A stretch of 64,000 bases of DNA from contig JAIOPV010000067.1 in the NCBI GenBank assembly GCA_021413735.1, positions 1 to 64,000 on the forward strand. Direction: 5' to 3'. The first letter of the stretch is position 1, and the number at the start of each line of letters is the position of its first letter. This document shows positions 1 through 64,000 of this stretch, piece after piece. Made by a program: the position numbers and the translations under genes. The notes under the pieces were generated by a model. The model made no database searches and was not told the origin of the DNA. It was given only the letters and a program-made list of their open reading frames with translations. This DNA is from Planctomycetota bacterium. Its GTDB lineage: Bacteria > Planctomycetota > Planctomycetia > Gemmatales > Gemmataceae.

Positions 1-408
1 AACTTGGTCGTGAAAGGAATCGTCAATCCGGATGACGCCGAAATCGCCGTCAAGCATGGTGTGGATGGACTAATTGTTTCCAATCACGGTGGTCGACAGC
101 TTGATCGCGGACAATCAACCGTCGTTCCTTTGTTCAAGCTCGTGCCGGAGTTCGGCAGCAAGTTGAAAATCATGATCGACGGTGGAATGTACTCGGGAGC
201 CGACATCGCGGCATGCCTGGCGTGTGGAGCCGACTTTGCGTTCATGGGACGCACTCCCATGTTTGGCGTGTGTGCCCTGGGCAGGTACGGTGGTCATCAC
301 ACTTTTGAAATGCTCAAGAAGCAGCTACAGCAGGTGATGGAACAGGTCGGTTGTGCAAGAGTACGTGACTTACGCGACCATCTGATTCCGGAAAGCGTTC
401 CCATCTGA
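1..408 (+). CDS. FMN-dependent alpha-hydroxy-acid oxidase/dehydrogenase, C-terminal part
   Basis: This is the last 135 codons of a TIM-barrel flavoenzyme of the glycolate oxidase / L-lactate dehydrogenase family; the N-terminal part lies before the window. The family oxidises L-2-hydroxy acids to 2-oxo acids using FMN. The visible signatures come in the expected order: the FMN-contacting lysine in LVVKGIV, the catalytic histidine and carboxylate-binding arginine in SNHGGRQLD, then IDGGMYSGADI and the phosphate-binding FMGRTPMFG. The C-terminal tail (QVGCARVRDLRDHLIPES) resembles the usual helical end of the family. The substrate cannot be decided from this fragment. The 266 bases that follow, up to the sulfatase, show nothing recognisable. 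Confidence 0.85.
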   Translation, partial: NLVVKGIVNPDDAEIAVKHGVDGLIVSNHGGRQLDRGQSTVVPLFKLVPEFGSKLKIMIDGGMYSGADIAACLACGADFAFMGRTPMFGVCALGRYGGHHTFEMLKKQLQQVMEQVGCARVRDLRDHLIPESVPI

Positions 409-674
409 CCATTCGCTTCCGGTCCGCTAACATCCTGAGGCAAGTGATCTTCATCTTAGTTGTGGAAAACTTTCGCGAGAGAATCTTGGCCGCGGAGACG
501 TAAACGCCGGGTGAATAGTGTAGTGCCCGTCGGCCGCATCGCGTGATCGGTGGTGCCGAGAAGCCAACCATTTGCGGCACGGTATCGGTGTGACGACAAT
601 AAAACTGGTTCCCGGCGCGTCAGACGGATGCAAGGACCACACCGTTACCACCTCCATGCAAACTTGCTTCCAAA

Positions 675-2240
675 ATGAACAAAATAAGCGTCTGTGTTCT
701 GGCGGCGTTTATCGCCCTACTACCGACTCCGCCGGCGAAACTCCACGCCGCCGAGAAAACCAAACCCAACATTCTCGTCATCCTCGCGGACGACCTCGGC
801 TACGGCGACGTGAAGTGCCTCAACCCCGACGGCAAAATTCCGACGCCGAATCTGGACAAGCTCGCCGCTGCGGGCATGACCTTCACCGACGCCAACACGC
901 CAAGTGGCGTTTGCTCGCCGACTCGCTACGGGGTAATGACCGGACGATACGCCTGGCGGTCGAAGCTCAAGAGTGGCGTTCTCGGCGGGCTGAGTCCTCG
1001 ACTCATTGAACCTGGACGCGTGAGTGTTGCGCAGTTCCTCAAGGACAGCGGCTATCACACGGCGTGCGTCGGCAAATGGCACCTCGGCATGGACTGGCAA
1101 CTAAAGCCAGACCGCAAGGTGACGGAACTCGGAATCGAGCCGCGCGAACAGGTTTCCAGCGTCGAGTACGATAAACCCATCAAGAACGGCCCGAACTCGC
1201 TCGGCTTCGATTACTACTTCGGCATCTCCGCATCGCTCGACATGGTGCCGTACACGTTCATCGAGAACGACAAAGTCACCGCGAACCCCACCGAAGACCG
1301 CGACTTCGCCATGATGCTCGGCAAGGAGCCTGGGCAGCGCACCCGTAAGGGACCAGCCGCCCCCGGCTTCGAGGCCGAAGATGTGCTGCCGTCGCTGACG
1401 AAGAAGGCGGTCGCGTACATCGGCGAGCGAGCGAAGGCCAAGACACCGTTCTTCCTGTATCTGCCGCTGGCGTCGCCGCACACGCCGATCGCATCGAAAA
1501 AGGACTGGCAGATGAAATCGGGGCTGAACCCTTACGCCGACTTCGTGATGGCAACCGATTCAGCAGTCGGCGACGTATTGGCAGCGCTGAAGGCGAACGG
1601 CGTGGACGACAACACGCTGGTGATCTTCACGAGCGACAACGGCTGTTCGCCAATGGCGGACTTCCCCGTGCTGCTGAAACTCGGTCACAATCCGAACTAC
1701 ATCTTCCGCGGCCACAAGGCCGACATTTTCGAGGGCGGTCATCGTGTGCCCTTCTTCGTGAGTTGGCCCGGCAAGATCACGCCCGGGAGCAAGACCGATC
1801 GCATCGTGTGCCTCACTGACATCACGGCGACCTGCGCGGCTGCGATTGGTGCGAAGGTTCCCGATGACGTGGCGGAAGACAGCATCAGTTTCGCGAGTGC
1901 GTGGACCACACCGAAGGACCCGCCGGCACGCACGGGGTTGGTCGTGCAGTCGGTGAACGGCTCGTTCGCGATTCGTGAAGGCAAGTGGAAGTTGTGTCTG
2001 TGTCCGGGGTCGGGCGGTTGGAGCGTTCCGCGTCCCGGCAGCAAGGACGAGGTCGGACTTCCCGCCGTGCAACTCTACGATCTGGAGGCGGACATCGCGG
2101 AGAAGACGAACCTTGAGGCAAAGCATCCGGAGATTGTGGCGAGGCTCACGAAGCAACTCGAAAAGTTCGTTGCGGACGGTCGCAGCACCGAGGGCAAGCC
2201 GCAGAAGAACACGACGCCGGTGACCATCCGCAAGAAGTGA
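675..2240 (+). CDS. secreted arylsulfatase-family sulfatase
   Basis: This 521-aa type I sulfatase would hydrolyse sulfate esters, probably on sulfated polysaccharides, outside the cytoplasm or in the periplasm. A signal peptide (MNKISVCVLAAFIALLPTPP, cleavage near LHAAEK) precedes PNILVILADDLGYGDV, whose aspartates bind the calcium ion. The formylglycine site is CSPTR with Cys80, so maturation by a formylglycine-generating enzyme is expected. HLGMD, SPHTPI and TSDNGCSP are further active-site segments, and the length is normal for the family. Planctomycetes carry many such sulfatases for algal or mucin glycans; the substrate here cannot be read from sequence. A REP-like palindrome lies just downstream, between this gene and the convergent GNAT gene. 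Confidence 0.92.
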   Translation: MNKISVCVLAAFIALLPTPPAKLHAAEKTKPNILVILADDLGYGDVKCLNPDGKIPTPNLDKLAAAGMTFTDANTPSGVCSPTRYGVMTGRYAWRSKLKSGVLGGLSPRLIEPGRVSVAQFLKDSGYHTACVGKWHLGMDWQLKPDRKVTELGIEPREQVSSVEYDKPIKNGPNSLGFDYYFGISASLDMVPYTFIENDKVTANPTEDRDFAMMLGKEPGQRTRKGPAAPGFEAEDVLPSLTKKAVAYIGERAKAKTPFFLYLPLASPHTPIASKKDWQMKSGLNPYADFVMATDSAVGDVLAALKANGVDDNTLVIFTSDNGCSPMADFPVLLKLGHNPNYIFRGHKADIFEGGHRVPFFVSWPGKITPGSKTDRIVCLTDITATCAAAIGAKVPDDVAEDSISFASAWTTPKDPPARTGLVVQSVNGSFAIREGKWKLCLCPGSGGWSVPRPGSKDEVGLPAVQLYDLEADIAEKTNLEAKHPEIVARLTKQLEKFVADGRSTEGKPQKNTTPVTIRKK

Positions 2241-2267
2241 CACCAGGACAGGAAATCGGACCAAAAA

Positions 2268-2328
2268 TAGGTCAGGCTTTCGAGCCTGACTCTTCGGCCT
2301 TCGGAGTCAGGCTCAAAAGCCTGACCTA
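2268..2328. repeat. REP-like palindrome, family A copy 1
   Basis: Two 25-base arms (2268-2292 and 2304-2328) are inverted copies with one mismatch around an 11-base loop. Each arm can itself fold (gtcaggct, loop ttcg, agcctgac). It lies between the convergent ends of the sulfatase and the GNAT gene and recurs near 3.4 and 14.4 kb. Confidence 0.85.
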
Positions 2329-2338
2329 CTTTTTCGCC

Positions 2339-2740
2339 TCAACCTCTCGGAATGATCCAACACGATTCGTGCTTCGTCATGCCGATGTGCGGGTAATACG
2401 TCTGCGCTTTGGGTGCCGACAGCAAGATCAGCGTTGTACCCAACCCAGCCGCTTCATGCGTGCGGCGGATCAACTCACGCCCGATGCCCTGCCCCTGATG
2501 CTTCATATCCACGGCCAGATCGGACAGATACGTGCAATAGCTGAAGTCTGTGATCGCACGCGAGACTCCAACGAGTAAACCGTCGATTCGGGCAGTCAGG
2601 ATGACGTCGGCGTTCGTGAGCATCTTCTGCATCGTGTCGGCATCGTGAACCGGTCGGCGCTCGGCGAGCGTCGAACGCACCAACACGTCGATGAACTCGG
2701 CGACTGTCAGCGCCGGTTCGAGTTGATACTGCACGAGCAC
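2339..2740 (-). CDS. GNAT-family N-acetyltransferase
   Basis: This small (133 aa) Gcn5-related acetyltransferase would move an acetyl group from acetyl-CoA to an amine. The acetyl-CoA pyrophosphate loop is plain in [13 protein letters not shown] (Q-x-x-G-x-G/A), following the strand TYLSDLAVD, and the C-terminal YYPHIGM fits the family. The start is GTG at 2740, only three bases after the stop of the PaiB-like gene, so the two are probably co-transcribed. In Bacillus, PaiA (a GNAT spermidine/spermine acetyltransferase) and PaiB form an operon; here the order is reversed and this protein is shorter than PaiA. A polyamine substrate is therefore only a guess. Confidence 0.85.
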
Positions 2741-2743
2741 GGA

Positions 2744-3370
2744 TCAGCCTTTCTCGGGTAGCAATCCCCGCATCATCTCCGCCACACCAAGCGAGTTCTC
2801 GTCGCCTTGATTGAGGAGAGCACGAATCACCTTTTCGCGTCTTTCAACCGGGTGATTCTGGCTCATCTTGAACTTGCCTTCAAGCGTCGCGATCTCGATG
2901 CGAAACCCGACGATCTGCGCCAGTAAGCGTTCTACGAATGAACCCGATGTGTCGAGGGTCCAGGGGTTTGGCATGTTGGCTTCGTACTCCGCCACGCTGC
3001 GTTGCACGATTTCAAGCAGCGAATCTTTGTCTTCGATCACCTTGACCAATCCGGTGGCGTGAACCGCTGCATAGTTCCAGGTCGGAACCACGTTCGCGGA
3101 TTCGTACCACGTCGGTGAGATGTAGGCGTGCGGTCCGCTGAACACGGCCAACGCAGTTTGGTTCGCGAGGTCTTTCCAGTGCGGGTTCGCCCTCGCGACG
3201 TGACCGATGAGCGTGCCATGCGGACCGGCGGTTCGGTCGAGCAGAAACGGAATGTGGCTGGCGAACGGCGTCCCCGCAACATGCGACACGAGCAAGCCGA
3301 AGCTGTGTCGCTCGATGAAGTCGTGGAGCTTGGCGGGATTGGATTCGGCGAAGTGCGGCGGAATGTACAT
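2744..3370 (-). CDS. PaiB-like FMN-binding protein
   Basis: This 208-aa protein matches the PaiB family, which has a split-barrel flavin-binding fold and was described in Bacillus as a negative regulator of sporulation and protease genes. The hallmarks are the N-terminal MYIPPHF, HIPFLLDR, GHVARANPHW, FSGPHAYISPTWY and VPTWNYAAVHATG, then GFRIEIATLEGKFKMSQN near the C-terminus. Length is normal for the family. It leads a two-gene unit with the GNAT acetyltransferase immediately downstream. Regulatory function in planctomycetes is untested; it could equally be a flavin-dependent enzyme. Confidence 0.9.
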   Translation of the reverse strand: MYIPPHFAESNPAKLHDFIERHSFGLLVSHVAGTPFASHIPFLLDRTAGPHGTLIGHVARANPHWKDLANQTALAVFSGPHAYISPTWYESANVVPTWNYAAVHATGLVKVIEDKDSLLEIVQRSVAEYEANMPNPWTLDTSGSFVERLLAQIVGFRIEIATLEGKFKMSQNHPVERREKVIRALLNQGDENSLGVAEMMRGLLPEKG

Positions 3371-3395
3371 TCAGATTCTCACTGTTCGCCGCTTG

Positions 3396-3478
3396 CGCCG
3401 CAAATGTAGGTCAGGCTTTCGAGCCTGACTCCGAAGGCCGAAGAGTCAGGCTCGAAAGCCTGACCTACATTTGCGGCG
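3396..3478. repeat. REP-like palindrome, family A copy 2, extended
   Basis: The arms 3396-3431 and 3443-3478 are perfect 36-base inverted copies around the loop cgaaggccgaa. The inner 25 bases match the family A copies at 2.3 and 14.4 kb. The outer bases (cgccgcaaatg) resemble the other palindrome family of this window. Confidence 0.9.
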
Positions 3479-3495
3479 TAACGCTACGCCGCAAA
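3470..3495. repeat. family B-type palindrome next to family A copy 2
   Basis: The arms tttgcggcgta and tacgccgcaaa (11 bases, perfect, loop acgc) overlap the right edge of the larger palindrome. The sequence belongs to the gccgc...ggcgta palindromes found at several gene ends here. Confidence 0.75.
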
Positions 3496-3702
3496 CGGCG
3501 ACAAAGATATTATGCAAATCCGTGGCGTGTTCCGGTCGCCGTTCTCGCTTGGATGGTAGAGGCGAAACTAATTCACCCAAATTTGCCGCCCCACATGTCA
3601 CATGTAACGGGGTTTCGTTAGGCAATTGGCGGTTTCAACGGCTAGCATCAGTCGTGCGGCCGTTCAACTCTCCCTGTCCCTCGCACCCACGGAGCCGTTT
3701 CT

Positions 3703-5820
3703 ATGAGGAATCGCCCCATTTACGTTCTCGCGTTTGGCAGTCTCGCTGCCGCAGTCCTCTTTGCCGCCCAACACGGACCAGCACAGCAGCCGGTCGCGAT
3801 CGCCGAAGCCGCTCAACCAGTCGCCAAAGAAGCAGCGCCGAGCATCAAGATCACCCCAAGTAAGGTCACGGCTGTCACCGTCTATGCGAATAGCGCTTTG
3901 GTCACCCGTGAAGTAGACGCCGCAGGTCCCGCAGGTCGCATCGAACTTGTCGTCTCTTCGTTGCCATCCACGACAGTCATCAGTTCGCTCTACGCCGAGG
4001 GCACCGACGGCATTCGCGTGCTGACCACTCGCTACCGCACACGTCCGATTGTCGAAGACACTCGCGCCGACGTGAAGAAGCTCGTCGACGAAGTGAAGAC
4101 GCTGCAACTCGCTCGTGAAAAGATCGAGGGCGATCTGCTGGCTCTCACGGAAAACGGGAAGATGCTCACCAAGATGGAGAGCTTCCTCACCGTCACCACC
4201 GTGCAGGCCACCGAGAAGGGCGGATTGAATGCCGATCAAGCCATCGCGCTTGCCAAGCACATTCGCGATGCTCGCACCGAGTCGGCAAAGGAGAACGTGA
4301 ACCTCAAGCAGCAGATTCAGGCGAATCAGGAGAAGGCGAGTGCTGCTCAGGTGCGATTGAGTCAACTCACGGCGGGCGTTTCGCGATACGAGAACGACGC
4401 GGTCATCGTTATCGACAAGGCGAACGCGGCACCTGGAACTATTCGCCTGAACTATCTCGTCGAGAATGCGACCTGGCACCCGCAATACAAGCTCCGTGCT
4501 GACAAGAACAACAAGGATCTCGTGACGCTCGAATACCTCGCGGGGGTCGTGCAGAACACCGGCGAAGACTGGTCGAACGTGAAGCTCGTGCTTTCGACGG
4601 CTCAGCCGATGCTGAACGCTACGCCGCCGGACCTTCAGACGCTCCACGTTGCAGCGACTCCCAAGGGGGCCGCAGCACCGTCGGTTGCGGAACTGGAAGC
4701 GCAGATCAAGACTCTGCGATCTCGGGCACAGAAAGACTTCAACGAGAAGAAGGTGATGAGCGGGGTCGGGCTTGTGAACAACGCGGCGGCCCGTGAGCAG
4801 TCGTTCGAGTTGTTCAACCCAGAAGCGGCCGTGCAGCGCGGTTGCATGCTCAGCTACCGCGAAGGCCCGACCGTCACGTATCGCATCGCAACGCCGCTGA
4901 CTGTGCCGTCACGAGCCGACGAACAGGTTCTCGAAGTCGCACGGGCTGATCTCAAGGCCGAGTTCTACTTCAAGGCCGTGCCGATTCTGTCGCCGCACGC
5001 CTACCGCATGGCCGAGATGGTGAATAAGAGCGAGAACGTGATTCTGCCCGGTGAAGCGACGATGTACTCGGGCACCGATTTCGTCGGTCAGATGACGCTG
5101 CCGCTCGTGACGACTGGTGAAACGTTCACGGTTGGGTTCGGGGTCGATCCGCAGTTGCAGGTGTCGCGTGCGATGATCGACAAACTGCGAACCACGTCGG
5201 GCGGCAACCAACAGCTCCGCTACGACTACCGCATCATGGTTAGCAACTTCAAGTCGGAGAAAGTGAAGCTCCAGGTGTGGGATCGGTTGCCGTTCGCGGA
5301 GAACGACACGATCGGCGTGCAGCTCATCAAGACGACGCCCGAACTCAGCAAGGATTCGCTCTATCTGCGTGAACAGCGGAACGGCAATCTGCTGCGTTGG
5401 GACATCACGGCCGACGCGAATTCGCACGGCGAGAAGGCCACGCCGATCAACTTCGAGTTCAAGCTCGAACTCGATCGCAACCTGACCATTGGCGGCTTCC
5501 AGACGGCAGGTAATACGGGGCCAGCCGCTCCGCAAGGCGTGCCGCTACCGGTCATCACGGCTGCGGATCAGGTGAGGATTCGCGCCGCGATGGATAAGCT
5601 GTCGCCGGAAGATCGCAAGATCGCCGAAGCGCAGGTGTTCTGTGCGGTCGATCACGAGAGCGCCCTGGGCACGATGGGCCCAATTCTCAAGGTAATGGCG
5701 AAGGGGCAACCCGTGTTCGTGTGCTGCAAGGGCTGCGAATCGGAAGTGAAGAAGAACCCCGACGACGCACTGCTTCAACTGCAGAAGTTGATGAGCCGCG
5801 TCAACGCGAGCCGGAAGTGA
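3703..5820 (+). CDS. secreted MuiA-like (DUF4139/DUF4140) protein with Cys-rich C-terminal tail
   Basis: This 705-aa protein belongs to the mucoidy inhibitor A family, whose molecular function is unknown. A signal peptide (MRNRPIYVLAFGSLAAAVLF) leads to a DUF4140-type N-terminus (SKVTAVTVYANSALVTREV), a coiled-coil-prone middle (about residues 120-225) and the DUF4139 region starting at LNYLVENATWHPQYKLRAD. The last 70 residues add AQVFCAVDHESALGTMG and VFVCCKGCESEV, a small Cys/His-rich module resembling YHS/TRASH-type metal-binding tails of other planctomycete proteins; I do not know it as part of the ordinary MuiA family. The gene converges on nagA across a strong palindrome. Confidence 0.85.
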   Translation: MRNRPIYVLAFGSLAAAVLFAAQHGPAQQPVAIAEAAQPVAKEAAPSIKITPSKVTAVTVYANSALVTREVDAAGPAGRIELVVSSLPSTTVISSLYAEGTDGIRVLTTRYRTRPIVEDTRADVKKLVDEVKTLQLAREKIEGDLLALTENGKMLTKMESFLTVTTVQATEKGGLNADQAIALAKHIRDARTESAKENVNLKQQIQANQEKASAAQVRLSQLTAGVSRYENDAVIVIDKANAAPGTIRLNYLVENATWHPQYKLRADKNNKDLVTLEYLAGVVQNTGEDWSNVKLVLSTAQPMLNATPPDLQTLHVAATPKGAAAPSVAELEAQIKTLRSRAQKDFNEKKVMSGVGLVNNAAAREQSFELFNPEAAVQRGCMLSYREGPTVTYRIATPLTVPSRADEQVLEVARADLKAEFYFKAVPILSPHAYRMAEMVNKSENVILPGEATMYSGTDFVGQMTLPLVTTGETFTVGFGVDPQLQVSRAMIDKLRTTSGGNQQLRYDYRIMVSNFKSEKVKLQVWDRLPFAENDTIGVQLIKTTPELSKDSLYLREQRNGNLLRWDITADANSHGEKATPINFEFKLELDRNLTIGGFQTAGNTGPAAPQGVPLPVITAADQVRIRAAMDKLSPEDRKIAEAQVFCAVDHESALGTMGPILKVMAKGQPVFVCCKGCESEVKKNPDDALLQLQKLMSRVNASRK

Positions 5821-5826
5821 CCCGGA

Positions 5827-5870
5827 GCCGCTTGCGGCGTAGCGCACGAGAGCGCTACGCCGCAAGCGGC
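5827..5870. repeat. family B palindrome, copy 1 (convergent junction)
   Basis: The arms 5827-5845 and 5852-5870 are perfect 19-base inverted copies with a six-base loop (acgaga). It fills most of the 61-base gap between two convergent genes, so a bidirectional transcription terminator is plausible, though no U tract follows. Confidence 0.85.
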
Positions 5871-5881
5871 GAAGACTGATC

Positions 5882-7003
5882 TCATTCCAAAATCTTCAGG
5901 TCGCCGGCCGGTTCCCAGTCGAAGAACATCAGGTCGGCAGGCTGTCCCGGTTCGATCGTGTGAACCGGCAGCCCAAGCAGTTCTCGCGGGCGAGCGGTCG
6001 CCATGTCGATCGCTTCCGCCAGACTCACGCCAGCAAACCGAATCACGGTCCCAATGCATGCATCCGTGAAGTGACCACTGCCTGCCAGGAACGGCGTGCC
6101 GGCGACCACGATCTTCCCCGACGGCAACACTTCCAGTTCCGTGCCCCACGCGGTGTACTTCCCAGGCGGCATTCCCGCGAGGCTGCCCGCGTCCGACGTG
6201 ATAAGAGTGCGGCCAACTCCCTTCACCCGAACGATGCACTTCACCACAGCAGCCGGCAAATGGTGACCATCCGTGATGATGCTCGCCCACAAGCCGTCGT
6301 TGGCGAGCTGTTCCCAGATGTAGTTCTCATGCCTGGGCAACACGGCGTGCGAACCGTTCCCAAGGTGTGTGCTGGTCTTGGCCCCGGCGGAAACAGCATC
6401 GCGAATTTGCTGCCCGGTTGCAGCCGTGTGACCAATCGCCACGACCACACCGCTTGCCGCCAACTTCTCGATGAACGGCAACGCTCCGTGGCGTTCCGGC
6501 GCGACCGTGACCATGCGAATCCGACCACCGGCTGCGTCTTCCCACTGCTGAAATTCAGCCCAGTTCGGATCACGAGCGTATTCACGCGGATGCGCCCCGC
6601 GTGGTCCGTCTTCCCCTGAGAGGAACGGTCCTTCGAGGTGGAAGCCCGGGATGCGTTTGGCGAGGTCGCGGTCGGACTCGATTACCTTCGCCACGGTGGC
6701 GAACCCATGCTGAAACGCCTCAGAACTCGTGGTAATCAACGTCGGAAGAAACGAGCCGATGCCGTGCGCCTGGCAAGTATCAGCAACGGTTCGCACGTCC
6801 TCGGCGGTGAGCGACGGCGAGTTGAAACTGATGCCGAGGCAGCCGTTGATTTGCGGATCGAAGAACGCGGGCGCAACCCAGCGAGTCGGTTTTTGATCTG
6901 AGTCCGCGACCCCAACAATTCGGTTGGCTTCGACCGTCACCGCGAGAGGTCGGCCCGTGGCGTAATGCTTCGCGTGGTGGATCATGGATTCTCGTAGTGT
7001 CAA
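5882..7003 (-). CDS. nagA: N-acetylglucosamine-6-phosphate deacetylase
   Basis: This 373-aa amidohydrolase would remove the acetyl group from GlcNAc-6-phosphate, yielding glucosamine-6-phosphate for amino-sugar recycling in the cytoplasm. Diagnostic segments are FFDPQINGCLGISF (the usual D-x-Q-x-N-G), HLEGPFLS with the metal-binding glutamate, VAIGHTAATG, STHLGNGSHA, IITDGHHLP and LITSDAGSLAG with the catalytic aspartate. The THLGNG segment replaces the more usual THLFNA, an unremarkable variant. An internal ATG seven codons in (MIHHAKHY) is an alternative start. No nagB or sugar transporter gene is adjacent. Confidence 0.92.
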   Translation of the reverse strand: MTLRESMIHHAKHYATGRPLAVTVEANRIVGVADSDQKPTRWVAPAFFDPQINGCLGISFNSPSLTAEDVRTVADTCQAHGIGSFLPTLITTSSEAFQHGFATVAKVIESDRDLAKRIPGFHLEGPFLSGEDGPRGAHPREYARDPNWAEFQQWEDAAGGRIRMVTVAPERHGALPFIEKLAASGVVVAIGHTAATGQQIRDAVSAGAKTSTHLGNGSHAVLPRHENYIWEQLANDGLWASIITDGHHLPAAVVKCIVRVKGVGRTLITSDAGSLAGMPPGKYTAWGTELEVLPSGKIVVAGTPFLAGSGHFTDACIGTVIRFAGVSLAEAIDMATARPRELLGLPVHTIEPGQPADLMFFDWEPAGDLKILE

Positions 7004-7115
7004 GTTTTCAAGTTCGGCGTGTCAAGATTCACGTTAATAACAACAATATCATTGTCTTAACTTGTAACCTCGAACTTGAAACGTGGAACGCGAAAAAGTA
7101 GGCTACAACACATTC

Positions 7116-8243
7116 ATGACGCCCAACGTGACCGTCCGCTGGCACAACCCAGCGCTGCTCGATCATCTCATCCGGATTCGCCAGCCGTGGAATCGGCTCA
7201 CGCGGCGAATCGTGGGAGCGGTGCTAGCTCGCTATCTTCCAAATCCACGGGGAATGCTGATCGAGATCGGTGCCGGAGGCGGCCAGCTTCGCGAATGGCT
7301 TACGCCTGAGCTGACTGCCATTGCCACGCACACCGAGCCATCGGAACCGTTCGTCGAAGCGTTCCGGCAACGCTATCCGGATGCAACCGTCCTCCAGGCC
7401 GATGCTGAAAAACTACCGGTCGCGTCGGAAAGCGTCTCGGGTGTGCTCGCTCTGTGCGTCTTCGACACGCTCTCGAATCTCGCGGCAGTGCGAACAGAAT
7501 TGCATCGTGTGCTGACGCCCGGCGGCGTTGTGATTCATTTTCTCGATCTCGCCACGAGTCCGGATTCGCTGTTCCCCGAGTTGATCGCTGGCGGCGAGCT
7601 TCCCCTCACGAACTTCGCCCGCGATCCCGGATTGCTCTCCGTTCTCACCAACAGCCAAAAGTCTTTGCTGCCCGTCGCCGACGACTTCGACGAGATCCTC
7701 GCGATTCGCTGGGATGCGTTCACGCAGTTCGTGGGAACGCTCGCGATGGCGAATCAGCCCATTGTCGCCGAACTCGGGCCGTACGCGAACCTGCACCGCC
7801 CTGGCGGCTTCGATCCGGACCGCCTCGCAATGGAATTCATGGCCGCGAGCGCCGACCCCGATCGTTTGCGTTCGCTCAACAAGGCGCTGCTCTCGCTGAC
7901 GCTCACGGCTTACCAACTCGGTCGCGAATGGCCGCTGCGGGCAGTGTCGTCACGCAAACATTTGCGGACGAAGTTGCGGGCAGCATTCACGGCAGAATAC
8001 GGTTTCAGTGTCGAGTTCGCGGGAGCCGTGTGGGCGTGGGAGTTGGCGTCGCCGGCCGAGCCACTCCCAAGCGGCGCGACGTTCCTCCTCAGGCACGCAG
8101 GGCGAACGATGCCACGTTCGACGATGGGAGTGCCCGCTCTGCCCGTTGAAGCGGTTGAGGGATTCACGCCAGTTCCCTCGCCGCGAGAGGGTGCTCGCGC
8201 CACGACGGTCGAGGTGTTTGTCGCTCGGCGCGTGGTTGGGTAA
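7116..8243 (+). CDS. class I SAM-dependent methyltransferase
   Basis: The frame is open from 7083, but ATG 7116 (MTPNVTVRW) is the more likely start, giving 375 aa. The Rossmann methyltransferase domain occupies roughly residues 25-170: motif I is LIEIGAGGGQLREWL, the acidic strand-2 residue lies in THTEPSEPF, and VLQADAEKLPV and GVLALCVFDTLS follow, then LTPGGVVIHFLDL. The remaining 200 residues have no domain I recognise, so the substrate is unknown. It stands alone between nagA and a small secreted protein. Confidence 0.8.
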   Translation: MTPNVTVRWHNPALLDHLIRIRQPWNRLTRRIVGAVLARYLPNPRGMLIEIGAGGGQLREWLTPELTAIATHTEPSEPFVEAFRQRYPDATVLQADAEKLPVASESVSGVLALCVFDTLSNLAAVRTELHRVLTPGGVVIHFLDLATSPDSLFPELIAGGELPLTNFARDPGLLSVLTNSQKSLLPVADDFDEILAIRWDAFTQFVGTLAMANQPIVAELGPYANLHRPGGFDPDRLAMEFMAASADPDRLRSLNKALLSLTLTAYQLGREWPLRAVSSRKHLRTKLRAAFTAEYGFSVEFAGAVWAWELASPAEPLPSGATFLLRHAGRTMPRSTMGVPALPVEAVEGFTPVPSPREGARATTVEVFVARRVVG

Positions 8244-8432
8244 CGTGCGGCAACTGGAACAATTCCTGGCGTCTGGGCAAGTCGTACCGTCTGTGTCGAG
8301 CGAATTTGTGAGACATTTCTGTGATGCGGTGTCGGCCAACGCAAGTCCAGTCACCTGCCGCGCTCTCATGGCGTGGGAAGAGATGACGGAAACATCTCGA
8401 CCCCGAAGAACCCAAACACGGGGAGCGACGTC

Positions 8433-8756
8433 ATGAAAACGATGATCTGTGGTGTGGCAGCGGCAGTGGTTCTGGCTCTGGGTGCGGGCACGGCATCCGC
8501 GCAGTATCCGGTTTATCCTGGTCCGGCGCCGGTGTACTCGCCTGGGGTTGTGGTTGGTGGAGCTGTTGCGGTGCCTGGAGGGGTGGTGGGCGGTGCGTAT
8601 GTCGCGCCGGTTGCGGGTCCGGTGGTTAGCGTGGGCGTGGGTGGGTTCTTCGGTGGGATCTATCGCCCGTACTATGCTCCGCGTCCGGTCTACTACCCAG
8701 GCGGCTACCATCACGGCGGGCACTATTACGGTCACCCTCACGGTTACCATCGGTAA
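8433..8756 (+). CDS. small secreted Gly/Pro/Tyr/His-rich protein
   Basis: The likely start is ATG 8433, preceded by gggag. It encodes 107 aa: a clear signal peptide (MKTMICGVAAAVVLALGAG, cleavage after ASA) and a low-complexity mature part rich in Gly, Val, Pro and Tyr, ending in a His-rich tail (YHHGGHYYGHPHGYHR). Such short exported proteins are common in planctomycetes and are taken to be cell-envelope components; the His tail could bind metal. No function can be assigned. A family B palindrome follows the stop. Confidence 0.7.
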   Translation: MKTMICGVAAAVVLALGAGTASAQYPVYPGPAPVYSPGVVVGGAVAVPGGVVGGAYVAPVAGPVVSVGVGGFFGGIYRPYYAPRPVYYPGGYHHGGHYYGHPHGYHR

Positions 8757-8778
8757 GCAGTGAGGTTCTGATCTGGAC

Positions 8779-8830
8779 TTTGCCGCTTGCGGCGGAGCAT
8801 CCCCCACGATGCTACGCCGCAAGCGGCAAA
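8779..8830. repeat. family B palindrome, copy 2 (convergent junction)
   Basis: The arms 8779-8800 and 8809-8830 are 22-base inverted copies with one mismatch. It sits in the 78-base gap between the convergent secreted protein and lipoprotein genes. Confidence 0.85.
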
Positions 8831-8834
8831 ACCA

Positions 8835-9233
8835 TTACGGACCTGAACCCGTCGTCGGTTTCACCCCAGACTTCGCGGAAACCTCGATATTGTGTGTCGC
8901 GTCGCCCTGTGGCAGATCCACGCTGAACTCTTCCACGCAGAGCAACTTCCCGCCGGGTGCGGCCAAGCCTGTCACGCGAATCACCGCTGGCCCGCCGCCG
9001 TAACCTTTGCCGCCGACCGCGGTGGTGTCGAACTCACCATCTCGAATCGTGGCGATCCCCTGCGCTCCCGAGTTCTTCTTCGCCCCATCCGGAGTGAACA
9101 GCACATCGCCGTGCGGAATCGGCTGACCATTGAACGTGACCTTCCCCGACACCCGGAACCGCTTCGGTTCGTTGTCCGCACAACCGGCGATCATTCCGCA
9201 CGCCAATAGCCACGCGGCCGCTCGCCATCTCAT
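8835..9233 (-). CDS. small lipoprotein paired with DUF1559 protein
   Basis: From ATG 9233 this encodes 132 aa with a lipoprotein signal (MRWRAAAWLLACGMIAGC, lipobox IAGC). The mature part FRVSGKVTFNGQPIPHGDVL...GEFDTT looks like the transthyretin/carboxypeptidase-regulatory beta-sandwich common in small planctomycete lipoproteins. It lies 54 bases behind a DUF1559 gene on the same strand, a pairing that recurs at 56.5-57.9 kb in this window. The partners probably act together at the cell surface, but the role is unknown. A more upstream start (9278) is possible but would hide the signal peptide. Confidence 0.8.
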   Translation of the reverse strand: MRWRAAAWLLACGMIAGCADNEPKRFRVSGKVTFNGQPIPHGDVLFTPDGAKKNSGAQGIATIRDGEFDTTAVGGKGYGGGPAVIRVTGLAAPGGKLLCVEEFSVDLPQGDATHNIEVSAKSGVKPTTGSGP

Positions 9234-9287
9234 CGCGTTCTCCTGGGTCCAGTCTCGCAGCCTCACGATGTCGAACACATCGAGCGA

Positions 9288-10253
9288 TCAGAAATCGGGG
9301 AGAACCTCGCCGCCGCTTCGGCTGGCAAGCGGACGCAGAACCGTGTTGAGATCGACGCTGCTTCGGAGGAACCGAACGCTGCCGTCACCGAGGCTCACGT
9401 TGCAGCCGCCGGTGTGGTTGCTGCCCATGCTCACATCGTTGTAGTTCCCCCCGCCGTTGTACTTTACGGTGTTCATGGCGTTCGTCACGTTCTTCATGGC
9501 GGTGGTGTCGCTATCCCAGCAACCACCCCGTGCCCACGAACGCAACGTTCCGGGCGACACCTCCAACCCCCGCCACGCAACCTCGAACACCATCAACGTG
9601 TTGCTCGTGCCGTCTGAAATCTGAGTGATTCGGACGCCAGCCGGTACGGTCGGTTGAGACGCACTGATCGTCGGGTAGTAAGGCAGAATGCCGTCGCACG
9701 CAAGCCCGCCCTGAGCCGACGAGAGACCGTTCACGTTGTACGCGGTGCCGGTCGCGGGGTTCGTTCCTTTCGGACCCGCATTCCCGACATAGTGCGTCGT
9801 GAACGCCAGAACCGTGTTTCCGGCTGGGCTGTCGATGGTGCTGTGCGAGTTGATCTCGGTGTAACTCGGACAGAGGAAGCTCGACAGTTGTGTCGCCCCA
9901 AGCGCTGTGTTCACGTTCACGGTGCTGTAGGTGCCCAGGGTCAGATTGACGGTATTTCCAAGAGCGGTTTGCTCGATGTGAGGCAGAATGCGAGTGAGCC
10001 AGCCAACACTGGCTGTGCCGCTGGTAATCAGTGGACACTTCGGAAATGTCCCTTCGGAGTCGTGGTACGAATGAAGCGCAACACCGAGTTGTTTGAGGTT
10101 ATTGGAACACTTCATCCGGGCGGCAGCTTCGCGAACTTTCTGCACGGCCGGCAACAGAAGCCCGATCAGGATGGCGATAATCGCGATCACGACCAACAGT
10201 TCGATCAGCGTGAAAGCCCTGTCACGCCTCGGGCGAGGAAGATTCGGTCTCAT
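9288..10253 (-). CDS. DUF1559 pilin-like protein
   Basis: The chosen start is ATG 10253 ([16 protein letters not shown]), giving 321 aa. The N-terminus is a type IV pilin-like prepilin segment: basic leader, [20 protein letters not shown], then [25 protein letters not shown], the DUF1559 signature. The C-terminal [19 protein letters not shown] carries the H...DG motif typical of the family. Expected processing is by a prepilin peptidase, with display through a type II secretion/pilus-like system. Planctomycetes hold many paralogues of unknown function. It is followed on the same strand by the lipoprotein. Confidence 0.9.
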
Positions 10254-10594
10254 AAGTAAGTCTCGAAATGAGAGATAACCGCAAAACTCGAAATGACTTC
10301 CCTTACTCTTCCGCGTTTGTTCGTGAAGGTCAAGTAAAAACCATGTGCGGCAGGGCCGTTTCATTCTCGGTTTGCAGTGTTGAACCCAATGTGAGCGTCG
10401 AAGCGTCAGCTCGACGGTGTGCCGAAAGCATCTGGCAGCCAGAGCAGTTCCACCGTCGGACTGACGACTCGACGCTCACAAACTCCAGAATGAAACGACC
10501 CCGCATGTGCGGTTCGTCTTTCAGGTGAGCGTTGTGTTCACCCGACGGTGTATCTTGCAACACGCTCCTGCACAGAGAGTTGGGAAATCAACAG
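10254..10594. other. intergenic region with a large imperfect inverted repeat
   Basis: This 341-base gap separates the divergent DUF1559 and tRNA-binding protein genes. Most of it (about 10341-10514) is an imperfect long inverted repeat listed separately; no gene is apparent. Confidence 0.5.
10341..10514. repeat. imperfect long inverted repeat (MITE-like)
   Basis: The left side carries ccgtttcattct, gtgagcgtcgaagcgtcag and cgacggtg in order; the right side carries the reverse complements caccgtcg, ctgacgactcgacgctcac and agaatgaaacga. The arms are of unequal length with several mismatches, so this is a decayed or composed palindrome of about 170 bases. Confidence 0.6.
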
Positions 10595-10936
10595 ATGATT
10601 GCCATGACAACGGTCGCCGAATTCGAGAAGATCATCATCCGGGTGGGTACAGTCATCGAAGCGTTGCCATTTCCCGAAGGAAGGCACTCGACACATATCT
10701 TGAAGATCGACTTTGGCCCGGAACTCGGTCCGAAAAAGTCGCTCGCAAAGTTGGCACCCAACTACACGGAGAACGAACTCATCGGCAGACAAGTTCTCTG
10801 TGTCGTCAACTTTCCGCCCCGGCAGATCGGCAAACACCTCTCGGAAGTGTTGACTCTGGGTGTCCCCGACGAGCAAGGCAACGTCGTCTTGCTCCACCCT
10901 GATCGCAATGTGCCGCTTGGGGGAAGGCTTTTCTAG
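10595..10936 (+). CDS. tRNA-binding-domain protein (CsaA-like)
   Basis: From ATG 10595 (or 10604) this encodes about 113 aa, the size of the stand-alone tRNA-binding OB-fold proteins related to CsaA and to the C-terminal domain of methionyl-tRNA synthetase. Key segments are FEKIIIRVGTVIEALPFPEG, ILKIDFGPELGPKKSLAKL, LIGRQVLCVVNFPPRQIG, SEVLTLGVPDEQGNVVLL and the closing VPLGGRLF. The role could be tRNA binding or chaperone-like activity. It is followed closely by a DUF1810 gene with its own strong ribosome binding site. Confidence 0.88.
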   Translation: MIAMTTVAEFEKIIIRVGTVIEALPFPEGRHSTHILKIDFGPELGPKKSLAKLAPNYTENELIGRQVLCVVNFPPRQIGKHLSEVLTLGVPDEQGNVVLLHPDRNVPLGGRLF

Positions 10937-10952
10937 ACTCAGGAGGCGTGTG

Positions 10953-11288
10953 ATGTCTGATGCGAACGACCCGTACAACCTCAGCCGGTTCGTGCAGGCC
11001 CAGGAAGACGATTACGAGCAAGCACTCTCGGAAATCCGGAGCGGTCGGAAGCGGTCACACTGGATGTGGTACGTCTTCCCGCAGTACGACGGGCTCGGTT
11101 TCAGCCCCACAACCAAGCGGTACGCGATCAAGAGTGTCGCGGAGGCCAAGGCGTACCTGAACCATCCCGTTCTTGGGCCGCGGTTGATGGAGTGCGCCGA
11201 AGCCGTCGTTCGTGTCGAGGGACATTCCGCATCCGAGATATTTGGTTCTCCGGACGACATGAAACTGCAGTCGTGCGCCACGCTGACG
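10953..11288 (+). pseudogene. 3'-truncated DUF1810 gene running into an antitoxin
   Basis: A strong aggagg site at 10941-10946 precedes ATG 10953. The first 110 residues match DUF1810 (calpastatin-like, function unknown): DPYNLSRFVQAQEDDYEQAL, KRSHWMWYVFPQYDGLG, YAIKSVAEAKAYLNHPVLG, SEIFGSPDDMKLQSCATL. The usual final 30-40 residues of the family are missing. Instead, without any stop, the same frame enters the antitoxin gene and ends at 11588, so a 211-aa read-through fusion is possible. The simplest reading is that a toxin-antitoxin cassette inserted and removed the 3' end. Whether the truncated domain still functions is unknown. Confidence 0.75.
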
Positions 11289-11357
11289 GTAAGAAATGAG
11301 CAGGCGTGTGTGGTAGGATTCATTTGTTCGCCTTGCTCCACTTCGAGAGGCTTTTTC

Positions 11358-11588
11358 ATGGTCCCAACCCTCCAAGAACTCGGCCTGGATCAACTCCCAC
11401 CCGAAGATCGCCTCGCCGTTGCAGAGGCGATTTGGGACAGCGTCGTTCAGCAGGTCGAAACAACTCCTCTTACCCCAGCGCAGCAAACGGAATTGGAACG
11501 CCGCCTCGCTGACAGCATCGCGCACCCCGAAGCAGTTGTTGCGTGGGAAGAGATCAAGGCTCGTGCGCTTGCGAGGGCCAAACGGTGA
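11358..11588 (+). CDS. antitoxin, addiction-module component (TIGR02574-like)
   Basis: A gagagg ribosome binding site lies seven bases before ATG 11358. The 76-aa product (MVPTLQELGLDQLPPEDRLA, EAIWDSVVQQ, PLTPAQQTELERRLADSIAH, VVAWEEIKARAL) has the pattern of the short antitoxins TIGR02574 that accompany RelE/ParE toxins: an N-terminal LxxLPxEDRLxLxExIWDS and a C-terminal P..W.EIK. It would neutralise the toxin encoded next and probably repress the operon. The genes overlap by four bases (GTGA), showing translational coupling. The same frame is open upstream through the DUF1810 remnant. Confidence 0.85.
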   Translation: MVPTLQELGLDQLPPEDRLAVAEAIWDSVVQQVETTPLTPAQQTELERRLADSIAHPEAVVAWEEIKARALARAKR

Positions 11589-11887
11589 GCCCTCCAATCG
11601 TCCTTCGTGCGGAGGCGGAAGCCGAATTCGACGAAGCGTTCGATTGGTATGAGGCCCGACGTGCGGGGCTTGGCGTGGTGTTTGCCAACGAGATTCAGAT
11701 TGTGTTCGACGCGATCGCCTTGAGCCCAAAGATGCACGGCGTTGTTCTTGGAGACGTCCGCAAAGCGGTCGTCCGGCGGTTCCCGTTCTGCGTGTTCTAT
11801 CGGGCTCACCCAAACCAAATCGAGGTGGTCGCGGTGTTCCACACCAGCCGCGACCCATCAGACTGGCAAGGCCGAGTTTCCCCGTGA
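11585..11887 (+). CDS. RelE/ParE-family toxin
   Basis: The start is GTG 11585, overlapping the antitoxin stop (GTGA). The 100-aa product has the RelE/ParE plan: IVLRAEAEAEFDEAFDWYEA at the N-terminus, a helix-loop GLGVVFANEIQIVFDAI, then VRKAVVRRFPFCVFYRAHPN and VVAVFHTSRDP at the C-terminus. Such toxins cut ribosome-bound mRNA or inhibit gyrase; the family cannot be split further here. Arg residues in VRRFPF and the final HTSRDP are in typical catalytic positions. It is followed after 20 bases by a convergent gene. Confidence 0.88.
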   Translation: MSPPIVLRAEAEAEFDEAFDWYEARRAGLGVVFANEIQIVFDAIALSPKMHGVVLGDVRKAVVRRFPFCVFYRAHPNQIEVVAVFHTSRDPSDWQGRVSP

Positions 11888-11907
11888 AACTGGTCCGCGT
11901 TCCACTC

Positions 11908-12888
11908 CTACTCCCACAACGCGGTGTGCACCTCGGCCCTGTCCGCCTCTGATCGCGCCTTCACATGGATGCAGGGATCATTCCCCGTGAACGGCGATTT
12001 CGGAATCCACAACGCTATCACGTTCGATCGCTCGTAAATCTGCGTCTCGTCGAAGTTCGATCGCACGGGGAAATACTTCGCCAACCGGCGGGCGAACTTC
12101 TGTGTCATCCGCTGCTCGGCAGGTGGCTCTCCGAACTGGGGCTCATACTGCGTCAGAAGATAGTGCAGCGCGAGCGTCGTCACATGAGGCGAAACGCACT
12201 CGGGCTCATCGCCGTAGGATGACTGCCACACCTGTGGATCGGGTTCCTTCCGATCCTCATTCCGCACCAAGAAGCACTCCCGGTAGCCCTGTTGTTGAAA
12301 GAAATCGATCTGCTTTGGCGACTCAGTAAAGTTGTGATCGTCTCCGGTGCCGCGACCAAACTCGTTCAGGCCGAGTTGCAGTTCTCGAATGAACAACATC
12401 CACTCACGCAACGATGGGGGCAGGCCGGCTCTTACCTTCCGATGGCTCAGTGCGTCATCGACCGATTGGCATTCCGCTTCACCGACCCACGGCGCACGTT
12501 TGCGTGCGGCCTTTGGAAAGAGCTTCAGTGGCCCACCGACATCCTGCATTGGTATTCGATACCAGCGTTCGACGAACTCGCGGAGGAGTCGCCAGCGCTC
12601 CTTCCACCCGGTCGGGACGTCGGCAAACACCGGTTGGTAGTCGGTGCTGCCGTAGCCCATCTGCATGAGCCAAGGCTTTTCGGCGGCCTTGAGAAGTGTC
12701 CGGCGACGCGGCTTCAGTTCCCAGTATCGGTCTGAGTGGATCGGAAGAGTTGGAAGCTCTTCCTCAATGCGGATGAGTTCGCCGCGTTCGTCGTCGCGTT
12801 CTTGGAGCCAATCGGCGTAGACCAGCCTGGCCGTGCGGTCGTCGGGCTTGTTCTTTATCGCCTTGAGGAACAACCGCTCTTCGGACAT
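11908..12888 (-). CDS. TIGR02996 (Gemmata repeat-companion) protein, possibly with SUKH-like domain
   Basis: This 326-aa protein opens with the TIGR02996 domain (MSEERLFLKAIKNKPDDRTA, RLVYADWLQERDDERGELIR), a short module named from Gemmata obscuriglobus paralogues and mostly restricted to Gemmataceae. The rest (about residues 85-326) is not a leucine-rich repeat, as is common behind this domain. Instead LPPSLREWMLFIRELQ, then CFLVRNEDRKEPDPQVWQ and a late FARRLAKYF suggest a SUKH (Smi1/Knr4)-like fold of the kind used in immunity and adaptor proteins; this second call is weak. The gene starts 15 bases from the end of a DUF1501 gene on the same strand. Confidence 0.75.
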   Translation of the reverse strand: MSEERLFLKAIKNKPDDRTARLVYADWLQERDDERGELIRIEEELPTLPIHSDRYWELKPRRRTLLKAAEKPWLMQMGYGSTDYQPVFADVPTGWKERWRLLREFVERWYRIPMQDVGGPLKLFPKAARKRAPWVGEAECQSVDDALSHRKVRAGLPPSLREWMLFIRELQLGLNEFGRGTGDDHNFTESPKQIDFFQQQGYRECFLVRNEDRKEPDPQVWQSSYGDEPECVSPHVTTLALHYLLTQYEPQFGEPPAEQRMTQKFARRLAKYFPVRSNFDETQIYERSNVIALWIPKSPFTGNDPCIHVKARSEADRAEVHTALWE

Positions 12889-12903
12889 CGGGAGCCTCCG
12901 CTC

Positions 12904-14277
12904 TCACACCAGTTCGCGGATCGGTTGCGTGTCGGGTTCCACAGGATACTGCGGACGACCGTTCGCGTCGAACTCGCGGATCGGGTTCAGGTCGATGCCC
13001 AGGTTGCGGTACAGCGTCGCGAAGATTTCCTGGTGCGTGATTGGTCGCTTCGTCGCTCGCTCCGCCAGCCGGTTCGACTCGCCAATCACCTGACCCATCT
13101 TCATGCCGCCACCCGCCATCAACGCACAACTCAACTGCGGCCAGTGATCGCGGCTCGCCATGTTGTTGATCTTCGGCGTCCGGCCAAACTCACCCCACAC
13201 GATCACCGACACGTCCTTGTCCATGCCGCGATCGTGGATGTCCTGAATCAATGTCGTGATCGCCACGTCCAGCAACGGGAAGTCTTTGCGGGCCTGCACG
13301 AAGTTCTTGCCGTCTGGTCCGTGCCAGTCCCAGCGTGTGAAGTTCATCGTCACCACGCGAGCGCCAGCTTCCACGAGCCGACGAGCCACGCAGAAGTTCC
13401 GCACCATTCGCGGGGCACCGTCTCGCTCGAACGCAGGGTCATCGACACCGTAGCGCTCAAGGACTTCTGGCTTCTCCTTCGTGAGATCAATCGCGTCCTT
13501 CAGTTTGGAGGACGTGAGGATGTCGAGGGCCTGCCGGTTGAAGGTGTCCATGCCGTCCATGAGGCCGGTCTTGTCGATCTTGCGGTCGATGTCGTCGAAG
13601 CTCTTCATCAGCCCAACGCGGTCGTTGAGGCGGTCGAGCGTCACGCCCTGAAGCGTGAGGTTGTCCGACTTCATGCCCTTGTCGCGGCTGCCGACCATCC
13701 GGAATGGTGCGTGCCCAACGCCGAGGAAGCCGCCGTCGCCGGTGTAGCCCCAGCGTTGTTCGCCACACGGATACATCAGCGTGACGTGCGCCGGAACTGC
13801 CGGGTCCGCGGAACCCTGCGTCTTCGACACCCACGCACCCAGCGACGGCACGAAGCCAAGGTTCGCGGGCGTTCGTGGCCGACCGGTCATGCACTGGAAG
13901 GCGTCGTGGTCGCCGGCGCTGCCGACGAGCGAACGGATGATCGCGAACTTGTCCATCATCTTCGCGATGCGTGGGAACAGTTCGCAAATCTGGATGCCGG
14001 TCACGTTCGTCTGGATTGGCTTGAACTCGCCGCGAACCTCAACCGGTGCGTCCGGCTTCAGATCCCACATATCCTGGTGGGGCGGGCCGCCTGGCAGGTA
14101 GATGTTAATGACCGCCTTGTGTGAACTCTTGATGCCAGACTTGGCCTCGGCCGCGAGCAGATTGGGTAGACCCAGGCAACCGCCGAAGAGGGTGCCGCCA
14201 GCGGTGAGGAAGTCACGACGGCTGACCCCATCGCAGAAACCGCCGCGGGTGTGCGGCTTCCCAAAGATGCTGAGCAT
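12904..14277 (-). CDS. DUF1501 protein with twin-arginine leader
   Basis: From ATG 14277 this encodes 457 aa. The N-terminus contains the export motif SRRDFLTAGGTLFGGCLGLP. DUF1501 is a sulfatase-like (alkaline phosphatase superfamily) family of unknown activity that is abundant in planctomycetes: VINIYLPGGPPHQDMWDLKP, FPRIAKMMDKFAIIRSL, GARVVTMNFTRWDWHGPDG and VSVIVWGEFGRTPKIN are its hallmarks. An upstream in-frame ATG (14340) would bury the leader and is less likely. In most genomes DUF1501 genes pair with DUF1549/DUF1553 genes; this copy has no such partner nearby, unlike the copy at 47.7-49.1 kb. Confidence 0.9.
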   Translation of the reverse strand: MLSIFGKPHTRGGFCDGVSRRDFLTAGGTLFGGCLGLPNLLAAEAKSGIKSSHKAVINIYLPGGPPHQDMWDLKPDAPVEVRGEFKPIQTNVTGIQICELFPRIAKMMDKFAIIRSLVGSAGDHDAFQCMTGRPRTPANLGFVPSLGAWVSKTQGSADPAVPAHVTLMYPCGEQRWGYTGDGGFLGVGHAPFRMVGSRDKGMKSDNLTLQGVTLDRLNDRVGLMKSFDDIDRKIDKTGLMDGMDTFNRQALDILTSSKLKDAIDLTKEKPEVLERYGVDDPAFERDGAPRMVRNFCVARRLVEAGARVVTMNFTRWDWHGPDGKNFVQARKDFPLLDVAITTLIQDIHDRGMDKDVSVIVWGEFGRTPKINNMASRDHWPQLSCALMAGGGMKMGQVIGESNRLAERATKRPITHQEIFATLYRNLGIDLNPIREFDANGRPQYPVEPDTQPIRELV

Positions 14278-14351
14278 GACCGAACCCTTACGCTTGAGTT
14301 GCGAACTGGCGGGATGGAAGCAGGCAGGCGAGTGGTCCATTGCGACTGAAA

Positions 14352-14417
14352 AGTAGGTCAGGCTTTCGAGCCTGACTCCGACGGCCCGAAGAGTCAGACT
14401 CGAAAGCCTGACCTACT
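14352..14417. repeat. REP-like palindrome, family A copy 3
   Basis: The arms 14352-14378 and 14391-14417 are 27-base inverted copies with one mismatch around a 12-base loop. The sequence matches the copies at 2.27 and 3.40 kb. It lies upstream of the minus-strand DUF1501 gene. Confidence 0.88.
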
Positions 14418-14524
14418 ACAATCGAGCTGCAATGAACCACTAGGCTCTCGAACCGAGCGACACTGATTTTACAGAGTCGCCGCACCTTACACAACAGCGT
14501 GTATTGGAACTTTGGCGAGCGGCG

Positions 14525-15139
14525 TCACTTGAAAGACGAGTTGTACCGGACGACGCCGTAGAGTGGCGGCCCCGTTTCTTCGGACTGTTGGATGAAATCG
14601 ACAGCCAACTTCGTAACCACGCCCTTCACCACCTCCAGTTCCCACACGACGAACTTCCCGGCGATTTTGGCCGAGTCTCGGTTCATGCCTTTGAATTCAA
14701 GTCCGGGGGCCTTACCGTTTTCGGGGTAACGTTTGGCGTCGAGGTATTCCCCCACCTTGAGTGTTCCGCCCACCGGAGGGGCGACGATCAACTCCCAGTC
14801 GCTTTTTTTGCCGAGACCGAGACGAACCTTGGTGCCACCCTTGACTTCCATCACCCGCAACTGGTCGCCGCTATACGCGATCTTCTCGCCTTGGCCGATG
14901 AACTCGTCTTTGTTGCTGCTGACCGCGTAGAAGTAGGAAGTCGGCGCGGCGCTGGCTTCGGGCTTAACGAACTTGCCATCCTTGAGGCCATCAATGGGCG
15001 GTTCTTTTGGAACCTCAAGAGCTGGCTTGACCTTGTCCTTCTTGGCTTGCCCGGCACTGGATTCCGAAATGCCCGCAAGAACGAAGAAGCCCACCGCCGC
15101 TACGCACACGAAAACACGACGGTACACAGTGTTGGGCAT
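14525..15139 (-). CDS. hypothetical secreted protein
   Basis: From ATG 15139 (MPNTVYRRVFVCVAAVGFFV, cleavage near ESSA or SAG) this encodes 204 aa. The mature part starts with a Lys-rich stretch, then a beta-rich domain with YFYAVSSNKDEFIGQGEKIA, GGTKVRLGLGKKSDWELIVA, PPVGGTLKVGEYLDAKRYP and VVWELEVVKGVVTKLAVDF. I do not recognise the family. The longer open frame upstream of 15139 has no coding look. The gene is divergent from the small zinc-binding-like protein at 15257. Confidence 0.7.
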   Translation of the reverse strand: MPNTVYRRVFVCVAAVGFFVLAGISESSAGQAKKDKVKPALEVPKEPPIDGLKDGKFVKPEASAAPTSYFYAVSSNKDEFIGQGEKIAYSGDQLRVMEVKGGTKVRLGLGKKSDWELIVAPPVGGTLKVGEYLDAKRYPENGKAPGLEFKGMNRDSAKIAGKFVVWELEVVKGVVTKLAVDFIQQSEETGPPLYGVVRYNSSFK

Positions 15140-15256
15140 GGAGATTCTCGTGGGGATTGCTTCAGTTAAACTCAGGGATTTTCGGTCTGACGTCCAGCGG
15201 AATCTGGCGTGAATCGAACGTTCGGGGTAGAGTCGAAGTATCACAAGGAGCAATCC

Positions 15257-15739
15257 ATGTCCGACATCCGGTTCTCCCTGGACATGATCGAAGTTCCCAT
15301 CCCCTGCACTGTGCCGTGGGACTCCATGCGTGGCAACGACCGCGTTCGCCACTGCGGCCAGTGCAAGCAGCACGTGTATCTGCTGTCCGAGATGTCAAAG
15401 GAAGAAGCGGAAGATTTGATTCGCCAGAAGGAAGGCAAGTTGTGCGTGCGGGTCTACCGTCGGCCTGACGGCTCCGTCGTGACACGGAGTTGTGCGGCAG
15501 TGCATTGGTCGAGGGCCGTGTGGAACGCCGCGTCCTTTGTTGTCTTGGGGCTTTGCTCAATCTGTGCGTTTATCTCTGTGCCTTGGTTTAAGAAGCAGTA
15601 CGAGGAGTGGAGTGCGGGTCGGGTCACCAGGACGATGGGAGTCTTCTGTTCGCCGTCCACGACGCAGCCAACCGGGTTGCCGGAGCTGGCACCGCCACCG
15701 CGAGAGGTCAAAACACCCGATTCGGCACCGAAAGAGTGA
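15257..15739 (+). CDS. conserved hypothetical membrane protein with N-terminal Cys motif
   Basis: An aagga site precedes ATG 15257; the product has 160 aa. The N-terminal 75 residues (VPIPCTVPWDSMRGNDRVRH, CGQCKQHVYLLSEMSKEEAE, LCVRVYRRPDGSVVTRSC) form a small conserved domain common in planctomycetes and acidobacteria, with a C-x-x-C pair and two further cysteines that could bind a metal. A single membrane segment (FVVLGLCSICAFISVPW) follows, then a Pro-rich tail. The Cys domain would therefore be cytoplasmic. Function is unknown. Confidence 0.75.
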   Translation: MSDIRFSLDMIEVPIPCTVPWDSMRGNDRVRHCGQCKQHVYLLSEMSKEEAEDLIRQKEGKLCVRVYRRPDGSVVTRSCAAVHWSRAVWNAASFVVLGLCSICAFISVPWFKKQYEEWSAGRVTRTMGVFCSPSTTQPTGLPELAPPPREVKTPDSAPKE

Positions 15740-16060
15740 GCAGTTGAGAACTCGCCTTCTAAGTGTTGGGAACTGGGCTGCTCATTTCGAGAGATGAAGG
15801 TTTGCTGAGAGAGTGGTGAGAAGTGGTGAAGACTGCATTTCCAAGGGTTTTCGGGCATAGTTCGGCCAATAAAAACGAAAATGGCGGGATGTCTGTCGTG
15901 AGTTGTCGCCCAATCAACTCACAACTTCCATCCCGCCGCTAAATAGTTATGCATGTCGCGTGCCACTCAGCACATCTTCGGTTGAATTCATCATCTGTCC
16001 GTCCGAATTCTCGCCAGTAAGATACCCTCCCTCTCGTTCCACGTAATGGGGATACGTTCG
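15740..16060. other. intergenic region with one hairpin
   Basis: This 321-base stretch lies between two plus-strand genes. It holds the inverted repeat at 15883-15937 and is otherwise featureless; no short gene was evident. Confidence 0.5.
15883..15937. repeat. two-part inverted repeat upstream of the aldolase gene
   Basis: The outer arms ggcgggatg (15883-15891) and catcccgcc (15929-15937) enclose inner arms gtgagttg (15898-15905) and caactcac (15915-15922). The nested pairing around a nine-base loop gives an interrupted stem, which could act as terminator for the upstream gene or as a leader structure. Confidence 0.65.
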
Positions 16061-17143
16061 ATGTCCACGTCAATCACGCGCCTGTATGGTCTGGGCCTCA
16101 CACCCGGCAAACTCCGCGGGCTCCAACGCATCAGCAATCCAAATGGCACGCTGACGATGGTCGCCACCGACCAGAACAGCTCCATGATCTCGATGATGAA
16201 GGAAGCAACCAAGAAGGAGCCGACCTACGCCGAGATCACCGACGCGAAGGTGATGCTGAGTCGGGCGCTGTCGCCGCACTGCTCCGGTCTGCTCGTCGAT
16301 GGCTACTACGGCTACGCCAGCACGATCGCCGCTCACGCGGTTCCGTCGAGCACGGGCACGCTGATTCGCGTTGAGAAGTCCGGCTCCCCCAAGAACGCGG
16401 CTGGCGGATCAATCGGTGAAGTCGAGCCAGGTTGGAGCGTCGCCAAGATCAAACGCTGCGGGGCAGACGCGGTCAAGCTCCTCGCCATGTTCGAGCCTGA
16501 TGAGTACGACTCGGCCGAACGCAACTTCCAGTTCACCCTGCAGATCTACAACGAGTGCATCCAGCACGACATTCTGTTCCTGCTCGAACCGTTGCACTTC
16601 CCAATGAAGATCAACGGCACGGTCGAGGCGAAGGACGTGGTCGCGGCTCGCAAGGCCAAGACCGTGATCGACACGGCGAAGTACCTCAGCCAGTACTGCG
16701 ATATCTACAAGTCCGAGTTTCCCGGCACGCCCGGCGTCGAAACCGACGCACAGCAGATGGACAACCTGAAGAGGTTGAACGACGCTTGCCCGAAGCCGTG
16801 GGTGTTGCTGTCGGCTGGAGTGGATTACGACAAGTACAAGAAGCAGGTCGAGATGGCGATGAAGGCCGGAGCGAGCGGCATCCTCGGCGGTCGCGCCTTC
16901 TGGAAGGAGTTCTTCACCTACGCGACTCCGGCCGAGCGGCAGAAGTTCGCCGAGACCGAGTGCGTTCGCCGTGTGAAGGAAACCGATGCGATCGTGAAGG
17001 CGGGGACGCCCTGGTTCGCGAAGTACGGCCTGACGATGGAAGACCTGCACGGCATGCGGACGACGGAAGGCTGGCACGCCCGCTACGGCGGCGGCACCGC
17101 GGGCGGACCGGCTGGCAAGGTTGATCCGAACTCAGTGTACTGA
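16061..17143 (+). CDS. tagatose-1,6-bisphosphate aldolase-like (LacD family) class I aldolase
   Basis: This 360-aa TIM-barrel protein resembles LacD, the class I aldolase that splits tagatose-1,6-bisphosphate to dihydroxyacetone phosphate and glyceraldehyde-3-phosphate. ATDQNSSMISMMKEATKKE is the N-terminal family segment, DAVKLLAMFEPDE and FLLEPLHFP follow, and DIYKSEFPGTPG places Lys217 where the LacD Schiff-base lysine is found. WVLLSAGVDYDKYKKQVEMA and GASGILGGRAFWKE complete the barrel. An earlier ATG (16046) is possible. Other class I sugar-phosphate aldolase activities are not excluded. No lac or tag genes are adjacent. Confidence 0.8.
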   Translation: MSTSITRLYGLGLTPGKLRGLQRISNPNGTLTMVATDQNSSMISMMKEATKKEPTYAEITDAKVMLSRALSPHCSGLLVDGYYGYASTIAAHAVPSSTGTLIRVEKSGSPKNAAGGSIGEVEPGWSVAKIKRCGADAVKLLAMFEPDEYDSAERNFQFTLQIYNECIQHDILFLLEPLHFPMKINGTVEAKDVVAARKAKTVIDTAKYLSQYCDIYKSEFPGTPGVETDAQQMDNLKRLNDACPKPWVLLSAGVDYDKYKKQVEMAMKAGASGILGGRAFWKEFFTYATPAERQKFAETECVRRVKETDAIVKAGTPWFAKYGLTMEDLHGMRTTEGWHARYGGGTAGGPAGKVDPNSVY

Positions 17144-17149
17144 TTGTGG

Positions 17150-17201
17150 TCTTTGCCGCTTGCGGCGTAGCGACACGGCGCTATGCCGCAAGCGGCAAAG
17201 A
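17150..17201. repeat. family B palindrome, copy 3 (convergent junction)
   Basis: The arms 17150-17172 and 17179-17201 are 23-base inverted copies with one mismatch around the loop acacgg. It occupies the 69-base gap between two convergent genes. Confidence 0.87.
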
Positions 17202-17212
17202 CGAAATCCAAC

Positions 17213-18361
17213 TCACATCTCCAGCAATTCCTTCACAGCAGCCATCACCGTGATGAGTTGTTGCGATTGTTCGCTGTGGTCGTTCGGGAGTTGGCGTGCT
17301 GCATCGAGGGCTCGCGAATCGAAGTTTCGCAGTGCGGCATCGAACAGACAATTCCGCGTAAACTCGTCATCGGCAGACGCAGCGAGCGACAACGCCACCT
17401 CAACGCTGCGATCCGTGTGCGTCGCCTCGAAGATGCCCATCGTCGCCAGGTGAAAGTCGATCTTGGTCGCGGACCACTTCGCTTGAATCAACTCGATCGC
17501 GGTATCGGAACCAAGAGCCGCGAGTGCGTCTTGAGCCTCCTCGCTCAGAAAGTCCTTGTCGCAACTCAACGCTTCGACCAACTCCGGAACCATCGTCGTT
17601 AAGCGAGCGTGACGTGCAATCCGAGCTGCGTATTCGGGAAGTCGCCACGATTGCGGCGATTGGCTGATCGCTTTTCGGAGAACGGTGCGAACACGTTCCA
17701 CCGCGAACTCCGGATACGCCCCGAGCGCCGCCGCAAGCCCCTTCAAGTGGTCGTGATCGGATCCAATAACGCTCCGTTCGATCTCATCCAGGCCATCGAA
17801 ATCTTCGTCGTCGAAATCTTCGTCGTCGAACTCTTCGTCGTCGAACTCTTCGTCATCGGGTTCGTCTTGCTCCTGAACTTCTTCAGCAACTTCCGGAGAT
17901 GCGACCTCGCTGATTTCCACTGGCCCGCATTCGTCTTCCAACTGTCGCCAGAGTTCTTCGGGCGGTAAGGCCAACAACACGATCGAATCTTGAATCGCTG
18001 TTTTGAGATCGTCAGGCAGCACAGAAGAAGCCGCGATCTCGGCCTCGAACTTCTTCAGCACCACAGCCGGGGCATGAACGAGAACACACGCGATGTCGTC
18101 TTGGCGAGCGTCGTCACCGGCGCTGAAGGTGAATTGATCGAGAAGCCAGCGAACGGTTGCTTCGGTTTGAATCACGTTGCTGAGCGACCGTAACTGATCT
18201 TCGTGATACTCCCAGCCGTAGCGTTCGATGCTCTGAATGAAGGCGGGCATCACTCGCGGATCGACGCTGAACGCACTCGTGAAGTAGTTCACGGCGAGTT
18301 CGCGAACGGCAGGTTCGGGATGTGTGATTGCAGCAAGAACGGCATCTGCGGTAAGGCGCAT
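17213..18361 (-). CDS. HEAT-like helical protein with acidic repeat
   Basis: From ATG 18361 this encodes 382 aa. The N-terminus (LAAITHPEPAVRELAVNYF) and later segments (ALAALGSDTAIELIQAKW) read as HEAT-like helical pairs, suggesting a scaffold or adaptor. Around residues 168-190 lies an extremely acidic stretch built on four tandem 15-base units (DDEEF, DDEEF, DDEDF, DDEDF). No signal peptide or catalytic motif is visible, so it is probably cytoplasmic. An open frame continues upstream to 18730 but overlaps no recognisable sequence. Function is unknown. Confidence 0.75.
   Translation of the reverse strand: MRLTADAVLAAITHPEPAVRELAVNYFTSAFSVDPRVMPAFIQSIERYGWEYHEDQLRSLSNVIQTEATVRWLLDQFTFSAGDDARQDDIACVLVHAPAVVLKKFEAEIAASSVLPDDLKTAIQDSIVLLALPPEELWRQLEDECGPVEISEVASPEVAEEVQEQDEPDDEEFDDEEFDDEDFDDEDFDGLDEIERSVIGSDHDHLKGLAAALGAYPEFAVERVRTVLRKAISQSPQSWRLPEYAARIARHARLTTMVPELVEALSCDKDFLSEEAQDALAALGSDTAIELIQAKWSATKIDFHLATMGIFEATHTDRSVEVALSLAASADDEFTRNCLFDAALRNFDSRALDAARQLPNDHSEQSQQLITVMAAVKELLEM
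17796..17855. repeat. four tandem 15-bp units inside the HEAT-like gene
   Basis: The units tcgaaatcttcgtcg (twice), tcgaactcttcgtcg and tcgaactcttcgtca run head to tail and encode the acidic DDE(E/D)F repeats on the minus strand. Being a multiple of three, copy-number change would keep the frame. Confidence 0.9.
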
Positions 18362-18417
18362 GAAAAACCCCGGTGGACTGAGCGACCGGGGTGATTGTAG
18401 TTCTCTCGCATCAAGAA

Positions 18418-19578
18418 TCACGGCTTCTGCAAGCTCGCTGGCGTCGCGTTGCCGTTCGCTCGCAGCTTTGTCATCTGTGCGATGGCGACATCTCCCTGAC
18501 GAGTGTTCGGGCAGAGCTTCGCGACCTTCTCGTAGCACGCAACCGCCTCGACGAGTTGCCCCTTCTTCGACCACGCCTCGGCGAGCGTCATGTACATTGC
18601 GGCAGTTCGCTCGTTCATCTGATCGCAAGCTGTGGCGAGGCGTTCTGGATTGTTCTTGATCTCGGCCGCGATGGCGTTCGCTTCCTTCGATTCCGACAGG
18701 TCCGCATACGCTGCCCCAAGCTGTTCGCACTTCTGGAGGCAGTCGTAGAACTTGCTCGTGCGGAACTCCTGGCGAGCGGAAGCAAGCAGATCGCGGGCGG
18801 CACGGCTTCGCAGTTTCTCGCGCGTCTCGGGGTTCGCAGCCAGGCCGGTCATGAGCGTGGCGGCGTCGGCTGCGGCTTGCGTGCCCGCGTAGGTCTTCAC
18901 CGCTTCCGCAAGCGTGTCGAGCGATTCCTGCGTCAGCCCGGCCTGTTCGAGTTCCTTCGCCTTCGCCAGTCGGCCCGCCGCAAGCTGTTCGACTTCAGCG
19001 AGAACCTGCTTGGCCTTCACGCCAACCGGCTTGTCGGCTGCCTCGCGAATGATTCCTTTCAACAGCGACACGGCACGCGGATACTCACTCGCAGCGAGAG
19101 CCTTCGTGGCCTGCTCGAAGTCGCGAGCGATCCAGTCGGGCGTCGTGGAAGTGCTAATGGTCCGCTTCATCGCTTCGTTGAGTCGATCGGCTTCGAGATA
19201 GCCCTCGATGAAGGCGTGAATCTTCCCATCGGCTCCGGCGAGCACTATCGTCGGATACAGTTGCACCTTGAGAGCCTTCGCGATGTTTGGGTCTTTGTTG
19301 GCGTCGAGCTTCAAAGGGATGAAGTTGTTCGCCAGTTGCGTGGCGACGGCGGCGTCCTTGAGTGGCCCGCCTTCCAGCTTCCGGCAATAGAAGCAGTTAT
19401 CGGTGCCGATCACCACGCAAAGCGAAAGCCCCTTCTCGATGGCTTCCTTGCGAGCGGCGTTGTAGTCAGTTCGCCAGTTGACCGGCTCGGCTGCCAGCGC
19501 CGCGGAGGGAAACGCGAGTGCTGCTGCGGTAACCAGCGGAATAAGCAGCGTGGCCGGGCGGAACGTAGGTACGCGCAT
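18418..19578 (-). CDS. secreted thioredoxin-fold protein with TPR-like C-terminus
   Basis: From ATG 19578 (MRVPTFRPATLLIPLVTAAA, cleavage after ALA) this encodes 386 aa. Residues about 30-130 form a thioredoxin-like domain of the thiol:disulfide type: ARKEAIEKGLSLCVVIGTDN, the redox pair CFYC, FIPLKLDANKD and VQLYPTIVLAGADGK with the cis-proline. The remainder is alpha-helical with TPR-like pairs (AEAWSKKGQLVEAVACYEKV). It probably acts in the periplasm in redox or protein-quality tasks. It lies between the HEAT-like gene and xerC, all on the minus strand. Confidence 0.8.
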   Translation of the reverse strand: MRVPTFRPATLLIPLVTAAALAFPSAALAAEPVNWRTDYNAARKEAIEKGLSLCVVIGTDNCFYCRKLEGGPLKDAAVATQLANNFIPLKLDANKDPNIAKALKVQLYPTIVLAGADGKIHAFIEGYLEADRLNEAMKRTISTSTTPDWIARDFEQATKALAASEYPRAVSLLKGIIREAADKPVGVKAKQVLAEVEQLAAGRLAKAKELEQAGLTQESLDTLAEAVKTYAGTQAAADAATLMTGLAANPETREKLRSRAARDLLASARQEFRTSKFYDCLQKCEQLGAAYADLSESKEANAIAAEIKNNPERLATACDQMNERTAAMYMTLAEAWSKKGQLVEAVACYEKVAKLCPNTRQGDVAIAQMTKLRANGNATPASLQKP

Positions 19579-19625
19579 GAAATGCCCTCTGATGCCGACT
19601 CGTGGTGCGAGAACTCTGGCGATGG

Positions 19626-20531
19626 TCACGAACGCGGGTGAGCTTTCTTATAACTGTCTTGAAGTCTGCGGGTCGTCACGTGAGTGTAGACCTGCGTGGT
19701 GCTGAGACTCTTGTGCCCAAGCAGTTCCTGCACCCCGCGAATGTCGGCACCCGCATCGAGCAAATGAGTCGCGAAGCTGTGTCTGAGCGTGTGCGGACTG
19801 GTTCGCGGATCGAGGCCAGCTGTCTTCAGATGCTTCGCGAGAAGCCGCCCGACACTGCGAACGTTTAGCCGTGTGCCATTCTTGTTCAGGAACACCGCCG
19901 TCGATTCTTTGTGGGCTTTCGCCAACAGTGTCGCCCGATCCGGAAGCCAGGTATTGATCGCCGCCACCGCCTGCGGACCGAGCAACGCGAGCCGTTCCTT
20001 CTTGCCTTTACCGCGAACCGTCACGATGCCATCGGAGAGATCCGAGTCGAGCAAATCGAGGCCAACCAACTCGCTGACGCGAACGCCCGCCGAGTAAAGC
20101 GTTTCGAGCATCGCACGGTCGCGTCGTCCTGCCCAATCGGTATCGCGTGGCGCTGTTAGGAGCTTCTGCACGGCGTCGAGCGTCAGAAAGTGCGGCAGCT
20201 TCTTATCCTGCCTCGGAGCCCGCAGACTCTTCGCGGGATTCTCCTTCAGCACACCCTGCCGACAGAGGAACTTTCCGAACGACCGCACCGCTGCGAGCCG
20301 CCTTGCGATGGTCGATTTGGCGTACCCCTGCTCGTGAAGCCAGGACACGAACGCCCGCAGAAGCCGCGTATTCCAGTCGTCGGGACTGACGTGCGCTTTC
20401 GAGGTCCGTTCGCGGGTGAACGTGAGAGCCTGGGTCAAGTCCTCGCGGTAGGACTTCACCGTTTTCTCCGACGCGTTCTTTTCGAGGCCGAGGTGAGTCA
20501 GGAACTCGGCCAATCCCTGTTCGAGCGTCAA
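19626..20531 (-). CDS. xerC: tyrosine recombinase XerC/XerD
   Basis: This 301-aa site-specific recombinase has the size and layout of chromosome-dimer-resolving Xer proteins. The N-terminal core-binding domain ends near SLRAPRQDKKLPHFLT. The catalytic residues are in place: Arg in YSAGVRVSELVGLDL, Lys in VRGKGKKERLALLG, HTLRHSFATHLLD, LLGHKSLSTTQVY and nucleophile Tyr282. The only usable start seems to be TTG at 20531. No att sites or phage genes are nearby, so it is read as the housekeeping XerC/D rather than an integrase. A small conserved gene sits directly upstream. Confidence 0.92.
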   Translation of the reverse strand: MTLEQGLAEFLTHLGLEKNASEKTVKSYREDLTQALTFTRERTSKAHVSPDDWNTRLLRAFVSWLHEQGYAKSTIARRLAAVRSFGKFLCRQGVLKENPAKSLRAPRQDKKLPHFLTLDAVQKLLTAPRDTDWAGRRDRAMLETLYSAGVRVSELVGLDLLDSDLSDGIVTVRGKGKKERLALLGPQAVAAINTWLPDRATLLAKAHKESTAVFLNKNGTRLNVRSVGRLLAKHLKTAGLDPRTSPHTLRHSFATHLLDAGADIRGVQELLGHKSLSTTQVYTHVTTRRLQDSYKKAHPRS

Positions 20532-20550
20532 GTTGAGAGTCTCAGTGGTT

Positions 20551-20775
20551 TCAGAACTCTTCCTGGGGGCTTGCGAGTTGGTTGCGGATGCGTTCGGTCA
20601 GCACAGCCGCGTCGAACCAGTTAATCGGAACGGCGGGGCTGGCCGCTTTGTCGCGAATGTCGTTGATGAGGGCGTCGCGACTCTCGTCATCGTAGACGAA
20701 GATGTAGCGTTCTTCGCCTTTGATTAGCGCGAGGATGTTTAGCTCTCGGGTCACGCTTCCGCCCTCTGGACGCAT
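20551..20775 (-). CDS. small conserved hypothetical protein upstream of xerC
   Basis: From ATG 20775 this encodes 74 aa; GTG starts at 20808 or 20754 are also possible. The core LNILALIKGEERYIFVYDDE, SRDALINDIRDKA and INWFDAAVLTERIRNQL is well ordered and resembles short proteins I recall from other planctomycetes, but no function is known to me. It ends 19 bases before the xerC start and is probably co-transcribed with it. Confidence 0.65.
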   Translation of the reverse strand: MRPEGGSVTRELNILALIKGEERYIFVYDDESRDALINDIRDKAASPAVPINWFDAAVLTERIRNQLASPQEEF

Positions 20776-21010
20776 CCTGCTCACATTCTTCAGATCGGCA
20801 GGCGGCACGCGGGGCTGGAGGTTTTTTCTACTTCATGACGACAGGTGAAATGGTCGCAGTGTTGTAATCCGCACAACCCGAAGAGTGCTCGGTTGGCGCA
20901 ACAGCTTAAAGTGGTTGCCAATTTGATTTTGGTGGAAGGTGGTGGGGGTGGTTGCTAAACTCGCCCGACACGACTCGCGTGAACCCAACGACTCACAACG
21001 GAGCCACAGA

Positions 21011-22828
21011 GTGAGCACCGCTGCCTCTCCTGCGACAACTTCACCCGGAAAGAACGAAAAAGTTCTGTTCTGGGCCAGTTTCTGCACCCTGATTGCTGCC
21101 GGAATCGGGTTCTCGGTCCGTGGGGTTATCCTGGAAGACTGGGGTAACCAGTTCGGGTTCACTCAGGCCGAACTCGGAACCATCACCGGTGGCGGCCTCG
21201 TCGGCTTCGGTCTCGCGATCATCTTCTTCAGCTTCTTCGCCGATCGCTTCGGTTACGGCAAGCTGATGACTGTCGCCTTCCTGCTTCACGCATCGTCGGC
21301 TGTGGTCACGTTTGCAGCGACTCCGGTGTATGGGATGTATGGGAAGGAAGGGGCGTTCTGGTGTTTGAACGCCGGGATGTGGCTCTTCGCGCTGGGTAAC
21401 GGCACGTGCGAGGCGGTCATCAATCCCCTGACCGCGACCCTGTTCCCGCGACAAAAAACCCACTGGTTGAACATCCTTCACGCTGGTTGGCCTCTCGGGC
21501 TGATCTTCGGCGTGATGATTACCCTCAGCTTTGAACAACTCGGCACCCCGATCCGTTGGGAATACAAGTTGGGCGTGTTCTTGATCCCCGTGCTGGCTTA
21601 CGGCGGTTTGATGTTCGGTCGCAAGTTCCCGGAGTCGGAAGCGAAGTCGGCGGGCGTGCCACTCACGGGCATGATGAAGGAAGTCGGCATGATGGGCTTC
21701 ACGCTCGGCGCTGCTCTCATCGGGCTGGCGCTCGCGAACTTGCTGCCAAGCGTGTTCGGGCTTCCGGCGTGGATCGGTTGGATCGCGGCTGCGGGCGTCT
21801 GGCTCGCATTCGGCATCGTGACGAACTTCGCACCGGGTCACTGGGTGCTGGCGTTCCTGTATATCCTGCATGCTCTCGTCGGTTACGTCGAACTCGGCAC
21901 CGATAGCTGGATCACGAACATCACGAAGCAGGTTCTCAAGAGCGGCACGAACGCACAGTTGGCGTTCATCTGGACCAACGTGTTGATGTTCACTCTGCGA
22001 TTCTTCGCGGGGCCGATCGTTCACAAGATCAACCCAATCGGGTTGCTCTTCGGCAGTGCGTGCCTTGGAACGCTGGGGCTTTACTTGCTTGGTCAGGACT
22101 TCACGAATTCGATCTGGCCGTGGATCGCCGCAGTGACGGTTTACGGCATCGGCAAGACGTTCTACTGGCCGACGCTGCTCGGCGTGATCTCCGAACGGTT
22201 CCCCAAGGGCGGGGCGTTGGCACTCGGGTTGAGCGGTGGCGTCGGCATGATCGGGGCCGGCATCCTCGGTGGTCCTGGCATCGGCTACAAGCAGGACTAT
22301 TTCGCGGTGGAGAAGCTCCAGCAAACGGAGGAAGGGAAGCAGACTTACGAGCGATACGTTGCCCGCACCGATAAGGGCGAACTTGAGAAGACCGGCTTCC
22401 CGCTCGTGTCGGGCGTGCTGCCGAATCAGGTTCCGCCGGTCGCGGGCCTCGACAACGCAAAGCTGAAGGTATTCGACGATTACTCTGGGGGCTTCGACGC
22501 CGACGGCAAGCGTAAGCCCGACGCCAAGACGACTCTCGATAGCGACCTCGCGATGCTGAACAGCCAGACCAACCCGGAACCGAAACTCAAGGAGAACCTG
22601 ACGAAGCTCCATGAGTGGTGGTTGAAGGAAGGGCTGCCGAACTACGAGAAGGACAAGCCGAAGCTCGGTGAAGCGCGAATGTATGGTGCAAAGAACGCCC
22701 TACTCTACACCGCTGCAGTTCCGGCTGTATTGGCTCTCGGGTTCCTCTTGCTGATCGTGTACTTCGCAATGACTGGCGGTTACACGCAGGTTCACATGGA
22801 TGAGAAGCCGCCGATGGAGGAGTATTGA
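21011..22828 (+). CDS. MFS transporter with large periplasmic/cytoplasmic insert
   Basis: GTG 21011 preceded by ggag is the likely start (605 aa); the frame is open from 20939. The first 400 residues are a typical twelve-helix major facilitator (VLFWASFCTLIAAGIGFSVR, GLAIIFFSFFADRFGYGKLM, LHAGWPLGLIFGVMITLSF, LFGSACLGTLGLYLLGQDF). Before the final membrane segment (AVPAVLALGFLLLIVYFAM) comes a charged insert of about 150 residues (YKQDYFAVEKLQQTEEGKQT to MYGAKNALLY), which is unusual for a plain sugar transporter but seen in planctomycete members. The substrate is unknown; a sugar is a reasonable guess. The downstream gap holds palindromes. Confidence 0.82.
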   Translation: MSTAASPATTSPGKNEKVLFWASFCTLIAAGIGFSVRGVILEDWGNQFGFTQAELGTITGGGLVGFGLAIIFFSFFADRFGYGKLMTVAFLLHASSAVVTFAATPVYGMYGKEGAFWCLNAGMWLFALGNGTCEAVINPLTATLFPRQKTHWLNILHAGWPLGLIFGVMITLSFEQLGTPIRWEYKLGVFLIPVLAYGGLMFGRKFPESEAKSAGVPLTGMMKEVGMMGFTLGAALIGLALANLLPSVFGLPAWIGWIAAAGVWLAFGIVTNFAPGHWVLAFLYILHALVGYVELGTDSWITNITKQVLKSGTNAQLAFIWTNVLMFTLRFFAGPIVHKINPIGLLFGSACLGTLGLYLLGQDFTNSIWPWIAAVTVYGIGKTFYWPTLLGVISERFPKGGALALGLSGGVGMIGAGILGGPGIGYKQDYFAVEKLQQTEEGKQTYERYVARTDKGELEKTGFPLVSGVLPNQVPPVAGLDNAKLKVFDDYSGGFDADGKRKPDAKTTLDSDLAMLNSQTNPEPKLKENLTKLHEWWLKEGLPNYEKDKPKLGEARMYGAKNALLYTAAVPAVLALGFLLLIVYFAMTGGYTQVHMDEKPPMEEY

Positions 22829-22842
22829 TGTCTCTTGGCGAG

Positions 22843-22916
22843 CCACGGGTTTATCCCCGTGGTCTTGTCTCGAAGGTACCACCCCCCACGGGATAAACCC
22901 CGTGGGGGGTGGTACC
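22843..22916. repeat. double hairpin, ccacggg family
   Basis: A 7-base stem (ccacggg / cccgtgg, 22843-22862) is followed by an 18-base perfect stem with arms 22875-22892 and 22899-22916. Both share the words ccacggg and (t)ttatc/ataaa, so the second looks like an enlarged version of the first. It begins 14 bases after the transporter stop. Confidence 0.8.
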
Positions 22917-23040
22917 CGATTCCGGAGTGTGTTCGGAGGTTCTGTGCCGCATGAATTGCCGAGCAGAATCGCAAGGTATTTGGTTGTCATGTGATGCGGC
23001 GAACAGCGTCATTCTGATAGAGTTTCTTCCGGACGAGAGT

Positions 23041-23100
23041 GGATGGTTCCGGGTCTGAAATGGTGATTCCGGGTCTGAAATGGTTGTTTCCGGACGTGGG
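23041..23100. repeat. short tandem repeats
   Basis: Two 20-base units sharing ttccgggtctgaaa (23041-23060, 23061-23080) are followed by a degenerate third (ttgtttccggacgtgg). No spacer-repeat regularity of a CRISPR array is present. Confidence 0.6.
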
Positions 23101-23249
23101 GTGGGGAAGTCGCCCGGAATCAAATTGCAACACACATCACGCTTGACTCTCCACAAACGTTGACTCCGGAAACCGATGGCACAGCCAACCCCGTGGCTCG
23201 CCACACAGTTGCCCTTGTCAGTCGATAACCCGGTGTGTGAAATAGCCGA

Positions 23250-24047
23250 GTGAGCGACACATACACTGGAACTCGAACTTTCACTTTTCTCGGCACCGGC
23301 ACCTCGGTCGGGGTGCCGATGATCGGGTGCGATTGCAACGTCTGCAAATCAACCAACCCCCGAAACAATCGCTACCGCTGTTCCGTGCTGATCGGCACTC
23401 CGCAAGGCAATCTGCTGATCGACACCACGCCGGAAATGCGGCTCCAACTCCTTCGCGAGAACGCGAAGCTGATTCACGCGGTGGCGTACACGCACTACCA
23501 CGTCGATCACCTGTTCGGCCTCGACGACCTCCGACTCTTCCCAATCGCGTTGAAGACGTCGCTGCCGATTTATTGCACCGATGAGGTCGAAGAAATCATC
23601 CGGCAAGCCTTCGCGTATGTGTTTGATCCCGCCACGGAAGACCTGCCCGCCGGCGCCCTGCCCCGTCTCGAATTCCGACGTATCGGCACCAACCCATTCG
23701 AGGCGCTCGGCGAACGCATCACGCCGATTCCGCTGATTCACGGTCGATTCAACTGCCTCGGCTTCCGCATCGGCGACGTCGCTTACTGCACCGATGTCAG
23801 TGCAATCCCTGACACGAGCTGGCCACTGCTCGAAGGGCTGAAGGTGTTCGTTGTTGATGCTTTGCGCCCCGAGAAGCCGCACCCGTCGCACTTCTGCGTT
23901 GAGCAAGCGCTCGAAGCCATCAGGCGAGTGAAACCCAAACAGGCATATTTGACCCATATGTCGCACACAATGGACTACGATTTGCTGGTGAAGACTCTGC
24001 CCGCGAATGTCGCTCCCGCATACGACGGGCTGAGTTTTCAGTTCTGA
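23250..24047 (+). CDS. MBL-fold metallo-hydrolase (PhnP-like)
   Basis: This 265-aa metallo-beta-lactamase-fold protein starts at GTG 23250. It has the PhnP-type N-terminus FTFLGTGTSVGVPMIGCDCN with the extra CDCNVC cysteines that bind a structural zinc in that family, LLIDTTPEMR, the dinuclear metal motif THYHVDHLFG, the distal CTDVSAIP and the late LTHMSHTMDY. Close relatives are phosphodiesterases acting on cyclic nucleotide or ribose phosphates. It is the first gene of a tightly spaced plus-strand run, the next gene starting three bases after its stop. Confidence 0.88.
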   Translation: MSDTYTGTRTFTFLGTGTSVGVPMIGCDCNVCKSTNPRNNRYRCSVLIGTPQGNLLIDTTPEMRLQLLRENAKLIHAVAYTHYHVDHLFGLDDLRLFPIALKTSLPIYCTDEVEEIIRQAFAYVFDPATEDLPAGALPRLEFRRIGTNPFEALGERITPIPLIHGRFNCLGFRIGDVAYCTDVSAIPDTSWPLLEGLKVFVVDALRPEKPHPSHFCVEQALEAIRRVKPKQAYLTHMSHTMDYDLLVKTLPANVAPAYDGLSFQF

Positions 24048-24050
24048 GCA

Positions 24051-25436
24051 ATGAGTACCTCCATGACCAACCTTCCGGCGGACGTCCTTTCTCGTCTCTG
24101 GGCACACAACCAAGCACACGTTCTCGCCGGTTGGGATAAGCTCGCATCTTCGCAGCGAGCGAACCTCGTCGCACAGCTCTCTGCCATCAACTTCGCGGAA
24201 CTCGATCAACTCATCGCGAAGGCGAAGCAAGTCACGCAACCCGCGAAGTCGCAGCAGATCGAGCCGCTTCCGGTTACTCCGGCAGTGGTCACGCCACACG
24301 AGACGCAACTCGGCGAAGATGCATTGCGACGCGGTGAAGTTGCGGCTCTGATCGTCGCTGGTGGACAGGGAAGTCGCCTCGGGTTCGAGAAGCCGAAAGG
24401 CATGTATCCCGTTGGGCCAGTGTCCGGAGCGTCGCTGTTTCAGATTCACGCCGAGAAGCTACTTGCTCTCTCGCGGCGTTACGGGAAACCGATTCCCTTC
24501 CTCGTGATGACAAGCCCGGCAACCGACGCCGAAACCCGCGAATACTTCCTCGCGAACAACTTCTTCGGCCTGAACGAAGCGGACGTGATCTTCTTCCAGC
24601 AAGGCACGATGCCCGCAGTGTGTGCTCGCACGGGTCGCTTACTTCTCGAAGAGCCAGGCAACCTCGCTCTCAGCCCCAATGGCCACGGCGGCACGATTAC
24701 GGCACTCGCGGAACGCGGTGTTCTTACGGAACTCCAGAAACGCGGCGTGAAGCACGTTTACTACTTCCAGGTCGATAACCCGCTGTTGAAGATGTGCGAT
24801 GCCGGCTTCGTCGGAAAGCACATCGCGACCCGATCGGAAGCGAGTTCCAAGGTCGTGTTCAAGACCAAACCCGAGGAGAAGGTCGGCGTGTTCGCGCTGC
24901 TCGACGGCAAGTGCGGCATGATCGAATACAGCGACTTGCCTCAGGAGTTGGCGACCGCACGCGAAGCGAACGGCGAGTTGCGATTCCGAGCGGGCAATCC
25001 GGCGATTCACTTATTCGCCGTCGATTTCCTGACACGCATCACATCCAGCGGCGGGCTGGCTTTTCACATCGCCCGGAAAGCAGTCACGCACTTCGACCCC
25101 GAAACGCAAGCTGTCGTGAAGCCCGGAACCGAGCCGAACGCCCTGAAGTTCGAGCGGTTCATTTTCGATGCGCTGCCATTGGCCGAACGCTGGTTGGCGG
25201 TCGAAACATCGCGTGCCGAGGAGTTCTCGCCGTTGAAAAACGCCACCGGGGCCGATTCCCCCGAAACGGTGCGAGCCGATCAGATCGCCTTGTTTTCCCG
25301 GTGGTTGGAAGCAGCAGGGGTGCCGACGCAGGAACAGCCAGTTGAAATCTCGCCGCTATTCGCTCTTGACCCAGAGGAGCTAAAACGCCAAATACCCCCA
25401 AAGTTCGCCATCGGCGGACCGACATACTTGAAGTAG
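24051..25436 (+). CDS. UDP-N-acetylhexosamine/UDP-sugar pyrophosphorylase (UDPGP type 1)
   Basis: This 461-aa nucleotidyltransferase resembles the eukaryote-type UDP-GlcNAc/GalNAc pyrophosphorylases rather than bacterial GlmU. The nucleotide-binding signature is AALIVAGGQGSRLGFEKPKG, followed by LFQIHAEKLLALSRRYGKPI, FLVMTSPATDAETREYFLAN, SPNGHGGTITAL, YYFQVDNPLLKMCD and VGVFALLDGKCGMIEYSDLP. It would make a UDP-sugar from UTP and the sugar-1-phosphate. It begins three bases after the MBL gene and is followed after 16 bases by mannose-1-phosphate guanylyltransferase, so the run supplies activated sugars. A start at 24063 is also possible. Confidence 0.87.
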   Translation: MSTSMTNLPADVLSRLWAHNQAHVLAGWDKLASSQRANLVAQLSAINFAELDQLIAKAKQVTQPAKSQQIEPLPVTPAVVTPHETQLGEDALRRGEVAALIVAGGQGSRLGFEKPKGMYPVGPVSGASLFQIHAEKLLALSRRYGKPIPFLVMTSPATDAETREYFLANNFFGLNEADVIFFQQGTMPAVCARTGRLLLEEPGNLALSPNGHGGTITALAERGVLTELQKRGVKHVYYFQVDNPLLKMCDAGFVGKHIATRSEASSKVVFKTKPEEKVGVFALLDGKCGMIEYSDLPQELATAREANGELRFRAGNPAIHLFAVDFLTRITSSGGLAFHIARKAVTHFDPETQAVVKPGTEPNALKFERFIFDALPLAERWLAVETSRAEEFSPLKNATGADSPETVRADQIALFSRWLEAAGVPTQEQPVEISPLFALDPEELKRQIPPKFAIGGPTYLK

Positions 25437-25452
25437 CGAGCGAGTCTCTCCC

Positions 25453-26535
25453 ATGTTGCACGCGATGATTATGGCCGGCGGTGGCGGAACGCGATTCTGG
25501 CCCCGCAGTCGTGCGGTGCGGCCCAAGCAGTTTCTCACGTTCAGCGGAGACCGCACGCTCCTCCAGTCAACGGTTGACCGCATCGCAGCTCAGGTGCCGT
25601 CCGAGCGAACGTGGGTTCTCACCAGCGAACAGCACCGAGCCGAAGCGGTCGAGCAACTCAAGGGAATGGTGCCCGCCGAGCAGATTGTCGGCGAACCGAT
25701 GGGCCGCGACACGGCACCGTGCGTCGGACTTGGAGCTGCTCTCATCGCGAAAGCCGACGCAGACGCCACGATCATGGTGATGCCCGCCGACCACCTCATC
25801 GAGCCGGAACAGGAGTTTCGCCGTGCCGCCCACGCCGCGGAACAGTTCGCAAACGACTTCCCCGATTGCCTGCTGACGTTCGGCATCAACCCGACGTTCC
25901 CCTCGACCGGTTACGGCTACATTCACCGCGGCGAACGTGCCGGCACTCGACAGGGCGTTCCGATCTCGAAGGCATTGGGCTTCGAGGAGAAGCCCGTGCT
26001 GGCAAGAGCGGAGCAGTTCCTCGCGTCGGGCGATTACTTCTGGAACAGCGGCATCTTTGTGTGGAAGCCGTCGGCGGTGTTGGGGCAACTCGAAAAGCGA
26101 AAGCCGGCGCTGGTCGCGACCCTTCAGAAGATCGTGGCTGCATGGGGCAATGCCGACGTCTTTCGCACGGAGTACGCCAACGCCGAGAAAATCAGCATCG
26201 ACTTTGCCGTGATGCAGGACGCCGCGAAGGAAGGCAAGGTTCTCGTGATGCACGCCCCGTACAAGTGGGACGACGTCGGTTCGTGGCTCGCACTCGACCG
26301 ACACAACCCGCAAGACGCCGACGGCAACACCGTGCAGGGTTTGCACTGCGGCGTGAGCACCAAGAACTGCGTGATCGTTTCCGATCCCGAGCATCTGATC
26401 GGCACGCTGGGCGTCGAGAATCTGGTGATCGTGCAGTACGGAAACGCGACGCTCGTGACCACCCGTAAGGGCGAAGCGGACGTGAAGGAAATCATCAACA
26501 AGATGAAAGCCGGTGGCCTGGAGCGATTCTTGTGA
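25453..26535 (+). CDS. manC: mannose-1-phosphate guanylyltransferase
   Basis: This 360-aa single-domain enzyme would form GDP-mannose from GTP and mannose-1-phosphate. IMAGGGGTRFWPRSRAVRPK is the nucleotide-binding signature, QFLTFSGDRTLLQSTVDRIA follows, and FGINPTFPSTGYGYIHRGE, FEEKPVLARAEQFLASGDYF, WNSGIFVWKP, ISIDFAVMQDA and YKWDDVGSWLALD are all diagnostic. It lacks the C-terminal isomerase (cupin) domain of bifunctional ManC/AlgA proteins. The stop overlaps the GTG of the RuvX gene by four bases, showing one operon. Confidence 0.92.
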   Translation: MLHAMIMAGGGGTRFWPRSRAVRPKQFLTFSGDRTLLQSTVDRIAAQVPSERTWVLTSEQHRAEAVEQLKGMVPAEQIVGEPMGRDTAPCVGLGAALIAKADADATIMVMPADHLIEPEQEFRRAAHAAEQFANDFPDCLLTFGINPTFPSTGYGYIHRGERAGTRQGVPISKALGFEEKPVLARAEQFLASGDYFWNSGIFVWKPSAVLGQLEKRKPALVATLQKIVAAWGNADVFRTEYANAEKISIDFAVMQDAAKEGKVLVMHAPYKWDDVGSWLALDRHNPQDADGNTVQGLHCGVSTKNCVIVSDPEHLIGTLGVENLVIVQYGNATLVTTRKGEADVKEIINKMKAGGLERFL

Positions 26536-27110
26536 GTGAAGAACCTAACCCCCCAACCCCCTTCCCTAGGAAGGAAGGGGGAGCCGGATTTAGCCCCTCT
26601 CCCCTTGGGGGAGGGGTTGGGGAGGGGTCTTTCCCAAGGAGGGGCGTGCTGCTCGGAGTCGATTACGGTGCCGTGCGGGTCGGGCTGGCGGTCTCCGACC
26701 CCGACCGCATCATCGCGTCGCCGCTGGAAACATACACACGGCGTTCCGATCTGCTCGATGGGCCATACTTCGCGAAAATCGCTGCCGATTATCGTGCCGC
26801 AGTGCTGGTCGTGGGGTTGCCGTTGCACGCCAACGGCCAGGAAAGCGACTCATCGCGTGCGGCTCGCACCTTCGGAACGTGGCTCGCGGAAATCACGGGA
26901 TTGCCTGTCGTTTACTGGGATGAACGCTACTCGACGTGGTTCGCGGAAGGGGCACTCCTCGGCGCGAAACTCTCTCACAAGAAACGCAAAGAGAAACGAG
27001 ATCGGGTCGCGGCGCAGATGATCCTGCAAGCCTACCTGGAAGCAGGCTGCCCGCCTGAAGGCACCAAAATTGCGACACCCGACGAAAACCCATCTGACCA
27101 GACTCGTTGA
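26532..27110 (+). CDS. ruvX: RuvX/YqgF-type Holliday junction resolvase-like protein with repeat-derived N-terminus
   Basis: The 192-aa reading frame starts at GTG 26532, overlapping the manC stop (GTGA). The RNase H-like YqgF domain begins near residue 38 (RRGVLLGVDYGAVRVGLAVS) and carries VVGLPLHANGQ, YWDERYSTWFAEGALL and the C-terminal DRVAAQMILQAYLEAG. YqgF proteins act in pre-16S rRNA end maturation or Holliday junction resolution. The normal domain is about 140 aa; the additional first 36 residues are the translation of an 87-base repeat (26542-26628). GTG 26646 directly before LLGVDYG could be the native start, with aaggagg just upstream but with tight spacing. Confidence 0.82.
   Translation: MSEEPNPPTPFPRKEGGAGFSPSPLGGGVGEGSFPRRGVLLGVDYGAVRVGLAVSDPDRIIASPLETYTRRSDLLDGPYFAKIAADYRAAVLVVGLPLHANGQESDSSRAARTFGTWLAEITGLPVVYWDERYSTWFAEGALLGAKLSHKKRKEKRDRVAAQMILQAYLEAGCPPEGTKIATPDENPSDQTR
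26542..26628. repeat. 87-bp quasi-palindromic repeat, copy 1
   Basis: This C-rich then G-rich element (aacctaacccccc ... ggttggggaggggt) contains the inner hairpins cttccctaggaagg and ctccccttgggggag. The 87 bases match the copy at 63219-63305 except for a few positions, and the sequence is stop-free in several frames. It lies at the very start of the ruvX frame. Confidence 0.9.
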
Positions 27111-27188
27111 ATTCACACACAACCCCCCTATCTTAACTCGGCTGTAGGGCGATGGATCGCCCCTCCCCTCCCAGCCATTCGGCCCACC

Positions 27189-27222
27189 TGAATGAGAACG
27201 GGGCCTGCCAAGTTCTCATTCA
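27189..27222 (+). promoter_or_regulatory. 34-nt dyad upstream of glgP
   Basis: The arms tgaatgagaa and ttctcattca enclose 14 bases and end 27 bases before the glgP start. An identical pair of arms with the same spacing lies before the gene at 61024, so this is a candidate operator or leader hairpin. Confidence 0.55.
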
Positions 27223-27249
27223 CTCAACAGACTTTGTAGAGGGTGTTGC

Positions 27250-29814
27250 ATGCCCGGTCGTTCGATTCGCACGTTCACCGTTCTCCCGAAGCTCCCAGAA
27301 CGCCTCCGTCCCCTCCATTCGCTCGCGTACAACCTTTGGTGGTGTTGGAACGCCGACGCGGTCGCGCTGTTCCGTCGCATCAACCCGGATCTGTTCGAGG
27401 CGCTCGATCACAGCCCGATCCGGCTCCTCGGAGCAACCGGACAGGCGCGATTCGAGGAGCTTGCAGGCGACGATGGCTTCCTCGCTCACATGGACCGCGT
27501 CGTGAGCGCGCTCGACCATTACCTGAAAGCTCCGACCTGGTTTTCGTCGGCGTTTGGCAGCGAAGGCGATGTTCGCATCGCGTACTTCTCCGCTGAGTTC
27601 GGCATTCACGAGAGCGTGCCCGTTTACTCCGGCGGTCTGGGCGTTCTGGCTGGCGACCATTTGAAGAGTGCAAGCGATCTCGGCTTGCCTCTGGTTGGCA
27701 TCAGCCTCATGTACCGCGAAGGGTACTTCCGCCAGTATTTGAACGCCGAGGGCTGGCAGCAAGAACGATACCCGGAGAACGATTTCTTCACGCTTCCGCT
27801 CATCGAGGAAAAGGACGCGAACGGCAAGCCGCTCCTTGTGTCGGTGATGTTGCCGGGCCGCGAAGTGCAATTGAAGATTTGGCACATCAACGTCGGCCGC
27901 ATTCCGCTGTATTTCCTCGATGCGAACATTCCGCAGAACCGCGTCGAAGATCGCGGCATCACGGCCCAGCTTTACGGCGGCGATCAGCACACCCGCATTC
28001 AGCAAGAGATTATCCTCGGCATCGGCGGCATCCGAGCATTGAAGGCGCTCGGGAAGGTTCCCACCGTTTGCCACATGAACGAGGGGCACGCGGCGTTCAC
28101 CGGATTGGAACGCATCCGCATGTTGATCGAGGAACAGAAACTCGACTTCGACTCGGCACTGGAAGCCGTGAAAGCGGGCACTTGCTTCACGACGCACACG
28201 CCGGTTCCCGCAGGCAACGATGCCTTCCCGATGCAGATGATCGAGCAGTATCTCGGCGAATACATGGCGAAGATGGGCGTCGATCGCAACCGTCTCGCGT
28301 TGCTCGGTCGACAGCAGCCGACGAACGAGCAGGAACCGTTCGGCATGACCGTGCTGGCGCTTCACCTCGCGAACGTTTCCAACGGCGTGAGCAAACTTCA
28401 CGGCAGCGTTTCGCGGAAGATGTGGAAGGAACTCTGGCCCGAACTGCCTGCCAGCGAAGTGCCAATCACGAGCATCACCAACGGCGTTCACACGCAGAGT
28501 TGGCTCAGCCCCGAGATTGCACAGCTTTACGACCGCTACCTCGGCATTCAGTGGGAAGAACGGCCAACTGACTTCGCCATCTGGAAGCGTGCCGAGCACA
28601 TCCCCGACGCGGAACTGTGGCGAACCCACGAACGAGGTCGCGAACGCCTTGTTGCGTTCGCCCGATCACGGCTGAAGGCTCAACTGAAACGCCGCGGCGC
28701 ACCGCCGAGCGAAGTCGCCGGAGCCGACGAAGTTCTCGACCCCGACGCACTGACGATCGGCTTCGCTCGACGCTTCGCGACCTACAAGCGAGGCGACCTG
28801 ATCTTCCGGAACATCGAGCGTTTGGTGTCGATGCTGAACACCAAAGAACGGCCCGTGCAGTTCATCTTCGCGGGCAAGGCGCACCCGAAGGACAACGGCG
28901 GCAAGGAACTGATTCAGCGTGTCGTGCAGCAAGCTCGCAAGCCCGAGTTCCGCCGGCACATCATGTTCATCGAAGACTACGACATGAACGTCGCCCGCTA
29001 TCTCGTGCAGGGCGTGGACGTGTGGTTGAACAATCCACGCCGACCGCTGGAAGCGTCGGGCACCAGCGGCATGAAGGTGCCTTGCAACGGTGGGTTGAAC
29101 CTGTCGATCCTCGATGGCTGGTGGTGCGAGGGCTACGACGGCGACAACGGCTGGGCCATCGGAGCTGGCGAGGAGTACGGCGACAACACCGTATACCAGG
29201 ACGACGTGGAAAGCCGGGCGCTGCTCGATTTGATCGAGCAGGATCTCGTGCCGATGTTCTATCGCCGTGCGGCCGACGGGTTGCCGCGGGAGTGGATTCG
29301 CCGCATGAAGCGGAGCATCATGACGCTGGTTCCGGTGTTCAACACCAACCGCATGGTCGAGGAATACACGGAGCGTTGTTACATCCCGAGCCACCAGCGA
29401 GCCACGCGGTTGAGCACCGATCAACTCAAGGCAGCGAAGGAACTGGCGGCGTGGCGAAAGCGCCTCAGTGGAGCGTGGAGTCAGGTGAAGGTGGAGAGCG
29501 TCGAGGCACCGGGCGGCGAAACGCTGCGGGTCGGGTCGGACTTCCGAGTGAAGGTTCGCGTGAACCTTGGGACGTTCAGCCCGGATGACGTCGAGGTGCA
29601 ACTCTGTCATGGCGTTCTCGACGCGATGAGCGAGATTGCCGATCCGCGTGCGACGACGCTGATGCCCAGCACGGAGCGTAATGGTTCGACGGTTCTGTTC
29701 TCGGGAAGCGTGCCGTGCCGGTCGAGCGGGCAGTTCGGCTTCTCGGTGCGGGTGCTGCCGAAGCATGCGAACCTGCAGAACTCGTTCGAGCCGGGGCTTG
29801 TGACCTGGGGCTAA
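27250..29814 (+). CDS. glgP: alpha-glucan phosphorylase
   Basis: This 854-aa glycosyltransferase family 35 enzyme releases glucose-1-phosphate from glycogen or maltodextrin with inorganic phosphate. The N-terminal DUF3417-like segment (RLRPLHSLAYNLWWCWNADA) marks the bacterial/archaeal GlgP subtype. IAYFSAEFGIHESVPVYSGG and VGISLMYREGYFRQ follow; the pyridoxal phosphate lysine is K609 in EASGTSGMKVPCNGG. The extra C-terminal beta-rich region (residues about 730-854, VESVEAPGGETLRVGSDFRV) is also usual for this subtype. It follows the nucleotide-sugar genes on the same strand, consistent with carbohydrate storage metabolism, and is preceded by a conserved dyad. Confidence 0.93.
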   Translation: MPGRSIRTFTVLPKLPERLRPLHSLAYNLWWCWNADAVALFRRINPDLFEALDHSPIRLLGATGQARFEELAGDDGFLAHMDRVVSALDHYLKAPTWFSSAFGSEGDVRIAYFSAEFGIHESVPVYSGGLGVLAGDHLKSASDLGLPLVGISLMYREGYFRQYLNAEGWQQERYPENDFFTLPLIEEKDANGKPLLVSVMLPGREVQLKIWHINVGRIPLYFLDANIPQNRVEDRGITAQLYGGDQHTRIQQEIILGIGGIRALKALGKVPTVCHMNEGHAAFTGLERIRMLIEEQKLDFDSALEAVKAGTCFTTHTPVPAGNDAFPMQMIEQYLGEYMAKMGVDRNRLALLGRQQPTNEQEPFGMTVLALHLANVSNGVSKLHGSVSRKMWKELWPELPASEVPITSITNGVHTQSWLSPEIAQLYDRYLGIQWEERPTDFAIWKRAEHIPDAELWRTHERGRERLVAFARSRLKAQLKRRGAPPSEVAGADEVLDPDALTIGFARRFATYKRGDLIFRNIERLVSMLNTKERPVQFIFAGKAHPKDNGGKELIQRVVQQARKPEFRRHIMFIEDYDMNVARYLVQGVDVWLNNPRRPLEASGTSGMKVPCNGGLNLSILDGWWCEGYDGDNGWAIGAGEEYGDNTVYQDDVESRALLDLIEQDLVPMFYRRAADGLPREWIRRMKRSIMTLVPVFNTNRMVEEYTERCYIPSHQRATRLSTDQLKAAKELAAWRKRLSGAWSQVKVESVEAPGGETLRVGSDFRVKVRVNLGTFSPDDVEVQLCHGVLDAMSEIADPRATTLMPSTERNGSTVLFSGSVPCRSSGQFGFSVRVLPKHANLQNSFEPGLVTWG

Positions 29815-29852
29815 TCTGAGCTTCTGGCGCTCACGAGCAAGGAGGCTTGCGG

Positions 29853-31268
29853 ATGAGTTCTAGCGCGAGACGATGGTGGGTCTGGGCGGCGATCATGGTT
29901 CTGGTCGCCGTCCAGATTGTTAGCCCGTGGCCGAATCTCACGCCCGATGCGGTCGGTTATTTCTCGATGGCTCGGTCGCTCGCCCAAGATGGAACCCTGC
30001 TCCGGTTCGGCGACCCACACGTTCGGTATGGTCCGGCATATCCCGTCGCCATTGCCCCGCTATTCTGGCTCTCACCCGAGCCGTTCCTGCTGCTGAATTT
30101 GCTGAATGTCGCGTTGCTCGCGGTGTTCGGTCGTGTCGTTTACGTCTGGGCACTCGAAGTTGCCACGGAAGCCGCTCCGTACATCGCCGCGCTTGCGGTC
30201 GTGAATGTGGTCGTGCTGGCAATGTTCCGCCGACCGCTCAGCGAAACGCTCTTCTGCCCGCTCCTCTTCGGCGTTGCCATTGGCTACAACCGAGCGCTCG
30301 CGGGAACCCTCAAGCCTCGTTGGTGGGCGATTCTCGTTCCGTGTAGTTGCGTCCTCGCACTGACCCGACAGGCTGGATTGCTGGTCACGGTGGGATTCGC
30401 AACCGCCCTGCTCTGGCAAGCGATCAGAGGGCGTCGCGGGTGGCGATCCGCAATCGGTTTCGCAGTGTTGGCAGTCGCACCACCAACCGCGGCCGTGATT
30501 CTATGGGCAGCGATTGACGGCGCTCGCGTTCACCGTCCCGGAGACTTCAGCCATGTCGCGGCACTGAAAACCGGTCCAGGCCCGGATGCCGCCGACATGC
30601 CGACAAGTCCGCTAAGTCGCCGCGTGATTGAAGGACTGCGAGTGCGGGTTGCTGAGGTTGGCCGCGTCACGTTGCCGTTGATGTCGAAGGTGTACGCTCG
30701 CTCGGAAACGTGGCTTCACGCCAGCACGTTCATTTACTTCCCGTGGTTCGCCCTCATCGTGTACGGCTGGCTTCGACACCTGCGTGAAAGCGACGATGCG
30801 ATTGCGTGGATGTGGCCGTTCTACTTCGCGTTGTATGTGTATTGGCCGTTCGATCAGGCTGCACGTTTCACCGCTCCGCTAGTGCCGCTCTTGATGGTGT
30901 GTCTGTGGCGAGCGGTGGGAAATCTTGGCGGTTGGCGGCCGAAACTGTTCGCGGTGCTGACCGTCCTTCACCTGTTGATCGCGTTGGGAACGTGGATCGT
31001 GACCGAACGGCCACGCGGTTACGGATTGTGGATGCAGTGGCCGGAGCTTCGCCGAATCGCGGACGACTTCCGCGATCGACCTGACGAGTTAGCGGTGGAT
31101 CCGGAGGCATCTGAGTTGGCGCGACCGCTGGAGTTCTGGCTCGACCGAGCGGTTCCGGTGAGCATCCCCGGAGAGACAGGACGCTTTGTCGTTGGCTGGA
31201 GTGACGAATTGCGGCGTGTGCCGCTGGAGCAGCGGAGAGTGGTGGTTCGTCCCACGGGAGTGGAGTAG
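29853..31268 (+). CDS. polytopic membrane protein, GT-C glycosyltransferase-like
   Basis: An excellent site (aaggagg, 29839-29845) precedes ATG 29853; 471 aa. There are about ten hydrophobic segments beginning with WWVWAAIMVLVAVQIVSPW. The first extracytoplasmic loop has LTPDAVGYFSMARSLAQDG, an acidic residue position that resembles the D-containing loop 1 of GT-C and PMT/ArnT-like glycosyltransferases. The C-terminus is a soluble tail. Substrate and acceptor cannot be predicted. It follows glgP but has its own ribosome binding site and a 38-base gap. Confidence 0.7.
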   Translation: MSSSARRWWVWAAIMVLVAVQIVSPWPNLTPDAVGYFSMARSLAQDGTLLRFGDPHVRYGPAYPVAIAPLFWLSPEPFLLLNLLNVALLAVFGRVVYVWALEVATEAAPYIAALAVVNVVVLAMFRRPLSETLFCPLLFGVAIGYNRALAGTLKPRWWAILVPCSCVLALTRQAGLLVTVGFATALLWQAIRGRRGWRSAIGFAVLAVAPPTAAVILWAAIDGARVHRPGDFSHVAALKTGPGPDAADMPTSPLSRRVIEGLRVRVAEVGRVTLPLMSKVYARSETWLHASTFIYFPWFALIVYGWLRHLRESDDAIAWMWPFYFALYVYWPFDQAARFTAPLVPLLMVCLWRAVGNLGGWRPKLFAVLTVLHLLIALGTWIVTERPRGYGLWMQWPELRRIADDFRDRPDELAVDPEASELARPLEFWLDRAVPVSIPGETGRFVVGWSDELRRVPLEQRRVVVRPTGVE

Positions 31269-31403
31269 GGTTTCGCTGCTTGCGGCGAAGACAACGATCG
31301 GGCGGGGTGCCCTCGACGCCCTTTGGTTAGCGGTTCTCGGCTGCTTCTTCCGACCTGACCGGTTGAACCGCTTCCCATTGGCGGAGGCCCCGCCCGACCT
31401 TCA

Positions 31404-32144
31404 TCAAGTGGACACGGTCGCAGGCTGGTCTCGCTCTGTAATCACGGAAGATTCTGCTTCCACCCGCAGTCGATCCAGAATCATGATCTTCTGCCAGATC
31501 TTGCTCGTCAGGCCGGTCGCCAGGCGTTCGCAGTTATCGACCGCCGTTTGTGCTCCCGTGTCCGGAAAGTCCTGCACATAAAGCTGGCCAATCTTGCTCA
31601 CGATGGCCAGCAACTCCGTGCTGTAGTGCAGATAGCGGCCGACTTCCTCGAAGGTCATTGGTCGGCCCGACTCCATGAGCGGCGCGTCTTTCGAGCCGAT
31701 CCGTTCAGGGTCTTTGTTCAACTGGTGCATGTCGATCAAGTGAGCCATCGACCGCAACTCGTGAACCGCCCGTAGCGCCTTCATTCGCTTGAACCGAATC
31801 TCTGCCGTGACAAGGAACGCAGCAGCCGCAATGAGATACACGCCGACGCCCTTGGTCGCGTCGAGGAACGTCATGAAGTCGCGAAACGCCGTCTTCGTGT
31901 CGGAGCTGGTGACGAAGTGCCAGACCAACCCACCCACCGCGAGCAACCCAACCAGCACAAGGCCGCCGCGAATCCAGAAGTTCGGTCGGCGAATGCTCTC
32001 GGCGCGTGCTACCGATTCTCGTGTGACCTGCGTCAACTCTGCCGCGACCCCTGATAACCCAGATCCTGGAAAGCGATCCGTGATGCGCTTCTGGAGTCTC
32101 TCCACTGTCTCAAGAATCTTGCCGTCTTTCAGGCGACGTTCCAT
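31404..32144 (-). CDS. membrane protein with two transmembrane segments
   Basis: This 246-aa protein has a helical soluble N-terminus (LKDGKILETVERLQKRITDR), two membrane helices (WIRGGLVLVGLLAVGGLVWH and GVGVYLIAAAAFLVTAEIRF) and a helical C-terminal half with HELRSMAHLIDMHQLNKDPE and GQLYVQDFPDTGAQTAVDNC. I do not recognise the family. The 135-base gap to the convergent GT-C gene holds only a weak imperfect palindrome. A tiny leader-type gene lies 18 bases upstream on the same strand. Confidence 0.65.
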   Translation of the reverse strand: MERRLKDGKILETVERLQKRITDRFPGSGLSGVAAELTQVTRESVARAESIRRPNFWIRGGLVLVGLLAVGGLVWHFVTSSDTKTAFRDFMTFLDATKGVGVYLIAAAAFLVTAEIRFKRMKALRAVHELRSMAHLIDMHQLNKDPERIGSKDAPLMESGRPMTFEEVGRYLHYSTELLAIVSKIGQLYVQDFPDTGAQTAVDNCERLATGLTSKIWQKIMILDRLRVEAESSVITERDQPATVST

Positions 32145-32162
32145 GACGAGCTTCTCCTTTCA

Positions 32163-32276
32163 TCAGGTACTTCGCTCGCCAGGGTCAGTTCTTCTTTGTC
32201 GGCTTGACCGTTCGGCGCTCACGGCACCCGCGGCGCCGATCGCACCGACAACCCCGAATAAGTCGCGACGGTCCAT
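32163..32276 (-). CDS. tiny twin-arginine-type peptide gene
   Basis: ATG 32276 to TGA 32163 encodes 37 aa: MDRRDLFGVVGAIGAAGAV followed by a polar tail. The RRDLF plus small-residue stretch is exactly the layout of export leaders of this window's DUF1501 proteins, but without a mature domain. It may be a real micro-protein (such short leaders recur in planctomycetes) or the remnant of a lost gene. It lies between the peptidase and the membrane protein on the same strand. Confidence 0.4.
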   Translation of the reverse strand: MDRRDLFGVVGAIGAAGAVSAERSSRQRRTDPGERST

Positions 32277-32304
32277 GATCGCTCCAGAATCAGGAAGGAA
32301 GACA

Positions 32305-32382
32305 AGCCACGGATGAACACAGATGAAACACGGATAAGTCAAAAATCTGCTGCTTTGGTCTTATCCGTGCTCATCCGTGGCT
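32305..32382. repeat. gene-less relative of the GxxExxY terminal repeat
   Basis: The left arm 32305-32337 matches the terminal repeat at 55789-55821 base for base over its length. The right arm 32361-32382 is the reverse complement of the same word with an 11-base deletion. The 23-base centre has no gene, so this is a miniature or decayed copy. Confidence 0.85.
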
Positions 32383-32393
32383 ATGCTTTCGAT

Positions 32394-34100
32394 TTAACCC
32401 TGGAAATCCTTGGCGAATGCCTTCGGGTTCAGTTCCTCTTCCGTCGCGAATTTCGTGAGTTGTTTCCAGGTCATCGTGCGGCCTGGCTCGAAGACCCTTT
32501 TCTTCATGAAGTCGCCAACCTTCTTGTCGCCGTTGTACAGCACCTTCGATGGGGGGGCACCGAAGACTTCCTTCGCGATCATGTGGTGAACCTGCGACGC
32601 GAACAACTGCCCCATCATGTAATTGTGGTAGTACACCGGAGCGCTACAGATGTGGATCTTCGCAGCGTAATCCGGTGCGTTGCGATCTTTCGGACGCTTT
32701 ACCTGCTGATACTTCTCCACAAGATCCCACCAGGCTTTGTTCAGGTCTTGTGCTGGGTCTTCATACATCGCCTTCTCGAATCGCAGCATCACCTGACACC
32801 ACCGACTGAAGATGAGCAACTGATTCCGTTGCGTCTTCGAGGCGGCTTCGTCGAACGCTGCGGGGTTCTCGACTTTCAAGCCCATCTTCTCGATCCATGC
32901 TCGCGACTTGCTGAACCGTTCGAACTGCATCGCCACGCCTTCGGTCGTGAGGATGTGGGCCTCGCCCCGCAGGAGATACGGCAACTTCGCGGGAATGTTC
33001 AGGCTCGAATACACCGAGTGCCCCAATTCGTGGAGCATCGTGCCCATCCAGTATTCGTTGTTGACGATGTTCGCCAGCACGCGAACGTCGCCTTCGCGGT
33101 CGATGTCGGTGCAGAAGGCGTGAGGGCTTTTCCCCTTCTTTTCCTTGAGGTCGCTCTTGGCCAGCACGCGGTCGACGGGCAGCCCGATGCTGGCGTAGAA
33201 CGTCGAACACAGGGCGGGGATGTCCGCTTTCGCAAATGGAGTGTCGAGGTTCGCATCGAAAACGGCAGGCGATTCCTGGAAGAACGGATCGTGGTAGTGC
33301 CACGGCATCAGTTCATCCACGGCGACGCCGAGTTTCTTGGCGAGTCGCCCGTCGATGTCGCCTTTCGCATCGGCGAACGGCTTCTTCGTCAGGTCGTCGA
33401 GTTCGTCGAACAGCTTGATGAGTTCCGGTCCATCCTGCTCATTCAGCGTGAGCATCATGTGATGGAAGTTCTTGAAGTTGAGCTGCGTCGCGGCCTCGTT
33501 GCGGAGTTTCACGAGTTCTTTGAGGTCGGCCTCGACCACCACACCGACGCCCTTGCTTGCCTCCCAAACTTTCTTGCGGATCGTCGAATCCACGGATTGC
33601 TTCAGCGTGCTGCGAACCTTGCTGTCCGGATACTCTTGCCCGTCGATCTTCGCACGGTAGACGTTGAATGCCTGCTCGACCGCGTTCGCCTTGGCCGTGA
33701 TCTTCTTGAGCAGTTCGGGCTGCACCTGCTTTTCGAGGTACATCAGGTACAGTAATTCGACTTGGCGGGCAATGAGCGGATCCTTGATCTTCCCAGCATC
33801 GGCCGCCGTTTTGATGCCCTTGAGCGTCGCGAATGGTTTCGGTTCGGAGAGTGCCGCGTCGATCTTGTTCTGAGCGTCTTCCTTCTTCTGGAACTCCGCG
33901 TCAGTGCCGAGAACGTTGGCGTCCCACCATGCTTTGTTGGCGATCAACTCTAACGGCTTCATCTTCGCTTCGTGCGCGGTGATGAACTCCTTCGCGGCTG
34001 CGACGGGATCAGCCGGTTCCTGGGCAGAGACATCGGACGCGATTAAACCTGCCACGGTGGCACCTCCAGTAATCAGGAAGTTGCGACGATCGGTATTCAT
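32394..34100 (-). CDS. secreted M2-family (angiotensin-converting-enzyme-like) metallopeptidase
   Basis: This 568-aa zinc peptidase belongs to the peptidyl-dipeptidase A (M2) group, which trims dipeptides from peptide C-termini. The N-terminal MNTDRRNFLITGGATVAGLI is a twin-arginine-type leader. The zinc site is HELGH (His357-His361) with the third ligand expected in ILTTEGVAMQFERF; DAFC-like CTDIDREGDVRVL and IHICSAPVYYHNYMMGQLFA with substrate-binding Tyr residues agree with M2. Length is close to that of a single ACE domain. It is the first of a minus-strand group with the small peptide and the membrane protein; a solo repeat lies directly behind it. Confidence 0.88.
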   Translation of the reverse strand: MNTDRRNFLITGGATVAGLIASDVSAQEPADPVAAAKEFITAHEAKMKPLELIANKAWWDANVLGTDAEFQKKEDAQNKIDAALSEPKPFATLKGIKTAADAGKIKDPLIARQVELLYLMYLEKQVQPELLKKITAKANAVEQAFNVYRAKIDGQEYPDSKVRSTLKQSVDSTIRKKVWEASKGVGVVVEADLKELVKLRNEAATQLNFKNFHHMMLTLNEQDGPELIKLFDELDDLTKKPFADAKGDIDGRLAKKLGVAVDELMPWHYHDPFFQESPAVFDANLDTPFAKADIPALCSTFYASIGLPVDRVLAKSDLKEKKGKSPHAFCTDIDREGDVRVLANIVNNEYWMGTMLHELGHSVYSSLNIPAKLPYLLRGEAHILTTEGVAMQFERFSKSRAWIEKMGLKVENPAAFDEAASKTQRNQLLIFSRWCQVMLRFEKAMYEDPAQDLNKAWWDLVEKYQQVKRPKDRNAPDYAAKIHICSAPVYYHNYMMGQLFASQVHHMIAKEVFGAPPSKVLYNGDKKVGDFMKKRVFEPGRTMTWKQLTKFATEEELNPKAFAKDFQG

Positions 34101-34118
34101 GGGGTTCTCGGTTAGTGG

Positions 34119-35048
34119 TTATGTGGAGTAGACCCATTTTCCGATGACGAGTGCCGGGGGCAACAACAAAAGGATCGCAAGCCCCGGAAGACCGACGAAC
34201 GCCGTCGCGAGCACAGCATCGAGTACGACAAGTCCGAGGACGCATCGTTTCACGGCAGCTTGCACCTGACGCGACCCCGGATTCGACACGGCCCTCGCAA
34301 TGGGGCGACCGATCAAGAAGCCGAACAGCACGAGCAGATACGGAAAGGTGACACTGCCAGACTCCGCCGGAAGTTTCGCCTTCAAGACGAGCGCCAGCAC
34401 CAGTGACACCGCGATGACACTCGCCGCAGAAAGCAGATGCCGACTGCTGCTGCGTCCTTCCTCGGTGCGAGCGAACCACGTCACGCCGACGATGTACACG
34501 CCGACGACTCCTGCGAGTTGGATGCGTATTTCGAGGTCGAGTGCGGTGTCGGGAATGGCCGAGAGGCCGAGCAACACATTCAGGAAACGGCAACTCGCCA
34601 TTGCGACGGGACCAGCCGGTGTGAGCTTCAGGCCGCCGTCGTACATCAGCACCGCAACCGTGATCGCGATGGCATACGCGAACGGCGACGGGTTCCAGGC
34701 CGCATCGCCCGGCATCCCCGCAAGCACGGCGAATCCGAGTCCAGCCGCGAAGAGAGCGACGCCAAGCAGCACAGCCGTGCGAACTCTGACGCGACCGGAA
34801 GGTAGCGGTCGGAACGGTCGCGCGACGGCATCTTCGGCACGGTCGAAGTAGTCGTTCCAGACCATTCCAGCGAGGTAGAGGCTGCCTGAAGTGAGTGCGA
34901 GGAGGAACGCCGAGAGCCAGAACGAACCGGGCACCTCGGGCATGACAGCGACGCCCGCAGCGGTGGCGAGTGCGATGTCAGCGAACGCAGTGAACACGTT
35001 CGGGGCACGCATGAGTTGGGCGAACGCGAGCAATCGGGGATTTGGCAT
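34119..35048 (-). CDS. UbiA-family prenyltransferase
   Basis: This 309-aa integral membrane enzyme has about nine hydrophobic helices. The first aspartate-rich motif is NDYFDRAEDAVARPFRPLPS, the prenyl-diphosphate/Mg2+ site of UbiA proteins; the second, more divergent, would be near MYDGGLKLTPAGPVAMASCR. In planctomycetes such proteins may act in quinone, polyprenyl or sterol-like pathways; the acceptor cannot be told from sequence. The gene lies 18 bases upstream of the peptidase gene and 22 bases downstream of the DUF58 gene on the same strand. Confidence 0.87.
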   Translation of the reverse strand: MPNPRLLAFAQLMRAPNVFTAFADIALATAAGVAVMPEVPGSFWLSAFLLALTSGSLYLAGMVWNDYFDRAEDAVARPFRPLPSGRVRVRTAVLLGVALFAAGLGFAVLAGMPGDAAWNPSPFAYAIAITVAVLMYDGGLKLTPAGPVAMASCRFLNVLLGLSAIPDTALDLEIRIQLAGVVGVYIVGVTWFARTEEGRSSSRHLLSAASVIAVSLVLALVLKAKLPAESGSVTFPYLLVLFGFLIGRPIARAVSNPGSRQVQAAVKRCVLGLVVLDAVLATAFVGLPGLAILLLLPPALVIGKWVYST

Positions 35049-35070
35049 ACGGAGTAATGTAGCGAGCCAA

Positions 35071-36438
35071 TCACGCTAACGGCACATCAACGTCGTAGCT
35101 CGCGGAAGTGGTCGCGCTTGCCGTGTTGCTGCCAAGGTGGGCCAGTTCCTCCTCCGCGTTCACATAGCGGATATCTCGCACCAGTTCTGCCAGCAAGCGG
35201 CCGTGGGCTTCCAGTTTCTCCGATTCGCTGAGCCCAATCAGGATCACCGTGACCGCGAAGCCCTGCCTGCGAAGCGTGCCAAGAGCCACGGCACTTTGTA
35301 CAGGCACACGCGGAAGAATCGCAATCACGGTGGCGTCTCGCGGGATGCGTGCGGCCATCTCCAACGCCAGTTGCGCGAACTCGAAGCCGTCCGTGAGTTC
35401 GAGCCGTGCCAGCGTCTCGCGAATCCGCTGGAACTGATCGAAGCCGCGCCGTGTCTCCACGACCACCGGCCGCAGTCGCTCGTTGTCTTCGCGTAACTCG
35501 AAGCGATCTCGGGCCGCGTCGCGGGTCTCGTAGCCGTCGTCGTGGCCGATGTCTTCCTCTAGCGATTCCTCGCGAATGCGATCAGCAGCGTCGCGGCCAT
35601 TGCTCGCAAGCCCGACTTGCTGATTCAACATGGACACCGCATACGCAATGCTCGCGGCGGTCGTCACGGCGAGATCGGAACGGTGCGGCTCGCTGCGTTT
35701 CGGATACCCCTCGGCGTGGAAGTCCAGCAGCAGCGTCGCGCCTGCGAGACTGGTGGGTTCGTACACGCGGCAATGCAGTACGCCCATGCGAGCAGTCACC
35801 TTCCAGTGAACACGCTGAAGCGGGTCGCCGAGTTGGTATTCGCGAACGCCCGCCGTGCGGGTCGGGTCCTCAAATAGCCGGTTCTGGAGCCGTACTTCGC
35901 CGATCGGCCGTTCCGATGCGAAATCGTACTGCGGCAAGGGAACGACTTTCGGATACACCATCACGTAAACCGGCTTGCCGATCACGCGATGGCGTCGATG
36001 CAAGCCGAACACGTCGCCGGTTTCGAGGAGCGTCGGCCCCAGCGGATAGTAGCCACGCATCTGGAACGTTACGGAATACTTCACCGTCTTCGACTTGCGG
36101 GGAGCGAGGCTTACGACCTGAAGCCGCTTGCCCTTCACGGTGAGGCGGCTGGGCTTCTGCCGCGTGGCGAGGTCGGGGATGAGATCTTCGACCAGCACCC
36201 ACAGGATCGGCAAGCCGCCCGTGTTCGTGAGCGTCACAACCACTTCCGTGGATTCACCAACTTCACGCGGGTTTGCGTCGCAGTGCCGTTCCGCGTGCAG
36301 ATCGTGAACCCAGCGGCGAGCGAGGAACCGCGACACGAGAAACACGCCGAGCAGTACATAGCCAGCGAAGGCGACGAGGCCCGCTTGTAGTGCCAACGCG
36401 AGGCCCAGCAACAGAACGATTCCCACAAACCAAATCAT
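35071..36438 (-). CDS. DUF58 protein
   Basis: This 455-aa protein starts with two membrane segments (MIWFVGIVLLLGLALALQAG, GYVLLGVFLVSRFLARRWVH), then a beta-rich region (VGESTEVVVTLTNTGGLPIL) and the DUF58 core ending in TAGVREYQLGDPLQRVHWKV, TARMGVLHCRVYEPT, with a von Willebrand A-like C-terminus. DUF58 genes usually accompany MoxR ATPases and transglutaminase-like genes in cell-envelope or chaperone-like systems; neither partner is adjacent here, which is unusual. It overlaps the upstream glycosyltransferase gene by four bases (ATGA). Confidence 0.88.
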   Translation of the reverse strand: MIWFVGIVLLLGLALALQAGLVAFAGYVLLGVFLVSRFLARRWVHDLHAERHCDANPREVGESTEVVVTLTNTGGLPILWVLVEDLIPDLATRQKPSRLTVKGKRLQVVSLAPRKSKTVKYSVTFQMRGYYPLGPTLLETGDVFGLHRRHRVIGKPVYVMVYPKVVPLPQYDFASERPIGEVRLQNRLFEDPTRTAGVREYQLGDPLQRVHWKVTARMGVLHCRVYEPTSLAGATLLLDFHAEGYPKRSEPHRSDLAVTTAASIAYAVSMLNQQVGLASNGRDAADRIREESLEEDIGHDDGYETRDAARDRFELREDNERLRPVVVETRRGFDQFQRIRETLARLELTDGFEFAQLALEMAARIPRDATVIAILPRVPVQSAVALGTLRRQGFAVTVILIGLSESEKLEAHGRLLAELVRDIRYVNAEEELAHLGSNTASATTSASYDVDVPLA

Positions 36439-37736
36439 GTTGTGCCGACTTTCGCAAGGCGTTCGAGAACTGCAATCGTTGCCGTTGCCATTGCGGACGC
36501 GGTGAACCGTTCACGAACCGCGGCTTCGCCAGCACGTCCGCAGCGATCGCGGAATTCGTGATCTTCGAGCATCTGCCGAAGGCCAGCAGCCAGCGCCGCA
36601 GGGTTCTCGGGTTCGACTAACAAGCCGCCGCCTGTCGCCTCGACCAATTCGGGGAACGAACCGTGCCGCGGTTGCACGACCGGAACGCCGTTGGCCAGCG
36701 CTTCCAGAACGTACAGCCCTTTCGGTTCGTGGTACGTCGTCGGCACCGAGAAGACGTCGATCGAACGCAGGAATTTCACCTTATCGTCGTGCGTCGGGCA
36801 CTCGACATGCTCGAAATCTGCGGCGAGGCCCGCGACTTCGAGCTTCTTCACCTGCTCTGCGAAGAACGCCTGGTTGTTCTCGCCGAGCCAGCCACTCACT
36901 TTCAGCTTGGCTCGCGGGGCGGTCGTGAGCTTTCGCAGCAGGATGAACGCATCGACGAGATTGTGGAAACCCTTCTCGGGGCAGATTCGAGCGAAATATC
37001 CGATGGTCAGCGGTTCGTCGCGCCGCAACGGAAGCGGCCCTCCACACCCTGCGAGGTTCAAGCCGGGAAGAACCACGTGCATCGCATCGCGGGGCAGCCC
37101 GAGGTAGGTCGCCATGAAATCGGCGTATGCCTGAGATGTGGAGATGTAACCGGTCACGTCGGCACAGTTCGCCCGAATCAACTCGAAGCAATGCGCGCGG
37201 TCGGCTTTTGGCAGCGCATCGAGAAAGATATCGTCGCCCTGGAAGGTAGCTATTACCGGAACGCCGAGCGTGCGACGTAACTCCGGAGCGATGCCGGAGA
37301 GCAGCACATTCGTCAGCACCACGACGTCGGGCTTCACGCTGGATGCGAGCCATTCCGTGAGTTTCGCGACTTCCTTCCGCTGGTTGCCGTGCGTGCCCTG
37401 CAACATTGAGATCGTCAGTTGACCGAGTTCGCTGTATTTCGTTTTCGCCGCGAATCGCGATACCCAGCGGAGCAACCAGCGGAAGTTGAGAAGTCGATCA
37501 AGCCAGCGCGGCGTGTGCCTGAACAACCAGAATTTCTGCTCCAGGTAAACATTGATCCCACCGAAGAAGACTCGGTTCTGGCTGACGTCTTGCTCGTCGG
37601 TTCTGATCGGAGTATAAGTAGGAATGAGGAGAGCGTCGTGACCCGCCTGACAGAGTGCGGCAACAAGCGTGTTGTCCCGCATGCAACTCCCGCAGTACAT
37701 GCCCGCGGCTCCAGCAGTTATGTAAGCGATTCGCAT
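36435..37736 (-). CDS. GT4-family glycosyltransferase
   Basis: This 433-aa GT-B glycosyltransferase begins with the donor-free loop MRIAYITAGAAGMYCGSCMR. The central TFQGDDIFLD marks the acceptor side; LTIGYFARICPEKGFHNLVD is the typical linker after the second Rossmann fold begins, and VPTTYHEPKGLYVLEALANG, VPVVQPRHGSFPELVEATGG carries the E-x7-E nucleotide-sugar motif. Donor and acceptor are unknown. It is translationally coupled to the downstream DUF58 gene, so it may contribute to envelope glycans. Confidence 0.9.
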   Translation of the reverse strand: MRIAYITAGAAGMYCGSCMRDNTLVAALCQAGHDALLIPTYTPIRTDEQDVSQNRVFFGGINVYLEQKFWLFRHTPRWLDRLLNFRWLLRWVSRFAAKTKYSELGQLTISMLQGTHGNQRKEVAKLTEWLASSVKPDVVVLTNVLLSGIAPELRRTLGVPVIATFQGDDIFLDALPKADRAHCFELIRANCADVTGYISTSQAYADFMATYLGLPRDAMHVVLPGLNLAGCGGPLPLRRDEPLTIGYFARICPEKGFHNLVDAFILLRKLTTAPRAKLKVSGWLGENNQAFFAEQVKKLEVAGLAADFEHVECPTHDDKVKFLRSIDVFSVPTTYHEPKGLYVLEALANGVPVVQPRHGSFPELVEATGGGLLVEPENPAALAAGLRQMLEDHEFRDRCGRAGEAAVRERFTASAMATATIAVLERLAKVGTT

Positions 37737-38031
37737 GGAGTTTGGGCAGTCAAAGAAGTTTGAGAGACTATTTTCCCGCTCGAAGTAGCAAGTTCAAGGC
37801 CGTGACAATTACCGGGCCAGGATTTGCTATCTGCCAAGGTCTCGGGCACAAGAGTGTACCGCCAACCTTCCTGCGGATTACATCGAACCTTCCCCTCAGT
37901 GCGGGCCAGTTGGTTTATACCCCATTGTGGGGATTGGCTTGACCCCAGAAAGCTGGGTGGTCAGGCGTCGTAACGAGAATCAGGGGTTATCATTGGATTG
38001 CAACGTGCTTGTTCCCTCGCGGGCGACCGGA

Positions 38032-39333
38032 ATGATTTCATCCACCACCGCGACCATGCTGGCGGACCTCCGCCGTTTGAAGATCGTCCCCGAAGACGCG
38101 GTTCATGGTATTGAGGTTGCGATTCGGCCTGGCAACGAAACTCCGGAAGAACTGACTCCGATCCTTCTCGCGGCTGGCCTCACGGACTTCCAGGCTCAGG
38201 TTGCGCTCGCGGGCCAAACCTCTCGGCTCGTCTTCGGCAGTTTCGTCCTGCTCGACAAGATCGGCGAAGGCGGAATGGGCGTCGTTTATCGGGCGCTGCA
38301 GTCCAGGCTCGGTCGCGTGGAGGCGCTCAAAGTCATTCGCTCCGACAAGATCAGTTCTTCGACCGTCGCGAAGCGGTTCATGCGGGAGATCGAACTCACG
38401 TCGAGCCTGGAACATCCGCATATCGTTCGCGCCTACGATGCGGGCGAAATCAAAGAGCAACTGTACCTCGCGACGGAGTACGTTCCGGGGACGGATCTCG
38501 CAACCTACGTGGACGCCCACGGGCCGCTCTCGATTGCAGACGCTTGCCTCAGCATCTATCAGACGACGCTCGCACTGCAACACGTCCACGAGAAGGGGCT
38601 CGTTCACCGCGACCTCAAGCCGTCGAACTTGATCCGCGATCGACACACCGGAGCGGTGAAGATTCTCGACATGGGATTATCGGGGTTCAGTCGATCTGTG
38701 ATGGAATCGGGCGTTGCCGGCGGCGGCACGCTCACGCGAGATGGAGTTGTTCTCGGAACGCCAGATTTCATGGCACCCGAACAGGTTCAGGACCCGCACC
38801 ACGTCGATATTCGCGCCGACCTCTACAGCCTCGGCTGCACGTTCTACTTCCTGTTGACGGGGGAGTTGCCGTTCACGGGAACAGCTGTGGAGAAGCTGTA
38901 TTTCCACGGGTTCGCGCCGCCGCCACCGCTGAAGTTGCCAGCGGGTGTGGTGGCACCGCCCGGACTTCCAGAATTGATCGCACGCTTGATGGCGAAGAAA
39001 CCCGAGGAGCGGTTTCAAACGCCGCAGGAATTGCTCGGCTCGCTCCTGGCCATCCGCCCAATCACAGAGGACGTGCCGAGTAAGCCGGTGGCGGTTGCCG
39101 TCGCTCACCAGACACCGTTTCCCACGGACCACTTCGGCGCCGGTGACTTCGACCACCTTCTGAGCAGCACGGGTTCGACGAACAGTTACGTGTTGCCAAA
39201 AGAGCCTGAACCGCCACCGCCCGCAAGGCTTTCCTGGCTAACGCTTCTCACGGTGGCGTTGTTTATGTTCAGCAGTGGGTTCCTGGCCGCCACGCTGTAC
39301 TTCGCGAAGTGGATCAAGTGGACCGTATCCTGA
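38032..39333 (+). CDS. Hanks-type serine/threonine protein kinase with C-terminal membrane segment
   Basis: From ATG 38032 (MISSTTATMLADLRRLKIVP) this encodes 433 aa; an earlier start at 37927 is possible. The kinase domain spans about residues 68-335: LLDKIGEGGMGVVYRALQ is the glycine loop, EALKVI holds Lys100, GLVHRDLKPSNLI holds catalytic Asp194, and KILDMGLSG has Asp213 in a DMG variant of DFG. GTPDFMAPEQVQ and DIRADLYSLGCTFYFLLTGE complete the domain. A Pro-rich linker leads to one membrane segment (LTLLTVALFMFSSGFLAATL), placing the kinase in the cytoplasm with a short external tail. No sensor domain is present. The 295 bases upstream show nothing else. Confidence 0.92.
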   Translation: MISSTTATMLADLRRLKIVPEDAVHGIEVAIRPGNETPEELTPILLAAGLTDFQAQVALAGQTSRLVFGSFVLLDKIGEGGMGVVYRALQSRLGRVEALKVIRSDKISSSTVAKRFMREIELTSSLEHPHIVRAYDAGEIKEQLYLATEYVPGTDLATYVDAHGPLSIADACLSIYQTTLALQHVHEKGLVHRDLKPSNLIRDRHTGAVKILDMGLSGFSRSVMESGVAGGGTLTRDGVVLGTPDFMAPEQVQDPHHVDIRADLYSLGCTFYFLLTGELPFTGTAVEKLYFHGFAPPPPLKLPAGVVAPPGLPELIARLMAKKPEERFQTPQELLGSLLAIRPITEDVPSKPVAVAVAHQTPFPTDHFGAGDFDHLLSSTGSTNSYVLPKEPEPPPPARLSWLTLLTVALFMFSSGFLAATLYFAKWIKWTVS

Positions 39334-39336
39334 ATT

Positions 39337-39380
39337 GCCGCTGGCGGCGCAGCGATCTGGAGCGCTACGCCGCCAGCGGC
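39337..39380. repeat. family B palindrome, copy 4 (convergent junction)
   Basis: The arms 39337-39354 and 39363-39380 are 18-base inverted copies with one mismatch. It starts three bases after the kinase stop and nearly fills the gap to the convergent oxidoreductase gene. Confidence 0.85.
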
Positions 39381-39391
39381 TCAGAATCAAC

Positions 39392-40711
39392 TCACAACCC
39401 TTCAGCTTCGAAGCCCTTCCGGTAGGTCTTCCGCACGAACTTGTTCGCGTCGTCGTTGTTCGTGAACTTCAACCCCTTCGTGTCCCACTTCAGGTCGGTC
39501 TTCGGGAACCGCGTGGCGAGGCACCCCATCAGCACCATTTCCGTCAGCGGGCCGGCGTAGCTGAACGGAGCCGAGGTCTTGTCGTTGCCGCGAACTGCTT
39601 CCACGAACTGGAGGTAGTGGTTGTCCCCCTTCACTTCGGGCACCTTGAAGTCCGTGAACTTATCGGCCGGCAACAGCACCGGAGGCCCGATGTACGGCGA
39701 ATACATCACGCCCTTCTCGCCAATGTAGATCGACCCCTGATCGTTCAGTTTGCCGCCCACAAGTTTCTGAATGTCGGCTGGCGGCCGCGAGTTGCCGTTG
39801 TACCACGTGAGCGCCACGTTATCAGCCGTGAACTTCGTGCCAGGGAACACGTACTTCACCTGCACATCGAGCGACCAGTTGTAATCGTTCGGGCCGGGCA
39901 ACTCCGAGCGAATCGACAGCGGATTGCCAACTCCGATGGCCCCGAAAACGGGATCGAGGATGTGGCAGGCCATGTCGCCGAAGGTGCCGGTGCCGAAGTC
40001 GAGCCGCTTGCGCCAGTTGCCTGGGTGGTAGTAGCCGCCCCCGATGAACGGGCGTTCGGCCGCGACGCCGAGCCACAGATCCCAGTCGAAGCCGTCAGGA
40101 ATCGGGTCTTTCTTGTCGGGCTTTGGTGCGGTGTCGCCCCACGACTTGCCGCTCCACGAATGCACTTCCGACACCTTACCGATGGCACCTTCCTGGATGA
40201 GTTTCACGACCAGTTTGTGTACTGGGTGCGAGTGAATCTGAATGCCCATCTGCGTGATGAGCTTCTTCTCCGCGGCGACTTCCGTGAGTCGGCGAGCTTC
40301 GTAAATGGTTTGCGTCAGTGGCTTCTGACCGTAGACGTGCAACCCGCGATTCATGGCACGCATCGCGATCGGCGCGTGCATGTGGTCGGGCGTCGAAACG
40401 TTCACCGAGTTGAGGTCTTTTTCCTTGTCGAGCAGGATGCGGTAGTCGCTGTAGACCCGGAGATCCGGGAATCGCTGCTTGAGTTTCGCGAGGTTGGGTC
40501 GGGTTGAATCGACATCGGCCACTGCGACGAGTTTCAGATTCTTGCTCGCGGTGAGCGATCCGATGTCGGAACCAGCCATGCCGTCGGCACCGAAGCTGGC
40601 GTGCAGAACGGTTTCGCTCGGGGCGGCGTGAGCGTGCTGTCGCCAGACGAACGGGGCGGCGAATGTCGCGGCAGCGGTTTTCAGTGCGGTTCGACGTGTA
40701 ATACGCGGCAT
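39392..40711 (-). CDS. exported Gfo/Idh/MocA-family oxidoreductase
   Basis: This 439-aa NAD(P)-dependent oxidoreductase has the leader MPRITRRTALKTAAATFAAP, of twin-arginine type, as expected for a protein folded with its cofactor before export. The Rossmann part includes GADGMAGSDI, LKLVAVADVDSTRPNLAKL and SVNVSTPDHMHAPIAMRAM; the usual EKP lysine motif appears as YGQKPLTQTI, the Q-for-E variant common in planctomycete members. The C-terminal half has DFGTGTFGDMACHILDPVFG. Members oxidise sugars or inositols at C3. It is divergent from a DUF1080 gene, which suggests joint action on 3-keto sugars. Confidence 0.88.
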   Translation of the reverse strand: MPRITRRTALKTAAATFAAPFVWRQHAHAAPSETVLHASFGADGMAGSDIGSLTASKNLKLVAVADVDSTRPNLAKLKQRFPDLRVYSDYRILLDKEKDLNSVNVSTPDHMHAPIAMRAMNRGLHVYGQKPLTQTIYEARRLTEVAAEKKLITQMGIQIHSHPVHKLVVKLIQEGAIGKVSEVHSWSGKSWGDTAPKPDKKDPIPDGFDWDLWLGVAAERPFIGGGYYHPGNWRKRLDFGTGTFGDMACHILDPVFGAIGVGNPLSIRSELPGPNDYNWSLDVQVKYVFPGTKFTADNVALTWYNGNSRPPADIQKLVGGKLNDQGSIYIGEKGVMYSPYIGPPVLLPADKFTDFKVPEVKGDNHYLQFVEAVRGNDKTSAPFSYAGPLTEMVLMGCLATRFPKTDLKWDTKGLKFTNNDDANKFVRKTYRKGFEAEGL

Positions 40712-40894
40712 CGTGATGACTCAGTTGGGAGACGGGGTGCGACCGCCCCAGCGGAGCGGTTTCGGTCAGGCGTGTGCAGAAAAGCCTACGCGGTGATAGC
40801 CCGATACGCAACGGGTCACCACTTTCTTCGAGTCTCGCGATTCGGTAGGCTGAGTTCGCCCCGCCAACCTTTCTCCCACCTCAAGGATTCCCAC

Positions 40895-41716
40895 ATGCGT
40901 CGCGCTGCCGTTGTTGCCGCACTGTTCGCTGCTGCCACACTCACTGTCTTCGCACAGGAACCGAAGAAGGACGAACCCAAAAAAGACCCCGAGAAGAAGG
41001 ATCCGGTGAAGTACAAGTCGAACGACCGCACACGACCACGACCGAAGGTGATCGACCCAGGCACCACCAGCACAGCCGACGCCCCCGGCAAGCCGCCCTC
41101 CGACGCGGTGATTCTCTTCGACGGAAAGGATCTTTCGGAATGGTATCGCAGCGGCAAGAAACCAGACGACGCGGACGCGGTCCCAACGTGGAAGATCGAG
41201 AACGGCTACGCGGAACTCAAGGGTGGCGGCATCAACTCGAAGCAGAAGTTCGGTAACGCACAACTTCACCTGGAATGGGCGACGCCGAAGGAAGTGAAGG
41301 GTAACGATCAGGGTCGCGGGAACAGTGGTCTTTACATCGGCAACTTCGGCGAAGTGCAGATTCTCGATTCATTTGAGAACGACACGTATCCCGATGGTCA
41401 GGCATCGGCGCTGTACGGCAAGTTCCCGCCGCTGGTGAACGCGAGTCGCAAGCCGGGCGAATGGCAGACCTATGACATCATCGCGCATCTGCCGAAGGTG
41501 GATGACGCTGGCAAAGTGACGCGACCCGGCATCATCACGGTGTTGCACAACGGCGTGGTCGTGCATCACGCGGTAGAGTTCGGAGGCAAGTTTGGCGAGT
41601 ATCAGTTGCACATTCAGGATCACGGCAACCCAGTGCGGTTCAGGAACATCTGGGTCAGGAAATTGTTCGATTACGACGTGGAAAGCACACCGCCACCGGA
41701 ACCAAAGAAGAAGTAA
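40895..41716 (+). CDS. secreted DUF1080 protein (3-keto-disaccharide hydrolase-like)
   Basis: From ATG 40895 (MRRAAVVAALFAAATLTVFA) this encodes 273 aa: a signal peptide, a Lys/Asp/Pro-rich linker and a concanavalin-like DUF1080 domain with VILFDGKDLSEWYRSGKK, TWKIENGYAELKGGGINSKQ, NSGLYIGNFGEVQILDSFEN, EWQTYDIIAHLP and QDHGNPVRFRNIWVRKL. Some DUF1080 proteins hydrolyse 3-keto-glycosides. The divergent Gfo/Idh/MocA oxidoreductase could create such keto sugars, so a small extracytoplasmic pathway is plausible. A strong terminator follows. Confidence 0.88.
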   Translation: MRRAAVVAALFAAATLTVFAQEPKKDEPKKDPEKKDPVKYKSNDRTRPRPKVIDPGTTSTADAPGKPPSDAVILFDGKDLSEWYRSGKKPDDADAVPTWKIENGYAELKGGGINSKQKFGNAQLHLEWATPKEVKGNDQGRGNSGLYIGNFGEVQILDSFENDTYPDGQASALYGKFPPLVNASRKPGEWQTYDIIAHLPKVDDAGKVTRPGIITVLHNGVVVHHAVEFGGKFGEYQLHIQDHGNPVRFRNIWVRKLFDYDVESTPPPEPKKK

Positions 41717-41722
41717 CAACGC

Positions 41723-41753
41723 GAAAACCCCGAGACTTTGTCTCGGGGTTTTC
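41723..41753 (+). terminator. intrinsic terminator of the DUF1080 gene
   Basis: A 14-bp stem (gaaaaccccgagac / gtctcggggttttc) with a three-base loop begins six bases after the stop codon, with the T-run inside the descending arm. Confidence 0.8.
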
Positions 41754-41814
41754 GGTTTCATTGGTTGCATTGTCTACTTCTCGGCCTGATCCGTGGAAGG
41801 CTCACGGCACCGCC

Positions 41815-41896
41815 GCCCTAGGGGGGAATTCCCCCTTCTAGGAACCACGATTCCGGGGTTGTTCCAGACCTAGAAGGGGGAATTCCCCCCTAGGGC
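41815..41896. repeat. long perfect palindrome, 28-bp arms
   Basis: The arms 41815-41842 and 41869-41896 are perfect inverted copies around 26 bases. Each arm itself contains the self-complementary word ggggggaattcccccc or a near version, so nested folding is possible. Outside the arms the words aaggct and caccgc also recur in inverted order. Confidence 0.85.
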
Positions 41897-42053
41897 GAAA
41901 GCGGTGCTGGAACAGCCTTCCTTGAGAAGCATGCCAAACCATGTGCTCGGACGACGCAACATCGTCCTGTCGCAGAGCGACGAGCTAAACCAACACAACC
42001 AATGCGAGTAAAGTACCCGTGGCCGCTTTGCTTCGCAATCTTGGGAGTCAAAA

Positions 42054-42611
42054 ATGGATTCGGTCGCGGTGATCGAGCAAACCCGTCGCTGGATTGCCGA
42101 CATGGTGATCGGTCTGAACCTGTGCCCATTCGCCCGCCGTGTCTTCGATGGGAATCTCATCCGCTACACCGTGACCGACGCAACCAACGCTGTTTCGTTG
42201 CGCGATGCGTTGAAAGCGGAACTGGAATCGCTGGCCGCGACGCCCGCGGAGCAAGTCGAAACGAGCATCCTCATCCATCCGCACGCACTCGCCGACTTCC
42301 TCGATTACAACGACTTCCTCGCGGATGCTGATGGGCTTCTCGCGGAACTTTGTCTTGAAGGCGTCATACAGATTGCGAGCTTTCACCCGCGGTATCAGTT
42401 CGCAGGTACCAAGCCCAACGCAGTGGAGAACTACACGAACCGTTCGCCGTATCCGATGCTGCACCTGCTGCGAGAAGATAGCATCAGCAAGGTGAACGAC
42501 GACCCGGAAAAACTGGCCGATATTCCGCAGCGAAACATGGCGACGCTGCGGCGTCTGGGACTTGCGAAAGTGCTGAAACTGATTGGCGAGCGGGGGACGT
42601 CGGGCCCCTGA
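42054..42611 (+). CDS. DUF1415 family protein
   Basis: This 185-aa protein matches DUF1415, a bacterial family without known function: VIGLNLCPFARRVFDGNLIR, ETSILIHPHALADFLDYNDF, VIQIASFHPRYQFAGT, YTNRSPYPMLHLLREDSISK. The conserved CPFA and late NRSPYP segments are intact, and the length is normal. The last codons (GERGTSGP) fall inside the left arm of the palindrome at 42588-42655, so the C-terminal tail may be repeat-derived. It converges on the heme-binding propeller gene. Confidence 0.85.
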   Translation: MDSVAVIEQTRRWIADMVIGLNLCPFARRVFDGNLIRYTVTDATNAVSLRDALKAELESLAATPAEQVETSILIHPHALADFLDYNDFLADADGLLAELCLEGVIQIASFHPRYQFAGTKPNAVENYTNRSPYPMLHLLREDSISKVNDDPEKLADIPQRNMATLRRLGLAKVLKLIGERGTSGP

Positions 42612-42655
42612 TTCTGCGTTTCAAAATGCAATCAGGGGACCGACGTCCCCCGCTC
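42588..42655. repeat. palindrome at convergent junction, overlapping a coding end
   Basis: The arms 42588-42613 and 42630-42655 are 26-base inverted copies (gagcgggggacgtcgg...) with one mismatch. The left arm includes the final eight codons of the DUF1415 gene including the stop. It could terminate both converging genes. Confidence 0.85.
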
Positions 42656-42663
42656 ACCGGGCA

Positions 42664-45600
42664 TCACTTCTTGAACATCGCGTGACCGGGGTCGCCGCGG
42701 CTGAGCATGTACGCGATCATGTCCAGTACCTCGGCCTCGTTCAGCGAGTTCAACAACTTCTCGGGCATCAGCGACACATTCGACGGCTTCACGCTCTCAA
42801 CGTCGCTCTTCTTCACTTCTACCACCTTCGTCGAATCCTCTGGGTCCGTGACGATGGTGTACTTGTCGCCCGCATCGTTCACGATCTTGCCGACGTAGGT
42901 CTTGTCATCGACGGTACGAATCACCGATGCCTTGTACTGATCCGACACGACCTTGCTCGGCTCGACAAGCGCCTCGGACATTTCCTTGATGCCGAACCGC
43001 CCCGCGACCTGCGACAAATCCGGGCCAGTCGCGCCGCCGTCGCCACCGACACGGTGACACACCACACACCGAGCCGCCGCGAACGCACGCTCACCGTTCT
43101 TGAAGTTGCGACCGCTCTTGAGCTTCGCTTCCAGTGCCACGACATCAGCCGTCGTCCATTCCTTGCCGGGGCCGATTGGCTTCGGCAGTTCCTTCGGCTT
43201 GAACGGCTTCTTCAACCCGGCCGCTTCGATTGCCAACCGTTCAGCATCGGAAGCGTTCGCGAATGCTTCCTTCTCGATGTTGTTGATGAAGCCCTGATAG
43301 CTCGCGCCGCCGGTCTTCGTGCGGGCTTCCGCGAGGAATCCGAAATACGCCTTCCAGCGGTCGAAGTTCCAGCCGACCGTCGCGTTTCGCAGCGAGAACG
43401 CGAGGGCCATTTTCTGTTGATCCGGTGCGTTCTTGAGCATGTTCGCGACGCTGCCGCCGTAGCCACCGTTGCGGGCGAGCAACTCCGCTGTCACTTCTGC
43501 TGTCGGCGGCTTCGACGGCTCCAGCAACAACTTCGTCACTTTCTCCACGATGGTCGGCGACTTGAGGTAAATCAGCACCTGTGCCAACTCGCGGTTCACG
43601 AGATCGGACTGCGTCGGGAACAGCGGATCGAGCTTCCTCAGCAGTTTCGGTGCGACATTCTCGCCGGGGTTACCCATTCGAGTGAACACGAGTTGGTAAG
43701 CCCGCAACGCATCGAGCTGCGTCGGCTCCGGCAGTTTCGCCAGATCAAGCCCTTCTAACTGCGCAAGCAGTTTCAGTTGCACGGATAAGTCACCCTGTCG
43801 TGCGAGTGCGACCACAGCCGCAATTTGGGCGTTGATGTCCGTCAACTGAAGTGCCTGATCTTGCCACGCCTTCGTCGGCTGGTGTTCGAGTGCGACGCGG
43901 GCCGAGTAGCGAATGAAGCGATCCTTGTGACTCAGCAACGGCAGCAGGAACTCGACGGCCTTCGCAGGGTCGGCCGCCGGCAGGTGGAACGCTTCGATTT
44001 CCTTCAGCAGTTTGCGTTCTGCGGTCACGGGCGTAGCGTAATCAACCTTCGTCGTCGGTTCCGTGCCCACATACGTCACGCGGAACAGCTCGCTCTGAGC
44101 GCCGCGACCGCCAATCGTGAAGTACATCGCCCCATCAACGGGATTGATGACCACATCCGTCAGCGGCAGCGGCGTGCGGCTCAGGAACTCTTCCTTCGTC
44201 GCTTTGTAAGTGCTGCCACTTGGCTCCGTGTGAATGGCGTACATCGTGCCGAAGGTCCAGTCGCAGATGAACAGCGCCTTCTGATATTTCGCGGGGAACT
44301 TGGCGCCGTAGCCGAAGTCCACACCAACGGGCGAACCTGGCCCGATGTTCACCGCTGCGGGCAAGCTATCGACGTAGTACGCGGGCCATTTACCGGTGCC
44401 AGACCGCCAGCCGAGCTCGCTCCCGCTGGTAGCATGGTTCACGCGAGTTGGGCGATACCACGGCATGCCCATGTCCCACTCCATGTCGGCGTCGTACACG
44501 AACATTTCGCCGTCGGCGTTGAATGCGAAGTCGAACGGGTTGCGGTAACCGCTTGTGAAGATTTCCCACGTCTTGCCGTCGAAGTCAGTCTTCGCGACGT
44601 AGCCGCCGGGGGCGAGGATGCCGCGAGCGTGACCGTTCGCATCCCACTGACGCGGCAACAGGTGATCTTCGCTCCAGTTCTTCGGCACACGGCTGTGGTC
44701 GAAGTTCTCCGGCGGTAGCGTGTGGTTGCCGCAGATAACGTACAGCGACTTGCCATCCGGCCCGAGGCGAACCGCGTGTGGACCGTGCTCACCACCGCCC
44801 TTGATCGCCTTGAGCTTCTCAACCTTGTCGAGCACATCGTCGTTCTTGGAACTTGTGACACGGTAGAGCCCGCTGCCGGGGCCGCCGTTGCACACGACAT
44901 ACAATCCGCCGTTGTGCCACAACAAACCTTGCGCTCCGGTGATCTTCGCTGGGATGCGTTCGACCTTCGTTTCTTCATCGGAACCGATCTTCGGCGGCGT
45001 GATGCGAACGAGCCCCTTGCTGTCCTGGTCGCTGGCGATGAGCCGGCCCTTGTTATCGACCCCGAGATTGACCCACGAGCCAAGCACTGGCTTTGGCACC
45101 GTGAACAGCTTCTCGACCTGGTAACCCGGAAGCGTGACGAACGTGCCGCTGGGAACTTTGTTGCCGCCCACGGTCGCAACCGCCCCATCGAAAACCTTGC
45201 CCCACGGCGTGTCGCCATACTTGCCGGTCTTCTTGGCCTTCGCGCCCTCGCCACCCTTCTTCTCGGAAGCGGTCCACGTTTCGTCACTCACGACATACTT
45301 CGTCTCACCCTTCTCGGTCGTCATGGCAAGCTTGAAGACCATCCCCGCGGCACCGCCGTCGTTGGTCACCTCCGCGACAATCTCGTTCCCCTCGGCCTTG
45401 AGGAGTTTCGTCACGTCGGCTTCCGCAGCGTCCTTCCACTCGTCGGACGCAGCGACCTGCTTGCCGTTCACGAACAGCACGACGTGGTTATCGGCGGTCA
45501 CTTTGAGCTTCGCGGCTTTGACGCCAGCCGCGGCGAACTCGGTGCGAATGAAATACTTCTTGTTGTTGTCGGCACCCCAGATCCACAGGGGAACGGGGCC

Positions 45601-45771
45601 GGCGTCGAAGACCTTCGCGATGTCGGCGACTGCCGGATCGGCCTTCGGGGGCTTGGGCGTCTCGCCGCGTTCGACGGACGGGGCCACGGTTGGCTTCTGT
45701 GTGAAAACATCCTCGGCGGACGCGATGGTGCCGAGTGCAGCGAGTAAGAGAGTGAGTGCGGTGGTGCGCAT
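42664..45771 (-). CDS. PVC-type heme-binding beta-propeller protein
   Basis: From ATG 45771 (MRTTALTLLLAALGTIASAE) this encodes 1035 aa. After the signal peptide comes a beta-sandwich (about 45-170), then a sorbosone-dehydrogenase-like beta-propeller (KVPSGTFVTLPGYQVEKLF to QSELFRVTYV) and an alpha-helical HEAT-like middle (residues 600-850). The C-terminal putative heme-binding domain of the Pirellula/Verrucomicrobium type has AAARCVVCHRVGGDGGATGP with the C-x-x-C-H heme site and VSDQYKASVIRTVDDKTYVG. It probably acts in the periplasm as an electron-transferring sugar or alcohol dehydrogenase; the substrate is unknown. It heads no obvious operon but lies near further secreted minus-strand genes. 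Confidence 0.88.
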   Translation of the reverse strand: MRTTALTLLLAALGTIASAEDVFTQKPTVAPSVERGETPKPPKADPAVADIAKVFDAGPVPLWIWGADNNKKYFIRTEFAAAGVKAAKLKVTADNHVVLFVNGKQVAASDEWKDAAEADVTKLLKAEGNEIVAEVTNDGGAAGMVFKLAMTTEKGETKYVVSDETWTASEKKGGEGAKAKKTGKYGDTPWGKVFDGAVATVGGNKVPSGTFVTLPGYQVEKLFTVPKPVLGSWVNLGVDNKGRLIASDQDSKGLVRITPPKIGSDEETKVERIPAKITGAQGLLWHNGGLYVVCNGGPGSGLYRVTSSKNDDVLDKVEKLKAIKGGGEHGPHAVRLGPDGKSLYVICGNHTLPPENFDHSRVPKNWSEDHLLPRQWDANGHARGILAPGGYVAKTDFDGKTWEIFTSGYRNPFDFAFNADGEMFVYDADMEWDMGMPWYRPTRVNHATSGSELGWRSGTGKWPAYYVDSLPAAVNIGPGSPVGVDFGYGAKFPAKYQKALFICDWTFGTMYAIHTEPSGSTYKATKEEFLSRTPLPLTDVVINPVDGAMYFTIGGRGAQSELFRVTYVGTEPTTKVDYATPVTAERKLLKEIEAFHLPAADPAKAVEFLLPLLSHKDRFIRYSARVALEHQPTKAWQDQALQLTDINAQIAAVVALARQGDLSVQLKLLAQLEGLDLAKLPEPTQLDALRAYQLVFTRMGNPGENVAPKLLRKLDPLFPTQSDLVNRELAQVLIYLKSPTIVEKVTKLLLEPSKPPTAEVTAELLARNGGYGGSVANMLKNAPDQQKMALAFSLRNATVGWNFDRWKAYFGFLAEARTKTGGASYQGFINNIEKEAFANASDAERLAIEAAGLKKPFKPKELPKPIGPGKEWTTADVVALEAKLKSGRNFKNGERAFAAARCVVCHRVGGDGGATGPDLSQVAGRFGIKEMSEALVEPSKVVSDQYKASVIRTVDDKTYVGKIVNDAGDKYTIVTDPEDSTKVVEVKKSDVESVKPSNVSLMPEKLLNSLNEAEVLDMIAYMLSRGDPGHAMFKK

Positions 45772-45897
45772 GGGAGTGTTTGGCGAGCGGCCGGTGTTTT
45801 CTGCTTCACCGGCTGGAGGTAGAGTGGAAAAAGGCGACCGGCCAACAACGGCCGGCACGAGTGATCCGCCGTGAGTCTGTTACGCAGTTCAGCACGA

Positions 45898-47640
45898 TCA
45901 TTTTGGTTTGACGCGTTTCAACCGCATGAGAAGCTTGCCGTCGTCCAGTTCCAGGAGTTCGCTCTCCGGCTTCGAGGTCATCTTGGCGTTGAAGTAGGGA
46001 ACACCGTCTTCGCCGGTCATCACCAGGTGGCCGTCCTTGACCTTGTAGGTTCCTGCTTCACGCATCCCGCCGTAGTGCAAAATGCCCCACTTGCCGTCCT
46101 TCGTGAACTCGACATCGGCTGGGTTGTCAGCGTCGGTGATCTTCTCGCCCTTTCCGGTCAGAGACAGCAACCGCCAGTATGTGCCCGTGATTTCCAGAGG
46201 GTTCTCCTTCGCTCCGACCATCGGGGCGTCCGTGTCTTTCTTCGTTGGGTTTCCGCCAACGGGCTTGACCTCCTTCCCGGTGATGAACAGCGTCGCGAAG
46301 CCGTACACATCCTTGGGCGTGGAACTCGGGAGCCCGACGTAGACCTCGTAAGTCCCAGACTCCGGCTTGGCAATGCGGATCAGGGGGTTGATGCCGCCAC
46401 CCGAGTTGTCGTCCGCGACCCAAGTGCCATCGGGGAGCCTGATGAGCAGCGTCGTGTCTTTGGCGCACACCACAGAGAACGTCAGAGGGTCTTTACCGGC
46501 CGTGTACGTGACCGCAGTGTGCACCCCGACCCGAGTACTGATGCCGCCAAGTCTGGTCTTTTCTGGTCCACCGATGCCGACCTTTTCGACCTTGTGCGGA
46601 TCGGGAGCGAAGCCCGCCTTCAGTTCGAACTTGCCGTCCGCCAATCGGACGTCGAGTTCCGCCGGCTTCAGCGTTACGAGGATCGCCTCAGCCCCGGTCT
46701 TGAACTCGGTGGGGCGTTTCGCGCCGAGCGCGAAGCAGATTCGCAGCGTGTCGCCACTGAACTCATAAATCCCCGGCCAGGTCCTGTCCTTCCCGATGAG
46801 GTCGATCTGCATCGGTTTGGTCGTCGGGTCGATCTTGATCGTCAAATCCGTCGTCAACTTCGCGTCGTCATCGAACACGACGGTGAAGTTGGTCCCGTCG
46901 ATGACGACCTCCTTGGGCGCGAAGTCGGGCGAAGAGCTCTTGGCGACCTTCCAAGGGCCACGCAGCTCTTCAAGCGCCTTGTCCTGCGCATTGGGCTTCG
47001 CGTCAGATTTCGGAGTCTCCTTAACTTTCGGGAGCGTGGGATTTTCCTTTGGCGTGTCCTCGTCCTTGACGAGCTTCGCGCCAACAGTCGTGGGGTCAAT
47101 CGCCGCCGGCCAGATGGTCTTGCTGTCGTAGCGGGCGTTCGTGAACTTCGGTTGCGCGTCCGAAGCGACCCACTTCATGCCGCTGAGATCGGCGCCCCGC
47201 AGGTCTGCTTCGCTGAAGTCGCACCGGCTGGCCGCCTTGATTCCCTTGAGATTCCGCAGGTTTGCCCCGCGGAATTTGTTGACGTTGAATCCGCACTCCG
47301 ACAGGTCCAGACCTTCCAGGTTCGCGCCGTCGAGTATGGCCCCGCCAAAACCGATGTCCTTCGTCAACTTCGCTCCCCGGAAATCGGCTTTGGTCAGGTC
47401 AGCCCAGAGGAAGTAACCGCCAGTGATGGTTGCCTTCCGGAAATCAGCCTCGACCAACTTCGCTTCACTGAAATTGCACTTCGTAAGGGTCGTCTCGCTG
47501 AAGTCAGCTCCCTTCTTGAAAGTCCGCTTATCGAACGGGACGCTCTCCAGCGTTTTGCCTTTGAAACTTTCTTGGGCCGCCCCCAGTTGAGCAGCGACCA
47601 GTGAAACAATGCAAACCAATGTCGGGCGAGACATGAACAT
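45898..47640 (-). CDS. secreted pentapeptide-repeat / TIGR03067 fusion protein
   Basis: This 580-aa protein has a signal peptide (MFMSRPTLVCIVSLVAAQLG, cleavage near GAA) and then pentapeptide repeats at about 35-165: ADFSETTLTKCNFSEAKLVE, ADFRKATI, ADLTKADFRGAKL, ANLEGLDLSECGF, ADLRGADLSG. After a linker, KALEELRGPWKVAKSSSPDF to KDRTWPGIYEFSGDTLRICF matches TIGR03067, a planctomycete-rich domain of unknown function. A middle beta-rich stretch (pre-peptidase-like, DPLTFSVVCAKDTTLLIRLP) and a terminal lipocalin-like strand (LEITGTYWRLLSLTGKGEKI) follow. The combination is unusual; no activity can be assigned. Confidence 0.8.
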   Translation of the reverse strand: MFMSRPTLVCIVSLVAAQLGAAQESFKGKTLESVPFDKRTFKKGADFSETTLTKCNFSEAKLVEADFRKATITGGYFLWADLTKADFRGAKLTKDIGFGGAILDGANLEGLDLSECGFNVNKFRGANLRNLKGIKAASRCDFSEADLRGADLSGMKWVASDAQPKFTNARYDSKTIWPAAIDPTTVGAKLVKDEDTPKENPTLPKVKETPKSDAKPNAQDKALEELRGPWKVAKSSSPDFAPKEVVIDGTNFTVVFDDDAKLTTDLTIKIDPTTKPMQIDLIGKDRTWPGIYEFSGDTLRICFALGAKRPTEFKTGAEAILVTLKPAELDVRLADGKFELKAGFAPDPHKVEKVGIGGPEKTRLGGISTRVGVHTAVTYTAGKDPLTFSVVCAKDTTLLIRLPDGTWVADDNSGGGINPLIRIAKPESGTYEVYVGLPSSTPKDVYGFATLFITGKEVKPVGGNPTKKDTDAPMVGAKENPLEITGTYWRLLSLTGKGEKITDADNPADVEFTKDGKWGILHYGGMREAGTYKVKDGHLVMTGEDGVPYFNAKMTSKPESELLELDDGKLLMRLKRVKPK

Positions 47641-47680
47641 GCAACACCTTTCAAATGGAATGAAAGTGGACGGCCTTTAT

Positions 47681-49129
47681 TCAAACCAGAATGTCCTTCA
47701 CAACCTTGCCGTGAACATCGGTCAAGCGGTAGTCGCGGCCCTGGAAGCGAGTCGTCAGTTTCGTGTGGTCAAAGCCCAGGCAGTGCTGGATCGTCGCTTG
47801 CAGATCGTGGATGTGAACCATGTCCTTGCCGACTTTGAAGCCGAGGTCGTCGCTTTCGCCGTGCGTGTGGCCTGCCTTGATGCCACCGCCCGCCAGCATC
47901 AGCGAGAAGCAATCGGGGTAGTGGTCACGCCCCAGCACCTGCCCGCCCGCCGTGCGACCTTCGCGGAACGGCGTGCGGCCAAACTCGCCACCCCACACAA
48001 CAAGCGTGTCCTTCAACATGTCGCGGTTCTTCAGATCCTTGATGAGAGCTGCGACAGCCTGGGTCGTGACGGTGCCCTTCCTGGTGAGGCCGTCGCGAAT
48101 GTCCTCGTTTGGGTTGGTGCCGTGGAAGTCCCAGCCCCAATCGAAGAGTTGCACATACCGCACGCCCGACTCGACAAGCCGCCGCGCGAGCAAGCAGTTG
48201 TTCGCGAATGTGCCCGCCCCCGGCTTCGCTCCGTAGGAGTCGAGAACCTTCGCTGGCTCGCGCGAAATGTCCATCACTTCAGTCGCGGAAAGCTGCATCC
48301 GGAACGCGAGTTCGTACTGCGCGATGCGTGTTCTTGTTTCTGGGTGCCCGAGTTCCTTTTCCTGAATCTCGTTCAGATCCTTCATCGCATCGAGGCCAAG
48401 GCGTCGCATGTCGCGATCCATGCCTGGCGGGTCGGACAGATACAGCACGGGTTCGCCCTTGCTGCGACACTGCACGCCCTGGAACACCGACGGCAAGAAC
48501 CCGCTGCCCCAACAGCCCTGCCCGCCGCTCGGTTGCACGCCGTTCGAGATCAACACGACGAAACCGGGCAGATTCGCACTTTCGCTACCGAGGCCATAGC
48601 ACGTCCACGCGCCGAGACTCGGCCGACCTTGCCTCGCGAAGCCGGTGTACAGCAGCAACTCGGCCGGGGCGTGGTTGAACTCGTCGGTCTTCATCGAGCG
48701 AATGACCGTCACGTCGTCCGCGACATCGTGCAGCGGCTTGATCGCGTCGGACATCCAGATGCCGGACTTGCCGTGCTGCTTGAACGGCTGTTTGGTGCCA
48801 AGTAGTTTCGGCACACCCGACGTGAATGCGAACCGCTTGCCCTTCAGGTACTCGTCGGGGCACGCTTCGCCGTCGTGCTTGACGAGTTCCGGCTTGTAGT
48901 CGAGCAGGTCGAGGTGCGGCGGCGCACCCGACATGTGCAGGTAGATCACTCGTTTCGCGGTGCCGGGGAAATGAGGCTTCCGCGGTGCGAGCGGATCATC
49001 CTTGTCACGCTGATTGTCGGCAGCATTGGCGTCGAGTTGCGACAACGCAAGCCCGCCAAGCCCGAGCGATGACGCTCCGAGGAAGTTACGGCGCGTGATG
49101 GCCTGCAAACGTGCGAGGTTCGGGTTCAT
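47681..49129 (-). CDS. DUF1501 protein
   Basis: This 482-aa protein has an N-terminal leader with ITRRNFLGASSLGLGGLALS, of twin-arginine type, and the DUF1501 features VIYLHMSGAPPHLDLLDYKP, WMSDAIKPLHDVADDVTVIR, GVRYVQLFDWGWDFHGTNPN and LVVWGGEFGRTPFREGR. Activity is unknown; a sulfatase-like fold is expected. It lies 54 bases behind the DUF1549/DUF1553 gene on the same strand, the standard planctomycete pairing, so the two are probably an operon acting outside the cytoplasm. It is clearly paralogous to the copy at 12.9-14.3 kb but differs in length and partner. Confidence 0.92.
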   Translation of the reverse strand: MNPNLARLQAITRRNFLGASSLGLGGLALSQLDANAADNQRDKDDPLAPRKPHFPGTAKRVIYLHMSGAPPHLDLLDYKPELVKHDGEACPDEYLKGKRFAFTSGVPKLLGTKQPFKQHGKSGIWMSDAIKPLHDVADDVTVIRSMKTDEFNHAPAELLLYTGFARQGRPSLGAWTCYGLGSESANLPGFVVLISNGVQPSGGQGCWGSGFLPSVFQGVQCRSKGEPVLYLSDPPGMDRDMRRLGLDAMKDLNEIQEKELGHPETRTRIAQYELAFRMQLSATEVMDISREPAKVLDSYGAKPGAGTFANNCLLARRLVESGVRYVQLFDWGWDFHGTNPNEDIRDGLTRKGTVTTQAVAALIKDLKNRDMLKDTLVVWGGEFGRTPFREGRTAGGQVLGRDHYPDCFSLMLAGGGIKAGHTHGESDDLGFKVGKDMVHIHDLQATIQHCLGFDHTKLTTRFQGRDYRLTDVHGKVVKDILV

Positions 49130-49183
49130 GGCAATTGTTCCGATATTGTTTAGCCGTCTCCCCAGCGGGGGCGGCGTGCGTAT

Positions 49184-51532
49184 TCAGCGTTTCATCACCA
49201 TTTCGTCGAGATTCAGCATCACGTTCGCAACCACGGTCCACGCGGCCGCATCGACCGCATCGACTCCCTTCGGCAGTGGGCCGAGTGGGTTCGTCGCGAA
49301 CTGAGTCGCCTTCGCGGCATCCTTCGCGAACTTCGCCTTCGAGTCTTCGTACAGTTTCACGAGGCGACTCACTTCGCCTTCGGTCGGCGGACGCACCAGA
49401 CACGCCTTGAAGCCAAACGTTGCCTTGTCGGCTGGCGTCGCGCCGCCTTTCTCGATCATCCGACGGGCAAGACCCTGTGCGGCCTCAACGTAAACGGGAT
49501 CATTCATCGACACAAGCGCTTGCAACGGCGTGTTCGTGCGGGCACGGCGAACGATGCACGTATCGCGGTTCGGAGCGTCGAACGTGGACATCGACGGATA
49601 CGGATTCGAGCGCCGCCATTGCGTGTAGATGCCGCGACGGAACTTGTCCTCGCCTGTGCTGGTCTGCCAGTCGATCGAACCGCCGAACGCCGCACTCACG
49701 CCGAGATTCGGTTGCGGTGGCTTCACAGATGGCCCGAGCGTCTTCGGACTGAGAAGCCCCGCAGCGGTGAGCGCCTGATCGCGGATCATCTCAGCAGAGA
49801 GACGCACACGCGGACCACGAGCAAGCAGGCGGTTCTCAGGGTCACGCTCGAACAGATCCGGCGTCACTTTCGCCGATTGTCGATACGCTGCCGACATCAC
49901 GAGTTGCTTCAGGAACCGCTTCACGTTCCAGTCGGATTGCAGATCGACTGCCAGGAAATCCAGCAGTTCCGGGTGGCTTGGCAGTTCGCCCTGCGTGCCA
50001 AACTCTTCGCTCGTGCGAACGATGCCGGTGCCAAACATCTGCTCCCAAAGGCGATTCGCAATCACGCGAGCCGTCAGCGGATTCTCGGCACTCACGAGCC
50101 ACTTCGCGAATTCGAGCCGTGTCTTCGGGGCGTCCTTCGGGAGTGGAGGGAAAACTGCAGGCACGCCTTCGGTGACTTCGTCGCCGAGGTCCATGAAGTT
50201 GCCACGGAACTGAAGACGTGTCTTGCGGCGTGCAGCGCCTTCCAACTCCTTCATGATCGGGACGCTGGTCGTCGGCTTGAGGGCTGCAGCTTCTTTCTTG
50301 AGGGCGGCGAGTTTGTCGCGCTCGGGCTTCATCTCGTCGGGTTTCTTGCCCTTCAGCTTCTCTTCAAGACCCGCGATCTCGGCCTCAATGCCCTTCTTCT
50401 TCGCGAGCACCTCGTCGGCCCAGAACGGCAGGGTCGGCGACTCATCGGGGCGGTCGGCGTCGGCGGTGTTGTTCAGGAACGCGAACGAGCCGAAGAACTC
50501 CTTCTGCGTGATGGGGTCGTACTTGTGCGTGTGACACTGAGCACAGGCCATCGACGTACCCATCCACACCATGTACGTCGTGTTCACGCGGTCCACGATG
50601 GCGACGTTGCGGAACTCCTCGTCGCTCGTGCCGCCCTCGCTGTTGGTCATCGTGTTGCGGTGAAACGCCGTCGCAATCTGCTGTTCGAGCGTCGGCTTCG
50701 GAAGGAGATCGCCCGCGATTTGCTCGATCGTGAACTGATCGAATGGCTTGTTCGCGTTGAAGCTGTTGATGACGTAATCGCGATACTTCCAGATCGTGCG
50801 GGCGGGGTCGTCAGCGTAGCCGGCGCTGTCGGCGTAGCGTGCGAGATCAAGCCACAATCGGGCAAAGTGTTCGCCGTATGCGGTCTTCGCGAGCAACTTA
50901 TCGACGAGCTTTTCGTAAGCATCTGGCGATGCGTCTTTCACGAACGTTTCCACTTCCTCGGGCGTCGGCGGCAACCCCGTGAGGTCGAGCGCGACACGAC
51001 GAGCGAGCGTGTACTTGTCGGCTTCGGGTTGCTGCGTCAACTTCTCCTTGATGAGCCGTGCCGCGATGAACGCATCGACAGCATTGCGGATGGCGTACTT
51101 CGCATCCTTCACTTCCGGGACTGCGGGCTTCACCGGTTTCACGTATGCCCAGTGAGTTGCGTAGTCAGCACCTTCCTTCACCCATTGCGTCAGAATCTCG
51201 ATCTCGCGTGCTGTCAGTTTCTTGCCGAACTTCGCGGGCGGCATCGCCTCCTCAGCATCCTTCGTGGTCAACCGCTTCACGAGACTACTCGCCTCTGGCT
51301 TGCCCGGCACGACGGCCACTTCGAGTGCCCCTTCGCGAGTGTCGAGGCGGAACTTGCCCTTGCGGACCTTCTCGTCGGGTCCGTGGCACGCGAAGCAGTT
51401 GTTCGACAGGATTGGCCGCACGTCGCGGTTGAAATCGACCTTCGCGGTTTGACCGCGAGCCGATGACGTGGAGAGTGCGAGCGTGATGATGCAAACGACA
51501 CGGAGTGAGCCGGTGGAGAAGATCACGGGCAC
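49184..51532 (-). CDS. planctomycete cytochrome C (PSCyt1/DUF1549/DUF1553) protein
   Basis: This 782-aa secreted protein has a signal peptide (MPVIFSTGSLRVVCIITLAL) and the N-terminal cytochrome-like domain FNRDVRPILSNNCFACHGPD with a C-x-x-C-H heme site. DUF1549 follows (RNAVDAFIAARLIKEKLTQQ, YGEHFARLWLDLARYADSAG, a second heme-like CAQCHTHKYDP), then a coiled-coil-prone insert (about 375-420) and DUF1553 (NPLTARVIANRLWEQMFGTG, GELPSHPELLDFLAVDL, TNTPLQALVSMNDPVYVEAA). It is upstream of DUF1501 on the same strand. The pair is thought to act on complex carbohydrates, but no reaction is proven. Confidence 0.92.
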   Translation of the reverse strand: MPVIFSTGSLRVVCIITLALSTSSARGQTAKVDFNRDVRPILSNNCFACHGPDEKVRKGKFRLDTREGALEVAVVPGKPEASSLVKRLTTKDAEEAMPPAKFGKKLTAREIEILTQWVKEGADYATHWAYVKPVKPAVPEVKDAKYAIRNAVDAFIAARLIKEKLTQQPEADKYTLARRVALDLTGLPPTPEEVETFVKDASPDAYEKLVDKLLAKTAYGEHFARLWLDLARYADSAGYADDPARTIWKYRDYVINSFNANKPFDQFTIEQIAGDLLPKPTLEQQIATAFHRNTMTNSEGGTSDEEFRNVAIVDRVNTTYMVWMGTSMACAQCHTHKYDPITQKEFFGSFAFLNNTADADRPDESPTLPFWADEVLAKKKGIEAEIAGLEEKLKGKKPDEMKPERDKLAALKKEAAALKPTTSVPIMKELEGAARRKTRLQFRGNFMDLGDEVTEGVPAVFPPLPKDAPKTRLEFAKWLVSAENPLTARVIANRLWEQMFGTGIVRTSEEFGTQGELPSHPELLDFLAVDLQSDWNVKRFLKQLVMSAAYRQSAKVTPDLFERDPENRLLARGPRVRLSAEMIRDQALTAAGLLSPKTLGPSVKPPQPNLGVSAAFGGSIDWQTSTGEDKFRRGIYTQWRRSNPYPSMSTFDAPNRDTCIVRRARTNTPLQALVSMNDPVYVEAAQGLARRMIEKGGATPADKATFGFKACLVRPPTEGEVSRLVKLYEDSKAKFAKDAAKATQFATNPLGPLPKGVDAVDAAAWTVVANVMLNLDEMVMKR

Positions 51533-51832
51533 ACCTCAAAGGGGGTTATCGGTGAACGATGGCGAGCCCCGCAATGCGGGGAGTGCGGGCAGGTCGATTG
51601 CTTCAGTGTAACGGGTTCAGCGACGGGGTGGGACGAAAAATCAATACAAGATTAGCCGCACGATAAACGCAGATGAAAGACACGATTCAGACAACAGACA
51701 AGAAGAGTGAATTTGGAAGACAAACACCCGCAACGCACGAACCTCAGAGCTTCCGCACCGGTTCTCTGCTTTGTTTTTGATCGTGTCTTGATCGGGTTTC
51801 AATCGTGCGGCGATTTCTGCTTCCGTCTGATG
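51533..51832. other. intergenic region without recognised features
   Basis: These 300 bases between two minus-strand genes hold no gene, palindrome or terminator that I could see. Confidence 0.4.
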
Positions 51833-53137
51833 TCACCAGTTCGGACGGAACGATTCGCCTTTGTGGCGAGACTTGTGGAACGTTTCCGCCAGGAACAGCA
51901 ACGCGTAACAACGGGCACGGAACGCGGGCAGCGAGTCCGGTTTGCCAGCCGCCTCGGCGGTGGCCGCGAGTTTGTCGTAGGCGTCCCAGTCGGCTGGGAT
52001 GTTGTGTGCCTTCATTCCCGCACCGAGCTCCGTCTCAATCTGCAAGAACTTCTCGGCCACGGTCGTCGTGATCGTACAGTCGTGCTTCTTGTAGACGTTC
52101 AGCGTTCGCTCACTGTCGGCTTGCAGGGTGCTCTCGCCACTCGATTCCTTCTTCACATCGAGAACGAGACCGATCAGTCCTGCCAGAATGACCACGGCTG
52201 CGAGCAGGAACAGCGGCACCGCACCCGGCACCTCGGACATCCGCAACGCAAGCGAAAGCAGTGCGAGCGCTGACCCGCACCCAAGCGCCGTAAATGGCCA
52301 TGGCACCAATTGATTCCATGCCTTGAACGCACGACTGAGGACGCCCGGACCAGAGGATTTCTTCGCCTCGTCAGGAGATGTGCCGTCGGGCACTCGCACG
52401 ATCAGAACGGTGATGTTGTCCGGACCGCCACGAAGATTCGCCAGGTGAACCAGCAATCGGGCCGCGTCTTCGGGCGGCATCGCCGTGACGATCACACCCA
52501 CTTCCTGCGGTGTCACAACGCCGGTCAGTCCGTCGCTACAGAGCAGGAACGCATCGCCTGGTTTTAGCGGGTGCGGCCCTTCGACATCGACTTCGACCTC
52601 GGCATCCGGCCCGAGGGAGCGGATAATCACGTTCTTCTTGAAGTCGCCGAGTTCGTCGGGATCGACGCCCTGCCGTTTGGCGATTTCCCACACCCACGAG
52701 TGGTCGAACGTGAGTTGCTCGGCCTGACCGTCGCGAATGCGGTAACAGCGGCTATCGCCGACGTGCCCGACCCACGCGCCTTCCGCACGCACCACGAGGG
52801 CGGTGCCAGTTGTGCCAAGTCCGCGGAACTCGGGGTTCTCTTCGCCGATGGCGTGAATGCCCGCGTTCGTTTCCGAGATCGCTCGGCGAATCGCGTTGCA
52901 AATGCCTTCTTTGGCGTGCTTGAGATACAGGAAAGGAATGTCGCGAACGGCCTTTGCGCTGGCCTTCTCGCCGACGGCGTGACCACCCATGCCATCGGCC
53001 ACGACGAAGACGTGACCGTTCGCTTGATACGCGCCAGCATCGACCGCTGGTTGAACGGCGTATGCGTCCTGGTTATGGCTCCGCTTCACGCCCACATCAG
53101 TGAGGGCGGCATAGCGGATGGGCTCGAATGCCGGCAC
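51833..53137 (-). CDS. PP2C-type serine/threonine phosphatase with C-terminal membrane segments
   Basis: This 434-aa protein uses a GTG start (53137). The PP2C domain (about 1-255) has the metal-binding motifs VGVKRSHNQDAYAVQP, VFVVADGMGGHAVGEKASAK, GTTGTALVVRAEGAWVGHVG, DSRCYRIRDG, LLCSDGLTGVV and RGGPDNITVLIV. After a linker come two membrane helices (FTALGCGSALALLSLAL, AVPLFLLAAVVILAGLIGLV) and a soluble helical tail of about 100 residues. It would dephosphorylate targets of Hanks-type kinases such as the one at 38.0 kb, although they are not neighbours. Confidence 0.92.
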   Translation of the reverse strand: MPAFEPIRYAALTDVGVKRSHNQDAYAVQPAVDAGAYQANGHVFVVADGMGGHAVGEKASAKAVRDIPFLYLKHAKEGICNAIRRAISETNAGIHAIGEENPEFRGLGTTGTALVVRAEGAWVGHVGDSRCYRIRDGQAEQLTFDHSWVWEIAKRQGVDPDELGDFKKNVIIRSLGPDAEVEVDVEGPHPLKPGDAFLLCSDGLTGVVTPQEVGVIVTAMPPEDAARLLVHLANLRGGPDNITVLIVRVPDGTSPDEAKKSSGPGVLSRAFKAWNQLVPWPFTALGCGSALALLSLALRMSEVPGAVPLFLLAAVVILAGLIGLVLDVKKESSGESTLQADSERTLNVYKKHDCTITTTVAEKFLQIETELGAGMKAHNIPADWDAYDKLAATAEAAGKPDSLPAFRARCYALLFLAETFHKSRHKGESFRPNW

Positions 53138-53437
53138 CGAACGATCCTCAGGAGAGTTTCACCCGATACCATACTACGCCATGTCTGGCCGCCGTGCCTC
53201 CCCGCACGACGGAAATCTGGGAGTGTTTGGTAACAAGGGACGTTCCAATTCTCGCTCGGCGAATCCGGCCTCGCTTCCGTTTACCCAAATAACCGTTCCT
53301 CCCGACATAGCCAATCCTACCATCGCGACCCGCCAAACCGCAATTATCTCGGCACGTCGCATTGACCAGATTTGCGTTGCGGGTTATGCGGGCGGCGAAT
53401 TCAGGAATTCTGATCCAGACGGGATTGAGGAGGCCCA
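53138..53437. other. intergenic region without recognised features
   Basis: These 300 bases separate the divergent PP2C and PEGA lipoprotein genes and presumably hold both promoters. No palindrome or gene was recognised. Confidence 0.4.
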
Positions 53438-54013
53438 ATGACGAGCGGGCGAACTCTACGAACGGTCGCGGCTTTGGGCATCCTCGCCTGTGCCGGGTGC
53501 GTGGATCGTCGGTTTATCATTGAGTCGAATGTGCCGAATGCGCAGGTCTACATCGACGATCAAGCGATCGGAGCCGCGCCGGCGCACACGTCATTCGAGT
53601 ATTACGGCCACTACACCGTCACAATCGTGCAGCCTGGATTTGAGACGCTGAAAGAGCGAATTCACGTCGGTGCGCCGTGGTATGCGTACCCGCCAATCGA
53701 CTTCCTCGCGGAAGTGGTTTGGCCGTTCCACATTCGCGACACTCGCCGATATTTCTTCACGTTGCACGAAGCGTCGAAGACCCGCACCGACACCTTGCTG
53801 AACGAAGCCGAGGCATTGCGGCTTCGCGGAGCGAGCTTGCCCTCGCCGGAGCGGCCCGCCCCGCCGAAGGGAAAGCAAGTTCCGCTTCCGCCGTTGCCGC
53901 CGCAACCGGGACCCGACGGCCAGCCGTTCCCGCAGCCGGGCAACGGCGGAATTCTTCCGCCGCCGCGGCCTGAACCACCCTTGCCGGATGTGGTGCCGCG
54001 AGTTGGCCCGTAA
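53438..54013 (+). CDS. PEGA-domain lipoprotein
   Basis: This 191-aa lipoprotein has a signal with lipobox ACAGC (MTSGRTLRTVAALGILACAG). The PEGA-like domain RRFIIESNVPNAQVYIDDQA, PAHTSFEYYGHYTVTIVQPG, FETLKERIHV follows, a small surface-layer or envelope-associated beta fold. The C-terminal third is Pro-rich (PPLPPQPGPDGQPFPQPG), probably a wall- or surface-spanning linker. Similar lipoproteins are common in planctomycetes. It converges on ilvC with a terminator between. Confidence 0.85.
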   Translation: MTSGRTLRTVAALGILACAGCVDRRFIIESNVPNAQVYIDDQAIGAAPAHTSFEYYGHYTVTIVQPGFETLKERIHVGAPWYAYPPIDFLAEVVWPFHIRDTRRYFFTLHEASKTRTDTLLNEAEALRLRGASLPSPERPAPPKGKQVPLPPLPPQPGPDGQPFPQPGNGGILPPPRPEPPLPDVVPRVGP

Positions 54014-54027
54014 TTTGAAATGCAAAA

Positions 54028-54049
54028 AGCCCCCGGCAAGCCGGGGGCT
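54028..54049 (-). terminator. intrinsic terminator of ilvC
   Basis: Stem agcccccggc / gccgggggct with a two-base loop, preceded on the plus strand by an A-run, i.e. followed by a U-run in the minus-strand transcript. It lies 21 bases after the ilvC stop and may also help stop transcription of the lipoprotein gene. Confidence 0.8.
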
Positions 54050-54070
54050 AACTCACAGAATCGGGTCGAA

Positions 54071-55123
54071 TTACGAACCCTGGCGTTCTGGTCGCAGCGC
54101 TCGCACTTGCGCCCCGGCCAGCCACATCTCGCTCTCGGCGACTTCCTTCAGCTCCTTCTCCAACTGCTGACGGTAATCTGCACGGCTATTCGCGTCGAGC
54201 GTCCGGCGAGCTTCCTCACCGGTCGCAACCGACTGATACAGCTTCTGGAACGTCGGCTTGCTCGCGTCGCGGAACGCCTTGAACCAGTCGAGTGCGCCAC
54301 GCTGGGCGGTCGTCGAGCAGTTCGCGTACATCCAGTCCATGCCCTTTTCCGCGATCAGCGGGTACAGGCTCTGCGTCGCTTCTTCGACCGTCTCGTTGAA
54401 CGCTTCGCTCGGTGAGTGACCGTTTTCGCGAAGCACTTCGTACTGAGCGAGCCACAGACCGTAGATGGCGCCCATGAGCACGCCGCGTTCGCCCGTCAGG
54501 TCCGAAACCACTTCCTTCTTGAAGGTCGTCTCGAAGAGATAGCCCGAACCGATCGCGATGCCGAGTGCTAGACAGCGTTCGCGAGCGCGGCCCGTTGCGT
54601 CCTGATGAATGGCGAACGAGCTGTTGATGCCGCGACCTTCGAGGAACAGCCGGCGAACGGTCGTGCCCGACCCCTTCGGGGCGCACAGGATCACGTCGAT
54701 GTCCGGCGGCGGCACGACGAGCGTCTGATCGTTGAACACGATCGAGAAGCCGTGCGAGAAGTACAGTGCCTTGCCTTTGGTGAGGTGTGGCTTGATCTTC
54801 GGCCACATTTCCTTCTGGCCTGCATCCGACAGCAGGTACTGAATGACGGTGCCCTTCGCGGCAGCTTCTTCCGGATCGAACAGCGTTTCGCCGGGCTTCC
54901 AGCCGTCTTGCAGACAGAGATCGTAAGCCTTGCCGCCCTTCCGCTGGCCAACGATCACCTTGATGCCGTTGTCCCGCATGTTGAGCGACTGCCCACGACC
55001 CTGCACGCCGTAGCCGATGACGGCGACGAGTTCGTTCTTCAGAATTTCCCGCACGCGATCCGGCGGATAGTCAGCCCGTTCGACGCACTGCTCAACCGTG
55101 TCACCGATGCGAATCTCTTTCAT
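54071..55123 (-). CDS. ilvC: ketol-acid reductoisomerase
   Basis: This 350-aa enzyme of branched-chain amino-acid synthesis converts acetolactate to dihydroxyisovalerate with NAD(P)H. The Rossmann segment is VAVIGYGVQGRGQSLNMRDN, then VIVGQRKGGKAYDLCLQDGW, ALYFSHGFSIVFNDQTLVVP and LCAPKGSGTTVRRLFLEGRG. The knotted C-terminal domain has SDLTGERGVLMGAIYGLWLA and EATQSLYPLIAEKGMDWMYA with the acidic metal ligands. The usual ilvB/ilvN genes are not adjacent. It is divergent from a MarR-type regulator, with candidate operators in the gap. Confidence 0.93.
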   Translation of the reverse strand: MKEIRIGDTVEQCVERADYPPDRVREILKNELVAVIGYGVQGRGQSLNMRDNGIKVIVGQRKGGKAYDLCLQDGWKPGETLFDPEEAAAKGTVIQYLLSDAGQKEMWPKIKPHLTKGKALYFSHGFSIVFNDQTLVVPPPDIDVILCAPKGSGTTVRRLFLEGRGINSSFAIHQDATGRARERCLALGIAIGSGYLFETTFKKEVVSDLTGERGVLMGAIYGLWLAQYEVLRENGHSPSEAFNETVEEATQSLYPLIAEKGMDWMYANCSTTAQRGALDWFKAFRDASKPTFQKLYQSVATGEEARRTLDANSRADYRQQLEKELKEVAESEMWLAGAQVRALRPERQGS

Positions 55124-55220
55124 ACTGGTACTCTTTTGCGCTGGTGGGCGACCCCGGTGGGGTCACCGCTAAACGATTGACAACTCCGTCGAGATGAATC
55201 TAATCATGAAATAACTTACC

Positions 55221-55243
55221 GTCAAGAATCTTGACAGCAAGAT
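55221..55243. promoter_or_regulatory. candidate MarR operator
   Basis: The perfect dyad gtcaagaatcttgac (55221-55235) overlaps a second, atcttg-acag-caagat style dyad (about 55228-55243). It lies 30 bases before the MarR start and about 100 bases from the divergent ilvC start, so autoregulation is plausible. Confidence 0.5.
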
Positions 55244-55265
55244 ACTCATCTTTAAACTTTCCGAC

Positions 55266-55781
55266 ATGAACACGACCGACGCCCAACCCGACGCACCCGA
55301 CGCAATCGACCATCTCCTCGCAGGCTGGCAGGAGACACGCCCTGATCTCGACCCCACCCCGCTGGGGGTGGTCGGGCGGGTAATCGTGCTGGCACGACAC
55401 CTCGAACAGAGCGTTGGCACGGCTCTGGAAAAGCACGGCCTCACGCTGGGTCAGTTCGACATTTTGGGAACGCTTCGTCGGCACGGTCCGAAGGGTGGTC
55501 TGACGCCGAGCGAGCTGCTTGAGAGCGTGATGCTTTCGAGCGGCGGCATGACGGCCCGCCTCGACAAGTTGGAAGAAGCGGCGTTAATCGCTCGCGGTTC
55601 CGACGCCGAGGATCGCCGGAAGGTGGTGATCCAATTGACCGCGAAGGGCAAGCGATTGATCGACAGCGCGACCGCGACCCGCTTCGAGGAGGCGAAGGGA
55701 TCGCTGCCGAAGATGTCGCAGGAAGAATTGGAAACGCTGGCGGAACTGCTGCGGAAATGGTTGGCAGACTTGGGAACTTGA
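55266..55781 (+). CDS. MarR-family transcriptional regulator
   Basis: This 171-aa winged-helix regulator has an N-terminal dimerisation helix (LGVVGRVIVLARHLEQSVGT), the recognition region LTLGQFDILGTLRRHGPKGG, LTPSELLESVMLSSGGMTAR, LDKLEEAALIARGSDAEDRR with the wing, KVVIQLTAKGKRLIDSATAT, and a helical C-terminus. MarR proteins answer to phenolic or oxidative ligands; the ligand here is unknown. The final stop codon (TGA, 55779-55781) abuts the terminal repeat of the GxxExxY element, whose first base coincides with the last base of the stop. Confidence 0.9.
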   Translation: MNTTDAQPDAPDAIDHLLAGWQETRPDLDPTPLGVVGRVIVLARHLEQSVGTALEKHGLTLGQFDILGTLRRHGPKGGLTPSELLESVMLSSGGMTARLDKLEEAALIARGSDAEDRRKVVIQLTAKGKRLIDSATATRFEEAKGSLPKMSQEELETLAELLRKWLADLGT

Positions 55782-55836
55782 AAGACAGAGCCACGGATGA
55801 ACACAGATGAAACACGGATAAAACCAAAAGGCAGAT
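55781..55836. repeat. left 56-bp terminal inverted repeat
   Basis: Begins aaagacagagccacggatga and ends caaaaggcagat. It starts at the last base of the MarR stop codon. Confidence 0.92.
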
Positions 55837-55849
55837 TTTGAGTTCAGAA

Positions 55850-56218
55850 ATGCAGCTTCCAGACCAAGAGATCACCGAACACATAATTGGGGCCGCGTTC
55901 GAGGTACACAACCACCTCGGATACGGGTTTTTGGAGAAGGTGTATCAGCGTGCGATGAAGGTCGAACTCGAATCTCGCGGATTTGTCGCAGAGATCGAAA
56001 CCGACATCCGCGTGAATTACAAGGGCGTCGAGGTTGGTCTCTATCGGGCGGACATTTTGGTTGCAGGTCGCGTTTTGGTTGAGTTGAAAGTTGCTTCGGA
56101 GTACTGCCCAGCAGATGAACCACAGCTTCTCAACGAATTGAAGGCCACCGGGATGAAGGTTGGCCTTCTCATCAACTTCGGGCGTCACAAGGTTGGCTTC
56201 AAACGCTTTGTCTTCTGA
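55850..56218 (+). CDS. GxxExxY protein, PD-(D/E)XK nuclease-like
   Basis: From ATG 55850 (TTG 55838 is an alternative) this encodes 122 aa. The family signature is GYGFLEKVYQRAMKVELE, with G-x-x-E-x-x-Y in GFLEKVY. The nuclease-like core is LYRADILVAGRVLVELKVAS, with Asp in ADI and E-x-K in ELK arranged as in PD-(D/E)XK enzymes, and QLLNELKATGMKVGLLINFG follows as usual. Function is unproven; a DNA nuclease is inferred. The gene fills the interior of an inverted-repeat element, which suggests it is carried by or drives that element. Confidence 0.85.
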   Translation: MQLPDQEITEHIIGAAFEVHNHLGYGFLEKVYQRAMKVELESRGFVAEIETDIRVNYKGVEVGLYRADILVAGRVLVELKVASEYCPADEPQLLNELKATGMKVGLLINFGRHKVGFKRFVF

Positions 56219-56223
56219 TAACT

Positions 56224-56279
56224 ATCTGCCTTTTGGTTTTATCCGTGTTTCATCTGTGTTCATCCGTGGCTCTGTCTTT
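56224..56279. repeat. right 56-bp terminal inverted repeat
   Basis: Exact reverse complement of 55781-55836, starting six bases after the stop codon of the small gene. Confidence 0.92.
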
Positions 56280-56288
56280 ACTCTTTGG

Positions 56289-56567
56289 TCACTCATCCAC
56301 CACGTCTTCGATCTTCGAGATCGCGACCACTTCCGTGCGGCGAATCAGCACACGCTTCCGGTTCCGCTTGATGCCAGTCGCCACGGACTCCGCCACATAC
56401 AGTTCTCGTGTCGTTTCGGTGTCGCGGAGGTCGTGCAAGTCCGCGTTTCGTAGCTCCAGATAGTGGTCGTCGTACCGGACGAGCTTCCCCATGCAAACAA
56501 AGGGGCTCACCATATCGACCACGACCTTCGATTCCAAGAATTCATCGAGCATGATGCGTCTCGTCAC
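56289..56567 (-). CDS. small LSm-like conserved protein
   Basis: This 92-aa protein has a short N-terminal helix (LDEFLESKVVVDM) and a pattern like the Sm fold: VSPFVCMGKLVRYDDHYLEL resembles the Sm1 stretch (gkxxxGxLxxyDxyxnl) and RKRVLIRRTEVVAISKIED resembles the Sm2 end (xxIRGxxVxxIs). The two are separated by a charged loop, DLHDLRDTETTRELYVAESV. An RNA-binding or small regulatory role is only an inference; I know similar short proteins from planctomycetes without assigned function. Its start overlaps the lipoprotein stop by four bases (ATGA), so it is translated in the same operon as the lipoprotein/DUF1559 pair. Confidence 0.65.
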   Translation of the reverse strand: MTRRIMLDEFLESKVVVDMVSPFVCMGKLVRYDDHYLELRNADLHDLRDTETTRELYVAESVATGIKRNRKRVLIRRTEVVAISKIEDVVDE

Positions 56568-56989
56568 TTCGCTTTGCCATCAAGATCGAAATTCAGCGTG
56601 TTCTGGCCAGGGTTCAGCGTGCGGTCCAGCGTGCTTTTGGAATTGTAACGAGGCGGAGCGGCCTGCGTGATCTCGTCGATGAAAACGCCCTTCTGTGTCA
56701 TGTCGGGCACCTTCTTCCCGGTCTTGCGATAAACCAGGATCTCGACGCGGTTGCTCCCGACAATCGGCCCCTCGCGCTGTTCAAGCGAATACTTCCCATC
56801 CTTTACTGTGACTTGGGTGCTCGGGCCACGGGTCTCGCCGATGGGCGTGAAACTGACGACGCCATGCTCGACTGGTGTGCCATCGAGCGTCACTGTTCCT
56901 TCGACCGTGGCACGCGGTATCCCCTCGCTGCATCCCGCAAGGAGCAGGATTGCGACAGCCAGAACGCTTGTCGTCGCGATTCGCCGCAT
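56564..56989 (-). CDS. small lipoprotein paired with DUF1559 protein (second copy)
   Basis: From ATG 56989 (MRRIATTSVLAVAILLLAGC, lipobox LAGC) this encodes 141 aa. The mature part RATVEGTVTLDGTPVEHGVV, SFTPIGETRGPSTQVTVKDG and NRVEILVYRKTGKKVPDM resembles the beta-sandwich of the lipoprotein at 8.8-9.2 kb, and the gene likewise lies 16 bases behind a DUF1559 gene. It overlaps the small LSm-like gene downstream. The pairing repeats, so the two proteins probably work together, in an unknown process. Confidence 0.82.
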   Translation of the reverse strand: MRRIATTSVLAVAILLLAGCSEGIPRATVEGTVTLDGTPVEHGVVSFTPIGETRGPSTQVTVKDGKYSLEQREGPIVGSNRVEILVYRKTGKKVPDMTQKGVFIDEITQAAPPRYNSKSTLDRTLNPGQNTLNFDLDGKAK

Positions 56990-57005
56990 CGCCAACTCCG
57001 CTGAA

Positions 57006-57935
57006 TCACCATGCGCCAAGCACTTCGCCGCCCGCAATCGTGGCGAGCGGTCGCCAAACGGTCGTCACGTCCACGCCGTTGGTCACGAACTTCACCGCAC
57101 CGTCGGCGAATAACACGCTCACCCCGCCCGTGTGCAGGCTGCGAGCGTTCGCTGTGTGGTCACTGCCGTTCGTGCTGCCGGTCGTGCAGGGCAAGTTCCG
57201 TTGCGGAGCGTTCACGCACCACCACTGCGGATAGAAGATATCGACCCCCGAGTTCGGCGATTGGTAAGCGTAAACGTGCCCGCCGCCCGGTTCGTCGGAC
57301 TGCCAGAGCATCCCGCGTTGATCCTGCGGGTCGCCGGTCGAACGCAAGTATTCGCTCATCACGGAGGTGTTGCTCGTGCCGTCGGTGATGTCGCCGAAAC
57401 GTGCCCCGTAGTTGTAGCCCATCGCGGTCTGGTTGCTGGCCGTCGCCACGGCCGCGTTACCGAGGTTCGCCCCCGCGAAGAACGGCAGATAGTTCCCGAA
57501 CGAGAGGTAACCCCACGGGAACTGGCCACGCTGGGCACCCGGATCGCTCGGACACATGAAGGCTGGAATCGTGTTGTTCGTCGGTGATGTCGCGGTCGTC
57601 GAACTGCCCTGCCAGCCATTGGGATGGTTGAAGACGTATTGCGCAGCGATGTTGCCCTGTTCGAGATACGTCAACAGGTAAGGCGGCCAGCCTTCACGCG
57701 GTGGCTGGAAGATGCCGCCATTGTCCTGACAGCCCTTCGGAAAGGCTCCTTGGACGTTGGAATAGTTGTGCAGGGCGATGCCGATTTGCTTGAGGTTGTT
57801 CTGACATTTCATACGTGCGGCAGCCTCGCGGACCTTCTGCACCGCAGGCAACAAGAGCCCGATCAGAATGGCGATGATGGCGATGACAACGAGAAGTTCG
57901 ATCAGCGTGAAGCCCAATCGACGCGAACGCGGCAT
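57006..57935 (-). CDS. DUF1559 pilin-like protein (second copy)
   Basis: From ATG 57935 ([20 protein letters not shown]) this encodes 309 aa. The prepilin segment [20 protein letters not shown] is followed by [20 protein letters not shown], then the family core and a late SDHTANARSLHTGGVSVLFA with DGAVKFVTNGVDVTTVW. It shares architecture and partner with the copy at 9.3-10.3 kb but differs through most of the middle. It presumably uses prepilin peptidase processing. It leads a small minus-strand operon with the lipoprotein and the LSm-like gene. Confidence 0.9.
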   Translation of the reverse strand: MPRSRRLGFTLIELLVVIAIIAILIGLLLPAVQKVREAAARMKCQNNLKQIGIALHNYSNVQGAFPKGCQDNGGIFQPPREGWPPYLLTYLEQGNIAAQYVFNHPNGWQGSSTTATSPTNNTIPAFMCPSDPGAQRGQFPWGYLSFGNYLPFFAGANLGNAAVATASNQTAMGYNYGARFGDITDGTSNTSVMSEYLRSTGDPQDQRGMLWQSDEPGGGHVYAYQSPNSGVDIFYPQWWCVNAPQRNLPCTTGSTNGSDHTANARSLHTGGVSVLFADGAVKFVTNGVDVTTVWRPLATIAGGEVLGAW

Positions 57936-58141
57936 GACAGCTCCCGTGATAGATGCGAGTGGGAGATAAAGTGTCGAGCGTTTAGCGTAACCGGCCTTTT
58001 CGCGGTCCGCCATGCTCGCACAATCGTTTTCGGCACATCACTCGGCGGAGCCGCGTGCCTGACCAAAAAACGGTCTCGCGGGGAAACGGCGATTCGGTGT
58101 ATACCCACCGTCGTTTCCTGTTCTCTCCGGAGAGTTGGGCC

Positions 58142-59599
58142 GTGAGTTTTCCGCGATTCACCTGCTACTCGCTGTGCCTTCTACCCGTGTACCTGCTGCT
58201 CGCGGCGATGGTGCCTCCATTCGACGACGAACTCTATTACTGGTGCTGGTCACGCGATCTGCAACTCAGCTACTACGACCATCCGCCGATGGTCGCGTAC
58301 ATGATCCGAGTCGCAACCGAACTCTTCGGCGACAGCATCCTCGCCATTCGACTGCCTGCCGTGGTCAGTTCGCTCGTGGTGGTGTTGGTTATCGGTTGGC
58401 TCTCCCGACCGCGTGACTTGCTGCCGTTGGTGTTCTTGTCGCCGATGCTCACATTCACCGCCGTCATGGTGACCCCAGACACGCCGATGCTCATGTTCTG
58501 GGCGCTGTACCTCGCGTGGCTCACGGAAATGCACCGCCGACTTGCAAGCGAATCGGCACCGGGGTTGTGGTGGTGGGCGCTCGGCGGCGCGATCCTCGGT
58601 TGCGGCGTCCTCGGGAAGTACACAACCGGGCTCGCGGTGATCGCCGGGTTCGTCAGTTTTGTAATCGCAGGCCAGCCGCGACGCTGGCTTGTGGGTTACA
58701 CGTTGCAGGGGGTTGTCGCGTTTCTCGTGGCGTCGCCGATCCTCATCTACAACATCCCGCGCGATTTCGTTCCGCTGCGGTATCAGTGGGGCCACTCGAT
58801 GAGCAGCCCCGACCCCGGCTTGAAGATGTTCGCGGAGTTCGTCGGCGGGCAAATGTTGCTGCTCGGAACGGTTCCGTTCGGCGTGTTCGTGTGGGCGTTG
58901 CGGAATCGTCGCGAACTGCTCGCCGACCCGCGATTGCGACCGGCCTTGTGTCTGTTCGTGATCCCGTTCGCGTTCTTCATGTTCAAGGCGACACGCGGCC
59001 ATCTCGAAGGAAACTGGGCGTTTCCGTGCTATCTCGCGTGCTGGCCGCTCGCGGCAGTGTGGTACTCGCGTGTTCGCGAATCCGCGTGGTGGCGCTGGGG
59101 AATTCGGGCCGGTTTCGGCTTCCCGGTCGGGGCCACGGTCTTCCTCGCGATCCACCTGATCGAGCCTGTTCCGTTGCTGCCTCCGGCGGTGGATCGTGCA
59201 ACACGGCAATTCGCGAAACTGGAAATCGCCCGAAACGTCGCGTCGGAATTGCGTTCCGTCGGCTACACTGGTCCGGTATACGTGATGAGTTACCAGTGGA
59301 CCGCCACACTGCGATGGCACGGGATCGACGCTCGGCAAATCCCCGGCGTGACCCGAGCGAGCCATTTCACGGAACGGCCTGAGCCGACCGTGGACCCCGC
59401 TCAGGCCGTGGTGTTCCTGGAGGCTGGCGATCCGAAGGTTGGGTCAGCAGAACTCACAGGAGATCGACCGATTCAGTCGGCGACGAGTTACGCCATGTTG
59501 GTTCGCGGGATGGAGTGGTCGGTGTGCTGGCTTGTCGATTGTTCTGAGCGTGGGATCGGGATTGGTCGAAAGCCCGCAGGCGATGTCGCGGGACGATAG
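58142..59599 (+). CDS. GT39-like (ArnT/PMT-related) membrane glycosyltransferase
   Basis: GTG 58142 preceded by ggagag gives 485 aa; GTG 58055 is an alternative. The N-terminal TM helix (CYSLCLLPVYLLLAAMVPPF) leads to the family's first loop DDELYYWCWSRDLQLSYYDH with the catalytic acidic residues, then HPPMVAYMIRVATELFGDSI. About ten further hydrophobic segments and a soluble C-terminal part follow. Such enzymes move sugars from lipid-linked donors to lipids or proteins on the outer face of the membrane. Donor and acceptor are unknown. A hairpin lies between this gene and the RNase D gene. Confidence 0.82.
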   Translation: MSFPRFTCYSLCLLPVYLLLAAMVPPFDDELYYWCWSRDLQLSYYDHPPMVAYMIRVATELFGDSILAIRLPAVVSSLVVVLVIGWLSRPRDLLPLVFLSPMLTFTAVMVTPDTPMLMFWALYLAWLTEMHRRLASESAPGLWWWALGGAILGCGVLGKYTTGLAVIAGFVSFVIAGQPRRWLVGYTLQGVVAFLVASPILIYNIPRDFVPLRYQWGHSMSSPDPGLKMFAEFVGGQMLLLGTVPFGVFVWALRNRRELLADPRLRPALCLFVIPFAFFMFKATRGHLEGNWAFPCYLACWPLAAVWYSRVRESAWWRWGIRAGFGFPVGATVFLAIHLIEPVPLLPPAVDRATRQFAKLEIARNVASELRSVGYTGPVYVMSYQWTATLRWHGIDARQIPGVTRASHFTERPEPTVDPAQAVVFLEAGDPKVGSAELTGDRPIQSATSYAMLVRGMEWSVCWLVDCSERGIGIGRKPAGDVAGR

Positions 59600-59607
59600 C
59601 AATTTAG

Positions 59608-59625
59608 CCCGGCGTTTACGCCGGG
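59608..59625 (+). terminator. short hairpin between GT39 gene and RNase D gene
   Basis: Stem cccggcg / cgccggg with loop ttta, followed by ttctt, eight bases after the stop. It lies 12 bases before the RNase D start and may instead shape the leader of that gene. Confidence 0.4.
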
Positions 59626-59628
59626 TTC

Positions 59629-60933
59629 TTGTTCTCAATGGATCAGGGCCGTATGCCCAGACGATACGTTAAACCGACGAAACTCCCGGACTTGCCTGAA
59701 CACCTGATCTCCACGCCGGAGCAGATGGCCGGCTGTCTGGAACACCTCACGAAATCGCCCGTCATCGGCTTCGACACGGAGTTCGTCGGCGAGGATGCCT
59801 ACCGCCCCGAACTGTGCCTCATCCAAATCGCGACCCCCGAGTCCCTCTACGTCATCGACCCCTTCAACGTCGGCCCGCTCGAAGAATTCTGGAAGCTCCT
59901 CCTCGATCCGAAACGCAAGACGGTGCTACACGCTGGGCGTGAAGACATCCGCCTATGCTACTTCCAGGCCGGAAAGCCGCCCGCCGACGTCTTCGATGTG
60001 CAAATCGCGTCGGGCCTCGTCGGGCTGACGTACCCCATCGGTTACGCCGGGTTAGTCAGCGATTTGCTCGGTCAACGCATGACTAAAGGTGAAACGCTCA
60101 CCGACTGGCGACGCCGGCCGCTGTTGCCGGCACAAGTGCGATACGCCTTCGACGACGTCCGTTTTTTGCTTCCCGCATGGAAGAAACTCACCGACCGCCT
60201 GAAGCGTCTGAAGCGAATGGAATGGGCCGCGGAAGAGTTCGCCAACGGCGTTCGCAAAGCCATCGGCGATGAGGAAGCCGCAGCCGAGAAATGGCGGAAG
60301 GTCAAGGGAATCGGTGGCCTTGACCGACGCGGCTTGGCTGTGGCTCGCGAAGTTTTCGGCTGGCGAGAGCAGTTCGCGGAACGAGTGAACCGCCCGCCCC
60401 GGCAACTGCTTCGCGACGACATCCTCGCGGAGATCGCACGCCGCAGCCCGACGAAACTCGAAGACCTCTCGGCGTATCGTGGCATGCCTCACAAAGAGAT
60501 CGAACGCATCCTCGAAGCGGTGCGGCGAGCGCGAGAGCTTCCCATTGAGCAGTGCCCCGAACAGGAAGCACGCGACAACGATCCGCCGCACGTCGTGCTA
60601 CTGGGCAGCTTGCTCAGCGTGGCGCTCTCGGACTGGTGCACGCGGAACAAACTCGCCTCGAATCTCGTGGCTTCCGGGTCCGATCTCAAGGCCATTGTGC
60701 GAAGTCGCGTCTTCCGCGACCCGCTGCCAGATATTCCGCTAACTCGTGGCTGGCGTGCGGTCGCGGTCCTCACGGAACTTCAAGCGATTCTGAATGGCGA
60801 GACCGCAATCAGGGTTGCGAATCCGACTGCGTCGGCTCCGCTGCACTTCGTGCGCATGCTTGAGGAGCCGGAACCGGTCAGAGAATCGGGAGCAAAGTTG
60901 CCCCTCCCCCTCCCCCTTCCCGATAAGTTATGA
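59629..60933 (+). CDS. rnd: ribonuclease D-type 3'-5' exonuclease
   Basis: This 434-aa protein starts at 59629 or at ATG 59638. The DEDDy exonuclease domain has VIGFDTEFVGEDAYRPELCL (DxE), VLHAGREDIRLCYFQAGKPP with the second aspartate, VFDVQIASGLVGLTYPIGYA and PAQVRYAFDDVRFLLPAWKK with the tyrosine. It is followed by an HRDC-like helical region (QAVR-type DILAEIARRSPTKLEDLSAY, RGMPHKEIERILEAVRRARE). RNase D trims tRNA and other small RNA 3' ends. A further 90-residue C-terminus ends in a Leu/Pro run (LPLPLPLPDKL). Confidence 0.9.
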   Translation: MFSMDQGRMPRRYVKPTKLPDLPEHLISTPEQMAGCLEHLTKSPVIGFDTEFVGEDAYRPELCLIQIATPESLYVIDPFNVGPLEEFWKLLLDPKRKTVLHAGREDIRLCYFQAGKPPADVFDVQIASGLVGLTYPIGYAGLVSDLLGQRMTKGETLTDWRRRPLLPAQVRYAFDDVRFLLPAWKKLTDRLKRLKRMEWAAEEFANGVRKAIGDEEAAAEKWRKVKGIGGLDRRGLAVAREVFGWREQFAERVNRPPRQLLRDDILAEIARRSPTKLEDLSAYRGMPHKEIERILEAVRRARELPIEQCPEQEARDNDPPHVVLLGSLLSVALSDWCTRNKLASNLVASGSDLKAIVRSRVFRDPLPDIPLTRGWRAVAVLTELQAILNGETAIRVANPTASAPLHFVRMLEEPEPVRESGAKLPLPLPLPDKL

Positions 60934-60968
60934 TGGTGGCGAGCCATGCCATGCCATGCCACAACTGG

Positions 60969-61002
60969 TGAATGAGAATTCGGCAAGCCGCCTTCTCATT
61001 CA
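60969..61002 (+). promoter_or_regulatory. 34-nt dyad upstream of the zinc-ribbon gene
   Basis: The arms tgaatgagaa and ttctcattca enclose 14 bases (inner 4-bp stem cggc/gccg). Same arms and spacing as the dyad before glgP; it ends 21 bases before ATG 61024. Confidence 0.55.
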
Positions 61003-61023
61003 GTGCGCAGGGACGGGGGAAAT

Positions 61024-62574
61024 ATGTCTACCGCGTTGAAGTGCCCGAACCCGAGTTGCCCGTATCTGTTCGACCCATCCACAGTGCCACCGGGCGTTGT
61101 GCTGGCGTGCCCTCGCTGCGGGATGCGCTTCACACTCGGGGCACCCGCAGCGGCAGCGCCTCCCCCTGCTTACCACGAATCGGCTCCGACGGCGACTTTC
61201 TCCGGGCCGGCACCCGGTGGTTACGGCGCACCACCGGGATATCCGGGCGCACCACCGGGTTATCCTCCGCCACCACCGCCGCACTACTCCGCGACGCAGC
61301 CGAGTTACCCTTCTGCGCCACCGCCGGGATACGGCGCTCAGGCTGGTCGCCCGGCTGCGAAGCCGACAAACGCGACGTTCGGCGACATGACGCCCGATAC
61401 CGCGAAAGCGGACGGCGAAGAGGGACCGCGGCTCCCGAAACGAGCCTCGAAGTTTCAGACGCAGATTCTCGTTGGCGTCGGCATTCTTGCCATGTGCTGT
61501 GCCGGCATCGCGATGTGGTACAAGATCACCCACAGGCACGATAACGGTGGCGGCTCCAATGGGGAAATCTACAAGGACAAGGACCGGAACTTCTCGCTGG
61601 AACCGCCGCCGAAACCGTGGGTGAAAGATGAGGCGACGCGATCCATGTTGTCGTCGCCGTACATGTACGTCTTCAAGCGAGAAGACCCCGAAGCATTCAT
61701 GGCCTTCGGTGCGAAGGACTTCGCTCCGAGTTCCCCTCGACCGAGCCAACTCGACGCTGCTCTCGATCAGGCTCTCGACAAGCTTCTTGAGAAGGACACT
61801 CGCAAGAAGTTCCCCGAGGAAGGCGACAAGACCTGGATGGGCCAGGAAACGCGAGCCTACAAGTTTAGCGGAGCACTGAAATCGGGCGGAAATGTCGAAG
61901 GCGACGCACGGGCCTTCGCTCACAAGGGCGTGGGCTACTGGTTCCTGTCGTGGACCGGGGAGGGCGATCTCTACAACAGCCAGAAATCCGCGTTCGCGGA
62001 CGGCCGCCGACGCTGCAAACTGCTTGAGCTTCGCAAGGACTGGAAGGAGAAGCAGTCTCCGACCGTGCCGTTCAAGAATAACGTCGTCCCGTACACGATT
62101 CTCGATGCTGAAGGGATGTGGGAAGAGGTGAACGACGAGGCACGGGTGAAGGCAGAGGATCCCAAAGCCGACAAGTACCTCATTACGACCAAGGACCGGA
62201 AGAAGAAGGATCACCAGGAAGAGGCTGAGTGCGTGGTGCTGCTCCTCGACGGAAGTGGGAATCCGCTGGCCGATGCCCGGGCACACGTCGAGACGGAAGC
62301 GAACAAGCTCGCTGAAATCCGAGGCAAGACGATCTTCTCCGAATTCACGGGCGAAATGCAAGGCGATCCGCCGAACACCGTTGATGGGAACGCCGAGTTT
62401 GCGCTACTGAAGAGCACGAACGAACGCGATCCGGGTCACGCGTGGTTTTATGCGATCTCCGCGATCAAGGTGGGGGACAAGACCGTCGCGGTCGTTGCGA
62501 AGTGTGAGTTCAAACAACGAGCAGCCTTCGACACGAAGTTCGTGCAACTCGTGAAGTCGCTCCGCGGAAGTTGA
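61024..62574 (+). CDS. zinc-ribbon membrane protein with large extracytoplasmic domain
   Basis: From ATG 61024 this encodes 516 aa. The N-terminus ALKCPNPSCPYLFDPSTVPP, GVVLACPRCGMRF has two C-x-x-C type pairs, a zinc ribbon of the MJ0042 kind. A low-complexity Pro/Gly/Tyr stretch follows (GAPPGYPGAPPGYPPPPPPH), then one membrane segment (ILVGVGILAMCCAGIAMWYK) and a 350-residue outer domain without a family I recognise (KDRNFSLEPPPKPWV, GKTIFSEFTGEMQG). Topology would place the ribbon inside and the large domain outside. Such envelope proteins are common in Gemmataceae; the role is unknown. Confidence 0.75.
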   Translation: MSTALKCPNPSCPYLFDPSTVPPGVVLACPRCGMRFTLGAPAAAAPPPAYHESAPTATFSGPAPGGYGAPPGYPGAPPGYPPPPPPHYSATQPSYPSAPPPGYGAQAGRPAAKPTNATFGDMTPDTAKADGEEGPRLPKRASKFQTQILVGVGILAMCCAGIAMWYKITHRHDNGGGSNGEIYKDKDRNFSLEPPPKPWVKDEATRSMLSSPYMYVFKREDPEAFMAFGAKDFAPSSPRPSQLDAALDQALDKLLEKDTRKKFPEEGDKTWMGQETRAYKFSGALKSGGNVEGDARAFAHKGVGYWFLSWTGEGDLYNSQKSAFADGRRRCKLLELRKDWKEKQSPTVPFKNNVVPYTILDAEGMWEEVNDEARVKAEDPKADKYLITTKDRKKKDHQEEAECVVLLLDGSGNPLADARAHVETEANKLAEIRGKTIFSEFTGEMQGDPPNTVDGNAEFALLKSTNERDPGHAWFYAISAIKVGDKTVAVVAKCEFKQRAAFDTKFVQLVKSLRGS

Positions 62575-62732
62575 GCCTGAGTGTGATTCGAGTGATCGCA
62601 CGGCCGGGCCAAAGCCCGGCTGTGTCGAGTTCGGTTCGCTTGAATCGAACTTCTCGGGGCAACGGTCCACGACTTTTGCCAGCAAATCTGATACGATCCA
62701 CCCGGTCGCTCTTTGTTCACGAGCACCGGTCG

Positions 62733-64000
62733 ATGGCAAAGGATTTCCCACACCGACGGGTTCTTCCGCTCGCTCCGCTCCTCGCGCAGTTCAGGAACAC
62801 CTGCGCGCTGCTAACCGCTGCCCCAACCTTCCAGCCCGACACACTCGATCACACTCCCGACGCCATTCTCGCGGACGAACTGCAACGGTTCGCGTCGTCG
62901 GTGCTGCCCGTCGTCTTTCACCCCGACGTGTTCCGTCGCGAAGTCGGATTCCTCAGGCACGCGCTGTCGCACTTGTTTCGGGGTCACGATGCGTTGCCGG
63001 AACGGCTGTCTCGCTGCGTCACGCCTGGCGAAGCGTATCACGTCCCCGGAATCGGGCCTGGCTTCTGGTCGGCAATGCTGCAAGTGTCGGCAGCCGGTCC
63101 GCTGTGGTGCCCTGCGGTCGAACGCGGTTTGCGAGCGTTGGGTCTGTTCCCAGATAACCCGCGAAGCGTCGCGGAGCGATTCGCCGCAACGGTGGCAGGT
63201 TGCGAGGAAGTTGGAAGAAACCTAACCCCCCAACCCCCTTCCCTGGGAAGGAAGGGGGAGTCAAAAAAAGCCCCTCTCCCCTTGGGGGAGGGGTTGGGGA
63301 GGGGTTCTGTCTCTGATTTCCTCGAACGTGTTTCGCGGATGACGGGCCGCGAACTTCCCTCGGCGTCGACCGATTCCGCAGCGTTCGCGTGGTCGGTTAG
63401 CTCCGAAGACATTCAACGCTCAGTGCGTGAAATCCGCACCAGGCTGCCCCTCAAGAAACGCCGAGAAGCAACAGCCCCCGCGGTCATCGAAGCGATCACG
63501 CGATTCCTGGCTGAGTCGGAAGCTGGCAATCACGAAGCCGCGTTCGAGGCGTTCCGCAGTTCTTGCCCCGAAGACGCGTGGGAAGCCGCGCTCCCGTTCC
63601 TCGACGATGCCTATTCGCCAGCCCTTCCGCTTGCCGAACGCGCACAACTCTGGTGCGAAGTCGCCCGCGTGTTGCGAGACACCTTCCGCGTTCACCCGCT
63701 GGAACTCGCGGAGTTGGTGACCGTGGCCGGGCAACCGACGCCTGCCCCCGAACCGCAAGACTTCCCGGGCTTCTGTTCCGACACGTTCACGTTCCTCGAC
63801 GAACTCACGACCACCAACAGCCGCGACTGGATGGCCACCAACCGCGACCGTTACCAGTTCGTGTTGCGCGAGCCACTGGTCGAACTCTGTGAGGCGGTCG
63901 CGGAGCGCTACATCCGCCCAGTGCTGAACCGTGAACACGGCTGGGATCTCGAATGCGACGCCCGGAGCGGTCGTGCCCTCACGAGCATCTGCAAGAATGA
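62733..64000 (+). CDS. open-ended protein with in-frame repeat and DUF2461-like C-terminus
   Basis: The frame opens at ATG 62733 and is still open at the window end after 422 codons. The first 155 residues (MAKDFPHRRVLPLAPLLAQF, ELQRFASSVLPVVFHPDVFR, YHVPGIGPGFWSAMLQVSAA) belong to no family I know. Codons 163-191 are the 87-base repeat, read as NLTPQPPSLGRKGE and PLPLGEGLGRG, inserted without breaking the frame. The C-terminal visible part (FTFLDELTTTNSRDWMATNR, DRYQFVLREPLVELCEAVAE) resembles the start of DUF2461. No ribosome binding site was judged decisive. The gene continues beyond the window. Confidence 0.65.
   Translation, partial: MAKDFPHRRVLPLAPLLAQFRNTCALLTAAPTFQPDTLDHTPDAILADELQRFASSVLPVVFHPDVFRREVGFLRHALSHLFRGHDALPERLSRCVTPGEAYHVPGIGPGFWSAMLQVSAAGPLWCPAVERGLRALGLFPDNPRSVAERFAATVAGCEEVGRNLTPQPPSLGRKGESKKAPLPLGEGLGRGSVSDFLERVSRMTGRELPSASTDSAAFAWSVSSEDIQRSVREIRTRLPLKKRREATAPAVIEAITRFLAESEAGNHEAAFEAFRSSCPEDAWEAALPFLDDAYSPALPLAERAQLWCEVARVLRDTFRVHPLELAELVTVAGQPTPAPEPQDFPGFCSDTFTFLDELTTTNSRDWMATNRDRYQFVLREPLVELCEAVAERYIRPVLNREHGWDLECDARSGRALTSICKN
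63219..63305. repeat. 87-bp quasi-palindromic repeat, copy 2 (inside a coding frame)
   Basis: Nearly identical to 26542-26628 and of the same length, with the inner hairpins cttccctgggaagg and ctccccttgggggag. The length is a multiple of three and no stop occurs in the host frame. Confidence 0.9.

Follow-up and report, generated by a model that had tools for sequence, protein, structure and literature searches.

The window, a 64,000-nt stretch of DNA from a Planctomycetota bacterium of the family Gemmataceae, carries a short element in which a single gene lies between inverted arms (Table 1). A repeat search of the window found that the two 56-nt arms are 100% complementary and stand 387 nt apart, a perfect inverted repeat for which a chance origin is far out of range. 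The gene between them belongs to the GxxExxY family and was read from the ATG at 55850 to the end of its stop codon at 56218 (122 aa), whereas a program-made list of open reading frames (ORFs) begins it at TTG 55838 (126 aa). The repeat search and the ORF list agree with the first-pass annotation, which had described perfect 56-bp inverted copies around a single 122-aa gene. Its statement that no transposase is present was also upheld: the GxxExxY gene is the sole gene enclosed, and the inter-arm distance leaves no room for a transposase of the usual size. The element occupies the space between two convergent stop codons, those of a MarR-family gene and of a 92-aa ORF for which there was no Pfam match.

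Table 1. Features of the window at and related to the GxxExxY element.
Feature	Position	Strand	Description
Upstream MarR-family gene	55266..55781	+	Stop TGA 55779-55781; final base of the stop is base 1 of the left arm
Left arm	55781..55836	+	CACRGAT x3 (CACGGAT, CACAGAT, CACGGAT), spacing 10-11 nt
GxxExxY gene	55850..56218	+	122 aa, predicted PD-(D/E)XK fold, GYGFLE subtype; carries the residues invariant in the family alignment
Right arm	56224..56279	-	Perfect inverted copy of the left arm
Convergent 92-aa ORF	56289..56567	-	Stop 56289-56291, 9 bp past the right arm; DNA conservation seen within the genus
Gene-less doublet, same arm	32299..32389		91 bp; right arm partly lost; adjoins the stop of a 568-aa minus-strand ORF (32394-34100)

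Several other repeats were observed in the window. REP-like hairpin doublets TAGGTCAGGCTTTCGAGCCTGACTC lie at 2268/2304, 3407/3443 and 14354/14391, and at 1910-1980 of locus L060, one of them beside a four-helix-bundle gene; they were not found at the 12 Y1_Tnp loci examined. A perfect 29-bp hairpin CGCCCTAGGGGGGAATTCCCCCTTCTAGG with a loop of 26 nt occupies 41814-41897, and a direct repeat of 87 bp (92% identity, C-rich then G-rich) is present at 26542-26628 and 63219-63305.

We characterized the protein encoded within the arms. It matched TIGR04256 (GxxExxY) with 129.6 bits (cut-off 35) and PF13366 (PDDEXK_3) with 126.7 bits (cut-off 22), the latter being the only Pfam family matched, in keeping with the earlier placement of the gene in the PD-(D/E)XK superfamily. 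Residues G18, G20, L22, E23, Y26, D62, E72, K74, N103 and F104 were invariant in 37/37 aligned members, and Q86 and Y90 were present in 90% or more of them. The QxxxY motif belongs to RecB-like nucleases, and the conserved residues are the set expected of a RecB/Cas4-like nuclease. A structure model of the protein (pLDDT 96.4) gave as its best Foldseek match the Cas4 protein SSO0001 (4ic1; E 1.3e-4, TM 0.57), and structural comparison with 4ic1 yielded Z 9.9 and rmsd 3.3 over 98 residues. Ranked below it were further Cas4-like nucleases along with exonucleases and Holliday-junction resolvases (archaeal 1gef, Z 7.7), and a search for sequence relatives in the PDB gave none that was convincing (best E 0.52). 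The modelled fold resembles that of Cas4/RecB nucleases and GxxExxY is a predicted nuclease, a shared fold not in itself showing activity. In the five closest pairs, with pairs more than 98.5% identical excluded, dN/dS was 0.05-0.08, indicating that the protein is under purifying selection. TIGR04256 was found in 112 of the 246 phylum genomes sampled, with 1 to 15 copies where present. A phage or defence origin was considered and rejected, since phage records, PADLOC and PHROGs all gave no match; a viral-contig scan with a single GxxExxY protein confirmed no relative.

BLAST of the arm against the 9.8-Mb assembly of the same genome returned 57 matches at E ≤10, the weakest of which are probably due to chance. 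They resolve to 24 arm pairs spanning 84-515 bp, every pair in the same convergent orientation, and two unpaired arms with no partner within about 2 kb. A GxxExxY gene lies inside two of the 24 pairs, the one in the window and C214, and the other 22 hold none. The genome has eight GxxExxY genes, only two of which are surrounded by the 56-bp repeat; four others lie within different inverted repeats, the flanks of a fifth bear similar word arrays (by eye), and the sixth is close to a contig end. At L009, L011, L015, L019, L020, L021, L025 and L028, arms made of a second word are nested inside outer CACGGAT arms, giving these elements the appearance of one hairpin having entered the loop of another. 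A single universal 56-bp word was rejected, since six of the eight GxxExxY genes lack it. The rule is that each GxxExxY gene has its own word.

The association of such genes with inverted arms was then scored without reference to any one word. For each gene, the 300 bp upstream were aligned to the reverse complement of the 300 bp downstream, with mismatched upstream/downstream pairs as control and their 95th percentile as threshold; loci dropped for length were 2/98 (own genome and phylum), 4/80 (named genomes) and 3/34 (four-helix-bundle genes, see below). In the own and phylum sample, whose 60 phylum loci were hand-picked down the TIGR04256 listing before their flanks were seen, with several near contig ends and some others omitted, the median score of the 96 scored loci was 42.5 versus 18 in 960 mismatched pairs, and 74/96 genes exceeded the threshold. 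In the named-genome sample, 54/76 scored genes passed the threshold set by 912 mismatched pairs, compared with 0/119 neighbouring ORFs. About a quarter of the scored GxxExxY genes thus fail the control. The same alignment in direct orientation gave, for the own and phylum sample, a median of 20 and a 95th percentile of 82, the high values coming from loci with neighbouring hairpins; strong direct repeats occur as well at some GxxExxY loci. The 55 named loci scoring at least 30 are spread over at least 14 named phyla, one of them archaeal (two records), single placements being open to error because many records are metagenome assemblies. Among plasmid-collection records with a GxxExxY gene, the arms were clear in 3/8, one of the three being a Sphingomonas element placed between fabD and fabG. 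The first-pass annotation had named as a check whether GxxExxY genes are accompanied by the 56-bp word more often than chance: the part that stood is that inverted arms accompany these genes across phyla, and the part that fell is the single word.

These counts also bear on the notion that the arms are artefacts, either of low complexity or of fold-backs created in assembly. The arms are indeed simple repeats, and metagenome assemblies are frequent among the records, but an artefact of this kind would be very improbable given the lack of arms at neighbouring ORFs, their presence in records described as complete (Sphingomonas, Bacteroides, Bernardetia plasmid records) and their presence in the one-contig genome G003.

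We examined how the arms are built. They consist of a 7-nt word, conforming to CRCRGA(T/G), that is repeated in tandem, most often in three copies (64/158 arms scored); part of this consensus is there by construction, because the word caller requires A at position 6 and favours C, R, C, R, A. The words are spaced mostly by 9-10 nt in GFLE-type genes and by 8-9 nt in GPGLLE-type genes. The last letter of the word followed the protein subtype: at arm scores of at least 30, 69 GFLE genes had T and 2 had G, with 6 undecided, and 46 GPGLLE genes had G and 1 had T, with 3 undecided (Fisher 3.7e-29, without correction for relatedness). These classes were counted by trinucleotides, with loci lacking the G.G.LE motif left out; L032, L034 and L133 appear by eye to be miscounts, and the table was kept as computed. 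A protein tree of 152 rows required 19 changes of the last letter, where 200 shuffles required 62.9 on average and never fewer than 53. The remaining letters gave a weaker signal on the tree, letter 2 giving none within GPGLLE. In nine genomes that have both subtypes, 25/28 genes follow their own subtype, showing that the last letter goes with the gene and not with the genome. A smaller HLEKVY clade has A-rich words such as CACAAAA. The match between word and subtype could nonetheless reflect long joint inheritance without recognition.

To see whether the element is an insertion, 17 regions from relatives corresponding to its site in the window were compared, and both flanks were found in 12. 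The element was absent from all 12, no match to the arm pattern was obtained at these sites, and the GxxExxY genes of these relatives sit elsewhere in their genomes; in G014 the two stop codons are separated by one base. Empty sites in relatives, which the first-pass annotation had named as a check, do therefore exist, and gene and arms, being jointly absent in 12/12, behave as one unit, as it had supposed. At the 91-bp doublet, homology in 17/18 relatives starts at the neighbouring gene, no more than 14 bp from the right end of the doublet, and in the eighteenth it starts further inside that gene; no arm match was seen at the site in those relatives. This is a weaker empty site, because conservation of the left flank is confined to one relative. 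A search for exact junctions yielded no near-identical empty site, and the genus of G171 gave decay states instead. There, the site was found in 4/11 genomes; G171 and G268 have an intact orthologous GxxExxY element, G269 has a copy with an internal deletion and G088 has lost most of it, with the flanks persisting. By eye, and with no near-identical empty site for comparison, the flanks of 19 own elements displayed no target-site duplication.

Retention of an element at one site across species is unusual for a selfish element. Together with the dN/dS of the closest pairs and the archaeal Holliday-junction resolvases among the fold matches, the same-site retention in G171 and G268 would suit a domesticated host nuclease, which would serve the cell at hairpins or cruciforms by junction trimming or fork repair; arms and doublets would then be its binding sites, and their spread slow and incidental. 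We consider this unlikely in view of the patchy presence of the family and its variable copy number in the phylum, the different words used within one genome, the absence of the element from the window site in every relative with both flanks and its loss by internal deletion.

A second gene family was found in the same architecture. Four-helix-bundle genes of PF05635 (23S_rRNA_IVP), or S23 genes, occur in 77/149 phylum genomes, and 27/31 scored loci (4 own, 27 others) exceeded the mismatched control. Their arms are tandem heptamers, with a lag-7 autocorrelation of 0.53 versus 0.31 when shuffled (25 arms scoring at least 30). Thirty plasmid records, mostly of cyanobacteria, have such a gene, and 12 of these 30 were analysed (L406-L417); 6/12 lay above the 95th percentile, a figure held down in part by heptamers shared between unrelated records, and heptamer arrays were visible by eye in most. 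In these cyanobacterial records, heptamer-armed genes stand between genes of the same function (cas6/cas4, cas10/cmr3, nrdB/nrdA), one of them splitting two ribonucleotide reductase genes and others lying between CRISPR-associated genes.

Tandem heptamer repeats have been described in Xanthomonas and Nostoc (PMC4692102), and TAACTGA repeats in Beggiatoaceae (PMC4679880). In X. campestris (Xcc), 70 cases of arrays closely paired in convergent orientation are reported (PMC4692102), an arrangement like that of the four-helix-bundle arms. The solved structure 2gsc of XCC0516 matches the four-helix-bundle family; the available text of PMC4692102 states no link of the arrays to XCC0516 or to any gene, and none is made in what is available of PMC4679880, whereas here heptamer arms enclose four-helix-bundle genes. 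Because genes of another protein family share the architecture, what moves such elements in general may not be the nuclease.

We next turned to the gene-less hairpins, which measure about 80-270 bp and are commonest in congeners with a gene of matching arms, with exceptions. Across 19 genus genomes, the GAT dialect of the arm had 45 and 34 matches in the two genomes with a gene of closely matching arms and 0-6 in the 17 others, and the AAA dialect had 18-131 matches in the six with that gene type and 0-54 in the 13 without it (one-sided Mann-Whitney p 0.006 and 0.004, not corrected for relatedness, the congeners counted as having a matching gene having been assigned after the arms were seen). 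The AAA gene L309 of G017 had flanks too short for arm scoring. The arm of the G007 gene itself has A for G compared with most G007 doublets. G001 and G002 have a gene with arms resembling the GAT dialect, yet show 0 and 1 GAT pattern matches. Also counting against a strict link, the one-contig genome G002 has 51 AAA-dialect arm matches and G004 has 54, both without a GxxExxY gene of AAA type. The closed, one-contig genome G003 has 126 AAA arm matches; among the 73 listed, 28 plus-strand ones were paired and 11/39 had no partner, in a reading that lets two plus matches share one partner. Among the pairs so listed, 27 span 97-239 bp and one of 554 bp encloses the gene. In G007 the two arms of the same element differ on average at 0.19 of 30 sites, 13/16 being identical, and between elements the figure is 1.50.

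The persistence of doublets without the gene in G002 and G004 could mean that the arms are moved by something else (a Y1 or other transposase, or functions of the host) and that GxxExxY is a passenger. The occurrence of Y1_Tnp genes in 16/19 genus genomes and the parallel four-helix-bundle elements, which have no GxxExxY gene, agree with this. However, neither dialect was present within 1.5 kb at any of the 12 Y1_Tnp loci examined (of 80 matches, none from G003 or G004), and G002 gave no Y1_Tnp match despite its 51 AAA arms. In addition, none of the pairs listed for G003 (73 of 126 matches) is long enough for a usual transposase, and the word follows the GxxExxY subtype across phyla. A passenger role thus seems to us rather unlikely too.

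The position of the elements was also considered. In the own genome 15/24 elements lie between convergent genes, compared with 10/55 adjacent gene pairs in the window (p about 2e-6); in G007 only 5/16 were called convergent. As the gene caller behind the counts for the own genome, G007 and the window was crude, a preference for convergent 3' ends can be claimed with fair confidence in the own genome only. This placement would be expected if the hairpins acted at the RNA level, as bidirectional terminators or as inserts processed as RNA by RNase III in the manner of intervening sequences, and spread through recombination or reverse transcription. When two doublets were folded as RNA, both gave strong hairpins (z -6.2 and -18.3), and the S23 intervening sequence (PMC4990558) offers an analogy. 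An RNA-level explanation is nevertheless improbable: the convergent placement did not hold in G007, a GxxExxY element in a Sphingomonas record is placed between fabD and fabG, 20 own loci of about 3 kb contained no Rfam family at gathering scores, and a hairpin alone leaves the link between word and subtype unexplained.

We compared the elements with known mobile DNA. MITEs of known insertion sequences are short, gene-less and many-copied, with inverted-repeat ends, and the gene-less doublets are likewise; they differ in that no transposase-bearing partner was seen in the own genome or among the G003 pairs listed, and in that the gene-bearing copies carry GxxExxY. Unlike autonomous DNA transposons or insertion sequences, the own pairs are at most 515 bp and the G003 pairs listed at most 554 bp long, with no transposase between the repeats. 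The closest parallel is the REPIN-RAYT system, in which, according to PMC3116915, a gene has repeats in its flanking non-coding DNA, inverted hairpin doublets outside genes are thought to be mobile in trans, and co-evolution of gene and repeat has been proposed. GxxExxY is similarly a gene flanked by repeats with dispersed, inverted, hairpin-forming doublets. Conversely, its modelled fold is PD-(D/E)XK (Cas4/RecB-like) whereas RAYT is a Y1 tyrosine transposase, and its arms are tandem word arrays whereas REPs are palindromic; the element's gene in the window matches PF13366 only and is not a Y1 tyrosine transposase. The intervening sequences of 23S rRNA (PMC4990558) are also short elements with one small ORF, of the S23 family that forms the sister class here. 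The GxxExxY element differs from them in lying between protein genes and not in 23S rRNA, in encoding an unrelated nuclease-like protein (PF13366 only, not S23) and in having dispersed gene-less copies.

Taken together, these data are consistent with the locus being one copy of a gene-plus-hairpin system that is REPIN-RAYT-like and uses an unrelated nuclease, a reading to which we give a probability of about 0.5 and in which movement of the hairpins by the nuclease is what we infer. Same-site retention, the low dN/dS and the dispersed doublets fit such a system better than a hit-and-run autonomous transposon. In our model, the GxxExxY protein would read the word array, either as duplex or as an extruded hairpin or cruciform, and would cut at or beside the arms; host repair or replication would then copy the arm-bounded unit to new sites. 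The first-pass annotation had suggested a homing-like or palindrome-processing route, by which the nuclease may likewise drive movement. Doublets may be moved in trans by GxxExxY, in the way proposed for REPINs and RAYTs, and an element could be retained vertically and decay by internal deletion. We prefer, at about even odds, an account in which the word is read and the unit moved by the nuclease; the main doubts concern the nuclease-free sister class, the doublets persisting where the gene is missing and the failure to find exact junctions. More tentatively, and with the balance somewhat against it, the elements may form a candidate class of minimal mobile DNA in bacteria and two archaeal metagenome records. 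In it, a lone Cas4/RecB-like nuclease, in an element devoid of transposase, recombinase or reverse transcriptase, would read the 7-nt word repeated in tandem in the inverted arms and would spread gene-less hairpins along with itself, word and protein evolving together. The S23 sister class would account for the heptamer repeats known from cyanobacteria and Xanthomonas, and perhaps for those of Beggiatoaceae.

A search of the open-access literature gave no report of the arm strings, and the mention of GxxExxY read there does not concern arms. Judged from this search, the gene-plus-hairpin arrangement has the look of a minimal kind of mobile DNA that has not been described. It offers a function-level hypothesis for a large protein family that has no assigned role and is present in nearly half of the phylum genomes sampled, and simple repeats become linked to a gene. 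The rule relating word to subtype makes the predicted DNA recognition directly testable through word swaps. If the four-helix-bundle parallel holds, the tandem heptamer repeats described in PMC4679880 and PMC4692102 would be arms or remnants of such elements. If true, the spread of DNA by a nuclease with no transposase involved would add to the known routes by which small DNA units multiply within genomes.
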